From Clostridia bacterium (GTDB lineage Bacteria > Bacillota > Clostridia > TANB77 > CAG-508), in NCBI GenBank assembly GCA_017456555.1, contig JAFTJF010000001.1:62001-126000 (forward strand): a DNA stretch of 64,000 nucleotides, written 5' to 3'. How positions within the stretch are numbered: the stretch's first letter is position 1; each line of letters begins with the position of its first letter. The notes under the pieces are model-generated. The model was not told the DNA's origin and ran no database searches. It saw only the letters and a list, made by a program, of their open reading frames with translations. Position numbers and translations under genes: made by a program. This document shows, in pieces, positions 1-64,000 of this stretch.

Positions 1-98
1 CTAATTACTGACATTATATTTCAGATTTGTCAAAATATCAATTATTTTTTCATTTTCTTGTATTATTTTTTACAAACACATATCTCAAACTTATAAAA

Positions 99-1139
99 TT
101 ATAATTGACTAGCTATACCTAAAATTAACTTTTCTGTTTCTCCCCATCCTAAACATGGGTCTGTTATTGATTTCCCATAGACTCCGTCTTCTGGTTTTTG
201 AGAACCTTCTTCAATATAAGACTCTATCATAAAACCTTTTATCATTTTCTTGATATTATCACTATGCCTCATAGCATGAAGTACTTCATTTGCAATTCTT
301 ACTTGTTCTTTATATTTTTTACCACTATTAGAATGATTTGTATCAACAATAACTGCTGGATTTTTATAACCATTATCATAATATAATTCATATAAATGAC
401 TTAAGTCTTCATAATGATAATTTGGGTGATTATTTCCATGTTTATCTACATAACCTCTTAAAATAGCATGTGTCATATCATTTCCTGTTGTATCAACTTC
501 CCATCCACTATATAAAAATGTGTGACCATTTTGAGCAGCTTTAATCGAATTTAACATTATTGAAAGATCTCCACTTGTTGGATTTTTCATTCCAACTGGA
601 ATATTGATTCCAGAAGAAACTAATCTATGTCCTTGATTTTCAACAGAACGAGCTCCTACAGCAACATATGATAATACATCTGAAAGATATTTATAATTTT
701 CTGGATAAAGCATTTCATCAGCTGCACACAATCCAGTTTCTTCTATTGCTCTTATATGTAATCTACGAATTGCTTTTATCCCTTCAAGCATATCTGGTTC
801 TTTATTCGGATCTGGTTGATGCAGCATTCCTTTGTAACCTGTACCAATTGTTCTAGGTTTTCCTGTATATATTCTTGGTATTATAATTATTTTGTCTTTT
901 ACTTTTTCTTGTACTTCGACTAAACGATGAATATAATCCAAAACTGAATCCATTCTGTCAGCTGAACATGGACCAATTATTAAAATAAATTTATTAGATT
1001 CTCCTCTAAAAACTTCTGCTATTTCTTTATCTCTTTGTTCTTTTACTTTTATTGCTTTTTTAGATAATGGCAATTCTGCTTTTAACTCTTTTGCACTTGG
1101 TAATTTTCTTTTATAAGTTATATTTGAATTTTTTTCCAT
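99..1139 (-). CDS. aroF: 3-deoxy-7-phosphoheptulonate (DAHP) synthase, class I
   Basis: Condenses phosphoenolpyruvate and erythrose 4-phosphate in the first step of the shikimate pathway, in the cytosol. The 346-residue length fits the AroF/G/H-type family. Family motifs are visible: GPCSAD (residues 56-61), KPRTIG followed by GYKG (94-104), NPTSGD (186-191), DTNHSNSGK (266-274) and an ESYIEEG segment near the C-terminus that matches the metal/substrate region. It is the last visible gene of the T-box-led operon with an aminotransferase and pheA, so it is probably induced by phenylalanine starvation. Which aromatic amino acid inhibits it cannot be read here. The ATG follows a clear AAGGAG-type site. 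More operon genes may lie beyond the left edge. Confidence 0.95.
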   Translation of the reverse strand: MEKNSNITYKRKLPSAKELKAELPLSKKAIKVKEQRDKEIAEVFRGESNKFILIIGPCSADRMDSVLDYIHRLVEVQEKVKDKIIIIPRIYTGKPRTIGTGYKGMLHQPDPNKEPDMLEGIKAIRRLHIRAIEETGLCAADEMLYPENYKYLSDVLSYVAVGARSVENQGHRLVSSGINIPVGMKNPTSGDLSIMLNSIKAAQNGHTFLYSGWEVDTTGNDMTHAILRGYVDKHGNNHPNYHYEDLSHLYELYYDNGYKNPAVIVDTNHSNSGKKYKEQVRIANEVLHAMRHSDNIKKMIKGFMIESYIEEGSQKPEDGVYGKSITDPCLGWGETEKLILGIASQL

Positions 1140-1214
1140 TTTAATTTCTCCTTTTCATTTTAATTAATATTTATTTAATTTTGTTTGTTTTTTTTTAAAT
1201 CGTTTCAAAATCAA

Positions 1215-2420
1215 TTAGGTTTTATTATATTTTTTTCCAAAAACTTCTTCTGCTAAATTTTCAAAGGCTTTAAGTGATCTTTTTATCATATCATTTGAAA
1301 CACAATAAGAAATTCTCACATACCTTGGATAAGAAAATGCGCTTCCTGGAACTACTAAAATATTATATTTCTTAGCTATATTACAAAATTCTTTATCATC
1401 ACTTATTGGTGATTTTACAAACAAATAAAATGCTCCTTGTGGATATACACATTCAAAATTTAACTCTTTTAATCCATTGTATAATAAATCACGATTTTTC
1501 TTATATTCTGATACATCTACTTTCAAATCTACACATTCACCAATAACTTTTTGCATAAGTGCTGGAGCATTTACACAACCAATTACTCTGTTTGCAATTG
1601 TAACTGCTGCAAAAACATTTTCACTATCTTCCATCTCATCTGGAACTACAACATAACCAATTCTTTCTCCTGGAAGTGATAATGATTTACTATATGAATA
1701 TACAACAAAAGTATTATTATAAAACTTTGTTACATATGGCACTACAGTATCATCATAAACTAATTCTCTATATGGTTCATCTGAAATAAGAAATATTGTA
1801 TTATTAAACTCTTTTTCTTTTTTCACCATTATGTCTGATAAACTTTTTAATACCTCTTCTGAATAAATAGCACCAGTTGGATTATTTGGTGTATTTATAA
1901 TAACTGCTCTTGTTTTTGGAGTTATTTTTCTTTCAAATTCATCTAAGTTTGGTTCGAAATTAGGTTCCTTACATTTTACTTCAACAACTTTACCATCATA
2001 ATTATTTATATAATTCTTATATTCCATAAAATATGGCGTAAAAACTATAACCTCTTCATCTTGATTTAAAATTGATTTTAATACTATATTTAATCCACTT
2101 GCTGCTCCAACAGTCATAATAATATTATTACTTGTAAAATCTGTATTAAATCTTTTATTTAGAGAACCTGCGATTTTCCCTCTTACGTCTTCAAATCCAC
2201 TATTGCTCATATAACCATGAACCTTACAAGAATCTTCTGAATCTACTATTTTCTTTATTGTTTCATTTATTTCTTTTGGTGCTGGTACACTTGGATTTCC
2301 TAAACTAAAATCATAAACATTTTCTTCTCCATAAGTTTTAGCAAGTTTTTTTCCTTCCTCAAACATTTCTCTTATAACTGAATTATTTTTTACTAACATT
2401 TTCATTTTTTCTGAAATCAT
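1215..2420 (-). CDS. PLP-dependent aminotransferase, class I/II (probable aromatic)
   Basis: A 401-residue fold-type I aminotransferase. Visible marks are NTPNNPTGAIY (about residues 175-185), the SDEPYRE segment that binds the PLP ring, and the Schiff-base lysine in YSKSLSLPGERIGY (about residue 245). Its start lies 2 bases from the pheA stop and aroF follows, so it most likely converts phenylpyruvate to phenylalanine. That substrate is inferred from the operon; aspartate or broad-specificity aminotransferases share these motifs. Confidence 0.9.
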   Translation of the reverse strand: MISEKMKMLVKNNSVIREMFEEGKKLAKTYGEENVYDFSLGNPSVPAPKEINETIKKIVDSEDSCKVHGYMSNSGFEDVRGKIAGSLNKRFNTDFTSNNIIMTVGAASGLNIVLKSILNQDEEVIVFTPYFMEYKNYINNYDGKVVEVKCKEPNFEPNLDEFERKITPKTRAVIINTPNNPTGAIYSEEVLKSLSDIMVKKEKEFNNTIFLISDEPYRELVYDDTVVPYVTKFYNNTFVVYSYSKSLSLPGERIGYVVVPDEMEDSENVFAAVTIANRVIGCVNAPALMQKVIGECVDLKVDVSEYKKNRDLLYNGLKELNFECVYPQGAFYLFVKSPISDDKEFCNIAKKYNILVVPGSAFSYPRYVRISYCVSNDMIKRSLKAFENLAEEVFGKKYNKT

Positions 2421-2422
2421 AA

Positions 2423-3208
2423 TTAATATCTCCCTAATACTTTAATATAGTTACACTCATTTTTTAAATTTTCTATTGCTTTATCTATTTTATCATTAAC
2501 TTCTAAATCTACTAAAAATATATATTCTCCTAAAACTGTTTTCGCTGGTCTTGATTCTATTTTAGTTAAATTTATATCATTTTTATAAAATTCCCCTAAA
2601 ACATTATATAATGCACCAGATTTATTTTTTGTAGAAAAAATAATAGATATTTTACTTCCTTGTTGATTTTCTTTTTTGGTTAAAATCCAAAACTTTGTCT
2701 GATTAAAATCATTATCTTGAATATCTTTTTCAAGCATACATAAACCATATTCTTCTACACATTTCTCATTCGCAATACATGCACAATAATTTTTAGTTTT
2801 TATTTCTTTTGCAGCAAGAGCAGTACTTGATACTTGATTTATTGTTACATGATGTAAATTTTCTTCAATATAATTTCTGCATTGTGCTAAAGCTTGAGGA
2901 TGTGAATATATTTCTTTTATTTCATCAAATTTATAGTTACTATTTGCAATTAAATTTTGTTTTATCTTCAAAATCATTGACCTTTTTATAAATATTTCTT
3001 TGCTTTCAATAAGAGAATCTATTGTTTCTGTAACTCCTCCTTGCAAAGAATTTTCTATTGGGACAATTCCTTCATCAATCTCATTTTTCTCTATAGCAAA
3101 AATAATATCTTTAATAGTTTTGTATTCTATTAAGTCTTGGTCTTTAGCATATTCGCAAGCTGCTTCATAAGAAAACGTTCCTTTTGGTCCTAAAAATCCT
3201 AATTTCAT
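2423..3208 (-). CDS. pheA: Prephenate dehydratase with ACT regulatory domain
   Basis: Converts prephenate to phenylpyruvate. The 261-residue protein has the usual stand-alone architecture: a periplasmic-binding-protein-like catalytic part (GPKGTFSYEA at residues 7-16, SHPQALAQCRNYI mid-protein) and a C-terminal ACT domain carrying the GAL and ESRP motifs that bind allosteric phenylalanine. The catalytic threonine is present in NQTKF; the usual TRF arginine is lysine here. No chorismate mutase domain is fused. First gene after the T-box leader, so it is controlled both by tRNA-Phe charging (inferred) and by phenylalanine binding to the ACT domain (family knowledge). Confidence 0.95.
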   Translation of the reverse strand: MKLGFLGPKGTFSYEAACEYAKDQDLIEYKTIKDIIFAIEKNEIDEGIVPIENSLQGGVTETIDSLIESKEIFIKRSMILKIKQNLIANSNYKFDEIKEIYSHPQALAQCRNYIEENLHHVTINQVSSTALAAKEIKTKNYCACIANEKCVEEYGLCMLEKDIQDNDFNQTKFWILTKKENQQGSKISIIFSTKNKSGALYNVLGEFYKNDINLTKIESRPAKTVLGEYIFLVDLEVNDKIDKAIENLKNECNYIKVLGRY

Positions 3209-3239
3209 AAAATACCTCCATGTTTTATTTTGTGGTAAC

Positions 3240-3550
3240 TATTTAATTTTTAAAAACAAAAATCCCTAGCAGAAAAAAGCTTCTGCTAGGGACGATTATA
3301 TCGCGGTACCACCCTAATTCATGTAATTGCTTACACCTCATTATTTAGAATCTAACAATTCTTAGCCTTGTAACGTAGGCAAACGTATAAATCTACTTAA
3401 AAAGATTTTTCTTTTTGTTTAACTTATCTGCTCAATAGTGAATATATAATATTTTTTCAATCATTGGCTCTCACCATTTACCAATTTCTCTGTAAATCTT
3501 CCAAATATTTTTTTCTATTTCAACGCATTTATATTTAATTCATGTACATT
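3240..3550 (-). ncRNA. T-box leader, probable Phe specifier (UUC)
   Basis: This intergenic stretch, read on the minus strand, contains the T-box signature AGGGTGGTACCGCG (3301-3314), a Stem I-like region with GGTGAGAGCC (about 3466-3475), and an intrinsic terminator just before pheA. A UUC codon in an AU-rich loop at 3440-3442 (read minus) is the best specifier candidate, matching phenylalanine and the downstream operon. Uncharged tRNA-Phe should pair with the TGG of the T-box and prevent termination. The specifier was assigned by eye and without a full fold. Confidence 0.9.
3263..3292 (-). terminator. T-box-regulated intrinsic terminator
   Basis: A perfect 12-bp stem (3263-3274 with 3281-3292, loop 3275-3280) is followed on the minus strand by a U-rich run. 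It lies between the T-box sequence and pheA, as expected for the switchable terminator. Confidence 0.9.
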
Positions 3551-3579
3551 ATTATAGTAATTTTTCTTTAAAATGTCAA
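3551..3579 (-). promoter_or_regulatory. Promoter of the pheA operon
   Basis: Consensus TTGACA (3574-3579) and TATAAT (3551-3556) with 17 bases between, just upstream of the T-box leader. Confidence 0.85.
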
Positions 3580-3599
3580 TCTTTATTTGTTACAATAAT

Positions 3600-4034
3600 T
3601 TATCTATTATAGTTTTTTAAAAACTCTTCTAACTCGCTTTCATTTGTAAAAATTTCTTCAAAAATATTATATAAAGTGTCTGTTGCTTCATATTCACCAA
3701 TTGCATAACATTTTTTTCCTAATCCATATGCAATACCAGCTTCAATGTGTGCAGCTTTTCCAGCTGGCAAAACAAGTAATAAATTATTTGATTTTTTTTC
3801 TCCTTCTAAATCTTCGTGAAATAATTTCAAAACAACTTCACTTTTCAAATTTAATGATTCAAATTCTTTTTGCTTTTCCTCTGGTGTTTGATTGCTGTTG
3901 CCATATCCCCAATCATCTTCACTTTTTAAAAAGCAATAATAAGATATATTATATTTATCAAATAAATCACATATTTTTAAAATATTTTCTTTATTTCTAG
4001 CTCTTCCTGCTATAAAAAACTCATATTTATTCAT
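3600..4034 (-). CDS. Nucleoside 2-deoxyribosyltransferase-like protein
   Basis: A 144-residue protein with the Rossmann-like layout of nucleoside deoxyribosyltransferases and related nucleotide-binding proteins: an N-terminal beta strand with FFIAGRARN, a central LLLVLPAGKAAHIEAG segment (about residues 87-102) holding the glutamate expected in the active site, and AYGLGKKCYAIGE after it. The family cleaves or swaps the base of (deoxy)nucleosides or 5'-nucleotides in salvage. It precedes queH on the same strand with a 46-base gap and an ATG after AAAGGAG. The substrate is unknown, and other members of the superfamily are possible. Confidence 0.7.
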   Translation of the reverse strand: MNKYEFFIAGRARNKENILKICDLFDKYNISYYCFLKSEDDWGYGNSNQTPEEKQKEFESLNLKSEVVLKLFHEDLEGEKKSNNLLLVLPAGKAAHIEAGIAYGLGKKCYAIGEYEATDTLYNIFEEIFTNESELEEFLKNYNR

Positions 4035-4080
4035 TATTTTTTCTCCTTTTTAATACTTTAGAATTTCTTATATTCAAAAC

Positions 4081-4638
4081 TTATTGTTTCATTTTATCTT
4101 TTTCAATTTGCTTAGAATATCTATCTTCTTCTGAAAAAACACAGCCACAATACTTTTGCATATATAATCCTAGTTCTCTTGCTTTATTTTGTCCTTCTCT
4201 AAAACCTGGTCTAAAATCTCTATATAAAAATTCTATTCCATATTTTTGTGCCATTTCTTCACATATTTCTTTTAATTTTTCATGATCTTGATATGGACTC
4301 ACAAAAAGAGTACTTGTAAAAGCATCATATCCATTTTCTTTTGCATATTTTGCAGTTTGTTCAATTCTTACTCTATAACAATAATTTGAACATCTATTTT
4401 CTAAATCATTAACAACATTTTTACAAAATTCTCTTAATCCATAATTTTCGTCTATGATTAATTCTAGATTAATCATTTTTGAATATTCTATTAAAGTATC
4501 TCTTCTTTCTTTATATTCCATATATGGATGAATATTTGGATTAAACCAGTATGAAACTGGTTCAATCCCTTCATTTCTTAAAGAATCTATACAATATACA
4601 CTACATGGTGCACAGCAAGTATGCATTAATAATTTCAT
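4081..4638 (-). CDS. queH: Epoxyqueuosine reductase QueH
   Basis: Reduces epoxyqueuosine to queuosine in tRNA, the last step of queuosine synthesis. The 185-residue length and the motifs HTCCAPCS (residues 6-13), YCYRVR and CGCVFSEEDR (near the C-terminus) match the QueH (DUF208) family, whose conserved cysteines bind a 4Fe-4S cluster and a nearby metal. QueH is the non-orthologous replacement of QueG found in many anaerobes. Twelve bases separate its start from the stop of the membrane-protein gene upstream, so they are probably co-transcribed. No other queuosine genes are in the window. Confidence 0.92.
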   Translation of the reverse strand: MKLLMHTCCAPCSVYCIDSLRNEGIEPVSYWFNPNIHPYMEYKERRDTLIEYSKMINLELIIDENYGLREFCKNVVNDLENRCSNYCYRVRIEQTAKYAKENGYDAFTSTLFVSPYQDHEKLKEICEEMAQKYGIEFLYRDFRPGFREGQNKARELGLYMQKYCGCVFSEEDRYSKQIEKDKMKQ

Positions 4639-4650
4639 TTTATTCTCCTT

Positions 4651-6654
4651 TTATTCCCAAAAACAAATTGTATATCTTGTTTCATAATATTCTTTTGGTG
4701 ATAGTTCTTTCATATTTTCACCTTCTGTTTTAATGCCAACAAATATTGAAATAATCATTGTATATACCGCAGTTATACACAATATTTTTTGCATTATTTT
4801 CTTTGATTCCTCATTTTTTAATAAATTATATATACTTATAAAAATTAAAATTCCAGCGAAAATTAACATCCATGCATAATCTATTAAATATCTTTGATTA
4901 CTTCCCGCCATTGCAGTACTTATAATTGCTATTAATAATCCAACTCCAATTAGCATATTTACCAATATTTTCAATTCTTTATTTTCTGTTTTTTTATTAA
5001 ATTTTATTATATTGAAACATGCAAAACATATTGGAGCAAGCATGAATACTCCACCTAACATATTTTCAATATAGTAGTAACCATAAAAAGAACCTAAATC
5101 ATTAGAATGTGCTATAAATGGAAATTGTGGAATAATTTTTGGAACTGTAAATAAATTGCATAATAGTCCAATTGGAACAGAATACATTCTACTTCCTAAT
5201 TCCATCATATTTGTTATTGTTAATTGATATTTATTTCCAAAATCAAATACATTTTCAAACCTTGCATAATTATACCACATTAATAAACTTCCAACTGATA
5301 TATATGGTATTGCAACAGAAATAATTAATTTAAATAAATTAAATTTGTTTTCTTTTATATTTTTTACATAATCAATAAATAATTTTATTAGATATGGCAA
5401 TATCAAAATTGATGCCAATAAGTCTGTTGGTCTACAAGCAACTGATAAAGCTAAACACATTGAGCCTAAAAATATATTTATATGTCTATTTTTTTCTTTT
5501 TCCATTGAACATAATATAAAATATAAACCTTGCAATACAAAGTAAATACCAGCTATTATAACAATCTCATAAAATCTAGACATTCCATTTGCATATAATA
5601 CAAGTGAACCACCACATAAAGTTATTAATGCATATATAACATTTTTAAATGGAATCTCTTTAAAATATCTATTAATTATTTTTAATAAAATTTCTTTTAA
5701 AAGTATTAATATTAACACTGAAAATATATAATTACCAACAGACATTTTTAAGTAAGTTCCTGTTAATAAATTAAATGGCAAGAATAACAAAAGTACTGGT
5801 AAAATACCAAAGTAAATATAAAAATGTCCATTATAATATGCTGTATCCCATAAATAATCTTCTGTTCTTGATAATCCAACCCTAGCTTTTGCATCATATG
5901 GATTTTCTAATTCCAAAAATTCTTCTGAAGGTTCTTTTGACAAATAAAGTTTTCCTTCTTTTAAACTATCTACAAAATCCTTATTATAAATTCCTTCTGA
6001 TGTTGTAAAAGGAGATTCACCTTCTTCTGTAATATCTTCAGAAGAATATGTATTTATAAAAGTTAACAAAATTAAAAATATTGTTATTATTCCTATTAAA
6101 ATAAATTCTTGTTTTAAATTTTTATTTGAATATTCCTCATTAAATATTTTTAAAGTTTTCATGCAATATGCAAAAAACATTATTCCAAGTACAATTAAAA
6201 ATCTTAGAATATTAAATTCAAATGGGATTTTTTCATTTAAAACAACTTGATGAAAATTTCCTTGATCATATAAATCTTTATCTATATAAACTCGCATATC
6301 ACTTATTTCACCAGATAAAGATAGTGACATATATTTTGATTTTTCAAATTCTTCTATATATGTTTTTTCAGCTAAGTCATAAAATCCTTCTGTAGTTTCA
6401 TCTGAAAAATATATTCTATATTTTGTTGGCTCTTCTACATCTTTAAATTCAATCTTAAAAGTTACAACCTCTGTATTAATATCTGAAATTTCAAGACATA
6501 CTTGTTCATCCGAATCTGTACTTATTATATCTGAATCTGTATATTTTTTTACTTCATAATTTCCAAACATTGTACGATATGATGTTATATTAAACAAAAT
6601 TATTTCTAAAAATAATGCAATAATTATGATTCTTAAAATTCTTGTTTTTTTCAT
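4651..6654 (-). CDS. Large multi-pass membrane protein, GT-C glycosyltransferase-like
   Basis: About 667 residues. An N-terminal membrane helix is followed by a roughly 110-residue extracytoplasmic segment, then many hydrophobic helices (about 12). This is the organisation of GT-C type lipid-linked sugar transferases and related polymerases, but no catalytic signature was assigned with certainty. The longer reading begins at a GTG (6672), but a GAGGAAAG ribosome site lies 8 bases before the ATG at 6654, so I place the start there. It follows a UDP-galactopyranose-mutase-like gene, which fits a role in surface glycans or glycolipids. Function is inferred from topology and context only. Confidence 0.6.
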   Translation of the reverse strand: MKKTRILRIIIIALFLEIILFNITSYRTMFGNYEVKKYTDSDIISTDSDEQVCLEISDINTEVVTFKIEFKDVEEPTKYRIYFSDETTEGFYDLAEKTYIEEFEKSKYMSLSLSGEISDMRVYIDKDLYDQGNFHQVVLNEKIPFEFNILRFLIVLGIMFFAYCMKTLKIFNEEYSNKNLKQEFILIGIITIFLILLTFINTYSSEDITEEGESPFTTSEGIYNKDFVDSLKEGKLYLSKEPSEEFLELENPYDAKARVGLSRTEDYLWDTAYYNGHFYIYFGILPVLLLFLPFNLLTGTYLKMSVGNYIFSVLILILLKEILLKIINRYFKEIPFKNVIYALITLCGGSLVLYANGMSRFYEIVIIAGIYFVLQGLYFILCSMEKEKNRHINIFLGSMCLALSVACRPTDLLASILILPYLIKLFIDYVKNIKENKFNLFKLIISVAIPYISVGSLLMWYNYARFENVFDFGNKYQLTITNMMELGSRMYSVPIGLLCNLFTVPKIIPQFPFIAHSNDLGSFYGYYYIENMLGGVFMLAPICFACFNIIKFNKKTENKELKILVNMLIGVGLLIAIISTAMAGSNQRYLIDYAWMLIFAGILIFISIYNLLKNEESKKIMQKILCITAVYTMIISIFVGIKTEGENMKELSPKEYYETRYTICFWE

Positions 6655-6736
6655 TTGATTTTCTTTCCTCACATATTAAGTATAACTTGTTTTCAAAATT
6701 TTTTGAATTTATTCTAACAATTATATTTATATACTA

Positions 6737-6772
6737 TAAAAGCAAAATTAAAATTCATTAATTTTGCTTTTA
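6737..6772 (-). terminator. Hairpin terminator after the flavoprotein gene
   Basis: A perfect 15-bp stem (6737-6751 with 6758-6772) with a 6-base loop. The 3' arm on the minus strand ends in Us, so it can end transcription of the 6789-8366 gene. Confidence 0.6.
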
Positions 6773-6788
6773 TCTTATTAGTTATTAT

Positions 6789-8366
6789 TTAATTATTTTC
6801 TGTTTCATTACTTTTTGTTTCATGATATTCTTTCTCTGTATTTACATTCCAGATGTTTTCCTTTGTAACAACTCCAGATTTAATATTCTTTACTGCTTCA
6901 AAAGCTGTTGCCATTGAATGATCCATATTATTATATCTATGTTGTCCATTTCTACCAACACAATATAAATTTTCAAATCCACTTAAATATTCTACTAATT
7001 TATCCATATGTTCATATGTATCAAAATAAGCTGGGTATGCTTTTTTAACTTTTTCTCTATGAGAATCTAAAACATCTTCTTTATCTATTATGTTCATACT
7101 TGCAAGTTCATCTATTGCAAATTCTGAAAATTCTTTGTCGCTCATATTCCAGTATTTGTCACCTTCTTGGCAAGTATACTCTAAACCAATCCATACTGTA
7201 TTCTCTGCATCTTTAACTAAGTATGGAGACCAGTTATTAAATATTTGAAGTCTTAACATTTTTACTTCTGGTTCTTGAACATAAATCCAACAATCTGGAA
7301 CTATATTTCCAAGTGTTTTCATTTTTGTTTTATTTTTTAATTTAATTTTATTTACTAATACACCAACTGTTTGGAAATCAACATATGGAAGTCCATTTGC
7401 TATTTCAAGCATTTCTTTTGGAACATCTTGTCCTTTAAATCCTGCTACTAAATCTCTTACAGGCATTGAAGAAATAAACATATCTCCTTCTAAAATAACC
7501 TCTGTTCCATTTACTATGCAAACAACACTTTTAATTTTATTATTTTCTATATTTAATTTTTTAACTGAATATCCTTTTAATAATTTTCCACCTTTTTCTT
7601 GGAATTTGTCAGCTAAAGTTTCCCATAATTGACCTGGTCCATATTTAGGATACCAAAATTCTTCTATCAAAGATGTTTCTACTTTTTTATTCTTTTTACT
7701 TCCGAATATTTTTCCGAAAGCATCTTTTAAAACTGCTGTTATTGATAAACCTTTAACTCTTTGAGCTCCCCAATCAGCAGAAATTTCTTTTGGATGTCTT
7801 CCCCATAATTTTTCTGTATATTTTTCGAAGAACATACTATATAAAACTTTTCCGAATCTATTTATATAGAAATTCTCTAAAGAATTTTCTTCTTTTTTTA
7901 CAAATCTAGTTTTTAAATAACTAAAACCAGCTTTTATTGTTCTTATAAGTCCCATATTAGTAAATGTTTGTAATTTTAAACTAATAGGATAATCAAAGAA
8001 TTTTTTCAAATAATAAATTCTAGATACTCTTGTTCTAACAAGCATTACTGTATCTTCTTTTTCTGGGTTTGGTCCACCTTCTTTCAAAGGTTTTACTCTT
8101 CCTAATTTTTCATCATCAAAAGAATTTACCCCTTGAATTGGCATTAATTCTTCCCAGAAATTCATTACTCTAGAATCTTTTGAGAAAAATCTATGTCCGC
8201 CTATATCCATTCTATTTCCATTGTATCTTACTGTTCTGGAAATACCACCTATTTCTTGTGTTTCTTCTAAAATTACAACTTCATAATCATCATTTCCATC
8301 TTTTACTAATTCATAACCTGCTGTTAAGCCTGCAGGTCCAGCACCTATAATAATTACTTTCTTCAT
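6789..8366 (-). CDS. FAD-dependent oxidoreductase, UDP-galactopyranose mutase/amine-oxidase-like
   Basis: A 525-residue flavoprotein. The N-terminus has the dinucleotide-binding [15 protein letters not shown] (residues 5-19), then the acidic end of strand 2 (VVILEE) and GGISRT and GGHRFFSK segments, as in protoporphyrinogen oxidase, phytoene desaturase and UDP-galactopyranose mutase relatives. A second FAD-contact segment near the C-terminus reads [16 protein letters not shown], which is characteristic of the UDP-galactopyranose-mutase-like group found in glycan clusters. It probably acts on a sugar nucleotide or isoprenoid; the exact substrate cannot be told. It is followed by a terminator and a membrane protein gene that may belong to the same glycan pathway. 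Confidence 0.75.
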
Positions 8367-8456
8367 TTTTATTTATACTAAAATTACTTTAGCATTCCTT
8401 TCTTAGTATTTTAAATTAATATTGCTTTTGTTAAATATTTTAAACTTATTTCACAA

Positions 8457-9458
8457 TTATACATTATATTCTATTCCTAAATGTTCATAACCACTTGCTG
8501 TTACAACTCTTCCTCTCGGAGTTCTTGCCAAAAATCCAATTTGCATTAAGTAAGGTTCATAAACATCTTCTATTGTTTCTACTTCTTCATTTATTGTTGC
8601 AGCTAAAGTTTCCACTCCAACTGCTTTTCCTGAATATTTATAAATAATTGTTTCTAATATTTTTCTATCTGTATTATCTAATCCCAAATCATCAATTTCT
8701 AATTTATCAAGGGCTAATTTAGCAATTTCTAAAGTTACATTTCCATCTCCAAAAACCATTGCATAATCTCTAACTCTTTTTAATAATCTATTTGCTATTC
8801 TTGGTGTTCCTCTAGAACGTTTTGCAACTTCTATTGCTGCATCTTTTTCCATTTCCATTCCTAGAATTTCACTTGATCTTTCAATTATTGTTGTTAAATC
8901 TTCTACAGAATATAATTCCAATCTTGAAACAATTCCAAATCTATCTCTAAGTGGAGTTGATAAAGATCCTACTCTTGTAGTAGCACCAACTAAAGTGAAT
9001 TTTGGCAAATCTAATCTTATAGATTTTGCTGTTGGTCCTTTTCCAATTATTATATCTAAACAAAAATCTTCTAAAGCCGGATATAAAATTTCTTCAATAT
9101 TTTTATTCATTCTATGTATTTCATCAATAAATAAAATATCATTTTCACAAAGATTTGTTAATATTGCTGCTAAATCTCCTGGTCTTTCAATTGCAGGTCC
9201 TGAAGTTGTTTTTATATTTGATCCCATTTCGTTTGCAATAATATTTGATAACGTAGTTTTTCCAAGACCTGGAGGTCCATATAAAAGAACATGATCAAGA
9301 GCTTCGCCTCTTTTCTTTGCAGCTTCTATATAAACCTTCATATTTTCTTTTACTTTTGTTTGTCCTATATATTCACTTAATTTTTTTGGTCTTAAAGATA
9401 ATTCTGACATTTCTTCTTCCATGTCAAAAGTATCTGGTGACAGAATATTTCTTTCCAA
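8457..9458 (-). CDS. ruvB: Holliday junction branch-migration ATPase RuvB
   Basis: Motor subunit of the RuvAB complex that moves Holliday junctions during recombination. The 333-residue protein shows Walker [10 protein letters not shown] (about residues 61-69), Walker B LFIDEIHR, sensor [18 protein letters not shown] and the arginine-bearing [17 protein letters not shown], followed by the winged-helix DNA-binding domain ending in [10 protein letters not shown]. The start is a TTG at 9458, supported by GGAGG 9 bases upstream. ruvA and ruvC are not in the window. A small gene of unknown function lies directly upstream with 17 bases between. Confidence 0.97.
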
Positions 9459-9475
9459 CTTTTACATCCTCCATT

Positions 9476-9715
9476 TTATAGGCCTATGTCATATTCCATA
9501 TTTTCCATAAATGGAAATATTTCTTTAACTCTTTTTAAAGTATACATAGCATTTTTTTGATGTGGGCACTTTTCAGGTGCTTGAACAAGTTCATTTTTAT
9601 AGCAATTTTTATCTAATTTATAAATTAAATATCTACAATTCATATATGTATAAAAAATTTTGTATCCATTATCTAGGTCTTCCCAAAACATTTCAAAAGT
9701 ATAATTTTTTTCCAC
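9476..9715 (-). CDS. Small conserved-looking protein of unknown function
   Basis: 79 residues starting at GTG (9715) with an AAGGA site about 11 bases upstream. It has no membrane helix or clear motif; it is rich in Tyr, Lys and Glu and has three cysteines. The tight packing between a DUF3592-like gene and ruvB, on the same strand, supports a real gene in an operon. I do not recognise a family. Confidence 0.5.
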   Translation of the reverse strand: MEKNYTFEMFWEDLDNGYKIFYTYMNCRYLIYKLDKNCYKNELVQAPEKCPHQKNAMYTLKRVKEIFPFMENMEYDIGL

Positions 9716-9739
9716 GAGTTTTAAATTCCTTCCAATTAC

Positions 9740-10444
9740 CTAAATTTCTGCTAAAACTGTTAATAACATTCCAAGCCCTGTAACAAAGAAACTTGCTCCA
9801 AAAATATAAATTAACATTCTTGATGCTTTTGATGCTTCAAAATAAACATCTTCTGGATTTTTTTCGTTTACTTTTAAATCAACTTTTGTTCCAATTGTTT
9901 CTGGCTTTGTTCTTGAAAATTGTTTTCTAGTTACTTTATAAACTTCATCACCAATTGTAAAAGAATATACTGGTGCATATGCAGTTTCACCATCACTTAA
10001 AATTGCTGTTTTAAAATCTACAACTTCTGCTTTTACTACTTTTTTGCATCTTCTTTCTGCCATATTTTCTAAAACTCCAGGAACAATGCACATTGCAATT
10101 CCTATTAATAATATAGCAACTGTTGCAAATATTGGGAAAATATTATCAGGAGCACTTACATTCCAAAATAAATGTCCCCACTCATTTAATGCTGGAATTA
10201 TAATGCATCCAACACCTGTTACAGTTAAGATTCCTCCAGTTGCTTGTTTTCTATTCATTGCTATAATTCCCATTATTAAAAATAGTTGTCCAAAAGTCAT
10301 TATAGCAAAAGTTACTTGGTTTAATCCTGAAAAATACATCATTAAACCAACTGAGGCTACTGCCCAGATAATACAAGCCCATGATATTACAGTATCATGA
10401 AATGTAAAGTTTTGATTTTTCTTTTCTTTTGTTTCTTCGTTCAT
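9740..10444 (-). CDS. Membrane protein with DUF3592-like domain
   Basis: 234 residues. Four hydrophobic helices lie in the first 125 residues. A soluble beta-rich segment follows (KAEVVDFKT, YAPVYSFTIGDEVY, IGTKVDLKVNEKNPEDVYFE) that looks like DUF3592, and a last helix closes the protein. DUF3592 proteins are widespread membrane proteins without a known biochemical role. Gene spacing suggests it is read with ligA (upstream) and the small gene before ruvB. Confidence 0.6.
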   Translation of the reverse strand: MNEETKEKKNQNFTFHDTVISWACIIWAVASVGLMMYFSGLNQVTFAIMTFGQLFLIMGIIAMNRKQATGGILTVTGVGCIIIPALNEWGHLFWNVSAPDNIFPIFATVAILLIGIAMCIVPGVLENMAERRCKKVVKAEVVDFKTAILSDGETAYAPVYSFTIGDEVYKVTRKQFSRTKPETIGTKVDLKVNEKNPEDVYFEASKASRMLIYIFGASFFVTGLGMLLTVLAEI

Positions 10445-10468
10445 TTTTTTCTCTCCTTATTTTTAAAT

Positions 10469-13247
<2,779 letters not shown>

Positions 13248-13248
<1 letters not shown>

Positions 13249-13901
13249 TATTCTTTATCCTTAAATAAATCTTTTCCACCTTTTAAGTAATCATATCCTG
13301 AGAATATTGTTGCAACTACAGAAACTAACATAAGTATTGATGTTACGCTATTGAATACTAATTCTGGAGTTGTCATATAAACTTGAAAACTACTAGCCAT
13401 TGCTTGAGCTTGATCTGTTGTTGCTCTTACAAAATCAAAGAAATTAAATTTGTCTGCAAAAACTAAAATTATTGCAATCATTTGTGTTACTGTTTTTAAT
13501 TTTCCCCAAATTGAAGCTGCAATTACTTTTCCACCTTTTTCTACAGCAATTAATCTATATCCTGATACTAAAAATTCTCTAGCTAAAACAATTACTGGAA
13601 TCCAACCAGGAATTTTTCCATATTCTACTAGCATCACTAGAGCAGACAAAACCAAAATCTTATCTGCTAAAGGATCTAAAAATTTTCCAAATGTTGTAAC
13701 TTGATTTCTTGAACGAGCTATATATCCGTCTAATTTATCTGTTATTGATGCGATTATGAAAATTAAATTCATTATCCAATATGCTGTTGGTATTCCTAGC
13801 CATTCTCCTGTTATTACTCCTAGAGTTCCTAAATATCCAATTACAACAAATATTGGAACTAATATCATTCTAAAAACTGTTAATTTGTTTGCTAAATTCA
13901 T
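13248..13901 (-). CDS. pgsA: CDP-diacylglycerol--glycerol-3-phosphate 3-phosphatidyltransferase
   Basis: Makes phosphatidylglycerol phosphate from CDP-diacylglycerol and glycerol 3-phosphate at the membrane. The 217-residue protein has the CDP-alcohol phosphotransferase signature D-G-x2-A-R-x8-G-x3-D-x3-D (DGYIAR through DPLAD, about residues 58-81), whose aspartates bind the catalytic metals, plus several hydrophobic helices. It lies between the UPF0182 gene and the coupled DUF2207-module gene. Confidence 0.93.
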
Positions 13902-13940
13902 TTTAATATCTCCTTTTTTCTTTTTATTTAAAAGTAAATC

Positions 13941-16865
13941 TTAGTGAGTATTTTTTACTTCATTTGTATTTTTTGATTTTGCAGTATTACTTGCTACTGA
14001 ATTGTCTATTTCATTTTCTACTACATTTTCTTCTGATACAGCATTTTCGTTTTCCTCTGCAATCTTATCATTTTCTTCTGTTTGTTTTTCTAAAAGTAAT
14101 CTTTCTTGTTCCGCTTCTCTTTCTAATTCATTTTTTCTAGCTGTTTCTAGTTGATTTATTCTAGCTTGTAATGTTGAGATATCTTTACCTATCATTTCAA
14201 AATCACTAGCATCTAGAGATTCTTTTAAATTGTTATTTGCTTTAATTACAGAATCTACTAAAGCACTAATATCTTCTATATCAACAAATTCTAAGTCAAC
14301 TGCATAATCGTTAAATAAGTTTGATATTGCTTTATCTAAACTATCACCAATTGCAACAATATTTCCAGAAGCAACTATAACTTTTTTAAGCACTGGAATT
14401 TGGCTATCATCATTTAACATTACTTGATATATTGGTTCTACATATAATAATGTATTATCAATTGGAACTATAATCATATCTTTAATTAATCTTGTTCCAC
14501 TTGTGTTAATATCTTCTAATTGCTTTGTTATTGCAACATCTTGTTCAATTTGATTGTTAAGTTGCATTATTCCTGCAACATTGCTTTCTGAATTAAATTT
14601 ATATAATGATAAATTTAATTTTCCGTTTTTTACTGTTCCTACTAAATATGAAGTTATATTTTGTTTTCCATATTTATTATAAGTTAAGAATAATCCTAAT
14701 TTAGAACCATTTGTATCTACTGTTTTTAACATTGTATAATATGGTTCCATCTCAACACCAACTACTGTTGATTTTGTTTGAGATGCTTTTTGTGTTATTT
14801 GCCAAATATCATCAGCTCTATATAAAGTATCTTCACTTATATCATGATATTTGTTTATCATATCTGCTTGAATATCATATAAGAATTTTGGATATACCAA
14901 ATGTCCTTTAATATCTTCTGGTAATTCTTCTTCAATAAATAAATCTGGATAAATATTTCTATATGTCATTATTACAGGATCTGTATTGTCTGTAATATAG
15001 AATTTTGTTGTTCCATCATATGCATCAATTAAAACTTTTACAGAATTTCTTATATAATTTAATTTTTCTTTATATCCTTTTATATCAATTGTTGTTGTTT
15101 GTGAATATGGATATGCATTTGATCTTGTATAACCATCTAATACCCAAACAAGTCTACCTTCATCTGTTATTACAAGATATGGATTTTCATCATATAATAC
15201 ATCTGGTAAAATTTTCTTAGCTCTTTCTATTATATTTCTGTTATTTATTATTTTTGTTTCTTCTGTTATGTCTGATGATAATAACAATTTAAAGTTTCTT
15301 TCACTTATTGCTAAAACAAATCTATCTAAAAATCCTAATTTTAATCCTGCTTTTCCGCTATAAATATTTTCTTCATTTTTTGAAGCTGTTATTGGATAAT
15401 CATATTCTTTTCCAAATTCTGTATTTGTCATTATTGTACTATTTGTTTCTAATCCAAAATAAATTCTAGGTTCTTTAATGTTTAATTTTTCTTGACTTGT
15501 GAAATCAGATAAAATATATTCTGCATAACCATCTGAATCACCATCTACTGCTGAACTTGCAACTACTGAATAGCCATGAGTATATTTTAAAGTTCTATTA
15601 TTATAACTAATTGTAGAATCATTTAAAATTTCTCTTGGAGTTATGTACATTAATTTATCTTTTCCATCAACTTTATAATTTGCTAAGAATGTATTTTCAT
15701 AGTTGTAATAAACACTATTTTCTTGATGTTCTGCAACAGCATTTAATGTTACATCTTCTGTAATTAATGGAATGTTGTTAATTACATCTTCATATTTTGA
15801 AACTTGTTCTGCTGTTATTGCAGAATATGAATTTATATTTTGTTGATCTATATCGATTCCATAAGCTGTTTTAGTATTTCTAATGTTATAACCAATATAT
15901 TCTTTTTCGTTATCTAACTCGTTGTTTCCAACATGAATTGTTTGGAAATAAATCATTACAACAAACATACAGAATAAATATGCTGGTACTATTAATACAG
16001 AAATTACTGATTGTTTAAAACTTTGTTTTTTAATATATATTAATAATCTAATTACAGCTATTGCCACAACAAATGTTAATATTCTATATCCCCAAAGTTT
16101 TATAGTTACATCTGTTTTTCCCGCTCCTACAAGAGATGTTTCAGCTTCATCTAATATTGTAAGCATATTTCCTGTTAAAATATTTTGTGAGCCCACAAAA
16201 ATGTATATACAGAAAACAATTGCAAGCAATACTAGAATAAACACTTCTTGTTTTATAAAAGTATTTTTCTTTAGAGTTTCTACATCTACTCCATCCAAAA
16301 ATGTATTTAATGTTATTACATAATAAAGTGCTGTATAAATAATTGCTACTAAAAATACTTCCATTAAGAAAATTAATGAAGTTTGAATAAAAGGAAGTGA
16401 AAACATATAGTAACCAATATCTGCTCCAAAAATTGGATCACTTTGTCCAAACAATGCTGCATTTGTTATTATTGCTAATTTATCTGTTAACATTGTTGAT
16501 GCAACAGCTCCACCTATTAAACCTATAATTAAACTTAAGCTCTTATTTGGAAGTTTTGCTGGCATTTCTTTTTTCTCGTCTTCAAAGAATTTTTTCAATC
16601 CTCTTTTTATAAATTTATTTAAAATGTATATAAAGAAATATATTAGAACAAATGATACTCCAAACACTGTATATTTATTTCTTATTTTTTGTTCAAATAC
16701 ATTTAAATATTCTTCACCAATTCCTAAGACATTTAAATATTCTGCTCTTAAAGAAATAGCAGTAACAAATCCAAAAACAATTAAAGCTGCTAAAACTACT
16801 ACTATTTTTATTGAAATTTTTCTTTTTTCTTTAGTTTTTACTTCTGCTTTTTTTGCTTCTCCCAT
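13941..16865 (-). CDS. UPF0182 family integral membrane protein
   Basis: 974 residues. About eight hydrophobic helices in the first 320 residues are followed by a very large extracytoplasmic part containing family-like segments such as GWGRI-type and DGYTRSNAYPYSQ and the GTRLIKDMIIVPIDNTLLYVEP block (about residues 795-815). The last 60 residues are rich in Glu and Asn and look disordered. UPF0182 proteins are large membrane proteins in Gram-positives and cyanobacteria with no proven biochemical function. It sits directly after ftsY (18-base gap) and before pgsA, so it may be expressed with membrane-biogenesis genes. Confidence 0.88.
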   Translation of the reverse strand: MGEAKKAEVKTKEKRKISIKIVVVLAALIVFGFVTAISLRAEYLNVLGIGEEYLNVFEQKIRNKYTVFGVSFVLIYFFIYILNKFIKRGLKKFFEDEKKEMPAKLPNKSLSLIIGLIGGAVASTMLTDKLAIITNAALFGQSDPIFGADIGYYMFSLPFIQTSLIFLMEVFLVAIIYTALYYVITLNTFLDGVDVETLKKNTFIKQEVFILVLLAIVFCIYIFVGSQNILTGNMLTILDEAETSLVGAGKTDVTIKLWGYRILTFVVAIAVIRLLIYIKKQSFKQSVISVLIVPAYLFCMFVVMIYFQTIHVGNNELDNEKEYIGYNIRNTKTAYGIDIDQQNINSYSAITAEQVSKYEDVINNIPLITEDVTLNAVAEHQENSVYYNYENTFLANYKVDGKDKLMYITPREILNDSTISYNNRTLKYTHGYSVVASSAVDGDSDGYAEYILSDFTSQEKLNIKEPRIYFGLETNSTIMTNTEFGKEYDYPITASKNEENIYSGKAGLKLGFLDRFVLAISERNFKLLLSSDITEETKIINNRNIIERAKKILPDVLYDENPYLVITDEGRLVWVLDGYTRSNAYPYSQTTTIDIKGYKEKLNYIRNSVKVLIDAYDGTTKFYITDNTDPVIMTYRNIYPDLFIEEELPEDIKGHLVYPKFLYDIQADMINKYHDISEDTLYRADDIWQITQKASQTKSTVVGVEMEPYYTMLKTVDTNGSKLGLFLTYNKYGKQNITSYLVGTVKNGKLNLSLYKFNSESNVAGIMQLNNQIEQDVAITKQLEDINTSGTRLIKDMIIVPIDNTLLYVEPIYQVMLNDDSQIPVLKKVIVASGNIVAIGDSLDKAISNLFNDYAVDLEFVDIEDISALVDSVIKANNNLKESLDASDFEMIGKDISTLQARINQLETARKNELEREAEQERLLLEKQTEENDKIAEENENAVSEENVVENEIDNSVASNTAKSKNTNEVKNTH

Positions 16866-16883
16866 TTTTTCATACCCTTTCTC

Positions 16884-17789
16884 TTATATAATAGCATTTA
16901 AAAATTCTTCGCTATTGAATACTTGCATATCATCAATTTGTTCTCCAACACCAATAAATTTCACTGGTATTTTGTTTTCAGATACAATTCCAAGTACAAC
17001 TCCGCCTTTTGCTGTTCCATCTAATTTTGTTAAAACTAATCCTGTTATATCTGTTGTTTCTTTAAAAGCTTTTACTTGTGATATTGCATTTTGTCCTGTT
17101 TCAGCATCTAATACAAGTAAAACTTCTCTACTTGAATCCGTCATTTCTTTTTCTATTACTTTGTTTATTTTAAAAAGCTCGTCCATTAAATATTTTTTAT
17201 TGTGTAATCTTCCAGCAGTATCTACAATTAATACATCTGCCCCAATATCTTTAGTTTTTTGAATTGCATCATATACAACTGATGCAGGGTCTGAACCTTC
17301 TTCTTTTTTTACAATTGTACTTCCTGAACGTTGAGCCCATATTTCAAGTTGTTCTACCGCTGCTGCTCTAAAGGTATCTGCTGCTGCAACAACAACTTTT
17401 TTTCCTTGTTTTACTAAATTATTTGCTATTTTTCCAATAGAAGTTGTTTTTCCAACACCATTAACTCCTATTACTAAAATTACAGATGGTTTTGTTTCTA
17501 AATTTAATTTTGGTTCTGCAATTTCCAAAATTTCTTTCATTATTTCTTTTAACGCTTTTTTTACATCTTCTTCATCTTCTATTTTTTCTTTTTTTATTTT
17601 ATTTCTTAATTCATCTATTATTTTTACAGAAGTTTCCATACCAATATCTGACATTACTAAAACTTCTTCTAATTCTTCTAATAATTCTTCATCAACTTTT
17701 CTAAAAACACTAAATACATTATTGATTTTTTCATCTATTGATGTTCTTGTTTTTCCTAAACCTTGTTTTAATTTGTCGAAAAATCCCAT
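16884..17789 (-). CDS. ftsY: Signal recognition particle receptor FtsY
   Basis: GTPase receptor that docks SRP-bound ribosomes at the membrane. The 301-residue protein is the NG core: N-domain helices, then G1 GVNGVGKTTSIGK (about residues 109-121), an AADTFRAAAVEQL insertion-box segment, DTAGRLHNK and TKLDGTAKGG. The acidic A-domain of enterobacterial FtsY is absent, as in many Gram-positives. First gene after a promoter at 17818-17846, with AAGGAGGA before the ATG. Confidence 0.96.
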   Translation of the reverse strand: MGFFDKLKQGLGKTRTSIDEKINNVFSVFRKVDEELLEELEEVLVMSDIGMETSVKIIDELRNKIKKEKIEDEEDVKKALKEIMKEILEIAEPKLNLETKPSVILVIGVNGVGKTTSIGKIANNLVKQGKKVVVAAADTFRAAAVEQLEIWAQRSGSTIVKKEEGSDPASVVYDAIQKTKDIGADVLIVDTAGRLHNKKYLMDELFKINKVIEKEMTDSSREVLLVLDAETGQNAISQVKAFKETTDITGLVLTKLDGTAKGGVVLGIVSENKIPVKFIGVGEQIDDMQVFNSEEFLNAII

Positions 17790-17817
17790 AATTCCTCCTT
17801 TTAATATACACCTTTAT

Positions 17818-17846
17818 TTTATATCATTAAAACTATAAAAAATCAA
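17818..17846 (-). promoter_or_regulatory. Promoter of ftsY
   Basis: TTGATT (17841-17846) and TATAAA (17818-17823) separated by 17 bases, about 30 bases before the ftsY start. Confidence 0.5.
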
Positions 17847-17888
17847 TAGTAAATCAAGCTTTTTAAAGGTTTTTAAAACAAAAGAAAA

Positions 17889-17915
17889 CTGCCTTCTGGA
17901 TGTTCCAGAAGGCAG
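17889..17915 (-). terminator. Terminator of the alpha/beta hydrolase gene
   Basis: A GC-rich perfect 12-bp stem (17889-17900 with 17904-17915) with a 3-base loop, followed on the minus strand by TTTTCTTTT. It is more GC-rich than the other hairpins here, like the gene it serves. Confidence 0.88.
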
Positions 17916-17943
17916 CTGTCCTAATATTCAGTTTGTAGGTTTT

Positions 17944-18861
17944 TTAGTGTTCTTTCATCCACATATAGATATCAGATATAACAACTTCTTTGTTGTTGTC
18001 ATGAAAAATATCATGTCTGGAATTAGGATAAATCTCAAAGTCGACATCAGGATTGCAATCCATGAATGTTTTTACAACTTTTTTGACTCCCTTAACGAAC
18101 TCTCCCACAGGGTCATCCTCTCCTGTCAAAAACAGAATCGGAACTTTCTTGCTGTTTTCGATAGCAGACTTTCGATTCACTCGAGCCATTCCACCCAGTA
18201 AGTCCATAAACATGCCAGGGGTAATAAACTTATTGGTCATCGGATCATCAATATAGCTTTTAATGCCGTCTGCATTACTGCAAAGCCAGTCATATTCTGT
18301 CTGGCACGGCTTAAAATACTTATTGTAGTTTCCAAAGGCCAAATCATTAACCTTTTGAGAAACATTGTCTGCTCCGCATTTTTTTGCTTCACCAGCAACC
18401 ACCTTTTTTACAAGGTTCGCCATAAAAGGCGCCAGGTTTCCTGTTCCCGCCAAAATTGCTCCTTCCACCTGAAGTTCATTTGCGCGCTCAGCCATAGCTG
18501 TACGAACGACAAAACTTCCCATGGAAAATCCAAGCACATAGCAAGGAATCTCCGGATATTTCTCCTTAACCATTCGGTTGAGAGAAATCAAGTCTTCCAC
18601 AAGGTTGTCCCATCCGTTTTCTCCGAAGTACATCGGCTTCTGATCAGGTCCAACAGATTTTCCATGGCCAATAAAGTCGATTGCAAAAACAGAGATGCCT
18701 TTGGCATTTAACTTTTCTGCAAGTTCTTTATATCGTCTAGCATGTCCTCCAATACCATGAGCGATCATCAGTGTTTTACTGACTTCGCCTTCAGGCATGT
18801 ATTCCATGTAGTGGATATCTGTTTTTTGGTTTGCTGACGGAAAAAAATTACTTACTATCAT
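17944..18861 (-). CDS. Alpha/beta hydrolase, monoacylglycerol-lipase/S33-like
   Basis: 305 residues with the serine hydrolase set: oxyanion segment AHGIGGHARRY (about residues 34-44), nucleophile elbow GFSMGS (about 112-117), acid in TGEDDPVGE and the histidine in NSRHDIFHD near the end. Segments such as IDFIGHGKS match bacterial monoacylglycerol lipases and lysophospholipases; the ester substrate is inferred. By eye the gene is about 45% GC with many C/G-ending codons, against about 25-30% for neighbours. It has its own promoter and terminator, so it looks like a recently acquired single-gene unit. ATG after GAGGAGG. Confidence 0.88.
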   Translation of the reverse strand: MIVSNFFPSANQKTDIHYMEYMPEGEVSKTLMIAHGIGGHARRYKELAEKLNAKGISVFAIDFIGHGKSVGPDQKPMYFGENGWDNLVEDLISLNRMVKEKYPEIPCYVLGFSMGSFVVRTAMAERANELQVEGAILAGTGNLAPFMANLVKKVVAGEAKKCGADNVSQKVNDLAFGNYNKYFKPCQTEYDWLCSNADGIKSYIDDPMTNKFITPGMFMDLLGGMARVNRKSAIENSKKVPILFLTGEDDPVGEFVKGVKKVVKTFMDCNPDVDFEIYPNSRHDIFHDNNKEVVISDIYMWMKEH

Positions 18862-18904
18862 GTTATTCCTCCTCGTTACAGGTTTATATTGCTATAGGAC
18901 AAAA

Positions 18905-18955
18905 ATCATGCTTCATTTTTATGTTACGCATGATATATAAGGTATAAAATTACCT
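18905..18955. promoter_or_regulatory. Two inverted repeats in the hydrolase leader
   Basis: ATCATGC (18905-18911) is repeated inverted as GCATGAT (18928-18934), and AGGTA...TACCT arms lie at 18940-18955, just inside the predicted transcript start. They could be operators or leader hairpins. No regulator gene is adjacent. Confidence 0.35.
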
Positions 18956-18965
18956 CTTAATATTA

Positions 18966-18995
18966 ATTATATCATTTGCAATTATTTCAAGTCAA
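18966..18995 (-). promoter_or_regulatory. Promoter of the alpha/beta hydrolase gene
   Basis: TTGACT (18990-18995) and TATAAT (18966-18971), spacing 18. Two copies of TTGCAAAT flank the -35 region (near 18976 and 18996). Confidence 0.65.
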
Positions 18996-19035
18996 TTTGC
19001 AACTAATTTTTATTTATCATATATCATTAAAGTAA

Positions 19036-19079
19036 AAAAGATAAATTCAAAATAAGTCATTATTTCAAATTTATCTTTT
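19036..19079 (-). terminator. Terminator of the transglutaminase-like gene
   Basis: A long hairpin (19036-19055 with 19060-19079, two mismatches in the stem) followed on the minus strand by a run of six Ts, directly after the stop of the 19087-20112 gene. Confidence 0.75.
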
Positions 19080-19086
19080 ATAATTT

Positions 19087-20112
19087 TTATTTTAAAAATA
19101 TGTCATCCCCATATTGTTCTTTATTTTCATTTGCCTTTCTTAATACGATATATGGTTTTGATTTTAATTTTTTTACTAATCCCTCTCTATCAACTTTTTC
19201 TAATGACGTACCTTCTTCATAAGCATAATATTGACAATCATTATCACCTCTTTTAAAGCAATAACAAACTAACTTTTCAACATTTCCAACTTTGTGATTT
19301 TCATAAGGTTCTGCACACAATAAGAAAAAACTTAATTTTTTTCTTTCTTCTTCAGAGAAAAATCTTTTATATAAAATACCTAATAGCTTTGAGCCTTCAT
19401 GTCCTCCCATCGTTTCTAATCTCATAAAATGTTTAATTAAATCTAGTTTATATCCAATTAAATTCTCTTCTCTATATTCTTCTCCATTATATACACTTTT
19501 TACATATTCTTTCATTTTTTCTGGATTATTTAACTCATCTTTTATCATTTCTAAAAAAGCTTCTGTATAAGCTTTTTCATTTTCTGATAATCGAGTAGTA
19601 TAACCAATTTTGTCATCAGCTTCTTTTATTTCTTCTTCAGAAATCACTGCTTTTATTCCATTTTCTGAATTAGTTCCAAAATTCCATGTTTGTAATCCCA
19701 TTTGAATATATGGCAAATCGTAAATCATGTCAGCAATAAATTCTCTTCCGTCTGCAAGCTCTATAACTGTATATTTATGTGGCATATTATAATCTTTATC
19801 TGCTTTTATATCTGTTTTAGTTCCTGCAACTATTCCTACTCTTCTTAAAGCTTCTTCATAAATTTCAGACATTTGAACACAAATCCAATTGTTAGTTTCA
19901 ATATTATCAAAATCAACCGGTTTGAAATATATGTCTTCCTGTTTTAAATCGAAAAAAGTTATATAATTCATATTAAATCTAAACAATTTTCCAAGTTCAA
20001 TATATAAATATCTAGCTTTTTCGAATTCAGATAAACCATCTTCACCAAATTTTTGATGCATTTTATTAATTATTTTATCTAAATCTATTTTTTTCTCAAC
20101 AGAATTTTCCAT
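19087..20112 (-). CDS. Transglutaminase-like (papain-fold) protein, unknown substrate
   Basis: 341 residues. The middle holds a plausible Cys-His-Asp triad in transglutaminase order: NWICVQMSEIYEEALRRVGI (Cys about residue 83), HKYTVIEL (His about 122) and EFIADMIYD (Asp about 137). An uncharacterised mostly helical region of about 190 residues follows, containing an unusual CYCFKRGDNDCQYYAY segment. There is no signal peptide, so it probably acts in the cytosol. Located 11 bases after mutS on the same strand, with an AAAGGA site before the ATG. The triad is inferred by eye. Confidence 0.55.
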   Translation of the reverse strand: MENSVEKKIDLDKIINKMHQKFGEDGLSEFEKARYLYIELGKLFRFNMNYITFFDLKQEDIYFKPVDFDNIETNNWICVQMSEIYEEALRRVGIVAGTKTDIKADKDYNMPHKYTVIELADGREFIADMIYDLPYIQMGLQTWNFGTNSENGIKAVISEEEIKEADDKIGYTTRLSENEKAYTEAFLEMIKDELNNPEKMKEYVKSVYNGEEYREENLIGYKLDLIKHFMRLETMGGHEGSKLLGILYKRFFSEEERKKLSFFLLCAEPYENHKVGNVEKLVCYCFKRGDNDCQYYAYEEGTSLEKVDREGLVKKLKSKPYIVLRKANENKEQYGDDIFLK

Positions 20113-20123
20113 TTTTTTCCTTT

Positions 20124-22733
20124 TTATTTAATCATATCTTTTAATTTAACAAGAGTATTTAATGCTTCAATTGGAGTAAGTTCATTTATGTTTATTTTAT
20201 CAAGTTCATGAGAGATATCTGCAAATTTAACATCAAACAAATCAAATTGTCCTTCTACTTGTTTTTTAGCTTCTTTTTCTTCTTTAACTTTTACTCCGCC
20301 TCTTTCCAAAGAACGAAGAATTTTGTTTGCTCTAGTTACAACTGTTCTTGGAACTCCTGCAAGTTTTGCAACATGAATACCATAACTTTCATCAGTTCCA
20401 CCTTCAACAATTTTTCTTAAGAAAATTACATCTTCACCTTTTTCTTTTACAGCTACAGAATAATTTTTTACTCCTTCTACAGATTCTTCAAGCTGTAATA
20501 ATTCATGATAATGTGTTGCAAATAATGTTTTACACCCAATTTTTTCTTTATCTGCAATATATTCAGCAACTGCCCAAGCAATTGAAAGTCCATCATAAGT
20601 AGATGTTCCTCTTCCGATTTCATCTAAAATTACTAAACTTTTTGGAGTAGCATCTTTTAAGATATTAGCAACTTCATTCATTTCAACCATAAAAGTACTT
20701 TGTCCACTACTTAAATCATCAGAAGCTCCAACTCTTGTAAAGATTTTATCTACAATTCCTATAGTTGCCTCTTCTGCTGGAACAAAACTTCCAATTTGAG
20801 CCATTAAAGCAATAATTGCAACTTGTCTCATATATGTAGATTTACCAGCCATATTAGGACCAGTAATAATTGATACTCTGGTATTTTCGCAATCCAAATA
20901 TGTATCGTTTTCAACAAATATCCCGTCCTCTACCATTTTTTCAACAACTGGATGACGTCCACCTTTTATATCTAAAACATCTCCATCATTTACTGTTGGA
21001 CATACATAATTATTATTTTCCGCTACAATAGCTAAACTTAACAAAACATCAACATTTGCTATTGAGCTTGCAGAATTTTGAAGTCTTTCAATATTTCTTG
21101 CAATTTCAGTTCTAATTTTTGTAAATTCTTCATACTCTAAAGCTACAACTTTTTCTTCAGAGCCTAAAATTTTATCCTCAATAGCTTTTAATTCTTCTGT
21201 TATAAATCTTTCTGCTCCTGTTAAAGTTTGTTTTCTAATATAATCTTCTGGAACCATATTTAAGAAAGATCTTGTAATTTCAATATAGTATCCAAAAACT
21301 TTTGTATAACCAACTTTTAGATTTTTGATTCCTGTTTTTTCTTTTTCTTTAGCCTCTAAAGCTATAATCCAATTTTTTCCTTCTGTAGAAGCTGAGCGGT
21401 ATTCATCTATAAGTTCATTATATCCTTTTTTAATTATTCCACCTTCTTTAACGCTAATTGGTGGTTCATCAACAATTGCTTTTTCAATTAAGCCATGAAT
21501 GTCTTTTAACTCATCTAATCTTTCATAAAGTTTTTTAAGAAGTGGTGATGTTGCCATTCCTAAAATTTGTTTTAATTCTGGAAGATTTGAAAGTGAATTT
21601 CTTAGAGAAATCATATCTCTAGCATTTGCATTTCCATAAGAAATTTTTCCTGCTAGTCTTTCAATATCATAAACTTTTTTAAGAAGTTCTTGAATGTCAC
21701 CTCTAAGCATCATATTGTCTTTTAATTCTTTAACAGCTTCTAATCTTTCATTTATTTCTTCAACATTAAGAAGTGGATCATTAATCCATCTTCTTAAAAG
21801 TCTTCCACCCATTGATGTTGAAGTTTTATCTAATACCCAAATAAGGGTACCTTTTTTAGATTTATCTCTCATTCTTTCTGTTAATTCTAAACTTCTTCTA
21901 GCATTAATGTCTAATGCCATATATTTTCTCACTTCATAAACTTGAATTTTATTTAAATGTTCTAATTTTACTTTTTGTGTTTCTGTAAAATAATTTATTA
22001 ATCCATTAATTGCACAAACAATTAATTCTTCATCATAAAATTCTTCTTTAGGTTTATCAAAACCATCAACAATTGTATAAAGATTTAAAAGCATTTGAGT
22101 ATCATTTTCAAACATTTTATCATCTCTTACAGTAACAAAAGTATTGTTTCTATCTTTCATTATGTTTAATTCTTTTTCAGAATTTCCCATAGCTGTATTT
22201 ACAACAAGTTCTGCAGGAGAATATCTTGCATATTCATCTAATAATTTTTCGAAATTATTTTCAGGAAGTTTTATTTGTGTTGCATAAAAATCTCCTGTAC
22301 TAATATCGCAAATTCCAAGACCATAGTATAATCCTTTTTTTACAATACTCATAATGTAATTATTTTTCTTTTCTTCAAGCATATTATTTTCAATAACAGT
22401 ACCTGGAGTTACAACTCTAATTACATCTCTTTTTACTATTCCTTTTGTTGTTTTAGGATCTTCTAATTGTTCACAAATAGCTACTTTATAGCCTTTTGCA
22501 ATTAGTCTTGATAAATATATTTCAACTGCATGATGAGGAATTCCGCACATTGGTGCTTTTTCTTCCATTCCACAAGCTTTTCCTGTTAAAGTAATTTCTA
22601 GTTCTCTTGATGCAACAATAGCATCATCAAAAAACATTTCATAAAAATCTCCTAATCTATAAAATAGGATACAATCTTTATATTGTTCTTTAGTTGCTAA
22701 ATAGCTTTGCATCATAGGTGAATATTCTGCCAT
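20124..22733 (-). CDS. mutS: DNA mismatch repair protein MutS
   Basis: Recognises mismatches and small loops. The 869-residue length is normal for MutS1. The mismatch-contact FYE motif is in RLGDFYEMFFDDA near residue 32. The ATPase shows Walker A TGPNMAGKST (about 620), the DLSSGQSTFMVEMNE signature and Walker B LVILDEIGRGTST. The C-terminus has the helix INELTPIEALNTL. mutL is not in the window. Confidence 0.98.
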   Translation of the reverse strand: MAEYSPMMQSYLATKEQYKDCILFYRLGDFYEMFFDDAIVASRELEITLTGKACGMEEKAPMCGIPHHAVEIYLSRLIAKGYKVAICEQLEDPKTTKGIVKRDVIRVVTPGTVIENNMLEEKKNNYIMSIVKKGLYYGLGICDISTGDFYATQIKLPENNFEKLLDEYARYSPAELVVNTAMGNSEKELNIMKDRNNTFVTVRDDKMFENDTQMLLNLYTIVDGFDKPKEEFYDEELIVCAINGLINYFTETQKVKLEHLNKIQVYEVRKYMALDINARRSLELTERMRDKSKKGTLIWVLDKTSTSMGGRLLRRWINDPLLNVEEINERLEAVKELKDNMMLRGDIQELLKKVYDIERLAGKISYGNANARDMISLRNSLSNLPELKQILGMATSPLLKKLYERLDELKDIHGLIEKAIVDEPPISVKEGGIIKKGYNELIDEYRSASTEGKNWIIALEAKEKEKTGIKNLKVGYTKVFGYYIEITRSFLNMVPEDYIRKQTLTGAERFITEELKAIEDKILGSEEKVVALEYEEFTKIRTEIARNIERLQNSASSIANVDVLLSLAIVAENNNYVCPTVNDGDVLDIKGGRHPVVEKMVEDGIFVENDTYLDCENTRVSIITGPNMAGKSTYMRQVAIIALMAQIGSFVPAEEATIGIVDKIFTRVGASDDLSSGQSTFMVEMNEVANILKDATPKSLVILDEIGRGTSTYDGLSIAWAVAEYIADKEKIGCKTLFATHYHELLQLEESVEGVKNYSVAVKEKGEDVIFLRKIVEGGTDESYGIHVAKLAGVPRTVVTRANKILRSLERGGVKVKEEKEAKKQVEGQFDLFDVKFADISHELDKININELTPIEALNTLVKLKDMIK

Positions 22734-22798
22734 TTTTTCTACTTCCTTTTCTTCTATATCTCTTAGTTTATTTATCTTTTGCTCATTTTATAATTTAA

Positions 22799-23350
22799 TT
22801 ATTTTTTATATTTAGCCTTTAAATCTTCTAAATCAATTTCATCTTCTTCGTCTTCAAAAGCTTCAATATCATTTAGTATAATATCTTTTATTTGATCTTT
22901 CAAATCATTTTTTATAAAAAATTCTAATCTTTTTTCAAAATAATCTGTGTTAAATGTTAAAATTTCACAATCAACTTTTAGCATATTCATTAAATCTTTT
23001 TCTGACATTAAAATTTTTAATAATTTATAATTTTCACTCATTGTTTTATCAGAAGTACTAAGTAATTCCGGATTTATTTCAAGAGTTCTAGCAATGTTTT
23101 CTAATTTTATATTTTTAAGAAAATTGATATTATTTTTAACAGTTTCTAAAGTAGTTGTTAAAAATAATGGATTTTCATTTATAATCATTTCTATACCTTC
23201 TTGAGGTACACCAGTCTTTGTTAAAAATTTAATTTTTTCATATAATGATTCAATATCTTTTTCGTTATCTACATATGCTAAGATTTCATTTTGAAGACTC
23301 TCATCATAATTTAATTCTTCAAAATATTTTTTTAATTCTTCTTTTTTCAT
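22799..23350 (-). CDS. Helical-repeat protein resembling mTERF repeats
   Basis: 183 residues, all predicted helical, acidic C-terminus. Three tandem units of about 35 residues can be lined up: GVPQEGIEMIINENPLFL..., KLENIARTLEINPELLS... and KDLMNMLKVDCEILTF.... The first two keep a central NP-x-(F/L)-L turn like the mTERF repeats of organelle nucleic-acid-binding proteins. The gene lies between miaB and mutS on the same strand. Family membership is an inference from the repeat pattern; a generic helical solenoid is the alternative. Confidence 0.45.
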   Translation of the reverse strand: MKKEELKKYFEELNYDESLQNEILAYVDNEKDIESLYEKIKFLTKTGVPQEGIEMIINENPLFLTTTLETVKNNINFLKNIKLENIARTLEINPELLSTSDKTMSENYKLLKILMSEKDLMNMLKVDCEILTFNTDYFEKRLEFFIKNDLKDQIKDIILNDIEAFEDEEDEIDLEDLKAKYKK

Positions 23351-23440
23351 TTTAAACTTTTCCTTTAATAATTTTATTATTAATATATTTTTATAATTTA
23401 ATTAGTTTCTTTTAATAATTTAAAACAATCTAATCTTTAA

Positions 23441-24817
23441 TTAATCATTAATAATTTCACCTTTTAAATACCATTTATGTGCTTCTAGTATTTTTACTGA
23501 AACAATATCTCCTGGTTTCTTTTCTGAATGAGGTTCAAAAATAACAACTTTGTTTGTTGAAGTTCTACCTTCTAACATATTTTCATTATTTTTGCTTTTA
23601 CCTTCTATTAAAAGTTTTTGAACTGTATTTAAATATTTCTCATTATTTTCATCAACTCTAGATTCATATAATTCTTTTAATTTATCAAATCTAACATGTT
23701 TTACTTCTTCTGGAACTTGGTCTTCTCTTTCAGCTGCAACTGTTCCTTCTCTTTTTGAATATATAAACATAAATATTTGTTCAAAATTAATCTCTCTAAC
23801 AACATCTAAAGTATCTTCAAATTCCTCGTCTGTTTCTCCTGGGAAACCTACAATAATATCTGTTGATAAAACTAATCCTGGAATTCTTTCAAGCATCTTT
23901 TTAGCTAATGTTAAATATTGTTCTTTAGTATACTTTCTATTCATTTCTTTTAAAACTTTAGTATTTCCAGCTTGAAGTGGAAGATGAACTATTCTTGTTA
24001 TTTTTTCATTATTTGCAATTACATCGATTACGTCATCTGTAAAGTCTTTTGGATGAGGAGAAATAAAGTTTACTCTCTCAATCCCTTCAACTTTACAAAC
24101 TTCATTTAAAAGTTCTGCAAAATTTTTAATTTTATCATTTCCTTTATAAGAATTAACGTTTTGACCTAAAAGAGTAATTTCTTTATAACCTTCTTCTGCT
24201 AATCCTCTTACTTCCTCTAAAATTAATTCTGGTTCTCTACTTCTTTCTCTTCCTCTTACATAAGGAACTATGCAATAAGAGCAAAAATTATTACAACCAT
24301 ACATTATAGTTACTGAAGCTTTATAATCGCTATTTCTTTTTATTGGTAATCCCTCATAAATTTCACCATCTATATCTATAACATCTTTTACTTTTTTATT
24401 TTCAATTATTGCTTTATATATATTTTCTGGAAGATTTTGCATTGTATGTGTTCCAAAAATTACATTAACAAATGGATAACTTTTCTTTATTTTTTCAAGC
24501 ATTCCTGGTTCTTGCATCATACAACCACCAATTGCTAAAATTACATTTTTTGATTCTTTTAATTTTTTTACTTCACCAATTTTTCCGAATAATCTTTCTT
24601 CTGCATTTTCTCTAACACAACAAGTATTAAAAACAATTAAATCTGCTTCTTTATAATCTTCAATATATTGATATTGCATTTTTTCAAGCATTCCAGCAAT
24701 TTTTTCAGAATCATTTTCATTTAATTGACATCCCATTGTTAAAATAGAATATTTTAAGTTTTTTCCAACATTTTCTTTGTTTACTAATTCTATAAATTTC
24801 TCTTGATTTTCTTGCAT
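23441..24817 (-). CDS. miaB: tRNA-2-methylthio-N6-dimethylallyladenosine synthase MiaB
   Basis: Radical SAM methylthiotransferase that adds a methylthio group to i6A37 of tRNA. About 458 residues: N-terminal UPF0004 domain with three Cys (GCQLNENDSE, NTCCVRENAEE, GGCMMQEPG), radical SAM CxxxCxxC in YGCNNFCSYC (about residue 178), and a C-terminal TRAM domain with GRTSTNKVVIF. A TTG at 24832 extends the frame, but GGAGG lies 8 bases before the ATG at 24817, so I choose that start. Confidence 0.95.
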   Translation of the reverse strand: MQENQEKFIELVNKENVGKNLKYSILTMGCQLNENDSEKIAGMLEKMQYQYIEDYKEADLIVFNTCCVRENAEERLFGKIGEVKKLKESKNVILAIGGCMMQEPGMLEKIKKSYPFVNVIFGTHTMQNLPENIYKAIIENKKVKDVIDIDGEIYEGLPIKRNSDYKASVTIMYGCNNFCSYCIVPYVRGRERSREPELILEEVRGLAEEGYKEITLLGQNVNSYKGNDKIKNFAELLNEVCKVEGIERVNFISPHPKDFTDDVIDVIANNEKITRIVHLPLQAGNTKVLKEMNRKYTKEQYLTLAKKMLERIPGLVLSTDIIVGFPGETDEEFEDTLDVVREINFEQIFMFIYSKREGTVAAEREDQVPEEVKHVRFDKLKELYESRVDENNEKYLNTVQKLLIEGKSKNNENMLEGRTSTNKVVIFEPHSEKKPGDIVSVKILEAHKWYLKGEIIND

Positions 24818-24843
24818 TTTTATTTCCTCCAAATACCTGTAAT

Positions 24844-24872
24844 ATTTTATAACATTTTAATGCATTTTTCAA
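24844..24872 (-). promoter_or_regulatory. Promoter of miaB
   Basis: TTGAAA (24867-24872) and TAAAAT (24844-24849), spacing 17, just upstream of the miaB ribosome site. Confidence 0.5.
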
Positions 24873-24941
24873 GATTTTTATAAGCTTATAAATAGTTTTA
24901 TTTTAAATATTTTATTTATTTTTTAAAAATATTAATATTTA

Positions 24942-24971
24942 TTGTTTTTTTAATTTATTTTATTATATAAT
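24942..24971 (+). promoter_or_regulatory. Promoter of the J-domain gene
   Basis: TTGTTT (24942-24947) and TATAAT (24966-24971), spacing 18, in an AT-only stretch. It is divergent from the miaB promoter. Confidence 0.5.
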
Positions 24972-25024
24972 TAGAATAAGGATTTTATTTGAAATAATTA
25001 ATATAATTTGAAACGAGGAAGATT

Positions 25025-25897
25025 ATGAATCACTATGAAACTCTTGGCATTAAAAGAACTGCAAGCCAAGCAGAAATTAAAGATGCTTATAAAGCTTTAG
25101 TTAAAAAATATCATCCAGATGTTTATGCTGGTGATAAAACTTTTGCTGAGAAAAAAATAAAAGAAATCAATGCTGCATATGATGTTTTATCAGATCTTTT
25201 GCAAAAACAACAATATGATGATGAAACTTTCGGAAATACTGCAACTTATTCTTATACACCGCCAAGTCATTCATATACAGTTCAAGAACGACCATATAAT
25301 AGTTCAAATTATTCTTATACTACTAAACGTCGTGCACCTAGCAATTCGAAATATTCTTATGAAAATTATAAGAAAAATTATAGAACTTCTAGTTATGAAT
25401 ATGAAAAAAGATATACTGATTACCATCGTTCAAAAACACCAAATTCTAACTACACTTATGGTAATTCAAAAATAAATGACATGCATGACAATATTACTAA
25501 TAACATCTCAGGTAAATTTGATGGTTTAAATTTTAAAAATAAAGCATTAATTATATTAGCAATATTTATTTTATATTTAATTATGTTTGTATCAACTTAT
25601 ATGCAAATGAATTCTGTTTTAAATGGTCAACGTTCAGGAACAATCCTAAACACCAAAGAAACAACATCTTCTCAAGAACAAGAATACGAAGAAGAACCAG
25701 AAGAAGTTGAAACAACAAAAAATAATTCTACAACGAGCACCATTTCTAGAGAAGATTTCGATATAAATGATTTTTATACAGATGAGCAATTAAGAGAAGT
25801 TTACAATGAAGGTTATAATACCTCTTTTGAAACATTCTCCGAATTCAAAGAATTTTTTGAAGATTTTGTTTATGAATATTATTCTTCAATATATTAA
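25025..25897 (+). CDS. Membrane-anchored J-domain protein
   Basis: 290 residues. An N-terminal J domain (residues 1-65) carries the HPD tripeptide in [10 protein letters not shown], which stimulates DnaK-type ATPases. A low-complexity Tyr/Ser/Lys-rich linker (about 75-155) follows, then one membrane helix (about 183-203, [20 protein letters not shown]), an acidic Glu/Thr stretch and an acidic C-terminal tail. It lacks the G/F, zinc-finger and client-binding domains of DnaJ, so it is a class C J-protein likely to recruit Hsp70 to the membrane. The client is unknown. Separated by 52 bases from asd on the same strand. Confidence 0.8.
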
Positions 25898-25949
25898 TTA
25901 AAACATTATTAAAATTTATTATAAAAGACTAATCATAAAGGAGGTCATA

Positions 25950-26948
25950 ATGAAAGAATACAAAATAGCTGTTGTAGGTGCAACAGGACTTGTTGGAAGG
26001 AAAGTTATAGAAGTATTAGAAGAATACCAACTACCTATTTCTAGCTGCGAATTTTTTGCTAGCAGAAAATCTGCTGGAACTGATTTTTATTTTAATGGAA
26101 AAAGATGTCTTGTAAAAGAATTAAAAGAAACATCTTTTGATGAAGGTTTTGATTTTGCAATATTTACTGCAGGTGGAGAAGTTTCAAAGCAATATGCTCC
26201 AATTGCTGTTCAAAAAGGATGTATTGTAATTGATAACAGTAGCGCATTTAGAATGGATCCAAACGTTCCTCTTGTTGTTCCAGAAGTTAATCCAGAAGAA
26301 ATTTTAAATAATAATGGAATAATCGCAAATCCAAACTGTTCTACAATTCAAGCAGTTCTTCCTCTAAAAGTTTTAGATGAAAAATACTCAATAAAAAGAA
26401 TTGTTTATTCAACTTATCAAGCTGTATCTGGTGCTGGACATGAAGGTGTTAGTGATTTAGAAAGAGGTCTTCAAGGGGAAGAACCAAAAAAATTCCCTTA
26501 CCAAATAGTCAATAATTGTATTCCTCATATTGATTCATTCCTTGAAAATGGATATACCAAAGAAGAAGAAAAAATGATAAATGAAACAAGAAAAATTCTA
26601 AAAAAACCAGATTTAAAAATTACTGCAACTACTGTTAGAGTTCCTGTTATTAATTCTCACAGTGAATCTATAAATGTTGAATTTGAAAATCAGTTTGATT
26701 TAGAGGAATTAAAAAATGTTTTAAAAAATGCTCCTGGAGTTATTGTTCAAGATGATATTAAAAATAATATCTACCCTCTTGCAACTTCTGCAACAGGTCA
26801 TGACGAAACTTTTGTTGGAAGAATTAGAAGAGATTTTAGTGTTGAATCTGGAATCAATTTCTGGTGTGTTTCTGATAACATTAGAAAAGGAGCAGCATCA
26901 AATGCAGTCCAAATAGTAAAAAAATTAATTGAAAATGACAATAATTAA
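25950..26948 (+). CDS. asd: Aspartate-semialdehyde dehydrogenase
   Basis: Reduces aspartyl phosphate to aspartate semialdehyde with NADPH, feeding lysine/diaminopimelate, threonine and methionine synthesis. The 332-residue protein has the nucleotide-binding GATGLVGRKV (residues 10-19), the catalytic cysteine in NPNCSTIQ (about residue 130), the STYQAVSGAG segment (about 153-162) and a histidine region RVPVINSHSES. ATG after AAAGGAGG. A bidirectional terminator follows. Confidence 0.96.
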   Translation: MKEYKIAVVGATGLVGRKVIEVLEEYQLPISSCEFFASRKSAGTDFYFNGKRCLVKELKETSFDEGFDFAIFTAGGEVSKQYAPIAVQKGCIVIDNSSAFRMDPNVPLVVPEVNPEEILNNNGIIANPNCSTIQAVLPLKVLDEKYSIKRIVYSTYQAVSGAGHEGVSDLERGLQGEEPKKFPYQIVNNCIPHIDSFLENGYTKEEEKMINETRKILKKPDLKITATTVRVPVINSHSESINVEFENQFDLEELKNVLKNAPGVIVQDDIKNNIYPLATSATGHDETFVGRIRRDFSVESGINFWCVSDNIRKGAASNAVQIVKKLIENDNN

Positions 26949-26984
26949 TTATCAAACTTTAATAATAAATTATATGTATAGACA

Positions 26985-27017
26985 AAAAACTCTAGAAATT
27001 TGGTTTCTAGAGTTTTT
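26985..27017. terminator. Bidirectional terminator between asd and the lipoprotein gene
   Basis: A 14-bp perfect stem (26985-26998 with 27004-27017), 5-base loop, with A and T runs on the two sides. It lies between convergent genes. Confidence 0.85.
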
Positions 27018-27078
27018 ACTTTTATATAGCCTTTAACTTTGAGTTTATTTTCACCAATAATTTATATTTCTCAACACT

Positions 27079-27777
27079 TTATATCTTTTCTATAAAACTA
27101 ACATATTTTATTTTCGTAAGTTCTAATTCTTCTATTTCAATAGCATTTCTTACTTCTCCAAGTAAAATATATACTTTATTTAAATTATGTGCATATTCTT
27201 TCATATAATCAACATCATCCATCATTTCTTTATATTTATTTTCTGCTAATCCTATTGTGGTTTTTGCATTTTCCCAATCATATAAACTCGAATAAGTAAA
27301 ACTTGAAACCACAAGAGATTTTAATTTTAATATATTTATTTCATTTTTATTTTCTGAATATTTTTCCATATAAGTTGGTAATAAAGAATATAAAAAACTG
27401 CTTTTTTCAAGTACTAAATTTATATCTCTATTAGTACATGCAATGCTTAAATCATTAATACCATTTCTAAATTCAATTATGTCTTCATTTGATATTTCAA
27501 TTTCTGTAAAATCTAAAATAATTGTATCTAGTACATTATTTAAATCTATGACACTATTTTCAATTTCTTGCCAATCCAATTCTTCTAATGAATTTCCATA
27601 TTCATTTTTGGCATACTTACTAAAAAATGTTAAAATTTTGTTTTCAATGTAACTAATTTCCTCATCAGTTTTTTCTTTAATTCCTTTATTCTCGTGTGCA
27701 TCCCAGCTACATCCCGTAAAAATTATCAAAGAAATCGCAATTAAACAAATCCAAATAAACTTTAAATTTTTAACCAT
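27079..27777 (-). CDS. Predicted lipoprotein, unknown function
   Basis: 232 residues. Basic N-terminus, a hydrophobic stretch and a lipobox-like IFTGC give a lipidated Cys23. The mature part is mostly helical and Glu/Asn-rich with no motif I recognise. Starts about 110 bases from a divergently oriented small gene. Confidence 0.6.
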   Translation of the reverse strand: MVKNLKFIWICLIAISLIIFTGCSWDAHENKGIKEKTDEEISYIENKILTFFSKYAKNEYGNSLEELDWQEIENSVIDLNNVLDTIILDFTEIEISNEDIIEFRNGINDLSIACTNRDINLVLEKSSFLYSLLPTYMEKYSENKNEINILKLKSLVVSSFTYSSLYDWENAKTTIGLAENKYKEMMDDVDYMKEYAHNLNKVYILLGEVRNAIEIEELELTKIKYVSFIEKI

Positions 27778-27887
27778 ATTAATCCTCCACTTCTATCATT
27801 TGTAATTATTAAAAAAATATACGTTTTGCATATTTTTTTATTATTAGAGAATAATATTATTAAAATTTAATTTAGGAATAAATAAAA

Positions 27888-28169
27888 ATGAAACCAACAA
27901 TAAATTTTTACAGTGAAAAACATGGTGAAATCAAACGTTTTCTTGACTTATATTATTCTTCACCTGAAACAATTAGTGATGAACTTATTTATAAAAAAGA
28001 ATTCGATAATCCAATTGATATGATTGATATTATAAGTTGTTTTGTTGATAATAATGATAAATTTCAAATTAACTTATGGATTAGCATTGACCCTAATGTT
28101 TATATTTGTGTTACAGACCATAATGTCGAGCATTTAATAAGATATTTATATGAGAGATTTCCTTCTTAA
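27888..28169 (+). CDS. Small protein of unknown function
   Basis: 93 residues, no membrane segment, with an alternating beta pattern (IDIISCFVD, KFQINLWISIDPNVYICVTD) ending in a helix (HLIRYLYERF). TAGGA lies before the ATG, and it has intergenic space and a terminator of its own, which supports a real single-gene unit. Length and strand pattern resemble small immunity-type or regulatory folds, but no function is claimed. Confidence 0.55.
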   Translation: MKPTINFYSEKHGEIKRFLDLYYSSPETISDELIYKKEFDNPIDMIDIISCFVDNNDKFQINLWISIDPNVYICVTDHNVEHLIRYLYERFPS

Positions 28170-28217
28170 AATCGAATTTACTTCTACTATTTTTTGTATA
28201 GCATCTTTTCAAAGCAT

Positions 28218-28260
28218 AAAAATAAGAACCAATATTTTTAAAATATTAGTTCTTATTTTT
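28218..28260. terminator. Bidirectional terminator before dtd
   Basis: Arms AAAAATAAGAAC (28218-28229) and GTTCTTATTTTT (28249-28260), with further pairing inside, between convergent genes. Confidence 0.85.
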
Positions 28261-28282
28261 TTCTCATATAATTATCAATTTA

Positions 28283-28738
28283 TTATTTTTCTTGATTTTC
28301 TTTTTCTAGAATTATTGTTACAGGTCCATCATTTACTAATGATACTTTCATATCTGCACCAAAAATTCCTTTTTCAATGTGAATTCCTTCTGATTCACAT
28401 TTTTTCAAGAAATATTCATATAAAGGTTCTGCTTTTTCTGGTCTTGCAGCTTCTATAAAACTTGGTCTATTACCACTACTCATGCTATCTGCATATAAAG
28501 TAAATTGTGAAATTATTAAAATCTCTCCACCTACATCTTTTACAGATAAATTCATTTTCCCGTTTTCATCTTCGAAAACTCTTAAATTGCATAATTTTCT
28601 TGCTAAAATATCTGCTTCTTTTTCAGTATCATGATGTGTTATACCACACAAAACCATAAAACCTTTATCAATTTTTCCTACAGTTTTTCCATCAACTTCA
28701 ACTTTTGAATTTAAAACTCTTTGTACTACTAATTTCAT
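28283..28738 (-). CDS. dtd: D-aminoacyl-tRNA deacylase
   Basis: Hydrolyses D-amino acids mischarged on tRNA. The 151-residue protein has the family motifs SQFTLYAD (about residues 77-84) and [10 protein letters not shown] near the C-terminus, which form the active site across the dimer. Starts 14 bases after the zinc-ribbon protein gene. Confidence 0.95.
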
Positions 28739-28752
28739 TTTTACTTTTCCTC

Positions 28753-29265
28753 TTAGTTGTTCTCTTGGTTGTTATTATTTTCTTCATGATGTTCTTCGTT
28801 GTTTTCATTTGAAGAATTTTCTGTATTTTCTACGTCATTAACTTCAATTACTTCAGCTTCTTTTGCTTCTGCTGGTTCTTCTTTTACTTCAACTTTTTCT
28901 TGTTTTGGTTGTTCTTTTCCACATTTACAACAAAAGCTATCTGATAAATCTAATTCTTCACCACAATTAACACATTTTTTTGCTTTTTTTAGTGCTAATA
29001 TTTCAGTTTCAATTTTTGCTATTTCATCTTTTGCTTTAGATATTTCATCACATTTTGCTGTTACTTCTTCTTTTGAAACATCTTTACCATCTTTTACTTC
29101 ATTGTAAACAATTTTTCCGATTTCAGTATATAAGTCGTCAATTTTGTTTTTTAAATCACTTATTTTTCCTTTTAATTTTAATTCTTCAGAAAGACTTGCT
29201 GCTTTTTCTTTTGTTACTTGATAAGTTTTACTTGCTTTTTTTCCTAGTTTGTCAAAAAAATTCAT
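28753..29265 (-). CDS. Coiled-coil protein with C4 zinc ribbon
   Basis: 170 residues. The first 95 form an amphipathic helical/coiled-coil region, followed by a zinc ribbon ([19 protein letters not shown], about residues 98-116) and a Glu/Asn-rich, probably disordered tail. Such zinc_ribbon_2-type proteins are common in Firmicutes with no fixed role. ATG after GGAGGA. Confidence 0.65.
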
Positions 29266-29316
29266 TTTATTTTTCCTCCTATATTATATTTTATTATTCC
29301 CAATAATTTATTGTTT

Positions 29317-30303
29317 CTATTCTTCTTTTAATGTTCTTGTCATTAAATTTTCAACAGCTGTTTTTGGATCTAATCCATTATATAAAACATCATAAACAGC
29401 ATTTACTATAGGCATTTCAACATTATATTTTTTCGCTAGTTTATAAGCCACATCTATGTTATCAACACTTTCAATTGTCATTCCAATTTGTTTTTTAGCT
29501 TCTTCTATAGAATATCCTTTTCCGATTAATTCTCCTGCTCTTCTGTTTCTGCTATGTGTACTTCCACAAGTTACTATTAAATCTCCAAGTCCTGTTAATC
29601 CATAAAATGTTTTTTCTTGTCCTCCCATTGCTGTTCCAAGTCTTGCGATTTCAACTAAACCTCTTGTTGCTAATGCAGCAAATGTGTTATCTCCTAAATT
29701 TAATCCAACAGAAACACCTGCACAAAAAGCAATAATATTTTTTAAAGCTGCTCCAAGTTCAACACCTCTAACATCTTTTGATGTATATAATCTCATTTTT
29801 GGACTTTTAAATGCTTCAACAACTTTTTCTTTTACTTCATCATCTTCAGAAGCAATTACTAAAGCTGTTGGAATATCTAAAGATACTTCTTCAGCATGAC
29901 TTGGTCCTGAAAGAATTCCATATTTTGTATTTGGTAATTCTTGTTTTATAACTTCATCTAATGTTAAATCTGTTCCTGCTTCAAATCCTTTTGAACACAT
30001 TATTAACATTTGATTTTCTTTTACTAAATCTTTGTATTGTACTAAAGTACTTCTAACAAATTTTGATGGTGTTACATGTAATATAATTTCTGCTCCATCT
30101 AAAACTTCTGCAAAATCTGTTGAGCAAACTATTCCATCAGGAACAACAGCTTTTGGTAAAAATATACATTTTTTATCATTATTAATTGATTTTTTTTCAT
30201 CTTCATTAAAAGACCATAATTTTACTTCATTACCATTATTTGCCAAATAAATTCCTAACGCTGCTCCCCAGCTTCCACTTCCTATTATTGCGATTTTTCT
30301 CAT
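29317..30303 (-). CDS. gpsA: Glycerol-3-phosphate dehydrogenase [NAD(P)+]
   Basis: Reduces dihydroxyacetone phosphate to glycerol 3-phosphate for phospholipid synthesis. 328 residues with Rossmann GSGSWGAALG (residues 8-17), the conserved SGPSHAEEV segment, and the C-terminal catalytic helix region KNIIAFCAGVSVG...NTFAALATRGL. Its start overlaps the plsY stop by one base (TAATG), so GpsA is translationally coupled to the enzyme that uses its product. Confidence 0.97.
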   Translation of the reverse strand: MRKIAIIGSGSWGAALGIYLANNGNEVKLWSFNEDEKKSINNDKKCIFLPKAVVPDGIVCSTDFAEVLDGAEIILHVTPSKFVRSTLVQYKDLVKENQMLIMCSKGFEAGTDLTLDEVIKQELPNTKYGILSGPSHAEEVSLDIPTALVIASEDDEVKEKVVEAFKSPKMRLYTSKDVRGVELGAALKNIIAFCAGVSVGLNLGDNTFAALATRGLVEIARLGTAMGGQEKTFYGLTGLGDLIVTCGSTHSRNRRAGELIGKGYSIEEAKKQIGMTIESVDNIDVAYKLAKKYNVEMPIVNAVYDVLYNGLDPKTAVENLMTRTLKEE

Positions 30304-31046
30304 TAATCGTTCTCCTTTACTTTTTCTTCTACTTTCTCTTCTGAATTTTCTTCTTTTTTTGTTTCTACTTTAACTTCTTCTTTTACTTCTTTATTTGTTG
30401 TAGTTTCTTTTTTCTTTGAGCCTAATTTATTTTCAGTTCCATTTATAATTCTTTTTAAATTGCTTCTATGATTAAATATTACAAGTGCTGCAAGTAATAT
30501 TCCAAATACTATAAAGCTAAAGTCAAAGTCTATTCCACCAATGTAAGAATCTCTTATAAATATTGTTAATACTGCAAATAATACAGATGCAGATATTGAA
30601 CCAAGTGAAACCATTCTAGTTAAAGCCATTAATGCTAAAGCAAATACTAAACAAATTAAACCAATCTTCCAGTTTACAATTAATATTACTCCTAAACTTG
30701 TTGCTACACCTTTTCCACCTCTAAATCCAAAGAATACTGGAAAAGTATGACCTATTACAACAGCTAAAGCTGCTATTTCTACAATTATTGCTGAATTTGC
30801 AGATTCACCTGCAATTGTTCCTACAAGTAAAGCTATTAAAACAGATATAACACCTTTTAAAATATCACAAACTAATGTTAATGCTGCTGCTTTTTTTCCT
30901 ACAGTTCTTAATACATTTGTAGAACCAGCATTTCCACTTCCTTTTTCTCTTACATCAAAACCAGCCATTTTTTTACTGATTATTACAGAAAAATTTATAC
31001 TTCCTATTGCATAAGCAATTATTGCCATTAATATGTAAGCTACCAT
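30303..31046 (-). CDS. plsY: Glycerol-3-phosphate acyltransferase PlsY
   Basis: Transfers acyl groups from acyl phosphate to glycerol 3-phosphate at the membrane. Five or so hydrophobic helices and the motifs GSINFSVIISK, GSGNAGSTNVLR (about residues 36-47), HTFPVFFGFRGGKGVAT (about 103-119) are diagnostic. The 247-residue protein is longer than the usual about 200 because of a Lys/Glu-rich C-terminal tail of about 45 residues. Coupled to gpsA. Confidence 0.95.
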   Translation of the reverse strand: MVAYILMAIIAYAIGSINFSVIISKKMAGFDVREKGSGNAGSTNVLRTVGKKAAALTLVCDILKGVISVLIALLVGTIAGESANSAIIVEIAALAVVIGHTFPVFFGFRGGKGVATSLGVILIVNWKIGLICLVFALALMALTRMVSLGSISASVLFAVLTIFIRDSYIGGIDFDFSFIVFGILLAALVIFNHRSNLKRIINGTENKLGSKKKETTTNKEVKEEVKVETKKEENSEEKVEEKVKEND

Positions 31047-31106
31047 ATTTTTTCCTCCTAAATTTCTTAAGTAATTTGTATATTAACTTTTTAAAACTCT
31101 AGCCTA

Positions 31107-31135
31107 ATAATATTATAAAATCCCTTTATAGTCAA
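31107..31135 (-). promoter_or_regulatory. Promoter of plsY-gpsA
   Basis: TTGACT (31130-31135) and TATTAT (31107-31112), spacing 17. Confidence 0.55.
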
Positions 31136-31150
31136 TAATTTGTTAACAAT

Positions 31151-32866
31151 TTACACAGTTCCTGAAACTAATTTTTTTGATTTAATAATTCTTATATTTT
31201 CTGCTATTTTGATTATTGAATACCCAATCATAATTGTTCCAAATAGTAACATCAATGGATATACAGCAGATAAATACATTGCGGTAATAACATAAGCATT
31301 AAATGCTGTTTCATAAGCAATTCCTAATACCAAAGTAAGCATTGCTCCTAGTATTCCAGAAATTGTTACCCACATTTCAAGATTTTCAAATTTTTTCTTA
31401 AATACTTGTTTTATAACTATAACAGAAAATATTAAATATAATATAACTCCAGAACAAAATACTACATTTGAAACTATTTTATAAATATTAATTAACTTAT
31501 TAATAATTTCAGTTCTTGGTTTTATGCTTTCCACATAATTTTCCATATTATCAAAATAATATTTATCTTCATTCGTTTCAGTATCATATAACAAAAATTT
31601 ATTATTAGTGTATTTTGCATACATTTGATATAAATTTTCATATTTAGCTTCATATTCAAGTTTCTCACCTTCAAATCCAATATCATCATATGCATAAATT
31701 GCTTTAAAAACTCGCAGTGTTTCATACCAAACTTTTTTTATTGCTGAAATAATATCTGTTTTTACATCTTCTCTTTCTAAAGTTCCATTAGCCAAATTTT
31801 CTTCAATTTGTACATGTAAGGTATAACAAAAGTTATTCAAATCTTGTGGAGAACCATAATATCCACATTCACTAAGTGTTGCTTTAAAAGCCCATGGAAA
31901 CCATCCATTAACAACTTCACCATCTAAAGGCCCACTATCGAACAAAGAATATCCATAAACTAATTCAACTAATTTACCATAGATATTTCCTAAACAAGTT
32001 ACTTCTGAGACTCTCTTCATTTTTTCCATAGTAAAATCTATATTGTCATAATAATCATATTTTTTTACTTTTTTTAAGCTCTTAATCGCCTTATTGTACT
32101 GTTCATTGTTATAAACCGTGTAAACACCAAAATGTTTATAATTTTGATAACACAAGATATTTTTATAAGCAAATACCATAAAAATTGGAATCGCTAAAAT
32201 TAGTAAATTTCTCAATATCTCTTTATTTATTTTCTTATTTTTAACAATAACAGCAACAAGTTGAGATATAATTATAAAAATAATAAATGGTAACATCCAA
32301 ATAGAATCTTCTCTTGTATACCAAAATAAAGCAAGAATAATACCAGTTCCTAATGAAGCTAATATCTTTTTCTTATAAGATTCTTCATTTCTTGTAAAAA
32401 ATAAATATAAATATCCAGCTATTATCATTATTGAAAATGATGGAATAATTGCATTTCTATATACTCTTTGCATTACTTGATAAGAATACATTATTGGTAC
32501 AAACAAAGTTATTGTATATATAATAAATAATAGTAATTTATTTTTTATCTTTTTGCTAAGCACATAAATAAATATTAAACATGCCATTGTATAAAGCAAA
32601 GTCATCATTGTTATATAGTCAATTTTTATAAAATAACAAAATGCCAATAATAACGGAAAAGTAAGTCCTTTAGAGATAATAATATCACTATAAGGACCTA
32701 CCCAATTTCCATTTACTAAATTATTTGTAATATCAATCATTAACATATCGTCTACACCAAGTGCAACATTAGCAACAATTGGCAAATTATATACTAATAG
32801 TTGTTTCAACACTGAAACAACTATTAGTGCAATAACAAATACAATTAAACTCTTTTTATTTTTCAT
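31151..32866 (-). CDS. Multi-pass membrane protein, GT-C-like
   Basis: 571 residues with about ten hydrophobic helices. After the first helix an acidic pair (GVDDMLMID, about residues 38-46) sits at the start of the first outer loop, as in GT-C glycosyltransferases where it contributes to catalysis. A 180-residue extracytoplasmic loop lies in the second half before the last helices. Acceptor and donor are unknown. Starts 20 bases after the der stop on the same strand. Confidence 0.55.
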   Translation of the reverse strand: MKNKKSLIVFVIALIVVSVLKQLLVYNLPIVANVALGVDDMLMIDITNNLVNGNWVGPYSDIIISKGLTFPLLLAFCYFIKIDYITMMTLLYTMACLIFIYVLSKKIKNKLLLFIIYTITLFVPIMYSYQVMQRVYRNAIIPSFSIMIIAGYLYLFFTRNEESYKKKILASLGTGIILALFWYTREDSIWMLPFIIFIIISQLVAVIVKNKKINKEILRNLLILAIPIFMVFAYKNILCYQNYKHFGVYTVYNNEQYNKAIKSLKKVKKYDYYDNIDFTMEKMKRVSEVTCLGNIYGKLVELVYGYSLFDSGPLDGEVVNGWFPWAFKATLSECGYYGSPQDLNNFCYTLHVQIEENLANGTLEREDVKTDIISAIKKVWYETLRVFKAIYAYDDIGFEGEKLEYEAKYENLYQMYAKYTNNKFLLYDTETNEDKYYFDNMENYVESIKPRTEIINKLINIYKIVSNVVFCSGVILYLIFSVIVIKQVFKKKFENLEMWVTISGILGAMLTLVLGIAYETAFNAYVITAMYLSAVYPLMLLFGTIMIGYSIIKIAENIRIIKSKKLVSGTV

Positions 32867-32886
32867 AGATATAATCTTTCTAAAAA

Positions 32887-34215
32887 TTAATTTTCGTTCT
32901 CACCCTTTTCTCTAATTATTAATCTAATTGGAGTTCCTTCTAAGCCAAAATTATTTCTAAAACAATTTATTAAATATCTTTGATATGAGAAATGGAATAA
33001 TTCTTTATTATTAACAAAAATAACAAATGTTGGTGGTTTTGTTGAAGCTTGTGTTCCATACATAATTTTTAATCTCTTACCTTTATCTGTTGGTGGTTGA
33101 ACAACGGCAATTGCTTCATTTATTACTTCATTTATTACTGAAGTTGAAATTCTTTTTGCATTTTCTGCTGCTACATTATTTATCATTTCGAATAATTTAT
33201 TTACTCTTTGTCCTGTTTTTGCAGAGATAAATATTATTGGTGCATAAGATGCATAAGAGATTTTTTCATAAACTTCTTTTTTGTATTTTTCTAAAGTTCC
33301 TGTTTCTTTTTCAAATTCATCCCATTTGTTTACAACAATAATAATACCTTTTCCAGCTTCATGTGCTTCTCCTAGGATTTTTGCATCTTGATCTGTTACA
33401 CCTTCTAAAGCATCAATTAAAACTAAACAAACATCAGATCTTTCAATTGCAAAAAGTGTTCTCATTACACTGAATTTTTCAATTGATTCATTTACTTTTG
33501 CTTTTTTTCTAACACCTGCAGTATCTATGAAAGTATATTTTCCAAATTCATTTTCAAAATCAGAATCTATTGCATCTCTGGTTGTTCCAGCAATATTACT
33601 AACTATACTTCTGTCTTCACCTAAAATTTTATTTACTAAAGAAGATTTTCCAACATTAGGTTTTCCTATTATTGCAACTTTAATTCTTTCATCATCACTT
33701 TCATCATCTTCTTTTGGTGGTAAATTATCATATATTGCATCTAACAAATCACCAATTCCAATTGCATTTGCTGCTGATACTGGATGAGGTTCACCAAGTC
33801 CTAAATTATAAAATTCATATATTTCTGCTGGTGGTTCACCATAATTATCTGATTTATTGCATGCTAAAATAATTGGTTTATGTGATTTTTTAAGCATCAT
33901 TGCTATTTCCATATCAGCTGCTGTAACACCTTGTTTAACATCTGTTAAAAATAAAATAACATCAGCAACGCTTATTGCAATATTAGCTTGTTCTCTCATT
34001 TGAGAAACAATAATATCATCAGACTCTGGTTCTATACCACCTGTATCTATTAAAGTAAATTCTCTATCTCTCCAAGATGTATCTGCATAAACTCTATCTC
34101 TTGTTACACCTGGAGTATCTTCTACTATTGAAATTCTTTGTCCTACTACATAATTGAAAAATCTTGATTTACCAACATTTGGTTTTCCTATTATGGCTAC
34201 TATTGGTTTAGACAT
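32887..34215 (-). CDS. der: GTPase Der (EngA), ribosome assembly
   Basis: Two tandem GTPase domains and a C-terminal KH-like domain, needed for 50S subunit maturation. 442 residues. First G1 GKPNVGKSRFF (residues 8-18) and DTGGIEPE; second G1 GKPNVGKSSLVNK (about 184-196), DTAGVRKKAK and NKWDEFEKE. The KH-like region ends in IRLIIREKG. The first G1 has Arg where Thr/Asn is commoner after GKS, without loss of the core residues. Confidence 0.97.
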   Translation of the reverse strand: MSKPIVAIIGKPNVGKSRFFNYVVGQRISIVEDTPGVTRDRVYADTSWRDREFTLIDTGGIEPESDDIIVSQMREQANIAISVADVILFLTDVKQGVTAADMEIAMMLKKSHKPIILACNKSDNYGEPPAEIYEFYNLGLGEPHPVSAANAIGIGDLLDAIYDNLPPKEDDESDDERIKVAIIGKPNVGKSSLVNKILGEDRSIVSNIAGTTRDAIDSDFENEFGKYTFIDTAGVRKKAKVNESIEKFSVMRTLFAIERSDVCLVLIDALEGVTDQDAKILGEAHEAGKGIIIVVNKWDEFEKETGTLEKYKKEVYEKISYASYAPIIFISAKTGQRVNKLFEMINNVAAENAKRISTSVINEVINEAIAVVQPPTDKGKRLKIMYGTQASTKPPTFVIFVNNKELFHFSYQRYLINCFRNNFGLEGTPIRLIIREKGENEN

Positions 34216-34261
34216 TTTATATTCCTCTCTTTATAATTATTCTTCTAAATTTCATTTGTAT

Positions 34262-34290
34262 ATTATATCGTATTTTCCTTTATTTTTCAA
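34262..34290 (-). promoter_or_regulatory. Promoter of der
   Basis: TTGAAA (34285-34290) and TATAAT (34262-34267), spacing exactly 17. Confidence 0.75.
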
Positions 34291-34319
34291 GCTTTCTGCT
34301 AAGTATTTTACATAACATT

Positions 34320-34724
34320 TCACTTTGTTTTTAATGTTCTTTTTATAAAATTTATAATTTTTTTGAAAAAACTTTCATTTTCTTCTAAAACAATACTTTT
34401 TTCTTCTATCTCTGCTTCTGTTTTTATTTCAGATTGATTTGACAAATCTTTAAATAACATTCCATTAAATGCTTCTTTTTCTTGCTCATTAGATAAATAT
34501 GTTTTATAAACATATGCAAGCATATCATATGTTTCTGGTAAAAAGTTTTGTTCTTCTAATTGCTTTGTTTCATCAAATTTAAAATTATAATACATATCAT
34601 GTTCTTGATATATTGTTTCTATAAAATCTGATTCTATTTTATTAAATTCCTCATCTGGAATATATTTAAAAACTTCTAACATTTCTGTACATACTTTAGA
34701 AAAATTATTTTCTTTAATGTTCAT
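34320..34724 (-). CDS. Acidic protein of unknown function
   Basis: 134 residues, helical, strongly acidic with a basic C-terminal patch (KKIINFIKRTLKTK) that could be amphipathic. No family recognised. It lies 10 bases downstream of the kinase-fold gene on the same strand, so the two are probably one operon and may work together. Confidence 0.55.
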   Translation of the reverse strand: MNIKENNFSKVCTEMLEVFKYIPDEEFNKIESDFIETIYQEHDMYYNFKFDETKQLEEQNFLPETYDMLAYVYKTYLSNEQEKEAFNGMLFKDLSNQSEIKTEAEIEEKSIVLEENESFFKKIINFIKRTLKTK

Positions 34725-34734
34725 TTCTTATCTC

Positions 34735-35955
34735 CTATCTTGTTGTAAATGGATCTTCTAAATCTATTGAGCTTGTTGATTGTAAGTTTTGTTTTGAATC
34801 TCGACCTACGTTATTATTTGCTTTTTCTTGCTCAAATTCTCCTACTTCAATTTCTTCCACAGTTAAAGTTGTAGACTTAAATTCGTCTATAGTTTCTGTT
34901 ACAAGTGCTTTATCGTCTGCTGATTTTCTTTCTCTTCTTTCTTGTATTTTAGAACGTACAAATTCAGCAATTCTATCAATAGCTTTTATATTTGTTTTTT
35001 GTGCAATTTGAATTGCTATTTCTTTTATACTATATGGACTTTTTATATCTGATGTATTTCTTCCATATCTATATCTTTGCTCTTGAGTATATCTTTGTTG
35101 TATTATTTGCCTTTCATTTTTTAACAATTCACTAAAACATTTACTTGCAGCTGTTAAATCACCTTTTTCTCTTTGATAATTCATCTCGTATTTTAATAAT
35201 TTACTACTTTTTTTAATAAATGATTCAAAATAAATTTTATCATTTGTGTAATCTCCTTTTAACAATTCCCTTGGAACATAATTAACATTTGGAGCTTCAC
35301 CGTTTAACATTTTTTGTTTCAATTCTGGTGTTAAAAATAGCATATCTTCATAGTCTATAACAAACAGATTTCCATTATATTCTGGAAAATCTATATTAGC
35401 AGATTCATTAACATCAGTTTGATTTGGATATATTGATTTAAAATCCATTTTTCCATCAACAAAACCCAAATTTTCTTCTTTTATATCCAACCATAATCCA
35501 CCAGCATCTCTAACCAAATTGTACATTTCTTGAGTCAAGTTCTCTGGTACCTTTTCTGTTTTGGCTCTTTGAGATACATATAATCCTAAATCTGTTCCTT
35601 GATCAAATCGTTCATATTTTTTCAAATCTTGTTTATAAACTGGCGCTATTCTATAAGGATTTTCATATACTTTTTCAGTTGTATTTCCTATTTTTATAAC
35701 AGCGTCTCCTACACCAATACAAGAAAATCTTTGCCCAAATCCTAAGTAGTCAACATCTTCTAAATTCAAATTTTGGGCAGAAGCTAATTTTTCTATTTGC
35801 TCTAATATAGCCTCATAATCTTGCTCATCAATTTTTCTAGCTCTTGAACCTACAAAAAATTCTTCTAAAAAATATCTTTTCATAGTATCAGCTGAAAATT
35901 CACCATATTTTTTAATTATTAATTTTGATATTTTATCGTTTGCTTGTATACCCAT
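34735..35955 (-). CDS. Protein with a kinase-like fold, unknown target
   Basis: 406 residues. A protein-kinase/aminoglycoside-phosphotransferase pattern can be read: a glycine-loop-like LGFGQRFSCIGVG (71-83) followed by AVIK with Lys88, a catalytic-loop-like WLDIKEENLGF (Asp157, Lys159, Asn162) and a metal-binding-like VIDYED (Asp201). These are in the right order and spacing for a small kinase of this superfamily. The C-terminal 150 residues are charged and helical, with Arg/Lys- and Glu-rich stretches. The fold is an inference from motifs; activity and target are unknown. It is followed closely by the 34320-34724 gene. Confidence 0.5.
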   Translation of the reverse strand: MGIQANDKISKLIIKKYGEFSADTMKRYFLEEFFVGSRARKIDEQDYEAILEQIEKLASAQNLNLEDVDYLGFGQRFSCIGVGDAVIKIGNTTEKVYENPYRIAPVYKQDLKKYERFDQGTDLGLYVSQRAKTEKVPENLTQEMYNLVRDAGGLWLDIKEENLGFVDGKMDFKSIYPNQTDVNESANIDFPEYNGNLFVIDYEDMLFLTPELKQKMLNGEAPNVNYVPRELLKGDYTNDKIYFESFIKKSSKLLKYEMNYQREKGDLTAASKCFSELLKNERQIIQQRYTQEQRYRYGRNTSDIKSPYSIKEIAIQIAQKTNIKAIDRIAEFVRSKIQERRERKSADDKALVTETIDEFKSTTLTVEEIEVGEFEQEKANNNVGRDSKQNLQSTSSIDLEDPFTTR

Positions 35956-35975
35956 TAATATTATTCTTTCTTTTA

Positions 35976-37649
35976 TTATCTTCTTTTAAAAATATATATT
36001 GCTAGTCCAATAAATGAAATTATTGAAATAAACATAGAAGCTTTCATTGCAGTAGTTCCTGTATAGTCAACTTCTAATTTTGCACTATCATCTTTTCCCA
36101 TAGCAATTCCTAAGAAACCATTTTCTGTTTCAAAAGATTCTGTAATCATTCCATCTAATCTAACTTCATAACCAGGATAATAAATATATGGTAATTCAAA
36201 AACAGTATATTCTGCATCTCCTGTTTCTAAATCTGCAACATATTTATAACCATCTTTTGACTCATTTTCTATAATTGCTTTTCCACTTAACACATATATT
36301 CCTTTTTCTCTTGATGCTACATAAAATCTATTTTTATAAGCATTAACTGGCAGATATTCCGCTTTAGCAATTCCTGCAACTGTTTCATATTCTCTTCCTG
36401 TTACATTTCCCATATTTATATTTTCTATATTTTCTAATTTTTCTTCGGAATAAAAAGTTAAAATATTATAAAAAGCTAATATATATAAGGTTGAAATTAT
36501 TGATAAAACTATTACATCTTTAATTGAGAATTTTTTTATTATTGTTCCCATATTCATTGCACATACTGTACTTAGGAAAAATGCTGACATCATTAACAGT
36601 CTCCAAGGAAATTGTATTATTGAAAGCTGTTCTGGTAAATATTTCCAAGGAAAATATTTTGTTGACATCCATAGTGTAACCAAACCACAAATTAATAAAA
36701 ATATATATGTTTTCTTTAATTCTGGTTTTAACGAATTGAATGCCATTACTGAAAAAGCAAGCATTATTAAAATATGTGGTCCTAGTTCAAACACAAATGC
36801 AGAACCATCATTTGAAGTTACAAACAATTGAGTAAAATTCAAACCATGACCTGCTGTTTTTTCTGATGTAGACATCATTCCAGATTCATACACTTGATAA
36901 TCTGCTGCTAATTTAGTTTCTATTAAAGGCACCCAATAAAAACTTGTTACTAATACAATAAAACAAATATTTATCAATAAACCTTTTCTAACTTTAGAAT
37001 CTTTTAATCTATCTATGTTAATTAATAAATATATAAATCCAAAAATCGCAACAATCGCAGTTGAAAGGTTATGTGTTAAAATTAGCCCAATTGCGCCAAC
37101 TGCTAGATAATAATTTTTATCTGAAGTATTAAACAAATTATATAATCCTAAAAACACTAATGGAATAAACATAAAAGATGTAAATTCACCTACTGCATTT
37201 CTAGTATATAAATCTGTTAAATGATATGGAAAAGACATATATAAAATACTTGATAAAAGCGCAACCTCACTATTTCTAGTTAAATTTTTCATAAATTTAT
37301 ACATAAAAAATCCAGATAAAAACATAGAAATAAGTACAAAAATTTTATATGCAACAATATAATTTCTAACAATAAATCTTATTGCTATTATTCCATAAGT
37401 TGTAAGTGGACCATAAAATAAATTCCAAGAATATCCATAACTATTTGTAAATGATGATATTACATTTGGAAACAAAAAATTTTCTTTAATTGCCTCCGCT
37501 GTCCCATACGCTCTAGCTATATGTTGGATTCCATCATCATAATAGACATCTAATTTTGAACTTAAAAGAGGAAGTCCAATTAATACAGCTACAAATATGA
37601 TAACAACAAAATCTATTAAATTTCTATTTTTCAAAATTTTTTCCTTCAT
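35976..37649 (-). CDS. Multi-pass membrane protein, 6-pyruvoyl-tetrahydropterin-synthase-related/YfhO-like
   Basis: 557 residues with about eleven helices and a C-terminal extracytoplasmic beta-rich domain (about residues 415-525) before a last helix. The first outer loop reads YYDDGIQHIARAYG (about 33-46), with the acidic pair typical of GT-C-fold proteins, and the architecture resembles the membrane family labelled 6-pyruvoyl-tetrahydropterin synthase-related domain and YfhO. Probably a glycosyl or lipid-sugar transferase; substrate unknown. Twenty bases separate it from the deaminase gene upstream. Confidence 0.6.
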   Translation of the reverse strand: MKEKILKNRNLIDFVVIIFVAVLIGLPLLSSKLDVYYDDGIQHIARAYGTAEAIKENFLFPNVISSFTNSYGYSWNLFYGPLTTYGIIAIRFIVRNYIVAYKIFVLISMFLSGFFMYKFMKNLTRNSEVALLSSILYMSFPYHLTDLYTRNAVGEFTSFMFIPLVFLGLYNLFNTSDKNYYLAVGAIGLILTHNLSTAIVAIFGFIYLLINIDRLKDSKVRKGLLINICFIVLVTSFYWVPLIETKLAADYQVYESGMMSTSEKTAGHGLNFTQLFVTSNDGSAFVFELGPHILIMLAFSVMAFNSLKPELKKTYIFLLICGLVTLWMSTKYFPWKYLPEQLSIIQFPWRLLMMSAFFLSTVCAMNMGTIIKKFSIKDVIVLSIISTLYILAFYNILTFYSEEKLENIENINMGNVTGREYETVAGIAKAEYLPVNAYKNRFYVASREKGIYVLSGKAIIENESKDGYKYVADLETGDAEYTVFELPYIYYPGYEVRLDGMITESFETENGFLGIAMGKDDSAKLEVDYTGTTAMKASMFISIISFIGLAIYIFKRR

Positions 37650-37670
37650 TTTATATTACCTCTTTTATGG

Positions 37671-38165
37671 TTAATAAGATAATTGACCTTTTAAAAACTC
37701 ATCATCTTCTATCCATTTTTCAACTTCAAAAATTTTATATTCTACTGAATTTTCTCTTACAATAACTTTTTGAATTCCTGCATTTATTATTAATTTTCTA
37801 CACATTAAACAAGGTGCTGCACCTTCTTCATATTCATGACCTTCTGTTCGATATCCAACTAAATACAAAGTTGAACCAAGCATTTCATTTCTTGAAGCAC
37901 TTATTATGGCATTTTGTTCAGCATGAACAGATCTACATGCATCATATCCACCATGTCTTTGATCTGGAAGTAATTTTTTCTTTGTACAAACTCCTATATC
38001 TGAACAATTAACTCTTCCTCTAGGTGCTCCATTGTATCCTGTTGCTATTATTTGATCATTATTTACAATTACTGCTCCATACTTTTTTCTCAAACAAGTT
38101 GCTCTAGATGCCACTGTTTCTGCTATATCTAAGTAATAATTTTGCTTATCAATTCTTTTTTCCAT
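37671..38165 (-). CDS. dCMP deaminase family protein
   Basis: Zinc-dependent deaminase, 164 residues. Catalytic HAEQNAI (about residues 82-88, His/Glu) and PCLMCRK (about 118-124) provide the zinc ligands and proton shuttle. The GAPRGRVNC and DQRHGGYDACRSVHAE segments fit the dCMP deaminase/ComE operon protein 2 group, which supplies dUMP for thymidylate synthesis. It is the first gene after a consensus promoter. Confidence 0.88.
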   Translation of the reverse strand: MEKRIDKQNYYLDIAETVASRATCLRKKYGAVIVNNDQIIATGYNGAPRGRVNCSDIGVCTKKKLLPDQRHGGYDACRSVHAEQNAIISASRNEMLGSTLYLVGYRTEGHEYEEGAAPCLMCRKLIINAGIQKVIVRENSVEYKIFEVEKWIEDDEFLKGQLSY

Positions 38166-38244
38166 AAAATATAAATAAAATACTAAAAAAGTATTTTCCT
38201 TTCCGTATTTTTATAATCTATTTTTAATCCAATTTTACTCAAAT

Positions 38245-38273
38245 ATTTTATAATAAAAACCATATAATGTCAA
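38245..38273 (-). promoter_or_regulatory. Promoter of the dCMP deaminase gene
   Basis: TTGACA (38268-38273) and TAAAAT (38245-38250), spacing 17; the predicted leader is about 70 bases. Confidence 0.65.
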
Positions 38274-38289
38274 AGAAAAAACGTAACAA

Positions 38290-38317
38290 AAAAAGACATA
38301 TTTAAATATGTCTTTTT
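38290..38317. terminator. Terminator of rpmF
   Basis: A perfect 28-base palindrome (arms of 14) with T runs on the minus side (38284-38290), just after the rpmF stop. Confidence 0.8.
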
Positions 38318-38345
38318 AAAGTTTTAATTCTAATGTAATTTTTTA

Positions 38346-38528
38346 TTATTCAGCTTTTTTTGCTATAACTTCTTTTCCATCATAGTAACCACAGTTTGAA
38401 CATACTGTATGTGGTCTTACTGGTTGATGGCAGTGTGAGCATGTTGATACATTTTCTTCTTCTAATTTCCATGTTGATCTTTTTAAACCTGTTCTAGCTT
38501 TAGACCATCTTCTTTTTGGTTGTGCCAT
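38346..38528 (-). CDS. rpmF: 50S ribosomal protein L32
   Basis: 60 residues, the full length of the family. Basic N-terminus MAQPKRRWSKARTG and a four-cysteine zinc ribbon (CSHC at 30-33, CSNC at 43-46), so this is the zinc-binding (C+) form. AAAGGAGG lies before the ATG. The usual upstream partner DUF177/YceD is not recognisable here. Confidence 0.97.
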   Translation of the reverse strand: MAQPKRRWSKARTGLKRSTWKLEEENVSTCSHCHQPVRPHTVCSNCGYYDGKEVIAKKAE

Positions 38529-38598
38529 TTCAAAATCCCTCCTTTAGTGACTTTTTATATATGTCAAATTAAATTTTATTCCTTAAAGTTACTAAAAT

Positions 38599-38627
38599 AG
38601 TATACAACCTATTTATGCGTTTGTCAA
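38599..38627 (-). promoter_or_regulatory. Promoter of rpmF, overlapping the upstream gene's end
   Basis: TTGACA (38622-38627) and TATACT (38599-38604), spacing 17. The -35 box is inside the last codons of the 38613-39308 gene. Confidence 0.75.
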
Positions 38628-39308
38628 GCTTTTTTTATTATTTTTAATGCTTGTTGGAATTATTATTCCTGCATTTTTACCAACATATTCAAATGTACCA
38701 AATTGGCTCTTTCCTCTTTCTAATATTATTTGATTTTCTAATTTTTGATTTTCTATTTTATAAAAATTAACTTGGTTTTTAATATCGCCAAAAATTCCCT
38801 TTGATTTTTCTTGGTGAATTACTGGTAAAAAAGATTGTCCGCCATTAATTTTTTCACAAGCTAACAAATAAACTTGTTCATCTGTTACAGCTTCCTCTTT
38901 AGTACAAGTTCTTTTTATTTTATCATACATTTTTTGCATTTCATTTGTAAAATTTCCACCCAAATTAGAAATAGCACAAGCATATAAATCAGCCATCATA
39001 TCTTTAGGCTCATATTTATCTTTATGTTCTATTTTTTCTGTTTGCAATAATTCAATTCTTAATTTAACATTTCTAGCTCTTTCAAGTTGTAAAGCATTTT
39101 TTCCTGTAAAATTTCCCCAAAATGTTATTCTATCTGCTGCAATTGAGTCACTTTCTTTTACGTATTTTTTTATTTTAGCATCTTTAATAACATTTTGCAC
39201 TCTTATATACATTGCTCTATTTGCTGCTTCTTTTGTTTTTCTACGATATTCAGTTACCCATTCTTCATCCCAATTTGAAATTGCTAAGTCTTCATCAACT
39301 AAATTCAT
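38613..39308 (-). CDS. Cytosolic protein of unknown function
   Basis: 231 residues, no signal or membrane segment, rich in Lys, Asn and Glu. Helices dominate the first 150 residues and a short beta-rich end follows (FGTFEYVGKNAGIIIPTS). One Cys-containing stretch KRTCTKEEAVTDEQVYLLACEK has no known match. AGAGG before the ATG and a consensus promoter (39333-39361) support a real gene. It lies downstream of the ADA-SLOG gene but a terminator separates them. Confidence 0.55.
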   Translation of the reverse strand: MNLVDEDLAISNWDEEWVTEYRRKTKEAANRAMYIRVQNVIKDAKIKKYVKESDSIAADRITFWGNFTGKNALQLERARNVKLRIELLQTEKIEHKDKYEPKDMMADLYACAISNLGGNFTNEMQKMYDKIKRTCTKEEAVTDEQVYLLACEKINGGQSFLPVIHQEKSKGIFGDIKNQVNFYKIENQKLENQIILERGKSQFGTFEYVGKNAGIIIPTSIKNNKKSLTNA

Positions 39309-39332
39309 AATCTTGTGTACCTCTTCTTTGAT

Positions 39333-39361
39333 ATTTTATCAATACAATAAAAAGATTTCAA
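39333..39361 (-). promoter_or_regulatory. Promoter of the 38613-39308 gene with nearby palindromes
   Basis: TTGAAA (39356-39361) and TAAAAT (39333-39338), spacing 17. AAAAAGAT/ATCTTTTT arms (39349-39368) overlap the -35 box, and TGTGT...ACACA arms lie at 39390-39410. Confidence 0.6.
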
Positions 39362-39427
39362 TCTTTTTTCGCAAAAAGAATATCTCATTTGTGTGACAAA
39401 AAGTGACACATTTTTACAAATATAAAA

Positions 39428-39449
39428 AAGGTAGAATTTCTTCTACCTT
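39428..39449 (-). terminator. Terminator of the ADA-SLOG gene
   Basis: Nine-bp stem AAGGTAGAA/TTCTACCTT with a 4-base loop, followed on the minus strand by a T6 run. Confidence 0.85.
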
Positions 39450-39469
39450 CTCTATTAACTCAATATATA

Positions 39470-41995
39470 TTAGTTATCTAAATCCTCAATTTTTATTTCT
39501 GGATAATCTGCAAAAATTGCTCCTGCTAAATCATCTTTTACTTTAAATTCTTTTACATATCCACCAAGTGAATTTGCTTTATCTTTTAAAGCTTCTACAT
39601 CAGAATTTACATATATTTTAGCTTTTCCTTTTCCATTTTTAGCTTCTTGAACTAAGTTTGAAACTGGTGAGTTACCATCAAAAGCAACTACTATTGAATT
39701 TCTTCTTTCAAAAATTTCATAGTTAAAACTTTTATAAATTCCCATTTCTTCTCTTTCTGTTGAAATTCTAATTCCATTAATATTTTCTTTTAATAAATTA
39801 TCAACTTCTTCAGCAGAAACTTCTTTTGGAACAATTGCACTAATTTCAAAGTTTTTATTTAACTCTCTTGCAGCATCTAAAACAGCTTTTTCATAACCAT
39901 TTACTTTATGACCAACTACAAAATAAACTTTTTCATCATCTAGATTTTCAACTAATCTTCTTATTGCTTTTCTTCCATTTTCGTCAAGTACTGTTTCTCT
40001 ATCTTTAGCATTAAAGCTTCCTCCAGCAATAACAATTGGAATTTTATTTTCAGGAAGAGTTTTAATTTTTCCTTTAAGTTTAGATTCAGAATCTAATTTG
40101 TTACTGATTCTCATTTCTACAGTATTTTCTTTGCTTGCTTCAATATTTTTTTGTTCTAATTCTAAAACTGCTTCTCTTATTGTTCTTCCTGCCAAGAATT
40201 CTTCAAATCTTTTTGATTTTTCTTCAAAATATTTTTTTCTATCTTCGATAATTTCATCTTCAACTTTTCTCATTTTAGCAAAATCATCATCATCTAATCC
40301 TAATAAGTTATGAAGAGCTAATTGTTCATCAATTGTATCACTTCCATAGAATCCACATCCATCTGTTCCTTGAACACATCTTACTCCTGCAGCTAAATAT
40401 TGTTTTAAAGGATGCCTTTCAATATCTGTTAAATTGTTTAATCTAACATTTGATGTTAATTGGAATTCTAATATTGCATTTGTTTTAACCATTTCTTTCA
40501 TTAAGTCTTTACCTTCTTTAGTATTTAGGTCTGCTGTATATAATCCATGACCTAATCTAAATCTTGGCATTTTTTGTCCTGGTTTTAATGCATCTTTTAT
40601 ACATTCAATTGATTTTGCAACATTATCTCTTAAGCAATCATTTTCACCAGCATGAATTCTAACTGTAAATCCTTCATCTTCTGTCACAGCATATTGAACT
40701 AATTCATCTATTGCTGGTTTTAAATCTGCTATATCATTTATTTCTTCACCAATAAAATCACTACCTACAACATATGGGCTTTTAGCAACAGCTTTTAATA
40801 CATCTATATTTTCTCTTAAATAATTACTTGCTGTTTTTTGATCTCTTATTATTGTTAGAGGAACTCTTCTTAAACCAACTAATAATCTAATTGAAACTCC
40901 TGTTTCAGCTTCGATTTTAGGAAATAATTCATGAACTTCTTCTAATAATTTTATTGCTGGTTCTCCAGCTTTTGTTAAATCTGTATCTGTTATTTCTGTA
41001 TATGAAATATGTTGTTTTTGATATTCTCTAGCAATCCATAAATATTTGTCTTGTCTTAAGCTATTGTTTTCATATGGACTTCCTGTTTTTTTATCTTCTA
41101 ATATTTTTTTAACATAAGCTACAATATCTTTTTCTGGAATTGCTTCTATTTTTTTAGTTGTTAATTTAATTTTTTCTTCAGAAATTTTAGCTTTACAAAA
41201 TACATATCTATAAATATAAACTTTTTCTAAGTTTGTAAATACTGATTGACCATCTTTTAATAATGCTAAACTACTTCTAATTTTTGAAATATTTTCTTCT
41301 GCATTTTCTGGGTTATTTAAAATTAAATCAGCAAAATTTATAAAAGTATTATCATCTATTTTTCTTGTTAAATATTTTCCTTCTAAACCTGAATTTTCAT
41401 ATTCTTTTTCAACAGGTTTTCTAGCTTCCATAACAACTTTTTCTTGTTTATCTGTTAATTTTAAATCTAATTTTTTTACATAATATAATGGATATTTTGC
41501 TTGGTGAACAATACCAAGAGCGATTAACACATCTGGTGTTAAATTTGCATTCATATGTGTATGTAAATCCGTTTTAAATTTTGATTTTTTGAAAATATAA
41601 GATTTAACAATTGTTTTCTTGATATCAAATTTATAATCTTTTGTTTGAGACATTAAAGTTTTTGAAATAGCTGGTATTTTAGCTTTTACTTCAATTCTAT
41701 TTTCATAGATATTTGCTATTTTCATACCTGCTAATCTAAAAATATATACATCTTCATTATCTGCATTTATAGAAGCTGGTATTACGCCTTTAATTATTTT
41801 TAATCCATTTTCTGGATCTCTTTCATATTCTAATCCAGAAATTCTAGCTAAATTTGAAATTAAATTTCCACTTTTATGATTAGGAGTTCTTATAATATAT
41901 GTAAGTTCATCTGGTACTTTCCCTCTATATAATTCAACTACAACATCTTTTTCTTTATCCATGTAGAACTTATTAACGTATGTTAATTTTTCCAT
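39470..41995 (-). CDS. Adenosine deaminase-family protein fused to a C-terminal SLOG-like domain
   Basis: About 841 residues, more than twice a normal adenosine deaminase. Parts in order: an N-terminal region of about 140 residues with beta-strand character; an amidohydrolase-type deaminase domain (about 140-610) with metal ligands DLHTHMN (about 143-149), the catalytic HAGEND (448-453), LGHG (481-484) and GTDG (543-546), all intact; and a C-terminal domain (about 650-825) with IPIVIAGGSFNAKDRE, VYFVVGHKVNGYEKAV and SIVVAFDGNSPVSNLVQEA, a layout like the SLOG/LOG/DprA nucleotide-binding Rossmann fold. About 300 residues separate HxH and HAGE, roughly 100 more than in typical ADA. Substrate and ligand are unknown. 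A GTG at 42007 lies too close to the GGAG site, so I choose the ATG at 41995 (spacing about 13). Own promoter and terminator. Confidence 0.8.
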   Translation of the reverse strand: MEKLTYVNKFYMDKEKDVVVELYRGKVPDELTYIIRTPNHKSGNLISNLARISGLEYERDPENGLKIIKGVIPASINADNEDVYIFRLAGMKIANIYENRIEVKAKIPAISKTLMSQTKDYKFDIKKTIVKSYIFKKSKFKTDLHTHMNANLTPDVLIALGIVHQAKYPLYYVKKLDLKLTDKQEKVVMEARKPVEKEYENSGLEGKYLTRKIDDNTFINFADLILNNPENAEENISKIRSSLALLKDGQSVFTNLEKVYIYRYVFCKAKISEEKIKLTTKKIEAIPEKDIVAYVKKILEDKKTGSPYENNSLRQDKYLWIAREYQKQHISYTEITDTDLTKAGEPAIKLLEEVHELFPKIEAETGVSIRLLVGLRRVPLTIIRDQKTASNYLRENIDVLKAVAKSPYVVGSDFIGEEINDIADLKPAIDELVQYAVTEDEGFTVRIHAGENDCLRDNVAKSIECIKDALKPGQKMPRFRLGHGLYTADLNTKEGKDLMKEMVKTNAILEFQLTSNVRLNNLTDIERHPLKQYLAAGVRCVQGTDGCGFYGSDTIDEQLALHNLLGLDDDDFAKMRKVEDEIIEDRKKYFEEKSKRFEEFLAGRTIREAVLELEQKNIEASKENTVEMRISNKLDSESKLKGKIKTLPENKIPIVIAGGSFNAKDRETVLDENGRKAIRRLVENLDDEKVYFVVGHKVNGYEKAVLDAARELNKNFEISAIVPKEVSAEEVDNLLKENINGIRISTEREEMGIYKSFNYEIFERRNSIVVAFDGNSPVSNLVQEAKNGKGKAKIYVNSDVEALKDKANSLGGYVKEFKVKDDLAGAIFADYPEIKIEDLDN

Positions 41996-42046
41996 TATTA
42001 TAAACACTCTCCTTTTCTTTTTATTTTTTCAACTTGTTAATTCTAT

Positions 42047-42075
42047 ATTATAACAGAAAAAGCGCACCATTTCAA
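42047..42075 (-). promoter_or_regulatory. Promoter of the ADA-SLOG gene
   Basis: TTGAAA (42070-42075) and TATAAT (42047-42052), spacing exactly 17. Confidence 0.75.
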
Positions 42076-42090
42076 GAAAAACTTTCATTT

Positions 42091-42108
42091 TATGTAAATT
42101 TTTACATA
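42091..42108. promoter_or_regulatory. Palindrome upstream of the ADA-SLOG promoter
   Basis: Perfect inverted repeat TATGTAAA-TT-TTTACATA, 16 bases upstream of the -35 box, with a further TTTACACA-like half-site next to it (about 42110-42117 region). It fits an operator for a dimeric regulator, but AT-rich DNA makes such repeats commoner by chance. Confidence 0.4.
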
Positions 42109-42193
42109 ATTTACACACTTTTTATCTTAATTTTCTCAGAAAGTACTCTCTTCCTTGTAATTTAAAAGCTTTTTACATTATATTTATATAATC

Positions 42194-42245
42194 AAAAAGA
42201 GTTACTAAAAAACAAGTAATTAACTTATTTTTAGTAACTCTTTTT
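42194..42245 (-). terminator. Terminator of the HD-domain gene
   Basis: Eighteen-bp perfect stem (42194-42211 with 42228-42245), further pairing inside, T-rich 3' end on the minus strand. Confidence 0.88.
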
Positions 42246-42246
42246 A

Positions 42247-43083
42247 TTACTTACATTTTTCTTCTATATAACTATTTGCTAAATTTCTCATATTTGCAAT
42301 TTTCTCAATAGTATCTGGATTTTTATAATTTATTCTATTAAAACATTTGTTAACTAAATCATTTTCTTTTAAATATCTTAATGATTCATCAAAATTGTAA
42401 TCAAAAATAAATGCAATGTACGCACTCCATCTATCTAAACAAGTTTGAGTATCACCATATTTTATAAGCGATTTTTTCATAAAGGTATTATAAATATCAT
42501 CAGAAATTTTTTCATTATTAATAACTTCAACATCATCAGTTCCAAGTAAAACTTTAAAACTTTCTGTTAATTTTACTCTGAAATTATCTGTTTTATCATT
42601 ATCTCTAATTAGTTTAGCATGTAATAACTCTTGTTCAGACAATCCTTCCTCAATGCTAATTCTGTTATGATTTAAAATTGCTTTATAAATTATATTGTCA
42701 TATTTATCATCTTCAATAAATCTTCTAATCATATTATCTTCAAATAATACTTTACAACCATAAATTGCATGATCAAAAAGAGTAGTATCTGCATTATCAT
42801 AAACATCGTTATTAGCTTTTGATTGTTCAAATCTTCCTATATCATGAAGAAGTGCAATTAATCTTGAAAGATTTGTATCCTCTTCATTTAAATTCAATTG
42901 TTTAGCTAAATACTCACTAGCTTTCACAACTCCATATGTATGAGTTACTTTTAAAGCAACTTTTTCACTTTCTACATCATATTCTTTTAAATACTCTTTA
43001 AACGCTTTTTCTGCTTTTATTATATCTATCATTTTATTTTTTGATATTAAAATATCTTTTCTCCTTTTATAATTTTCTACCAT
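42247..43083 (-). CDS. HD-domain hydrolase
   Basis: 278 residues with the HD metal-binding order: VTHTYGVVKASEYLA (His about 48), LLHDIGRFEQ (HD about 75-76), DHAIYGCKVL and a later Asp (RDNDKTDNF). HD proteins of this kind are phosphohydrolases acting on nucleotides or cyclic nucleotides; the substrate is not known. The annotated ATG overlaps the stop of the upstream gene by 7 bases and has no ribosome site of its own, while an AAAGGAG at about 43060-43066 points to a start further in, at the ATT near 43053 or less likely the ATG at 43032. Start therefore uncertain. Confidence 0.75.
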   Translation of the reverse strand: MVENYKRRKDILISKNKMIDIIKAEKAFKEYLKEYDVESEKVALKVTHTYGVVKASEYLAKQLNLNEEDTNLSRLIALLHDIGRFEQSKANNDVYDNADTTLFDHAIYGCKVLFEDNMIRRFIEDDKYDNIIYKAILNHNRISIEEGLSEQELLHAKLIRDNDKTDNFRVKLTESFKVLLGTDDVEVINNEKISDDIYNTFMKKSLIKYGDTQTCLDRWSAYIAFIFDYNFDESLRYLKENDLVNKCFNRINYKNPDTIEKIANMRNLANSYIEEKCK

Positions 43084-43952
43084 TCAAATTCTGGCTCTTC
43101 ATAAGTTATGTTTCCATTTTCATCAATAACAAAATTTATAGTAATTGCTCTAAAAAAGTCATCATCACTAGATGTTTTTCTAACTAGAACAAACTTATAT
43201 TCTCCTTCTTCATTTAGTTCACCATATAAACCAGTCCAACTGCATCTACCTTTTAGCTTTAAAGTTTCATCTTCTGTCTTTTCCCAAATTTGATTTTTAT
43301 AGTCTGATAGTCCTATTATTTCAAGTTCTTCCCATTCACTTTTATATTTATCTTTATTTAGATTCTCACCAGAAGGAGATATTATTGTAGTACCATTTTC
43401 TGTTTCAACCACATTACGATTTATCGTATTTTCAAATTCTTCTGTTAATACTTGATTATGAGCTACATTTGATAAATTTTTCTTTTGAATATAATATGAA
43501 AAATCCTCTCCATAGTCTAACGGATATTTGTTTGAATCTGTAATAGAAATTTCCATACTAGTGTTTGTAAATTTTTCAATTTCGACAGAAATATTATCTT
43601 GTGAATAATTAAAATATCTTAATACTCGTATTGGTATTTCCATATCTGATTTTTCTTTCACAATTTCAACTTTATCAGCTGTAAATCTGCCTGGAAACAT
43701 TGCATCTGATATGCCATCATAATGAGCTATAATTTCTTGTCCTTGTTTAAATTCAGCCATATCTCTTCCTTCAACTACTACTTCATATAGTGAAAAATCA
43801 GTATCTTTTTCTATTGTTTTTAAATAATTATCTTCAACTTCAACAACAACTAATCTCATCCTTACGCCATTATTATTCAAAATAATAAAAGCTCCCCCAG
43901 CCAGCAAAACCAATATTACAAACACTAATAAAACTTTAATTCCTTTTTTCAT
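43077..43952 (-). CDS. Membrane-anchored extracytoplasmic protein of unknown function
   Basis: 291 residues. One N-terminal membrane helix (residues 5-27, VLLVFVILVLLAGGAFIIL) with no lipobox anchors a beta-rich outer part. That part seems to have two regions: an OB-like segment (about 30-95, LVVVEVEDNYLKTIE...IIAHYDG) and a later Ig-like one (about 105-285) ending in VIDENGNITYEEPEFEW. No named family recognised. Overlaps the HD gene. Confidence 0.6.
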   Translation of the reverse strand: MKKGIKVLLVFVILVLLAGGAFIILNNNGVRMRLVVVEVEDNYLKTIEKDTDFSLYEVVVEGRDMAEFKQGQEIIAHYDGISDAMFPGRFTADKVEIVKEKSDMEIPIRVLRYFNYSQDNISVEIEKFTNTSMEISITDSNKYPLDYGEDFSYYIQKKNLSNVAHNQVLTEEFENTINRNVVETENGTTIISPSGENLNKDKYKSEWEELEIIGLSDYKNQIWEKTEDETLKLKGRCSWTGLYGELNEEGEYKFVLVRKTSSDDDFFRAITINFVIDENGNITYEEPEFEW

Positions 43953-44030
43953 AAAACATCATTCCTCTTTTGAATTTTTATACAATTACGATATCATAAA
44001 AGAATCTAATTATCAACTTAATAAACAAAA

Positions 44031-44052
44031 AAGACATCTTTTATGATGCCTT
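44031..44052 (-). terminator. Terminator of the alarmone synthetase gene
   Basis: Eight-bp stem AAGACATC/GATGCCTT (one G-U pair) followed on the minus strand by TTTTGTTT. Confidence 0.65.
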
Positions 44053-44069
44053 CTTTATTTAATATTTAA

Positions 44070-44828
44070 TTATAGTTTAAAGAAAATCTTTTTCTTGTTT
44101 GAGTCTTCTTTAGTATCTGCAGCCTCAATCATCAAGTTTTCTTTTTGTTCTTTTTCTAATCTGTTTGATATAGTCAACATATTTTCATCAATACTATTTA
44201 TTATTTTTGCATATTTCACTAAATTGTTAGACTCATTTTTTGTTATTTTTGCATTTTTGTATTTTAACTTATGTTCTAAACTTGCCCAGAAATCCATTCC
44301 TAAAGTACGAAGTTGAATTTCAACTTTCACATACATAATTCCTGAAGAAAAATTAACAGGAACTTCAGCAATTAAGTGATAACTCATATAACCACTTTTC
44401 TTAGGCTTCTTTAAGTAATCTTTTCTATTTAATATTCTTATGTCTTGAAAATCTTCAATAATTTCCACTAATCTATAAACATCTTTTTTGAAATTACAAA
44501 CAATTCTAATTCCAGCAATGTCATTTATCTCTTGAAACATGTTTCCATATGTTGGAGCTAAATTCTTTCTTCTTAATTTTTCTAGAATACTTTCAGGTTT
44601 CTTAATTCTTGTAGAAATATATTCTATCGGTTCATAATCTGAAAAAATTTTAAGTTCATCTTGCAAAATTTCCATTTTTGTTTTTATTTCTTTTAGTGCA
44701 GAATTATATAAAAACATCATTTTTTGAAAATTTTGATCATTTATATCTATTGTTTCACTATTAACTAAATTATTTTCCATTTTTATTAAATACTCGTTAT
44801 TATCACTCGTACTTTCATTTTCAATCAT
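44070..44828 (-). CDS. Small alarmone synthetase, (p)ppGpp synthase (RelQ/RelP-type)
   Basis: 252 residues with only the RelA/SpoT synthetase domain. Visible are ISTRIKKPESILEKLRRK (about residues 67-84, ATP-binding basic segment), NDIAGIRIVC (Asp about 98), KKSGYMSYHLIAE and VEIQLRTLGMDFWASLEHKLKYK (catalytic Glu-x-Gln region). No HD hydrolase, TGS or ACT domains, so it is a synthase-only enzyme that transfers pyrophosphate from ATP to GDP/GTP. Which small class (RelP or RelQ) cannot be decided. It lies in a region with several other nucleotide enzymes. Confidence 0.88.
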   Translation of the reverse strand: MIENESTSDNNEYLIKMENNLVNSETIDINDQNFQKMMFLYNSALKEIKTKMEILQDELKIFSDYEPIEYISTRIKKPESILEKLRRKNLAPTYGNMFQEINDIAGIRIVCNFKKDVYRLVEIIEDFQDIRILNRKDYLKKPKKSGYMSYHLIAEVPVNFSSGIMYVKVEIQLRTLGMDFWASLEHKLKYKNAKITKNESNNLVKYAKIINSIDENMLTISNRLEKEQKENLMIEAADTKEDSNKKKIFFKL

Positions 44829-44931
44829 CCGATCACCCTTTCTTTTGTTTTATTTTCAAATATATTTTATATATTGTTTATTAAATAAACATTAAAGATT
44901 TGTGAATTTTTGGTGAACGTCGCATCACACT

Positions 44932-45489
44932 CTAGACAACTTTTATACCAGCTTGTGACATTAATTTAAATGCAATTTCATTATATTCTTCTCTTCTATG
45001 ATTATCTGAATTAAATGTTTCGACTGCATTTTTAGGAACAACAATTTCAATGTTTCTATTTTTTTGATTAAAATAATTATTAAGTGGAATTGCTAAATTT
45101 AAAACACATATGTCTGTGCAACAACCAACTATTGTTACTTGTTTTAAATTTTCCATTTCATCTAAGTCTTTCATAAAATTTTCTGCATACATTGCACTAG
45201 TTGAATTTTTTTCATAAACATTTTCAGAGTTTTCGAATTTTTTTAATTCTTCTACAAGTTCTGATTCACTTGTTCCTTTTAAACAATGTACTGGATATGA
45301 TTTAAATTCAATTGCATCTTTTCCATGACAATCTTTTATAAAAATTGTATTTTCTTGATTTACTTCTACTAATTTAACAATTTCTGGAATTATATTTTCT
45401 ATATATTTATCAGCCATTGCCCCTTCTCTTACAAATCCATTTACCATATCTACAACAACTAATAAATTCTCAACATTTTCTTTAATCAT
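44932..45489 (-). CDS. Cysteine hydrolase, probable nicotinamidase
   Basis: 185 residues of the isochorismatase-like fold. Catalytic Asp in VVVDMVNGF (about residue 14), Lys in the IKDCHGKDA region and Cys in VTIVGCCTDICVLN (about 131-136). The DCHGKDAIEF...YPVHCLKGT segment resembles the metal-binding DxH...H and GT motifs of PncA nicotinamidases, which feed NAD salvage. Other amidase relatives remain possible. ATG after AGGAGGG. Confidence 0.75.
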   Translation of the reverse strand: MIKENVENLLVVVDMVNGFVREGAMADKYIENIIPEIVKLVEVNQENTIFIKDCHGKDAIEFKSYPVHCLKGTSESELVEELKKFENSENVYEKNSTSAMYAENFMKDLDEMENLKQVTIVGCCTDICVLNLAIPLNNYFNQKNRNIEIVVPKNAVETFNSDNHRREEYNEIAFKLMSQAGIKVV

Positions 45490-45508
45490 AATAAAGCCCT
45501 CCTAAAAA

Positions 45509-46798
45509 TTAAATTACAAATATAAATAATCCTATACTCATTATACAAATTGCTATTGTTGAAACCACAACTTGTCCTTTTAAAATTTTATTCTTTTCTT
45601 CTTGCATTCCTTTTGCAATCATAATGCTAGCAATTGATATTGGTATTAACATATATCTTGAATGCATTGAACACATATATGGCATTTGGATATTTAAGAA
45701 GAAGTAAAATGCCCACCACATCAAAAATGTAAATGTAAGTATTTTTTCTTTTTTAAAGTTTTTTATCATAAAATATATTGCATCAAAAATTAAGGTAATA
45801 GCTATAATTACCATTATTTTTATGAAAATACTATGTTCTAAAACAGCTCCAAAATTCAAAGATGAATAAAGTAAATAATTCCATATATTAACTCCACTCA
45901 TTTTAAAAATATTTGGAATTCCGAATCTTGCCCAAAAACTTTGATCAGCTATACTAAAATATTCATATGGTTCTATAATACCTAAAGCATTTGTGCCTCT
46001 CATAAAGTTAAATATTTGGAACCAGAAGCCAAGTACTAAAGCAATTATTGTAAAAACAATTAGTTCAATTAATAATTTTCCTACTTTCTCATCATTATTT
46101 ACAAGTTCTATCAATTTCTTAAAGTAAACATATATAGCAGGAACAATCATTACATACATTGAAGATTTTGTCATTAATCCCAAACCTATGCTCAAAGCAA
46201 TGATTATAGTATTTTTCATACTTGGATTTTTATTCCATTTTATTAAATATAACGAACAAATTATACCAAACATTGTAACTAATTGGTCATTATTTAATGA
46301 GCCTGAAAAATAAATATAAAGTGGATAAAAGCTAAATAATAACATTGGTATAATTTTATATTTATCTTCTATTTCTAATTCTTTTAATATTTTATATAGT
46401 GCAATTAAAATTACAACTGAATATATTAAAGAAACAATTTGCATACTTTCAAATTTAAATTCAAGAGAATCTGATACCAAATCAACAACTTTAAGCCAAT
46501 TTGCCATAATAAAATGATGTAATGGTGGATGATAAAATTGACCTATGATTTGTGTTGGCAAAGAGCTATATTTATATAAATGTAAAATATAATTTATATG
46601 TCTTGCTTCATTATAACCTGTATCAAAATTTTCTAATAAATATTGATAATCTATTTCTGTATTTTCCATTGGGTTTGCTTCAACGCCAAAATCAAATTGA
46701 AATTGAGCTATATTAAATTTTGAAATATAAAAAATTCTCATTATAATTGCTAACAATACTATAGCAATTAATATAATTTTATACTTATCTTTTTTCAT
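45509..46798 (-). CDS. GT-C/GT39-like multi-pass membrane glycosyltransferase
   Basis: 429 residues with about ten helices. After the first helix a long outer loop includes FYHPPLHHFIMANWLK (about 103-118), resembling the HPPL signature of ArnT/PMT-like (GT39) transferases, and acidic residues lie earlier in the loop (about 46-56). Likely moves a sugar from a polyprenyl carrier to a lipid or protein on the outer face; substrate unknown. Confidence 0.65.
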   Translation of the reverse strand: MKKDKYKIILIAIVLLAIIMRIFYISKFNIAQFQFDFGVEANPMENTEIDYQYLLENFDTGYNEARHINYILHLYKYSSLPTQIIGQFYHPPLHHFIMANWLKVVDLVSDSLEFKFESMQIVSLIYSVVILIALYKILKELEIEDKYKIIPMLLFSFYPLYIYFSGSLNNDQLVTMFGIICSLYLIKWNKNPSMKNTIIIALSIGLGLMTKSSMYVMIVPAIYVYFKKLIELVNNDEKVGKLLIELIVFTIIALVLGFWFQIFNFMRGTNALGIIEPYEYFSIADQSFWARFGIPNIFKMSGVNIWNYLLYSSLNFGAVLEHSIFIKIMVIIAITLIFDAIYFMIKNFKKEKILTFTFLMWWAFYFFLNIQMPYMCSMHSRYMLIPISIASIMIAKGMQEEKNKILKGQVVVSTIAICIMSIGLFIFVI

Positions 46799-46867
46799 TT
46801 TTTCTCCTAACTAATTTTTTAATCATTAGTCTATTTTTTATAATTACATTTAATTTAAAATAAATCT

Positions 46868-47485
46868 TTACTCTTCCGAATCAAAAACACTGCTTGCAAT
46901 AAAATCAACAACTTTACTATCTTTGTTTGCATCATTTCTTTTTGTACTATGTTTTTCTTCCTCAGTTAGTTCTACTAAATATTTATTAAATTCTGGTATT
47001 ATTGCAATTGAATCTAGTGGATAACCTGGATTTCTCATATTTGAAGCTTTATCAACAAAATAAAAATGACTTTTACTCCAAGTGTGTTCTTTTGCTCCAT
47101 TTGGTCCATACACAACCATTCCATAAACCCATTTAGCTGTTAGTTTTCCACCATTTTGTTTTACTAAATTTGTATAATATTCAATCATTTCTTCATCTGA
47201 TAATTCTTTTCCGTTTACTCTTCTTACATGAGTTCCTGGTTGTTTTTCTTCTGGTAATTCTTCAATAAATAAAGAATTATCCATTCCAATAGAAACAATT
47301 CCAGTAGCATCATAATATGCTTTTGCTTTTATATATGCATTTTCTATACAGTTTTTTCCATTTTCTTCTGGATTTAAATTTAAATCTAAATCTTTCAAAG
47401 TTATTAATTCTATATTTTTCTTTTTTAATTCTTCAGCATATTTTCTAACTTTTGCTGGATTTGTTGTTGCAAATAAAACTTTCAT
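46868..47485 (-). CDS. HAM1/RdgB-like non-canonical purine NTP pyrophosphatase (divergent)
   Basis: 205 residues. The N-terminal VLFATTNPAKVRKYAEEL (T/SxNxxK, residues 3-20) and GMDNSLFIEELP (in place of SDDSGL) segments match the HAM1 fold. It is more diverged than the canonical copy at 57525-58097: it has HVRRVNGKELSD where FSARYAG-type residues are expected. Probably cleans up a nucleotide pool, perhaps with a different substrate. Twelve bases from the DUF2207-like gene start side. Confidence 0.75.
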   Translation of the reverse strand: MKVLFATTNPAKVRKYAEELKKKNIELITLKDLDLNLNPEENGKNCIENAYIKAKAYYDATGIVSIGMDNSLFIEELPEEKQPGTHVRRVNGKELSDEEMIEYYTNLVKQNGGKLTAKWVYGMVVYGPNGAKEHTWSKSHFYFVDKASNMRNPGYPLDSIAIIPEFNKYLVELTEEEKHSTKRNDANKDSKVVDFIASSVFDSEE

Positions 47486-47496
47486 TTTTTCTCCTT

Positions 47497-48534
47497 CTAT
47501 TTAAAAATCACATATCTACTTACATCATATAATACTTTAGTGTTTTCATTAAACATTACAGAATAAATTAAATACTCATCCCACAATTTTAGCTGTTCTT
47601 TTTCTTTATCTTTTAATAAGCTATATCTTTTTATATAATTTTTTAAACCTTCTAAATTAACGTTAACCACTTCACCAAGTTCTGTCCTAAAAGAAGTTTT
47701 TTGTGTGTTAATATGATATGCTATATAATTAAGAAATAAAAATATCATCATTCCAGGCATAAGAATAATATAACCAATAAGTGAGAAAGTATCTTCAAAA
47801 GGTCCCATATCCATTTCTGCTATAGCAATTACAACAAAAACAATTACTACAATTGCAATAAAATAAAACAAAGCTTTTTTAATTCCTTTAATTATTAATT
47901 CTCCTGTGGTTCCTGTTGGTGTTCTTCCTTGCTTTGGTTTCTTTTCAACTAATCCACTTTGAATCCCTTCTTTTTTTGCCAAACTAGTAAATTCTTTCGG
48001 ATTTCTTATTTCAAGCCAACCATTTCTAATGTTTAAAAGAACATATTGTTCACTTTCTCTTAAATCTTCAATCGAATTATCTATTATTTCTATTCCTGTA
48101 TCTTTTATTTTTATTTTATTTTTTAATTCTAACGCTAAAAGCGTTATTACAGCATATTTATCTAAATCTTCTTTAAAATCATCTATATATGCTAATGACA
48201 TTACTGAATATTCTTTTAATAATTCTCTAGAAAGTTCTTTTCCATTTATAAAATCCACTTTTGATAATGAGAATTTTCTAGTTTGATATGACATTGTATC
48301 TATTACTGCAGCAATTACTATAAATAAAATTCCTAATATCCAAAGATATACAATATCATAAACTTTTGCTACAAGTTCATCAAAAAACACATATTCACTA
48401 TTTCCTTTGTTAATTAAATACTCTACTCCAACTTTTAAAAGCCCCATATAACTAAGTGTAACTAATATCATAACTACAATTAAAGTATAACATCTTTTTT
48501 TATTCAAAAATCTTTTTAATTTATTTTCTTTCAT
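47497..48534 (-). CDS. Membrane protein with DUF2207-like cytoplasmic module
   Basis: 345 residues. Four hydrophobic helices in two pairs (about 15-35 and 58-78; about 218-240 and 252-275). Between them is a soluble segment with ALELKNKIKIKDTGIEI, and the C-terminus KLWDEYLIYSVMF echoes IWEQYLVYATAF of the DUF2207 protein at 60301-62451. The N-terminal DUF2207 outer domain is missing. Function unknown. Confidence 0.55.
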   Translation of the reverse strand: MKENKLKRFLNKKRCYTLIVVMILVTLSYMGLLKVGVEYLINKGNSEYVFFDELVAKVYDIVYLWILGILFIVIAAVIDTMSYQTRKFSLSKVDFINGKELSRELLKEYSVMSLAYIDDFKEDLDKYAVITLLALELKNKIKIKDTGIEIIDNSIEDLRESEQYVLLNIRNGWLEIRNPKEFTSLAKKEGIQSGLVEKKPKQGRTPTGTTGELIIKGIKKALFYFIAIVVIVFVVIAIAEMDMGPFEDTFSLIGYIILMPGMMIFLFLNYIAYHINTQKTSFRTELGEVVNVNLEGLKNYIKRYSLLKDKEKEQLKLWDEYLIYSVMFNENTKVLYDVSRYVIFK

Positions 48535-48586
48535 CTTAAGTTTCTCTCCTATATTTTTTCCGATTTTATTTTATCATACAGACATA

Positions 48587-48622
48587 AAAAAATAAAGTAT
48601 GATAATTCATACTTTATTTTTT
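48587..48622 (-). terminator. Terminator of the acetyltransferase gene
   Basis: Perfect 16-bp AT-rich stem (48587-48602 with 48607-48622) and a 4-base loop, with Us at the 3' arm on the minus strand. Confidence 0.75.
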
Positions 48623-48662
48623 ATATTTATACACTTATATTATTTTTTAATTATGTCTCTAA

Positions 48663-49226
48663 CTATTTTACATTTTTATTTTTTATATAATTTTCTGTAA
48701 ATTCTTCTGCTAAAATATCCATTAAAATTGTATCATAATATTTACCATTAATATATTTAGATTTTCTCCATCTTCCCGCTTCTTTAAAACCACATTTTGT
48801 ATAACATTTTATTGCTCTTTCATTACAAGAAAATACATCTAATTTTATTGAATTTAAATTTAAATAATTAAAAGCAAAATCTAATATTAGTTTTATCGCT
48901 TCTGTTCCATATCCATTACTTCTGTATTCTTCTTTTCCAATAAAAATTCCTAGTATACCTGTTCTATTATTATAATTTATTCCTTCTATGCTAACAGTTC
49001 CAATCATTTCATCTGTTTCTAAATCAATAATAGCAAAACCTACCGAATCATGTTCTGGACTTTGTAAATATTTTCTTTCTGCATCTAACGTCATAACTGC
49101 AGCAGATCTACCAATATAATCTGTTATTTCAAAATCATTTAACCATTTTGTAAATATTTCAACATCTTCTGAATTTCTTGGTGATAGATATATTCTTTCA
49201 CCAATTAACTTTTTAAAATATTTCAT
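48663..49226 (-). CDS. GNAT acetyltransferase, RimJ/RimL type
   Basis: 187 residues. GERIYLSPRNSEDVEIFTKW at the N-terminus, an acetyl-CoA loop in EEYRSNGYGTEAIKL (about 95-109) and ERAIKCYTKCGFKEAGRWR (about 130-148) are typical of the RimJ/L branch, which acetylates N-termini or small amines including antibiotics. Seven bases separate it from the methyltransferase stop, so they form an operon behind the leader RNA. Confidence 0.88.
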   Translation of the reverse strand: MKYFKKLIGERIYLSPRNSEDVEIFTKWLNDFEITDYIGRSAAVMTLDAERKYLQSPEHDSVGFAIIDLETDEMIGTVSIEGINYNNRTGILGIFIGKEEYRSNGYGTEAIKLILDFAFNYLNLNSIKLDVFSCNERAIKCYTKCGFKEAGRWRKSKYINGKYYDTILMDILAEEFTENYIKNKNVK

Positions 49227-49232
49227 CTGTTT

Positions 49233-50018
49233 CTACCTCTTTTCTATGATTTCTAATACATGAGAACTATATCCCATAAGCTCCTTTCTCATACAATTTT
49301 TTAAATGATAATCAACATATAGTGCAAATTCTTCTTCGTCCAAATTATTTATATATTCTTGCATTTGTGGTGCAATTCCGTCTGCAGCAATTGTTTCCAA
49401 TCGTTGCACATTAAAACCTGAAATTAATCTATCAAAATCTTCTATTCTATAAGTTGCAAAAATTTCTTCTGCTCTATTTTCTACTTTCCAATTTTCATCA
49501 CAAAATTCTGGTAATCTTTTTAAGTTTCCTTTTCTAATTCCATAAGATAAAACTACTGCATCATCTGTTATATATGCAATTATTATTTTACCATTTTTCT
49601 TTGTTACTCTTAAAGATTCATCTATTGCTTTTTTAGCATCTTCTTCTGTATATAAATGGTAAAGTGGTCCAAGTACAAGAGTTACATCAAAGGTATTATC
49701 CTCATACATACTTAAATCCAAACAATTTCCTTGAATTGCATTAACATTTAAATCTTTAGTAATTTTTGATTTTAAAATATCTAAATTCTTTTTTACAAGT
49801 TCAACAGCATCAACTGTATAACCTTTATTTGCATAATGAATTGTATATCTTCCTGTTCCTGCTCCAATTTCTAATATTCTATCACCTGTTTTTAAATATT
49901 TATCAACAAACTTAGTTGTTGTTATAAATTCTATTGTGTGAGTTTTATCTCTAACAAGCCTTGATTCTTCGTCATAATTATTATAATAATTTTCTAAAAT
50001 TGTTTCTACATTATCCAT
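49233..50018 (-). CDS. Class I SAM-dependent methyltransferase
   Basis: 261 residues. Motif I ILEIGAGTGRYT (about 48-59) with acidic VDAVEL as motif II, then VTLVLGPLYHL and IIIAYITDD; a Rossmann methyltransferase of the UbiE/Methyltransf_25 type. The YHLYTEEDAKKAIDESLR stretch occurs in small-molecule methyltransferases. Substrate unknown. It is the first gene after a 130-base leader ending in a U-run, so expression is probably controlled by transcription attenuation. Confidence 0.85.
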   Translation of the reverse strand: MDNVETILENYYNNYDEESRLVRDKTHTIEFITTTKFVDKYLKTGDRILEIGAGTGRYTIHYANKGYTVDAVELVKKNLDILKSKITKDLNVNAIQGNCLDLSMYEDNTFDVTLVLGPLYHLYTEEDAKKAIDESLRVTKKNGKIIIAYITDDAVVLSYGIRKGNLKRLPEFCDENWKVENRAEEIFATYRIEDFDRLISGFNVQRLETIAADGIAPQMQEYINNLDEEEFALYVDYHLKNCMRKELMGYSSHVLEIIEKR

Positions 50019-50039
50019 AATTTTTCCCCCTTATACAAC

Positions 50040-50169
50040 AAAAAAGCCTCACAAAGAAATCCCTTAAGACTCCTTTGCAAGACTTTAAATTTTGTCTTTC
50101 AAGTGTAGGCTTATCGCCCTTTACCGCTCAGAGCATTTGGGTAGCTCCTAGATAAACTCTTAATTTATG
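50040..50169 (-). ncRNA. Structured leader RNA with terminator-like end, candidate attenuator or riboswitch
   Basis: Read on the minus strand this leader begins after a consensus promoter and ends in a T6 run (50040-50045) 21 bases before the methyltransferase ATG. Pairings seen: TTATC with GATAA (50151-50155 and 50111-50115), GAGC with GCTC (50144-50147 and 50131-50134), and a possible pseudoknot TACC/GGTA (50140-50143 and 50122-50125). Near the 3' end GCCTaCAC can pair with GTGAGGC to form the terminator stem. Two GTCTT copies could compete for an upstream AAGAC, giving alternative folds. I could not match it to T-box, S-box, purine, fluoride, ZTP, preQ1 or glutamine classes. Confidence 0.6.
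50128..50136 (-). other. Two-codon upstream ORF (Met-Leu) with ribosome site
   Basis: ATG-CTC-TGA with AGGAG (50145-50149) exactly 8 bases upstream, inside the leader. The ribosome site is also one arm of the GAGC/GCTC hairpin, so translation and folding would exclude each other. Confidence 0.4.
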
Positions 50170-50175
50170 TTAAAT

Positions 50176-50204
50176 ATTTTATCATATAAAAATTTTATTG
50201 TCAA
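50176..50204 (-). promoter_or_regulatory. Promoter of the leader and methyltransferase-acetyltransferase operon
   Basis: TTGACA (50199-50204) and TAAAAT (50176-50181), spacing 17. Confidence 0.7.
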
Positions 50205-50267
50205 TTTACATAACAATTAAAATATCTTTATTTTTATAATTACTAAGTATTATTTTACAAAATTTTT

Positions 50268-51323
50268 CTAACATGTTTTTAAATATGTTTCCAAAATCTT
50301 TTTATCTCTTTTTACAATAAATTTTGTATGATATACAGACGCGCCATCTTCTTCACATGGTGAAGCAACAATTTTGTCAAAAGATTCTGTAATTAATTCC
50401 AAAGCTTTTTCAGGAGTTTCCCAAAATAATCTTGCACCTTCTTTGGCTTCTTGTTCAGTTACATGAAGTGCTTTTGTATCTTCTACAACTTTTGCAACAT
50501 AAACATAAGACATTTGTTTAAAACTATCTTTAGTCTTTATTTCTTCAATTGTTCCTAAAAAATCTATTATCTCTACTTTGCATCCAGTTTCTTCAAACAC
50601 TTCTCTTTTAAATGCTTCTGAACTTGCTTCCTTACCTTCAACTCCACCACCAGGAAGTTTATATTCATTTTTTGCTTGTTTATTAAAAACTGCAATTTTT
50701 CCATCTTCTTTTATAATAATTCCTCTAGCTCCATATCTTTGTCTGAAATCCTCAACTGCTACTGAATTTTCTCCAATATCCTCGTCTTTTATAATACCGA
50801 TTAAATTTATTCTTTCAAAGTATTTATTTGCAAATTCAGTAAGTTCATTTACTTTTCCATCAATTCTTTTTATTAATTTTTTCACTTCATTATAAGCCAA
50901 ATCAAATTGTTCTTTTGTTATATCATTTTGATTTAATGCTTCTTCTAATTCATCTTCATCTAATAATCTAATTTTATTATCTGGTGTCATTAAAACATCT
51001 AAATATAAATCTTCAAAATATGGATTATTATTTTCAATTCCAACTTTATTTATAACATCAAAATACCAATCTAATATATTGTTTTCCTTATCATAGCCTA
51101 CAGTCATTGCTATATTTGAATTTTCAGGATAAAATTCTAGCCATTTACATCCACTTCCTGCAGTTTCGATATAATCTTCATCATCAGGTCTTTTGGGCTG
51201 ATTTGCTTTTATTATATGTATTTGACTTAAATAACCTTTATAATCAGATTCATCAATATACATAGTTTTAAATTTCTTTTCTTCTACATGTTCCATAGGA
51301 AAATCTGCATGTTTTGTTATCAT
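50268..51323 (-). CDS. DUF402-NUDIX fusion protein
   Basis: 351 residues. The N-terminal half (about 40-175) has the DUF402 pattern: DWYFDVINKVG (about 85-95), PYFEDLYLDVLMTPD (about 100-114) and LLDEDELEEALNQNDIT, as in the nucleoside tri/diphosphatase NtdP and FomD group. The C-terminal half is a NUDIX hydrolase with a complete box GGGVEGKEASSEAF...REVFEETGC (about residues 223-246). Both parts therefore belong to nucleotide or sugar-phosphate hydrolase families. The combination suggests a two-step clean-up enzyme, but substrates are unknown. ATG after GAAAGGAG. Confidence 0.8.
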   Translation of the reverse strand: MITKHADFPMEHVEEKKFKTMYIDESDYKGYLSQIHIIKANQPKRPDDEDYIETAGSGCKWLEFYPENSNIAMTVGYDKENNILDWYFDVINKVGIENNNPYFEDLYLDVLMTPDNKIRLLDEDELEEALNQNDITKEQFDLAYNEVKKLIKRIDGKVNELTEFANKYFERINLIGIIKDEDIGENSVAVEDFRQRYGARGIIIKEDGKIAVFNKQAKNEYKLPGGGVEGKEASSEAFKREVFEETGCKVEIIDFLGTIEEIKTKDSFKQMSYVYVAKVVEDTKALHVTEQEAKEGARLFWETPEKALELITESFDKIVASPCEEDGASVYHTKFIVKRDKKILETYLKTC

Positions 51324-51408
51324 AAAGTTCTCCTTTCAATTTATAGAAACTTAAATATAATATAAGTTATTTTAATTCTTATTTATAATACATTTTATTA
51401 TATAGCAA

Positions 51409-51437
51409 TTTATATCATATTTAAATCCTTATATCAA
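51409..51437 (-). promoter_or_regulatory. Promoter of the DUF402-NUDIX gene
   Basis: TTGATA (51432-51437) and TATAAA (51409-51414), spacing 17. Confidence 0.5.
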
Positions 51438-51491
51438 TTAATTTTAATATCTATTCTATTATTTTTATAATGTTATTAGAACAAAAGGGAA

Positions 51492-51525
51492 AACCCTTGG
51501 AGTAGCAATTGCTACCCCAAGGGTT
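51492..51525 (-). terminator. Terminator of the LemA/TPM island
   Basis: AACCCTTGG (51492-51500) pairs with CCAAGGGTT (51517-51525) around an inner GTAGCAATTGCTAC palindrome, one mismatch; T-rich tail on the minus strand. Confidence 0.85.
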
Positions 51526-51550
51526 AGATTTAAAAAACGTTATTTAATTT

Positions 51551-52195
51551 TTAGTCATCGCCAAAGTCCACCAGACTGCTGTTATTTGCAGCTTCGTCTG
51601 CTTCGAAGAGTTCCATTGTATCGAAGCCGAAAATGCCAGCCAGCAAAGAACCAGGAAAACGTCTTACAGTTCTGTTGTATTCGCTTACAGCCGCATTGTA
51701 GTCTTCTCTGGCCACATTAATGCGATTTGCTGCACCTTCGATCTGATCCATCAGTCTTGTATACTGGTCACTTGCAGTAATAGTAGGATACTGTTCCACA
51801 ATTACGAGGAACTCGTTAATCTTACTTGTAATCTCTGCATTCGCAGCATCCAGTTCTTCAGGAGTAGAAGAATTGCCAAGTGCAGCTCTTGCACCGGAAA
51901 CATCACCAATAATGTTTTCGATATGTTCTGCAGCTTCATCAGCAACCTTTACCAGATCAGGAATCTTTTCCAGACGGCTCTGCATTGCAGACTGAACATC
52001 AGCAAATTCAAGCTTGACATTCTCTTCCATTTCTACCAGATTGTTGTAGGTAGAAACGCAGGATCCGACAAGGCTGAACATGGAAATGAAAAACACTGCC
52101 ACAATACCAATGGCAATCCATGCTCCGAGACCTAAGCCTCTCTTTCCGCCGTTTTCGTCATAGTTGTAGTGAACGTAATTATTGGAATCATGCAT
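51551..52195 (-). CDS. LemA family protein
   Basis: 214 residues. A glycine-rich N-terminus, one membrane helix (about 24-45, GAWIAIGIVAVFFISMF) and the LemA core beginning YNNLVEMEENVKLEFADVQ (about 50-68), with helices continuing to the end. LemA proteins are membrane-anchored helical bundles linked to envelope stress; biochemical role unsettled. GC content is clearly higher than the host average by eye (48% over one 50-base sample). It is the last gene of a three-gene unit with two TPM proteins. Confidence 0.92.
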   Translation of the reverse strand: MHDSNNYVHYNYDENGGKRGLGLGAWIAIGIVAVFFISMFSLVGSCVSTYNNLVEMEENVKLEFADVQSAMQSRLEKIPDLVKVADEAAEHIENIIGDVSGARAALGNSSTPEELDAANAEITSKINEFLVIVEQYPTITASDQYTRLMDQIEGAANRINVAREDYNAAVSEYNRTVRRFPGSLLAGIFGFDTMELFEADEAANNSSLVDFGDD

Positions 52196-52227
52196 AAGAT
52201 TTTCCTCCCATTAAATAGATTTATTTT

Positions 52228-53040
52228 TTATCTTGAGGAGCCGCCACCATTGAAGCGACCTCCACCAAAACTTCCGCCACTTCTACCGCTTCCTCCACCA
52301 GAACGGCTACTAGTTAATACATGTAGCAAAAGGATTACAATTCCGTCACCGAAACCATTTCCTAGCCAACAACCAGTTATCCATTCGAGGATAAGCAGTA
52401 CAATTACTACGATTATTATAAGGATTATATCTCCCAGAGTAAGCTCTTCTTTTTCTTCAACAGTAATGGTTGTATCAACACCGTCAATTCCAGAAAAATC
52501 GTACTCTTCTGAATCTGCAATCTGATTTATCACCGCATTAACGGTATTAAAACATGCATCATCATAATTTCCTTTTTCTCTAGAAGGTACGAAGAACTTA
52601 TCTAATATCTCACCAGATATTGAATCTGTGAGAAATCCTTGTAGTCCTGTTCCTATCTCTAATCTGACCTTTGTATCTGTTTTAGAAACAAGAAGTAGGA
52701 TACCATTATCACTTTCTTCTTTTCCTATTCCAAGCTTATTTGCAAGCCTGACAGCATACTGTTCAATGGTCAATTCATTTAGAGATGGAATTGTTATTAC
52801 AGCAAACTCTATTGTTGTCTTTTCCTCAAGTTGTACCAACAGGTTGTTAATAACCTCTTCCTGGTCATCACTCAAAAATTCTCCCTGATCATATACATAC
52901 AAGTCCTCATAAATTTTAGGAACCAGTAAGTTTTCCTCAAGGGATTCTTTGTAAGAATCAGGATTAGAAGAACAACCAGAAAGTATACAGCTTAGAAGAA
53001 TTAGGACAGACAAAAGATATACTTTTATTTTCTGTCCCAT
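52228..53040 (-). CDS. TPM-domain lipoprotein (YgcG-like)
   Basis: 270 residues. Signal peptide with lipobox LSGC (lipidated Cys about 23), a TPM (YgcG) domain (about 45-180) with the strand-helix segments DDQEEVINNLLVQLEEK, YAVRLANKLGIGKEESDNGILLL and RLEIGTGLQGFLTD, one membrane helix (about 205-230) and a Gly/Ser-rich tail (SGGGSGRSGGSFGGGR). TPM domains are linked to photosystem II repair phosphatases in plants and to membrane proteins of unknown role in bacteria. Located 18 bases after the larger TPM protein. Confidence 0.85.
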   Translation of the reverse strand: MGQKIKVYLLSVLILLSCILSGCSSNPDSYKESLEENLLVPKIYEDLYVYDQGEFLSDDQEEVINNLLVQLEEKTTIEFAVITIPSLNELTIEQYAVRLANKLGIGKEESDNGILLLVSKTDTKVRLEIGTGLQGFLTDSISGEILDKFFVPSREKGNYDDACFNTVNAVINQIADSEEYDFSGIDGVDTTITVEEKEELTLGDIILIIIVVIVLLILEWITGCWLGNGFGDGIVILLLHVLTSSRSGGGSGRSGGSFGGGRFNGGGSSR

Positions 53041-53058
53041 TTCGTCTTCACCACCTTC

Positions 53059-55047
53059 TTAGAATTTTCTTGATGCTCCACCTCCACCAGGTCTTCCGCC
53101 ATGTCCTCTAAAACTTGAACTAGAAGATCTATGGATAGAAGAATTCATTCTCTGTTGCTGAGCTCGTCTTCTTCTTGCTTCTTCTTCATCTCTTCTACGT
53201 CTTTCCTGACGTCTGTGATCATCATCAGCTTCGCTAATTAAGCGATTAAGCTTACTTAACAGCTCATCAGAAAAATATCTTTGCTGAGAAGAAGTTAATC
53301 CATTGTAGTATCTCTTTGCTCTGGAAAGTCTGTCACGATCATCTTCATCAGCAGAATACATACTGCCAATAATAGATCTAACATTTCCTTCCGCATCATG
53401 TGCAGCATTGTAATCTCTATAGTCATCTTCTGCTACAGAGTGAGTTCTCTTCAACCTCTCAATCAGAGAGTTATCAGGGAAAAATGCTCTTTCAGCAGCA
53501 GACAAACCAAGAAAAATAGCAAGTGCAGAATGAAGTGCTTCATAGGTTCGATAGCTTCCGTTTGGGTTACTATCGAAAATTCCGCTAATTTCATTGTACG
53601 CAGCTTGAGCAGCAGCCTTGTCGCGTTTTTCTTGTTCAGCTCTTTCGAATTCTTCCTTTAGAGTAATTGCTTGACTGTACAGAAGCGTAATTTCATTTCT
53701 GTCAGAAGTCACATACTTACGTACTTCACTCTGAACAGAATCAATCAATCCAATAGCCTCTGCAAACACTTCGCAATTATCCTTCGTAGGAACAGTAGAA
53801 AGAATCTTAGCCAAGTTATTATCGACTTCTTGCGCCGCAGCTTTATACTCGCCTTCGATCATATTTTGAACTTCTTCGTCGAAGTTACTTTCAGGATGCA
53901 AACGCTGTGCGCGTTCGTATTTATCTGTCATAACTTCAAGTTCTTTTGTCAATGTGCTAATTTCGCCATTAGCTTGATTCAAACTTTGCTCGAGGCTAGA
54001 AATTTTTCTATCTTTTTCTCTTTCGAGTCTTTGATAGTCGCCTTTTAAACTTCGAACATTTCTTTCATGTAAGCTATCTTTTTCAGCAAGCTTGGCTTCA
54101 TATTCATCTCTCAAAGCACTTACTTCAGCTTTTTTAGCTTCTTCAAGCTCTTGACGTTCGGTGTTGCCCTTTAACTTCTGTTTGATAAATGCCACAAGTG
54201 CGGCAATTGCAGCAGCGATACTTCCGAAAAATCCCCATAAGATTCCTTTTCCAGAATCCTTGGTTTCAGAATTATCTTTTCCTGCCACATCATCAGAACC
54301 AGAATTATCACCAGCTTCACCTGCAACAATACCTGTTGCTTCATTGGTAGTTTCAGAATCTACTTTGGTTTCATCAGTTGTAGCTACTTGAGAATGCCAA
54401 TCTGTCGGAACCTGTTTTCTTATCTCATCAATTACAGCACTCTGAAGAGAAATTAATCCCTCAGCATATTGCTGTTCATAGAGATATTCCATCGCATAGT
54501 TATCCAGCAATTCACCAGACATACCATCAGTGATATAGAACTGCATCTGTCGACCAGTTTCAATTCTAATATCTCCGTCCCCCTTGCCCGTACCAGTAGA
54601 AAGCAAGATTAATATTCCCATATCATCTTTGCCAATGCCATATTCTTTATACATAGAATATGCCACTTCTTCTACAGTGAACTTAGGATTATTGGTAGAA
54701 TCTGTTTGATTACCTTCAACGCGATTTCCGTTTTGGTCTTCCACAACAAGCTCATACCCTACGACTGCGTCGTTAAGAGATTTAACTGTTGTAATGACCA
54801 CCTGAATTCCAGAAGTTTCCTCATCAAAGCTTACCGCTTTTTCCATAAGGCTATTTATCTGTTCTTCAGAAAAGATTCCGGCAAAATCGTTTACATAGAA
54901 GTTGGACGTTGCATCCACAACATCTAAGTCATAACGACTCGTTACCTTCTCACCAGCAGTACATGCGGTTAATACGCTCATGATGAGCACGGACACAGTA
55001 AGTACCAAAGTAAATTTGGTGATTTTTACCCGACTTGTTTTTTTCAT
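53059..55047 (-). CDS. Large TPM-domain lipoprotein with coiled coil
   Basis: About 662 residues. Signal peptide with lipobox LTAC, a TPM domain (about 45-215: NFYVNDFAGIFSEEQ, YKEYGIGKDDMGILILL, DIRIETGRQMQFYITD), an Asn/Ser/Asp-rich linker, one membrane helix (about 270-290), a long coiled coil (about 295-385), then helical repeats and an Arg-rich, Ser/Gly-rich C-terminus ending in GGRPGGGGASRKF. A TTG at 55068 opens the frame, but GGAGGG lies before the ATG at 55047, chosen here. First gene of the island. Confidence 0.82.
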   Translation of the reverse strand: MKKTSRVKITKFTLVLTVSVLIMSVLTACTAGEKVTSRYDLDVVDATSNFYVNDFAGIFSEEQINSLMEKAVSFDEETSGIQVVITTVKSLNDAVVGYELVVEDQNGNRVEGNQTDSTNNPKFTVEEVAYSMYKEYGIGKDDMGILILLSTGTGKGDGDIRIETGRQMQFYITDGMSGELLDNYAMEYLYEQQYAEGLISLQSAVIDEIRKQVPTDWHSQVATTDETKVDSETTNEATGIVAGEAGDNSGSDDVAGKDNSETKDSGKGILWGFFGSIAAAIAALVAFIKQKLKGNTERQELEEAKKAEVSALRDEYEAKLAEKDSLHERNVRSLKGDYQRLEREKDRKISSLEQSLNQANGEISTLTKELEVMTDKYERAQRLHPESNFDEEVQNMIEGEYKAAAQEVDNNLAKILSTVPTKDNCEVFAEAIGLIDSVQSEVRKYVTSDRNEITLLYSQAITLKEEFERAEQEKRDKAAAQAAYNEISGIFDSNPNGSYRTYEALHSALAIFLGLSAAERAFFPDNSLIERLKRTHSVAEDDYRDYNAAHDAEGNVRSIIGSMYSADEDDRDRLSRAKRYYNGLTSSQQRYFSDELLSKLNRLISEADDDHRRQERRRRDEEEARRRRAQQQRMNSSIHRSSSSSFRGHGGRPGGGGASRKF

Positions 55048-55147
55048 CTCAATCCCTCCATATTTCAATTTGTTTACGAGTTACTAAGTTGCCTTTTAAG
55101 TGAAAATGGTCATCTCCTTTCATTTGATTTTTGAGATTTTCGCGTAA

Positions 55148-55192
55148 AAAAAGTTCGCCATTTATGATTATACCATAAAAAGCGAACTTTTT
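55148..55192. terminator. Palindrome acting as HAD terminator and overlapping island promoter
   Basis: AAAAAGTTCGC (55148-55158) pairs with GCGAACTTTTT (55182-55192), with inner TTTATG/CATAAA pairing. On the minus strand it is followed by T7, so it can end HAD transcription. The spacer contains the island's -10 box. Confidence 0.7.
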
Positions 55193-55195
55193 CAA
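55167..55195 (-). promoter_or_regulatory. Promoter of the TPM/LemA island
   Basis: TTGAAA (55190-55195) and TATAAT (55167-55172), spacing exactly 17, lying between and over the arms of the palindrome at 55148-55192, which could also serve as an operator. Confidence 0.65.
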
Positions 55196-55235
55196 CTCAT
55201 CCTATGTTATTAATAAACTATACTTATAATTATTT

Positions 55236-55961
55236 TTACTTTTTTAATTCTTCTGTTATTTTTTCTAGCATTTCATTAAAATCGTTAAATTGTACTTTTG
55301 ATAATCTATTTATTTCTTCTCTATTTCCATCAGAAAATTTATCATACATTACAATAAAATCAATTCCACTATTGATTGCAGCTTCAATACCTATTAACGA
55401 ATCCTCTACAATCAAACATTCTTCTCGTTTTACCTTTAATTCATTTAATATTTTATAATGAATCTCTGGATCTGGTTTTAAATTTTTTACTGCACCTTTT
55501 GAATATATTAAACTAAAAAACTCGTCTAATGGTGCTTTATTTATAATATTTTGATTTTCTTCAATATATGTTTTGATTGTGTGATCATTAGTGGTTGTTG
55601 CTAAAACTAAAATAAATCCATTGTCTTTTAATAATTTTAAAACTTTTTCAGCATCAGGTTTATAATCAATTATATTTTTCAAATATTTTGCTGCAATTTC
55701 ATATCTTATTTTTTTAATCTCTTGTTTTGGTAAATTAGCTTTATACTTTTCTCCTAAAAATCTACAATATTCTAAATACATGTCTTCAGACTTATTGAAT
55801 TCTTTTAATTTCTCATCCCTTTGTTTTCCAATATCAATATTATCAAACTCAATCGTCCCAATTGTTTCAATAAGTTCTCTGTCTATATCATTCCAAACTC
55901 CTATTGAATCTATTAAAGTACCATCTAAATCAAAAATTATAACTTTTTTATTTTCTAGCAT
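55236..55961 (-). CDS. HAD-family hydrolase (beta-phosphoglucomutase-like)
   Basis: 241 residues. Motif I DLDGTLIDS (about residues 11-19) with the nucleophile Asp, motif II in VLATTTND, the Lys in KNLKPDPE and motif IV EDSLIGIEAA. A four-helix cap follows motif I. The architecture is that of subfamily IA phosphatases and phosphoglucomutases; the substrate cannot be told. GC content is host-like, marking the right edge of the island. Confidence 0.85.
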   Translation of the reverse strand: MLENKKVIIFDLDGTLIDSIGVWNDIDRELIETIGTIEFDNIDIGKQRDEKLKEFNKSEDMYLEYCRFLGEKYKANLPKQEIKKIRYEIAAKYLKNIIDYKPDAEKVLKLLKDNGFILVLATTTNDHTIKTYIEENQNIINKAPLDEFFSLIYSKGAVKNLKPDPEIHYKILNELKVKREECLIVEDSLIGIEAAINSGIDFIVMYDKFSDGNREEINRLSKVQFNDFNEMLEKITEELKK

Positions 55962-55985
55962 TTTATAAAACCCTTCATTTTAACC

Positions 55986-56528
55986 TTACTTATTTATAGT
56001 ATACTCCCAACCAGGTTGCCAAGCTTTTGTTTTTCTCCAATCTTCTGATATTGCTTGTTTCCAACTCTTTCCTTGAGTTAAAACTTGAATTGCAAGTTGT
56101 GGTGCTTTATGAGCCACTATAGCAATATGTTTTTCATCATAATTTTCTAATAAAAAATCACAAAAACTTTTTATTCTTTTTTCAACATCTAACATTGCTT
56201 CTCCTTCTGGAAAGGCTTCTTCAATATGTTCTTCATATACTACTAATCCAGAATCTTTTCCATCTAAAAGACCATAATTGCATTCTCTCAATCTTTCATC
56301 ATGGATAATTTCTTTCTCTCCACCAAAAACAATTTCAGCAGAATCAATTGCTCTTTTTAAATCTGAGCAAAATACAAAATCTATTTCATTCATTTTTACT
56401 TTTTCTTTTAAAGCTTTAGCTTGCTCAATTCCTTTAGGAGATAATTCACCTGGAAGCCAACCTGTCGCTTTATGTTCTAAATTATCATAAGTTGTGCCAT
56501 GTACAAAATAAGTTATTTTTATTGCCAT
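55986..56528 (-). CDS. Histidine phosphatase superfamily protein, altered RHG motif
   Basis: 180 residues. The motif normally R-H-G reads VHGTT (residues 8-12), keeping the catalytic His but not the Arg. Other family marks are present: FCSDLKRAIDSAE (about 53-65), DERLRECNYG and IVAHKAPQLA (about 137-146) with the second His. Typical members are phosphoglycerate-mutase-like phosphatases. The lost Arg suggests reduced or changed activity. Followed by the HAD gene with a short gap. Confidence 0.72.
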   Translation of the reverse strand: MAIKITYFVHGTTYDNLEHKATGWLPGELSPKGIEQAKALKEKVKMNEIDFVFCSDLKRAIDSAEIVFGGEKEIIHDERLRECNYGLLDGKDSGLVVYEEHIEEAFPEGEAMLDVEKRIKSFCDFLLENYDEKHIAIVAHKAPQLAIQVLTQGKSWKQAISEDWRKTKAWQPGWEYTINK

Positions 56529-56538
56529 TTTATTCTCC

Positions 56539-57438
56539 TCATTCTTTAGTTATATAACTCCAGATACATTGTTTTGACATATCCCAAAATTCTTTCAAAT
56601 CATCATGAGTTAAAAATTCTTCAACATTTTCAAAATCAACCCATTCTAGTTCTTCTTTCAATTTTTCTGGGACGTCTTTTTCTAGTGCTCCTTCATCTAT
56701 TGCTAAATATAAATATGTATCAACATTTTCACCTTTTTTAGTTATATAGCTTAATATTCCTAATTCTTTTTCTAAAACAATTTTTACTTTTCTTCCTGTT
56801 TCTTCTTCGGTTTCTCTTTTGGCACATTCTATTAAAGTTTCACCCTCTTCTAAATGTCCTTTTGCAAAAGAATAATCAGCTTGTTTTTTTCTAAAAACTA
56901 ATCCAACTTTTTTATTTTCTTTATTTACTAAAATACAACCAGCTTTTAAAACTTTTTCAGCTCCACCTAGTCTATATTCAAAATTTAAAATATTCTCCTT
57001 CTCATCTACTTTTATTTTTATATGAAAATTATATTCTTCATCATATAAGGCTTTATTGAAATTTTTATCAAGCATCAATATATTAGATAATATTTTCTCT
57101 TTATTTAAAAGCTCATTAATTTCAATCCATTCAGAAGTATTTTCTTCAAAATTTTGTGGATTTCCTTCATATTTTTTTGCAATAAATACATCAAATATAA
57201 ATTTTCTATTTGGGTATTCAACTTCGAGAATTCCTTTTTGCACTAAATTTGAAACATCCATTCCGGTTTCTTCTTTCATTTCTCTTATTGCTGCTTCTAT
57301 AGGATTTTCGCCCTCTTCAATTTTTCCACCCGGAATATCATAATATCCAATTTTATTTCCTTTAAGATATTTTGTTATAACAATTTTACCGTTTTCAATT
57401 AAACAACATTTTACAGCTTTTCTTACTGGTTTATCCAT
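56539..57438 (-). CDS. Tandem NUDIX hydrolase
   Basis: 299 residues with two NUDIX boxes, each complete: GGKIEEGENPIEAAI...REMKEETGM (about 36-58) and GHLEEGETLIECA...RETEEETGR (about 194-216). The second domain begins AGCILVNKENKKVGLVFRK, resembling bis(5'-nucleosyl)-tetraphosphatase-type enzymes. Both acidic clusters that bind metals are intact. Substrates are unknown. Confidence 0.88.
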   Translation of the reverse strand: MDKPVRKAVKCCLIENGKIVITKYLKGNKIGYYDIPGGKIEEGENPIEAAIREMKEETGMDVSNLVQKGILEVEYPNRKFIFDVFIAKKYEGNPQNFEENTSEWIEINELLNKEKILSNILMLDKNFNKALYDEEYNFHIKIKVDEKENILNFEYRLGGAEKVLKAGCILVNKENKKVGLVFRKKQADYSFAKGHLEEGETLIECAKRETEEETGRKVKIVLEKELGILSYITKKGENVDTYLYLAIDEGALEKDVPEKLKEELEWVDFENVEEFLTHDDLKEFWDMSKQCIWSYITKE

Positions 57439-57524
57439 AATATTCCTTCTTCCTAAAACAGATATTTAATTTTTGCTTATATAGATAATCTCTTTACAAT
57501 TGATTTATCTAGTTAATACTATTG

Positions 57525-58097
57525 TTATTTTAATTTACTTTTAATTATTTCTAAAGCTTTTTTTCTAGCACTAATTTCGTTCTTTTCTTCTTCTGTTAAT
57601 TCTGCAAGAGTTTTTCCATTTTCAAGTTCGAAAATTTCATCAAAACCAAAACCATTATCTCCTCTTACATTTTCAGCAACATAACCATCTATAGATGCAA
57701 CACCTGTATATACATTATCTCCTTCAGCTAAAGCTATTGCTGTTGTGAAAATGATTTTTCTTTTTGACTTTTCTACACCATTTAATTTTTTTATTATTTC
57801 TAAATTTCTTTCTCTATCTGTTCCAGCATGCCATCTTTTTGTAAATACCCCTGGAAATCCATCTAAATATTCAATTTCTATTCCTGAATCATCAGAAATA
57901 CACATTTTTCCATTTAATTCTTTTGATATTACTGATGCTTTTTTTACTGCATTTTCTTCAAAAGTTTCTTTATCTTCTTCAACATCAATATCTACTCCTA
58001 ATTCTTTTATAGGAATTATTTTATATCCTTTTAAAATTTCTTGTGCTTCTTTTATTTTTCCTTTATTTCCAGAAGCAATTATAATTTCTTTTTCCAT
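57525..58097 (-). CDS. rdgB: Non-canonical purine NTP pyrophosphatase (RdgB/HAM1)
   Basis: Hydrolyses dITP, ITP and XTP to monophosphates, preventing their incorporation. 190 residues with SGNKGKIKEAQEIL (residues 9-22), ISDDSGIEIEYLDGFPGVFTKRW (about 67-89), GFGFDEIFE and the C-terminal SARKKALE. It is the canonical copy; a diverged paralog lies at 46868-47485. Confidence 0.93.
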   Translation of the reverse strand: MEKEIIIASGNKGKIKEAQEILKGYKIIPIKELGVDIDVEEDKETFEENAVKKASVISKELNGKMCISDDSGIEIEYLDGFPGVFTKRWHAGTDRERNLEIIKKLNGVEKSKRKIIFTTAIALAEGDNVYTGVASIDGYVAENVRGDNGFGFDEIFELENGKTLAELTEEEKNEISARKKALEIIKSKLK

Positions 58098-58161
58098 TTT
58101 GATTATCTCCTTTTTGTTTTTTTATAAATTATATGTTTTATAATCTCTATTCACTACTCAT

Positions 58162-58518
58162 TCACAAGTCTTCTTTAGAATTTCCTTTAATTGCCACATA
58201 AATTATATATATAATCCACATTGCTATAGATACAATTAAACAAGGCAAGAAACTCACAAATATTCCAATTACTGGTAGTACTGAGAAAAATGCAATTATT
58301 GCAAAAATAACATATATAACAAATATTCCTAAATTTTGCTCTATTAGTTCTCCACATAACGCAATAATTTCATTAAAAGGCATCATTTGATTTGCTACAA
58401 ACAAACCACCAATCATTGAACCAAAATAAAATATCGCAAATGTTAGAATATATAGTATTACACTTGTTTTTGAATTTACTACTCTATAAAAAAGACTTTG
58501 TTTTTTATTTTCTTCCAT
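58162..58518 (-). CDS. Small integral membrane protein, DUF4870-like
   Basis: About 118 residues with three hydrophobic stretches. The middle-to-C-terminal part FAIIAFFSVLPVIGIFVSFLP resembles DUF4870-type membrane proteins; no function known. The frame opens at 58545, overlapping the PHP gene, but GAGG 8 bases before the ATG at 58518 marks the likelier start. Confidence 0.55.
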   Translation of the reverse strand: MEENKKQSLFYRVVNSKTSVILYILTFAIFYFGSMIGGLFVANQMMPFNEIIALCGELIEQNLGIFVIYVIFAIIAFFSVLPVIGIFVSFLPCLIVSIAMWIIYIIYVAIKGNSKEDL

Positions 58519-58529
58519 ATTAATTACCT

Positions 58530-59408
58530 CTATCCTTTGTACCATTCTAATAAAAATTCTTTAGAAATATTTATATCTCCTCTTCCTACTCCAACCATTA
58601 TATCTGGTTTGGGTTTTCCATGATAATCACTTCCACCAGATATAAATAAATTATTTTTTCTAGCATATTCATATAAAATATCTTTTTTATTATCGAACAT
58701 TGCTGATGGGTGAAATACTTCTATTCCATCAAGTTCCTCTTCTTTTCTAATATTATCTATAAATCCTAAAGTATCTTCAAAATTATATTCAAAAGGATGT
58801 GCTAAAAAAGCTTTTCCGCCAGCTTTATGAATTATATCAACAACTTCTTTGTGTTCTGGCATATTCACTGGTTCCATGAAAAATGGACTTTTCGGATTTG
58901 TTAATTCTTTTCTAAAGAACAATCCAAACTTACTTTCATCATATTCTCTAAAAATTTCTTTATTCTTAGGATTTCTCATTGCAGGTATAATTATTTGTCT
59001 TTCAACATATTCTGTTGGTCTTTGTGGCCATTTTATATCTTCTAAATTGTAAACAACTCCCATTTTGTCAAATATTTCTAACAATCTTTTACCACATATT
59101 TTTTGATTCTCTATTAATTTTTCTTCTGAATAATATTTCTTGTGCCATTCATTTATTATATCTGTATCAATATCATAGGCTAATATTTCATATTTTCTAT
59201 TTTTATATAAGGCATGCATTTCAACACCTTTTATTATTTTTCCAGAAAAAAATATATTATTCTTTATTGCTGGATCATCATATTGTCTGCAATTATCATG
59301 ATCAGTTATAGAAATATATTCTAATTTTCTTTCTTCACACATCTTCAAAAGTTCTTCTACTGTTTTTTCTCCATCAGAATAATTTGTATGCATATGTAAA
59401 TCTATCAT
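58530..59408 (-). CDS. PHP-domain phosphoesterase
   Basis: 292 residues. The four PHP metal-binding motifs are present in order: DLHMHTNYSDG (residues 3-13), SITDHDN (about 34-40), a central helix region with HPF (about 199-201) and GGSDYHGK (about 265-272). Closest in layout to PHP enzymes that hydrolyse nucleoside 3',5'-bisphosphates or RNA 5' ends (TrpH/RnaAM-like), but other small-molecule phosphatases fit too. Start overlaps the rsuA-like stop region by one base. Confidence 0.85.
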   Translation of the reverse strand: MIDLHMHTNYSDGEKTVEELLKMCEERKLEYISITDHDNCRQYDDPAIKNNIFFSGKIIKGVEMHALYKNRKYEILAYDIDTDIINEWHKKYYSEEKLIENQKICGKRLLEIFDKMGVVYNLEDIKWPQRPTEYVERQIIIPAMRNPKNKEIFREYDESKFGLFFRKELTNPKSPFFMEPVNMPEHKEVVDIIHKAGGKAFLAHPFEYNFEDTLGFIDNIRKEEELDGIEVFHPSAMFDNKKDILYEYARKNNLFISGGSDYHGKPKPDIMVGVGRGDINISKEFLLEWYKG

Positions 59409-60112
59409 TATACTCTCCTTGTTAATAAATCTATTTCTTCTTTTAAAAGTTCTCTTGACTCGCCTTCTTTTAAATCTTTTGGAAGTTTTAACTCTCCCAT
59501 TGCTACTCTATGAAGTTTTGTAACTTTAGCTCCAAAACATCCAAACATTCTCTTAATTTGATGATATCTTCCTTCTGTTAAAATAACAATTGCAGTGTAT
59601 TCTCCCATTATTTCTAAACTAGCTTTTTTACAAATACCATCATTTAATTCAATTCCATTTTCAAACCCTTTAACCATATCTTCTGTTACTGGAATATCTA
59701 TTTCAACTTCATAGGTTTTACTTATATGTTTTTTAGGAGCTAAAATATTATGTGCAAAAACACCATCATCTGTTATAATCATCATTCCTGTAGTGTCTTT
59801 ATCTAACCTTCCTGCCGGAAATAATTCACGATGAGAATATTTCTCGTCAATTAAATCTAATACTGTTTTTTGAGTTCTATCTTCTGTTGCAGAAATATAA
59901 CCTGCTGGCTTGTTTAAAATCAAATATACATTTTTTACAACATTTATTTCATTTCCGTCGATTGCAATTATATCATTATTTTCATCAATTTTAATATCTG
60001 ATTTTAAAACCAATTCTCCATTTAACTTAACTCTTTTTTGAAGAACTAATTTTTTTACATCTTTTCGTGAATATTCAGTTTGAGCCCCTATTATTTTATC
60101 AATTCTTTCCAT
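59408..60112 (-). CDS. 16S/23S rRNA pseudouridine synthase (RsuA/RluB family)
   Basis: About 234 residues. An S4 RNA-binding domain (first 60 residues, ERIDKIIGAQTEYSRKDVKKL) precedes the catalytic domain with LNKPAGYISATED and AGRLDKDTTGMMIITDDG, whose aspartate forms pseudouridine. RsuA acts at 16S position 516; assignment between RsuA and RluB is open. The frame opens at an ATG 60130, but GGAG before the ATG at 60112 fits better and gives the usual family N-terminus. Confidence 0.88.
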   Translation of the reverse strand: MERIDKIIGAQTEYSRKDVKKLVLQKRVKLNGELVLKSDIKIDENNDIIAIDGNEINVVKNVYLILNKPAGYISATEDRTQKTVLDLIDEKYSHRELFPAGRLDKDTTGMMIITDDGVFAHNILAPKKHISKTYEVEIDIPVTEDMVKGFENGIELNDGICKKASLEIMGEYTAIVILTEGRYHQIKRMFGCFGAKVTKLHRVAMGELKLPKDLKEGESRELLKEEIDLLTRRV

Positions 60113-60174
60113 TATTTCTCCATTTGACATTTAACCTTTTTACTTACAATTTTATAGATTAAATTTCCAATAGT

Positions 60175-60203
60175 ATTTTAGCACTATATTAACTTTTTTT
60201 CAA
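60175..60203 (-). promoter_or_regulatory. Promoter of the rsuA-like gene
   Basis: TTGAAA (60198-60203) and TAAAAT (60175-60180), spacing 17. Confidence 0.6.
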
Positions 60204-60232
60204 GATTAAGACGTTTTTTGAAGAATAATATC

Positions 60233-60261
60233 TTTACAATTATTCTCATTTTCATATATAC
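60233..60261 (+). promoter_or_regulatory. Promoter of the DUF2207 gene
   Basis: TTTACA (60233-60238) and TATACT (60256-60261), spacing 17, divergent from the rsuA-like promoter. Confidence 0.5.
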
Positions 60262-60300
60262 TAAATAGTGTAAAAATAATATATAAGAAAGAGGTAAAAA

Positions 60301-62451
60301 ATGAAATCTAATCCTTCAAAAATATTTTTAATCATATATGTTACTCTCATGATATTTTGCTGTTTCTTTCCAATGGTTTCTTGGTTTTTAGAAGATTATT
60401 ATGAAGAGTCAGGAATGAATCCAACGGATTATGCTAGAATAACTGATGTTGAATATACTGCAAGATTAGTAGATGAACCTGGAAGTAAAGGAAAAGTAAT
60501 TATCACTGAACGATTAACTTTTGACATTCATGCTGCCTCACAAAATAATCTGTTTTGGGAATTATGGAGAGATTTACCAGAAGATTATATTGATGGTGTA
60601 AAAGTTGATTATAAAGTTAATTCTGTAAAACAAATTCTAGAGGATGGAACAGAAATTATTTTCCCTGAAAGTAGAAAACTTTATTGGGAAGATGAAGATT
60701 ATACCGATGAAGGTCTAGCTTATGGTTGTGGCCCTAATAAATGGTATCATAGTCCCGGTCCTTATAATGAATATCTAGAGCAATACGAATGTGTATTTTT
60801 CTATGTAGACGGTTTATATAGAGAACAACCTGTATTTGAAATTGAATATGAAATGAATAATGCAGCACTACGCTACAATGACTGTTCCGAATTATATTTA
60901 AGTATGTATTCTGAAGATACTATTAAACATTTAAAATCATTCAAAGGTCAAATACTAATACCAACTTCAGATATGCCATCTAGAGGAAACTATTATGCAC
61001 ATACCTATGGAACAAATTCAAATGAATTTCCATTTACTGAATCTACTTCTATAAATCCTGGATATCATACTTTTTCTTTTGAATTAAATGAAGCAGATTT
61101 AAAATTTAAACCTTATAATAAATATATAGAATTTTCTTTAGTTTCTTTTGGTAAAGACAAAGATAAATTCACAAATTATGCCTCTATAAATGATTACTAT
61201 TATGATGATGTTTTAGAAGAGATTGAATATGAACAAAAAGTATATGAAGAAACTCCAAATAAATATGCACAAATAAAATTCATTGTATTTTTTGGATGTT
61301 TAATATTTTCATTCTTAATATTAAAACGACTTCTAAATGCAGATAATCAAATAGAAAATCAATATAATTTCTATAAACCAACAATGCAAATGGATTATTT
61401 CCGTGATATTCCAAGCAACTTAGACCCTATGTTCGCTGCCACTTTAGCTTTTTGCAAGGATAAAAAGAAAAAAGATAATCCAGATGGATATGCAGCAATT
61501 GTACTAAGCTTAGCAAGAAAAGATTATATTGAACTAGCAAAAATTGATATAAATAGAGATTGGTCTGACACTAATGTAAAAATCGTTATTAAAGATAAAC
61601 CAGTTAAATTACATCCGTCTTTAACTCTTGTTCAATCATCTATAAATGAAATTTTTGAAGATTCTATAGATGAACGTGAACCACTTACTGTAACAGAAGA
61701 ATTATATTTCAATTTAATAAAGAAACACACAATCGGTTCTGAAATTTCAATGAAAGCGTTCCAAGCTAGAGTATCTATAGACTATGATAACACAGACACT
61801 TTTGTTACTGGAATCGAAAATTCTACTGTTAATATTGGAATTTCACAAGGATATTTCCAAAAAGCAAATTATAACGAACCTGAGAAAAGATTAAAATCTA
61901 AATCTAAATCATATGCTATTTTGGGAATTTTAATTTTAGTGTTTGCTAATTTAATTTCTTATCCAACTCAATTAGATTTAGCATTTGGTGGATATACAAT
62001 TTTAGGTATTACCTTAATTTTCGGTTCATTTATATTTAAATATTTGTTAAGAAAATATAGTGTTCTACTTACTCAATTTGGTGAAGACGAATATGTAAAA
62101 TGGAAAGGTTTATATGATTTCTTAAATAGTGAAACTCTTATGAGTGAACGTACAATAGTTGAACTACCTATATGGGAACAATACTTAGTTTATGCAACAG
62201 CTTTCGGTATTTCTGAAAAAGTAATTAAAGCTTTAAAAATCAGATGTCCAGAAATAGTTGAAACAAGTCAAATTTTAAGTAATCCATATTATCGTTCACA
62301 CAATTTCTACCATAGTAGTCGTTCTTTCAGAAGTTCAGTTCGTTCTGCTTCTAGTATCTCTCGTGGAGGTTTCAGTGGCGGAGGTCATGGCGGTCATGGT
62401 GGCTACGGTGGCGGTGGCCGTGGTGGCGGTGGCGGCGGTGGCGGTCACTAA
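60301..62451 (+). CDS. DUF2207 domain-containing membrane protein with Gly-rich tail
   Basis: 716 residues. An N-terminal membrane helix (about 8-28), a large extracytoplasmic DUF2207 domain (about 45-305) containing the conserved FDIHAASQNNLFWELWRDLP stretch, a second helix (about 325-345), a cytoplasmic region with two further helices (about 540-585), a module ending in IWEQYLVYATAFGI, and a tail of Ser/Arg then almost pure Gly/His (GGHGGHGGYGGGG). DUF2207 proteins often occur with LemA and TPM proteins; here the GC-richer LemA/TPM island lies 5 kb away. Function unknown. Confidence 0.88.
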   Translation: MKSNPSKIFLIIYVTLMIFCCFFPMVSWFLEDYYEESGMNPTDYARITDVEYTARLVDEPGSKGKVIITERLTFDIHAASQNNLFWELWRDLPEDYIDGVKVDYKVNSVKQILEDGTEIIFPESRKLYWEDEDYTDEGLAYGCGPNKWYHSPGPYNEYLEQYECVFFYVDGLYREQPVFEIEYEMNNAALRYNDCSELYLSMYSEDTIKHLKSFKGQILIPTSDMPSRGNYYAHTYGTNSNEFPFTESTSINPGYHTFSFELNEADLKFKPYNKYIEFSLVSFGKDKDKFTNYASINDYYYDDVLEEIEYEQKVYEETPNKYAQIKFIVFFGCLIFSFLILKRLLNADNQIENQYNFYKPTMQMDYFRDIPSNLDPMFAATLAFCKDKKKKDNPDGYAAIVLSLARKDYIELAKIDINRDWSDTNVKIVIKDKPVKLHPSLTLVQSSINEIFEDSIDEREPLTVTEELYFNLIKKHTIGSEISMKAFQARVSIDYDNTDTFVTGIENSTVNIGISQGYFQKANYNEPEKRLKSKSKSYAILGILILVFANLISYPTQLDLAFGGYTILGITLIFGSFIFKYLLRKYSVLLTQFGEDEYVKWKGLYDFLNSETLMSERTIVELPIWEQYLVYATAFGISEKVIKALKIRCPEIVETSQILSNPYYRSHNFYHSSRSFRSSVRSASSISRGGFSGGGHGGHGGYGGGGRGGGGGGGGH

Positions 62452-62489
62452 TCCATTTAACATTAACAATTATATATGTATAAATATAG

Positions 62490-62521
62490 AAAAAAGGAAT
62501 GAAATAAATCATTCCTTTTTT
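62490..62521. terminator. Bidirectional terminator between DUF2207 and hss
   Basis: AAAAAAGGAATGA (62490-62502) pairs with TCATTCCTTTTTT (62509-62521), loop of 6, between convergent genes; the arm overlaps the stop codon of the homospermidine synthase gene by two bases. Confidence 0.88.
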
Positions 62522-63989
62522 ATTTTACAAATAAATCTTTTGTTTGCAGATTAGAAAAATCTATTTTTAAATTTTCTTCTATTGTTGATTTTTCAAAAGT
62601 TTTATAAATTGTTTTTGAAATATATTTTTCAGCTATTTTTATAATATCTTTATATTCAGCAATATCATCAGGAAAATATATTCCACCTTTTTCTTTATTT
62701 TTTATCATCCAACAAACAGCAGCTAAAGCAGACATTGCAACAGGAGTTATTGTTGGAGTTTGCCAATATGAATCATTTTTATTTTTATATAAAAATCCTA
62801 CTTCTATTCTATTTCCTACCCATACTGGTTTAAAATTATCACCTATCAATAATACACCAACATACTCTGTTCCAGCTTTTATTTTTTCTTGATATATTAT
62901 TTCTGCTTTTTCAGGATATATACGTCCTCTAACAATTGTTTGTCCATCTTGATTTTCACAATCTAAAGGTCCATTCGGATCTGGATTTGGATACTCATTT
63001 ACTTTTGAATTTATAAGATAATCACTTGCAGCTTTACATGGAGAATATAAAAACATAACTGTTGGTCTATATATTGTTTTATCATTTTCCTTAACTTCTA
63101 AGCTTTTAGCTATTGTAATTGTTTCTTCATGAGGAACTAAAAATCCATCAAATTGACCATTTGGATAATATGTATGGCATTTCATATCTGCTGCTATTTT
63201 CTTTAATTCTAAAAAGCCATTGTCAAAATCTAATAAATTACATTCATCTTTAAAATCAATTTTTTCATGAGTTCCTATATTTATAGTTGCTTCACTAAGC
63301 ATCTCAAAGAAAAAAGAATCTACACACCATGTACTATACAATTTAGCATCTTCAGGATTATCAACTTCTTGCAAATCAATATCATTTACATGAATCATTT
63401 TTAATCCAAGTTTTTGCGCAACTTCATTAAATTTATTTTCCTTAATAAGCTTTTTCAAAGTTTTATCTTTTTTAAATTGAGTATTCACAATATATTCAAT
63501 TCCAGCTTTTACGAAATGTGAAACTAATCCTGGATTATTTCCGTGTTGCAAAACAATTGGATATTTATTAGTATTATTATTTTTATTATGTTTTTCTCTA
63601 AGCTTATTTTTCAATATATTTTCATTAAAAATACTATACCAATTTTCTGGCCAATCTGCTTCCCCTGTATTAATATACATTATATTTTTTTCTGCACACC
63701 AATCTAAAATATCTTTAGTTCCAACAGTATCTGCAAAATCTATTAATAAATCTCCCTCTTCTAGATATTGTCCAAATATTGTTTTAAAATTATCTTTTGT
63801 TACTTCATGAACAAGAAAATTTGCAACCATTCCACCTAAATTAACATATGCTTCAAATTCACTTTTATCCATAGTTATAACAAAATATTTATTTTCATTA
63901 AATTTAATTTCTTTAGAAATTTTTTCATAAAAACTTTTTCCAACTGCCCCAAAACCAAATTGAACAATCTTTCTGTCAAATTTTAACAT
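62520..63989 (-). CDS. hss: Homospermidine synthase (saccharopine-dehydrogenase-like)
   Basis: 489 residues. NAD-binding FGFGAVGKSFYEKI (residues 12-25), an LQHGNNPGLVSHFVK segment (about 149-163), and FLYSPCKAASDYL (about 318-330) fit the bacterial homospermidine synthase family, which joins aminobutyl groups of putrescine/spermidine with NAD+. No other polyamine genes are in the window, so the substrate role rests on family similarity. Eleven bases remain upstream before the right edge. Confidence 0.85.
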   Translation of the reverse strand: MLKFDRKIVQFGFGAVGKSFYEKISKEIKFNENKYFVITMDKSEFEAYVNLGGMVANFLVHEVTKDNFKTIFGQYLEEGDLLIDFADTVGTKDILDWCAEKNIMYINTGEADWPENWYSIFNENILKNKLREKHNKNNNTNKYPIVLQHGNNPGLVSHFVKAGIEYIVNTQFKKDKTLKKLIKENKFNEVAQKLGLKMIHVNDIDLQEVDNPEDAKLYSTWCVDSFFFEMLSEATINIGTHEKIDFKDECNLLDFDNGFLELKKIAADMKCHTYYPNGQFDGFLVPHEETITIAKSLEVKENDKTIYRPTVMFLYSPCKAASDYLINSKVNEYPNPDPNGPLDCENQDGQTIVRGRIYPEKAEIIYQEKIKAGTEYVGVLLIGDNFKPVWVGNRIEVGFLYKNKNDSYWQTPTITPVAMSALAAVCWMIKNKEKGGIYFPDDIAEYKDIIKIAEKYISKTIYKTFEKSTIEENLKIDFSNLQTKDLFVK

Positions 63990-64000
63990 TTATCTTGTTA

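What the first reader, a model, noticed from the sequence alone, without database searches (positions are those of the whole stretch)
39470..41995. Oversized adenosine deaminase fused to a SLOG-like nucleotide-binding domain
The deaminase core keeps all catalytic residues (HTHMN, HAGE, GHG, GTDG) but has about 100 extra residues between HxH and HAGE, an extra 140-residue N-terminus and a C-terminal Rossmann domain (AGGSFNAK, GHKVNGYEKA, VVAFDGNSPVSN) that looks like SLOG/LOG/DprA. Known defence enzymes pair deaminases with nucleotide sensors (Cad1 CARF-ADA) or with an ATPase (RADAR). An ADA-SLOG fusion could deaminate ATP/adenosine under control of a nucleotide ligand. It sits alone with its own promoter, upstream palindrome and terminator. 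Catalytic motifs are seen; SLOG identity and a signalling or defence role are inference.
Basis: partly seen in the sequence, partly recalled or inferred. Interest (0 to 1): 0.72.

Follow-up and report, generated by a model that had tools for sequence, protein, structure and literature searches.

The report
Mobile adenosine-deaminase gene with nucleotide-sensor domain
A gut Clostridia bacterium carries a patchily spread gene whose product joins an adenosine-deaminase-type enzyme to a probable SLOG-type nucleotide-binding domain; its layout resembles bacterial antiviral enzymes that turn ATP into toxic ITP, but its function has not been tested.

Summary
The ORF is real (window 39470-41995, minus strand, 841 aa). 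Its adenosine-deaminase core is certain (Pfam 65.7 bits); zinc and catalytic residues are invariant in the aligned relatives (62 of 62; HxH 60 of 60). The Asp296 position of mouse ADA is Gly in 62 of 62 and the Asp19 position is never acidic; the ATP deaminase Cad1 is changed at the same two positions. The C-terminal domain is probably SLOG, by a two-step chain: window family to distant fusions, and those to Pfam 'SLOG in TRPM' models, all below cut-off. No structure could be predicted. The gene is accessory and mobile: 33 of 53 genus genomes, 20 context groups in 64 loci, gene tree crossing genera and families. No CARF domain or RADAR model match and no tie to ThsB-type TIR genes. Best reading: a ligand-gated adenine-nucleotide deaminase acting as a one-gene conflict effector; ligand, substrate and defence role are inference. 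Four of five distant relatives precede a small partner protein that in the genus also follows very diverse other proteins.

The parts
39470..41995 (-). ADA-SLOG fusion gene, 841 aa, ATG start at 41995
   Evidence: Pfam A_deaminase 65.7 bits; 33 of 53 genus genomes hit
41576..41995 (-). N-terminal extension, residues 1-140, no recognised family
40196..41575 (-). adenosine deaminase-type core, about residues 141-600 (H145, H147, H448, E451, H483, D545)
   Evidence: end approximate
41051..41470 (-). insertion inside the deaminase core between HxH and HAGE, about residues 176-315
   Evidence: alignment A1; boundaries approximate
41549..41551 (-). Asn149, position of mouse ADA Asp19 (ribose contact); N, Y, H, T or A in relatives, never acidic
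40358..40360 (-). Gly546, position of mouse ADA Asp296; Gly in 62 of 62 relatives
39473..40090 (-). C-terminal SLOG-like domain, residues 636-841
39668..39679 (-). DGNS loop, residues 773-776, at the place of the GGG loop of distant relatives (IGGG in L177)
   Evidence: alignments A1 and A6
42047..42075 (-). promoter-like site TTGAAA-17-TATAAT with TG before the -10
   Evidence: consensus match only, no regional excess over shuffles
39422..39455 (-). intrinsic-terminator-like hairpin after the stop
   Evidence: z -4.6; not listed by the scan

Best explanation
The gene encodes a one-protein, ligand-gated purine-nucleotide deaminase. The C-terminal SLOG-type domain binds a signal nucleotide. The signal is relayed to the zinc deaminase core, which converts an adenine nucleotide (most likely ATP or dATP rather than free adenosine) to its inosine form. 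The N-terminal extension and the core insertion probably build an oligomer, as in RdrB. The resulting inosine nucleotides would arrest growth, so the gene most likely serves as a mobile one-gene stress or anti-phage effector. Shown: the deaminase core and its intact zinc site, replacement of both adenosine-contact aspartates, homology of the C-terminal domain to that of distant fusions which in turn resemble SLOG models, and an accessory, mobile distribution. Inferred: SLOG fold, nucleotide binding, allosteric gating, ATP as substrate, oligomer, toxicity, defence role.
For: Deaminase core: Pfam 65.7 bits. Zinc and catalytic residues invariant in 62 of 62 (60 of 60 for HxH). Asp296 position Gly in 62 of 62 and Asp19 position never acidic. 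TaqCad1, which deaminates ATP and adenosine only weakly, is also substituted at exactly these two positions (PMC12669630). Layout resembles RdrB: N-terminal extension, insertion dividing the core, H498/E501/H530 there against H448/E451/H483 here (PMC9994260). The only defence model matched is CARF_ADA (31 bits for the window protein, 59.8 for L177, 38.2 for L060). SLOG chain. Mobile accessory gene: 33 of 53 genus, 79 of 287 order and 12 of 391 class genomes; 20 context groups among 64 loci; gene tree mixes genera and places another family's sequences inside this one's. Eighteen of 53 genus genomes, 12 of the 28 more complete ones, have no A_deaminase match at all, so the activity is dispensable.
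Against: No structure and no biochemistry. The SLOG models stay below gathering score, and profile-profile comparison of the window type alone gave nothing (best SLOG family ranked 11 of 66). Restoring the two aspartates in TaqCad1 did not rescue adenosine activity, so these residues alone do not fix substrate choice. The Asp19 position is non-Asp in 3 of 5 plain bacterial controls, and the Asp296 position is Asn in 1 of 5. PDB sequence ranking puts plain ADAs above Cad1. ThsB-type TIR genes occur in 3 of the 33 genus genomes with the protein and 2 of the 20 without. Window-type neighbours look mostly like housekeeping genes by eye. Of four window neighbours scanned with PADLOC, two matched: the HD gene to Cas3-HD models (27.6 bits, probably generic HD) and the alarmone synthetase to the candidate model PDC-S33 (88.1 bits). 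No fusion in plasmids, phages or viral contigs.
Confidence: 0.42

Rival explanations
1. An allosterically regulated purine-salvage deaminase (adenosine, AMP or an N6-modified adenine nucleotide): metabolic, with the SLOG domain as a feedback sensor, spread by transfer because it is useful in the gut.
For: It is the only A_deaminase match in its genome. None of the 33 genus genomes with the protein has a full-length plain ADA, while 3 of the 20 without it do (P about 0.05 by hand, weak; G429, which has the protein, also has two atypical ADA-like frames of 418 and 425 aa). The window context holds nucleotide-related genes: alarmone synthetase and isochorismatase (Pfam), a dCMP deaminase-like and a Ham1/RdgB-like ORF (by eye).
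Against: Patchy, in many contexts, and absent with no A_deaminase substitute from 18 of 53 genomes. Adenosine-contact aspartates lost. Large insertion and extension are not needed for salvage (inference).
Confidence: 0.27
2. A secreted or injected effector: the distant branch is one of many cargo proteins encoded upstream of a constant ~150 aa partner, and the window type is a derived cargo without the partner.
For: Four of five distant relatives (L059, L060, L061 and the two-piece L062; not L177, by eye) have the partner directly downstream, overlapping or within 2 bases. The partner family has 1-14 matches in each of 53 of 53 genus genomes. At 28 of 30 loci an upstream ORF lies within 200 bases, in 27 clusters, including RelA_SpoT, PHP, amidoligase and transglutaminase-like proteins.
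Against: A profile of the partner finds no copy next to any of the 64 window-type loci; within seven genes it finds one in three of them, five or six genes away (window, L067, L007). No secretion signal was tested.
Confidence: 0.17
3. A two-step enzyme: the deaminase makes an inosine nucleotide and the SLOG domain, acting like a LOG phosphoribohydrolase, cleaves the base or makes a signal from it.
For: LOG-type members of the SLOG superfamily are enzymes (recalled); distant relatives keep a GGG loop.
Against: The window type has DGNS at that loop, not the LOG motif PGGxGTxxE (recalled; seen in L137).
Confidence: 0.07

Closest known systems
Cad1 / CARF-ADA (type III CRISPR adenosine deaminase)
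   Same: Nucleotide-sensor domain fused to a zinc ADA core; both adenosine-binding aspartates replaced; the only defence model matched.
   Different: No CARF domain: the match covers model positions 260-555 of 605, and Cad1's CARF is N-terminal. The sensor here is C-terminal and SLOG-like. No CRISPR locus was looked for beyond the neighbours scanned; the adjacent HD gene matches Cas3-HD models weakly (27.6 bits).
RADAR RdrB
   Same: N-terminal extension, insertion dividing the core and similar spacing of zinc and catalytic residues.
   Different: No RdrB model among the matches at E up to 10 (that the library holds an RdrB model is recalled), no RdrA among the neighbours scanned; a C-terminal SLOG domain is not mentioned in the RdrB passages read.
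Thoeris ThsA (SIR2-SLOG)
   Same: Effector enzyme domain joined to a SLOG-type domain that senses a nucleotide.
   Different: Deaminase in place of SIR2; no ThsB beside it in the window, and ThsB-type TIR genes do not track it.
Plain adenosine deaminase (Add, PF00962)
   Same: Same catalytic core and zinc site.
   Different: 841 aa against 318-355 aa in four annotated controls; Asp296 position Gly; extra parts at both ends and inside.

Membership tests
A_deaminase (PF00962) | score above curated cut-off | tested here: met
   65.7 bits, cut-off 27
A_deaminase (PF00962) | zinc/catalytic residues HxH, H, E, H, D | tested here: met
   62 of 62 and, for HxH, 60 of 60
Adenosine deaminase, equivalog (NCBIfam) | score above equivalog cut-off | tested here: not met
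   best 50.6 bits, cut-off 426
SLOG superfamily | recognised by a SLOG Pfam model above gathering score | tested here: not met
   window domain no SLOG hit; relatives at best 20.1 bits to LSDAT_prok, cut-off 25.4
SLOG superfamily | homology to SLOG through intermediates | tested here: inconclusive
   first step strong, second step sub-threshold but SLOG models rank first for 3 of 5 relatives; hhalign not significant
SLOG superfamily | Rossmann-like SLOG fold | not testable with these tools
   structure prediction switched off
Cad1 / CARF-ADA | N-terminal CARF domain | tested here: not met
   CARF_ADA match covers only model positions 260-555 of 605
Cad1 / CARF-ADA | ATP-to-ITP activity on cyclic oligoadenylate | not testable with these tools
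   needs assay
RADAR | RdrA ATPase partner gene | tested here: not met
   window neighbours scanned (five by Pfam, four by PADLOC) are not RdrA; at other loci only clustering was done, and no neighbour family is shared across context groups by the grouping
RADAR | RdrB model match | tested here: not met
   only CARF_ADA matched in PADLOC at E up to 10; presence of an RdrB model in the library is recalled, not checked
Thoeris | adjacent or co-occurring ThsB TIR gene | tested here: not met
   5 of 53 genomes have one, 3 of them with the protein

The most novel reading that the evidence does not exclude
A third, CRISPR-independent and partner-free branch of ATP-to-ITP immunity: one mobile protein in which a SLOG-type receptor directly gates a nucleotide deaminase, with an ancestral branch deployed as cargo beside a small partner protein shared by a large polymorphic effector repertoire of gut Clostridia.
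Probability: 0.28. Interest if true: 0.82.

Novelty: new variant of a known kind. Interest (0 to 1): 0.6.

Why it matters
If the reading is right, nucleotide-pool poisoning by ATP deamination has been coupled to a different class of nucleotide receptor (SLOG instead of CARF or an ATPase), in one gene, in gut bacteria known here mainly from metagenome assemblies. It would give a compact system for studying how a Rossmann-type sensor switches an ADA core, and a route to an unknown signal nucleotide. The prediction is sharp: little or no adenosine activity, ligand-dependent ATP or dATP activity.

Tried and rejected
Plasmid, phage and viral-contig searches returned no fusion, only plain ADA-like matches or nothing. 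PDB sequence search with the C-terminal profile gave only noise. hhalign of the window-type C-terminal profile against LOG, LDcluster4-like, DprA and a single-sequence LSDAT profile plus 62 background clusters gave no significant match; with distant members or all members LSDAT ranked first of 66, at probabilities of 4% and 2%. The idea that a ThsB-type TIR makes the signal was tested and not supported. Special kinship with Cad1 was looked for in PDB ranking: plain ADAs rank first for the window protein and for L177, so only the active-site and layout parallels are claimed. The 'upstream palindrome' was rejected as part of the gene. Of eight control sequences, two (L183, L185) were mis-extracted neighbouring kinases and were dropped; L186 is atypical and not among the five plain controls. 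In one search several LDcluster4-like sequences were read from wrong frames; one search kept the 10 that carry the expected motif.

Full report
What is there. The reading frame at window 39470-41995 (minus strand) encodes 841 residues. Pfam recognises only the adenosine deaminase core (A_deaminase, 65.7 bits, cut-off 27; the one other listing, DUF2480, is noise at E 0.037). The NCBIfam adenosine-deaminase equivalog models match far below cut-off (best 50.6 bits of 426). PADLOC matches only CARF_ADA, 31 bits, over model positions 260-555. The solved structures matched best are plain adenosine deaminases; the CRISPR-associated deaminase entry 9ebt is at E 0.097. There is a promoter-like site and a terminator-like hairpin. 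The upstream palindrome lies at the stop of the preceding HD-domain gene and is most simply that gene's terminator.

Spread. The protein is found in 33 of 53 genomes of its genus (G416 has only the distant type and G418 only a 45-residue fragment), in 79 of 287 of its order, and in 2 of 398 in an even draw of its phylum, the window's own genome included. The C-terminal domain profile finds 13 of 391 genomes of the class; 12 are open frames of 783-869 aa that are ADA fusions, and the thirteenth (E 0.009) is not convincing. Five named contigs came from genome contigs, titled as sheep-rectum and 'Lapin' metagenome assemblies; four of them have the same lengths as contigs of G401, G404, G427 and G433, so they are the same genomes. 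No fusion was found in viral contigs, plasmids or phages (the viral-contig scan reaches close relatives only).

Mobility. Neighbours were clustered in 69 loci with an anchor gene. For 64 window-type loci there are 20 context groups, counting loci that share two or more neighbour families within five genes; 14 of the 20 are single loci, three of which (L007, L123, L063) have six or fewer neighbours to compare. There are 45 distinct immediate neighbour pairs among the 59 loci with both neighbours. The largest group (18 loci) is the window's own context: HD and alarmone-synthetase genes before, a 231-aa ORF and an rpmF-like ORF (by eye) after. Six members from another taxonomic family (f4; L064, L178-L182) mostly have different neighbours by eye. 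A FastTree tree of 61 sequences, rooted on L059, L060 and L177, places genus-g1 sequences in several separate clades (for example L026 and L028 among other genera) and puts the f4 sequences inside the diversity of the window's family (node support 0.963; other deep nodes are weak, one at 0.117). Eighteen of 53 genus genomes have no A_deaminase match at all, 12 of them among the 28 more complete ones. The gene is therefore accessory and horizontally mobile, not core housekeeping.

Active site. In 62 aligned relatives (window protein included) H448, E451, H483 and D545 are invariant, as are H145 and H147 in the 60 rows that reach that region. The Asp296 position of mouse ADA is Gly in 62 of 62. 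The Asp19 position is N in 50, Y in 7 and H, T or A in 1 each, with two rows not covering it. In five plain bacterial controls the Asp296 position is D in 4 and N in 1; the Asp19 position is D in 2, E in 2 and R in 1, so this second position is less diagnostic. The TaqCad1 paper (PMC12669630, passages and section 8 read) reports substitutions at exactly these two positions, Asn549 and Gly264, in an enzyme that turns ATP into ITP and shows only weak adenosine activity. It also reports that restoring both aspartates did not rescue adenosine activity, so the inference to a nucleotide substrate is suggestive only. The RADAR paper (PMC9994260, passages read) describes an N-terminal extension and an insertion dividing the core of RdrB, with H152, H154, H498, E501 and H530; the window protein has H145, H147, H448, E451 and H483, a closely similar layout.

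C-terminal domain. The window domain alone has no credible Pfam match, and the profile of 38 members finds nothing in the PDB. It does have distant relatives at 21-24% identity in this domain: L059, L060, L061 and the two-piece L062 from the order, and L177 from another family. A profile of window-type domains puts the five distant domains at ranks 1-5 (E 6.6e-16, 5.8e-11, 1.6e-7, 1.3e-6, 1.8e-6) above 1121 background proteins, and a profile of four distant domains finds the window domain at 1.1e-12 (E-values for that small set). Against Pfam, L177 and L062 give LSDAT_prok (SLOG in TRPM, prokaryote) as best match (E 4e-4 and 1.3e-3), L059 gives LSDAT_euk (0.026), L061 lists LSDAT_prok third (0.12), and L060 gives no SLOG model. 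The distant domains carry VTGG-like and GGG loops; the window type has DGNS in place of the second. That these are the SLOG loop positions is my reading by eye. I take SLOG identity as likely (about 0.8), not proven.

How it most likely works. In Cad1, cyclic oligoadenylate binding to CARF switches on ATP deamination and growth arrest (PMC11645235, passages). In ThsA, a SLOG domain binds a cyclic ADP-ribose isomer to activate SIR2 (PMC12948488, passage; PMC11204291, start of abstract in a search listing). By analogy the SLOG domain here would bind a signal nucleotide and gate the deaminase, which would produce inosine nucleotides. The signal source is unknown. ThsB-type TIR genes occur in 5 of 53 genus genomes, 3 with the protein and 2 without, so that signal is not required. 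An alarmone synthetase (RelA_SpoT) lies three genes upstream of the window gene, and its cluster is present in 13 of the loci; it matches a PADLOC candidate defence model, PDC-S33, at 88.1 bits. That makes (p)ppGpp a candidate ligand worth testing, no more. PADLOC was run on four window neighbours and four L060 neighbours only, so a defence-island association of the window type is neither shown nor excluded.

A wider pattern. Four of the five distant relatives (not L177, by eye) are followed directly by a small protein of about 150 aa. This family has 1-14 matches in each of 53 of 53 genus genomes. Of the 30 best loci examined, 28 have an upstream same-strand ORF within 200 bases, in 27 clusters. 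Some of these ORFs are cut by the locus edge, a few are not tightly spaced and may be chance, and the set includes loci used to build the profile. Of 10 upstream ORFs scanned, 5 matched Pfam at E 0.01 or better: RelA_SpoT, PHP, amidoligase, LicD/nucleotidyltransferase-like (below cut-off) and transglutaminase-like. This looks like a polymorphic-effector arrangement with a constant partner. The window holds one such pair at 34320-35955. A profile of the partner finds none beside any of the 64 window-type ADA-SLOG loci.

Novelty. Paper searches for SLOG with adenosine deaminase or deaminase, for ADA fusions and for CARF, RADAR and Cad1 showed no description of an ADA-SLOG fusion in the listings and passages seen. 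The 2015 survey of nucleotide-centric conflict systems, recalled as the place where it might be listed, was not read. I rate it a new variant of a known kind: a sensor-fused ADA-type effector.

Noticed in passing
window 34320-34724 (-) with 34735-35955 (-); loci L216-L245: Family of ~150 aa proteins with a basic C-terminal end, 1-14 matches in each of 53 of 53 genus genomes, lying downstream of very diverse proteins (27 clusters at 28 of 30 loci: RelA_SpoT, PHP, amidoligase, transglutaminase-like and others). Looks like a polymorphic effector repertoire with a constant partner.
   Followed up: partly
L060 15108-17905: About 4.4 and 6.8 kb downstream of the distant ADA-SLOG of G416: an AbiLi-like ATPase (150.5 bits) and a ThsB-like TIR ORF (22.2 bits), suggesting a defence island.
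   Followed up: partly
window 44070-44828 (-): Alarmone synthetase (RelA_SpoT, 115 bits) three genes upstream, matching the PADLOC candidate PDC-S33 at 88.1 bits.
   Followed up: no
L212 (Zymomonas mobilis plasmid pZMOB01): Plasmid cluster annotated SIR2 family protein, non-canonical purine NTP pyrophosphatase and adenosine deaminase side by side.
   Followed up: no
L186 (G429 C24): Two atypical A_deaminase frames of 425 and 418 aa about 5 kb apart, one with HNH, HVGE and SDD motifs, unlike plain ADA and unlike ADA-SLOG.
   Followed up: no
L132 in G097: Frame of at least 839 aa with an LSDAT-type SLOG match and, by eye, a RelA/SpoT-like N-terminal part.
   Followed up: no
window 46868-47485 (-): Ham1/RdgB-like (non-canonical purine NTP pyrophosphatase, by eye) ORF six genes upstream of the ADA-SLOG gene; its cluster is found in 8 of the loci examined.
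   Followed up: no
L062 3875-6800, L065, L066: Broken or split copies of ADA-SLOG genes in G565, G636 and G677, as expected for an accessory gene under turnover.
   Followed up: no
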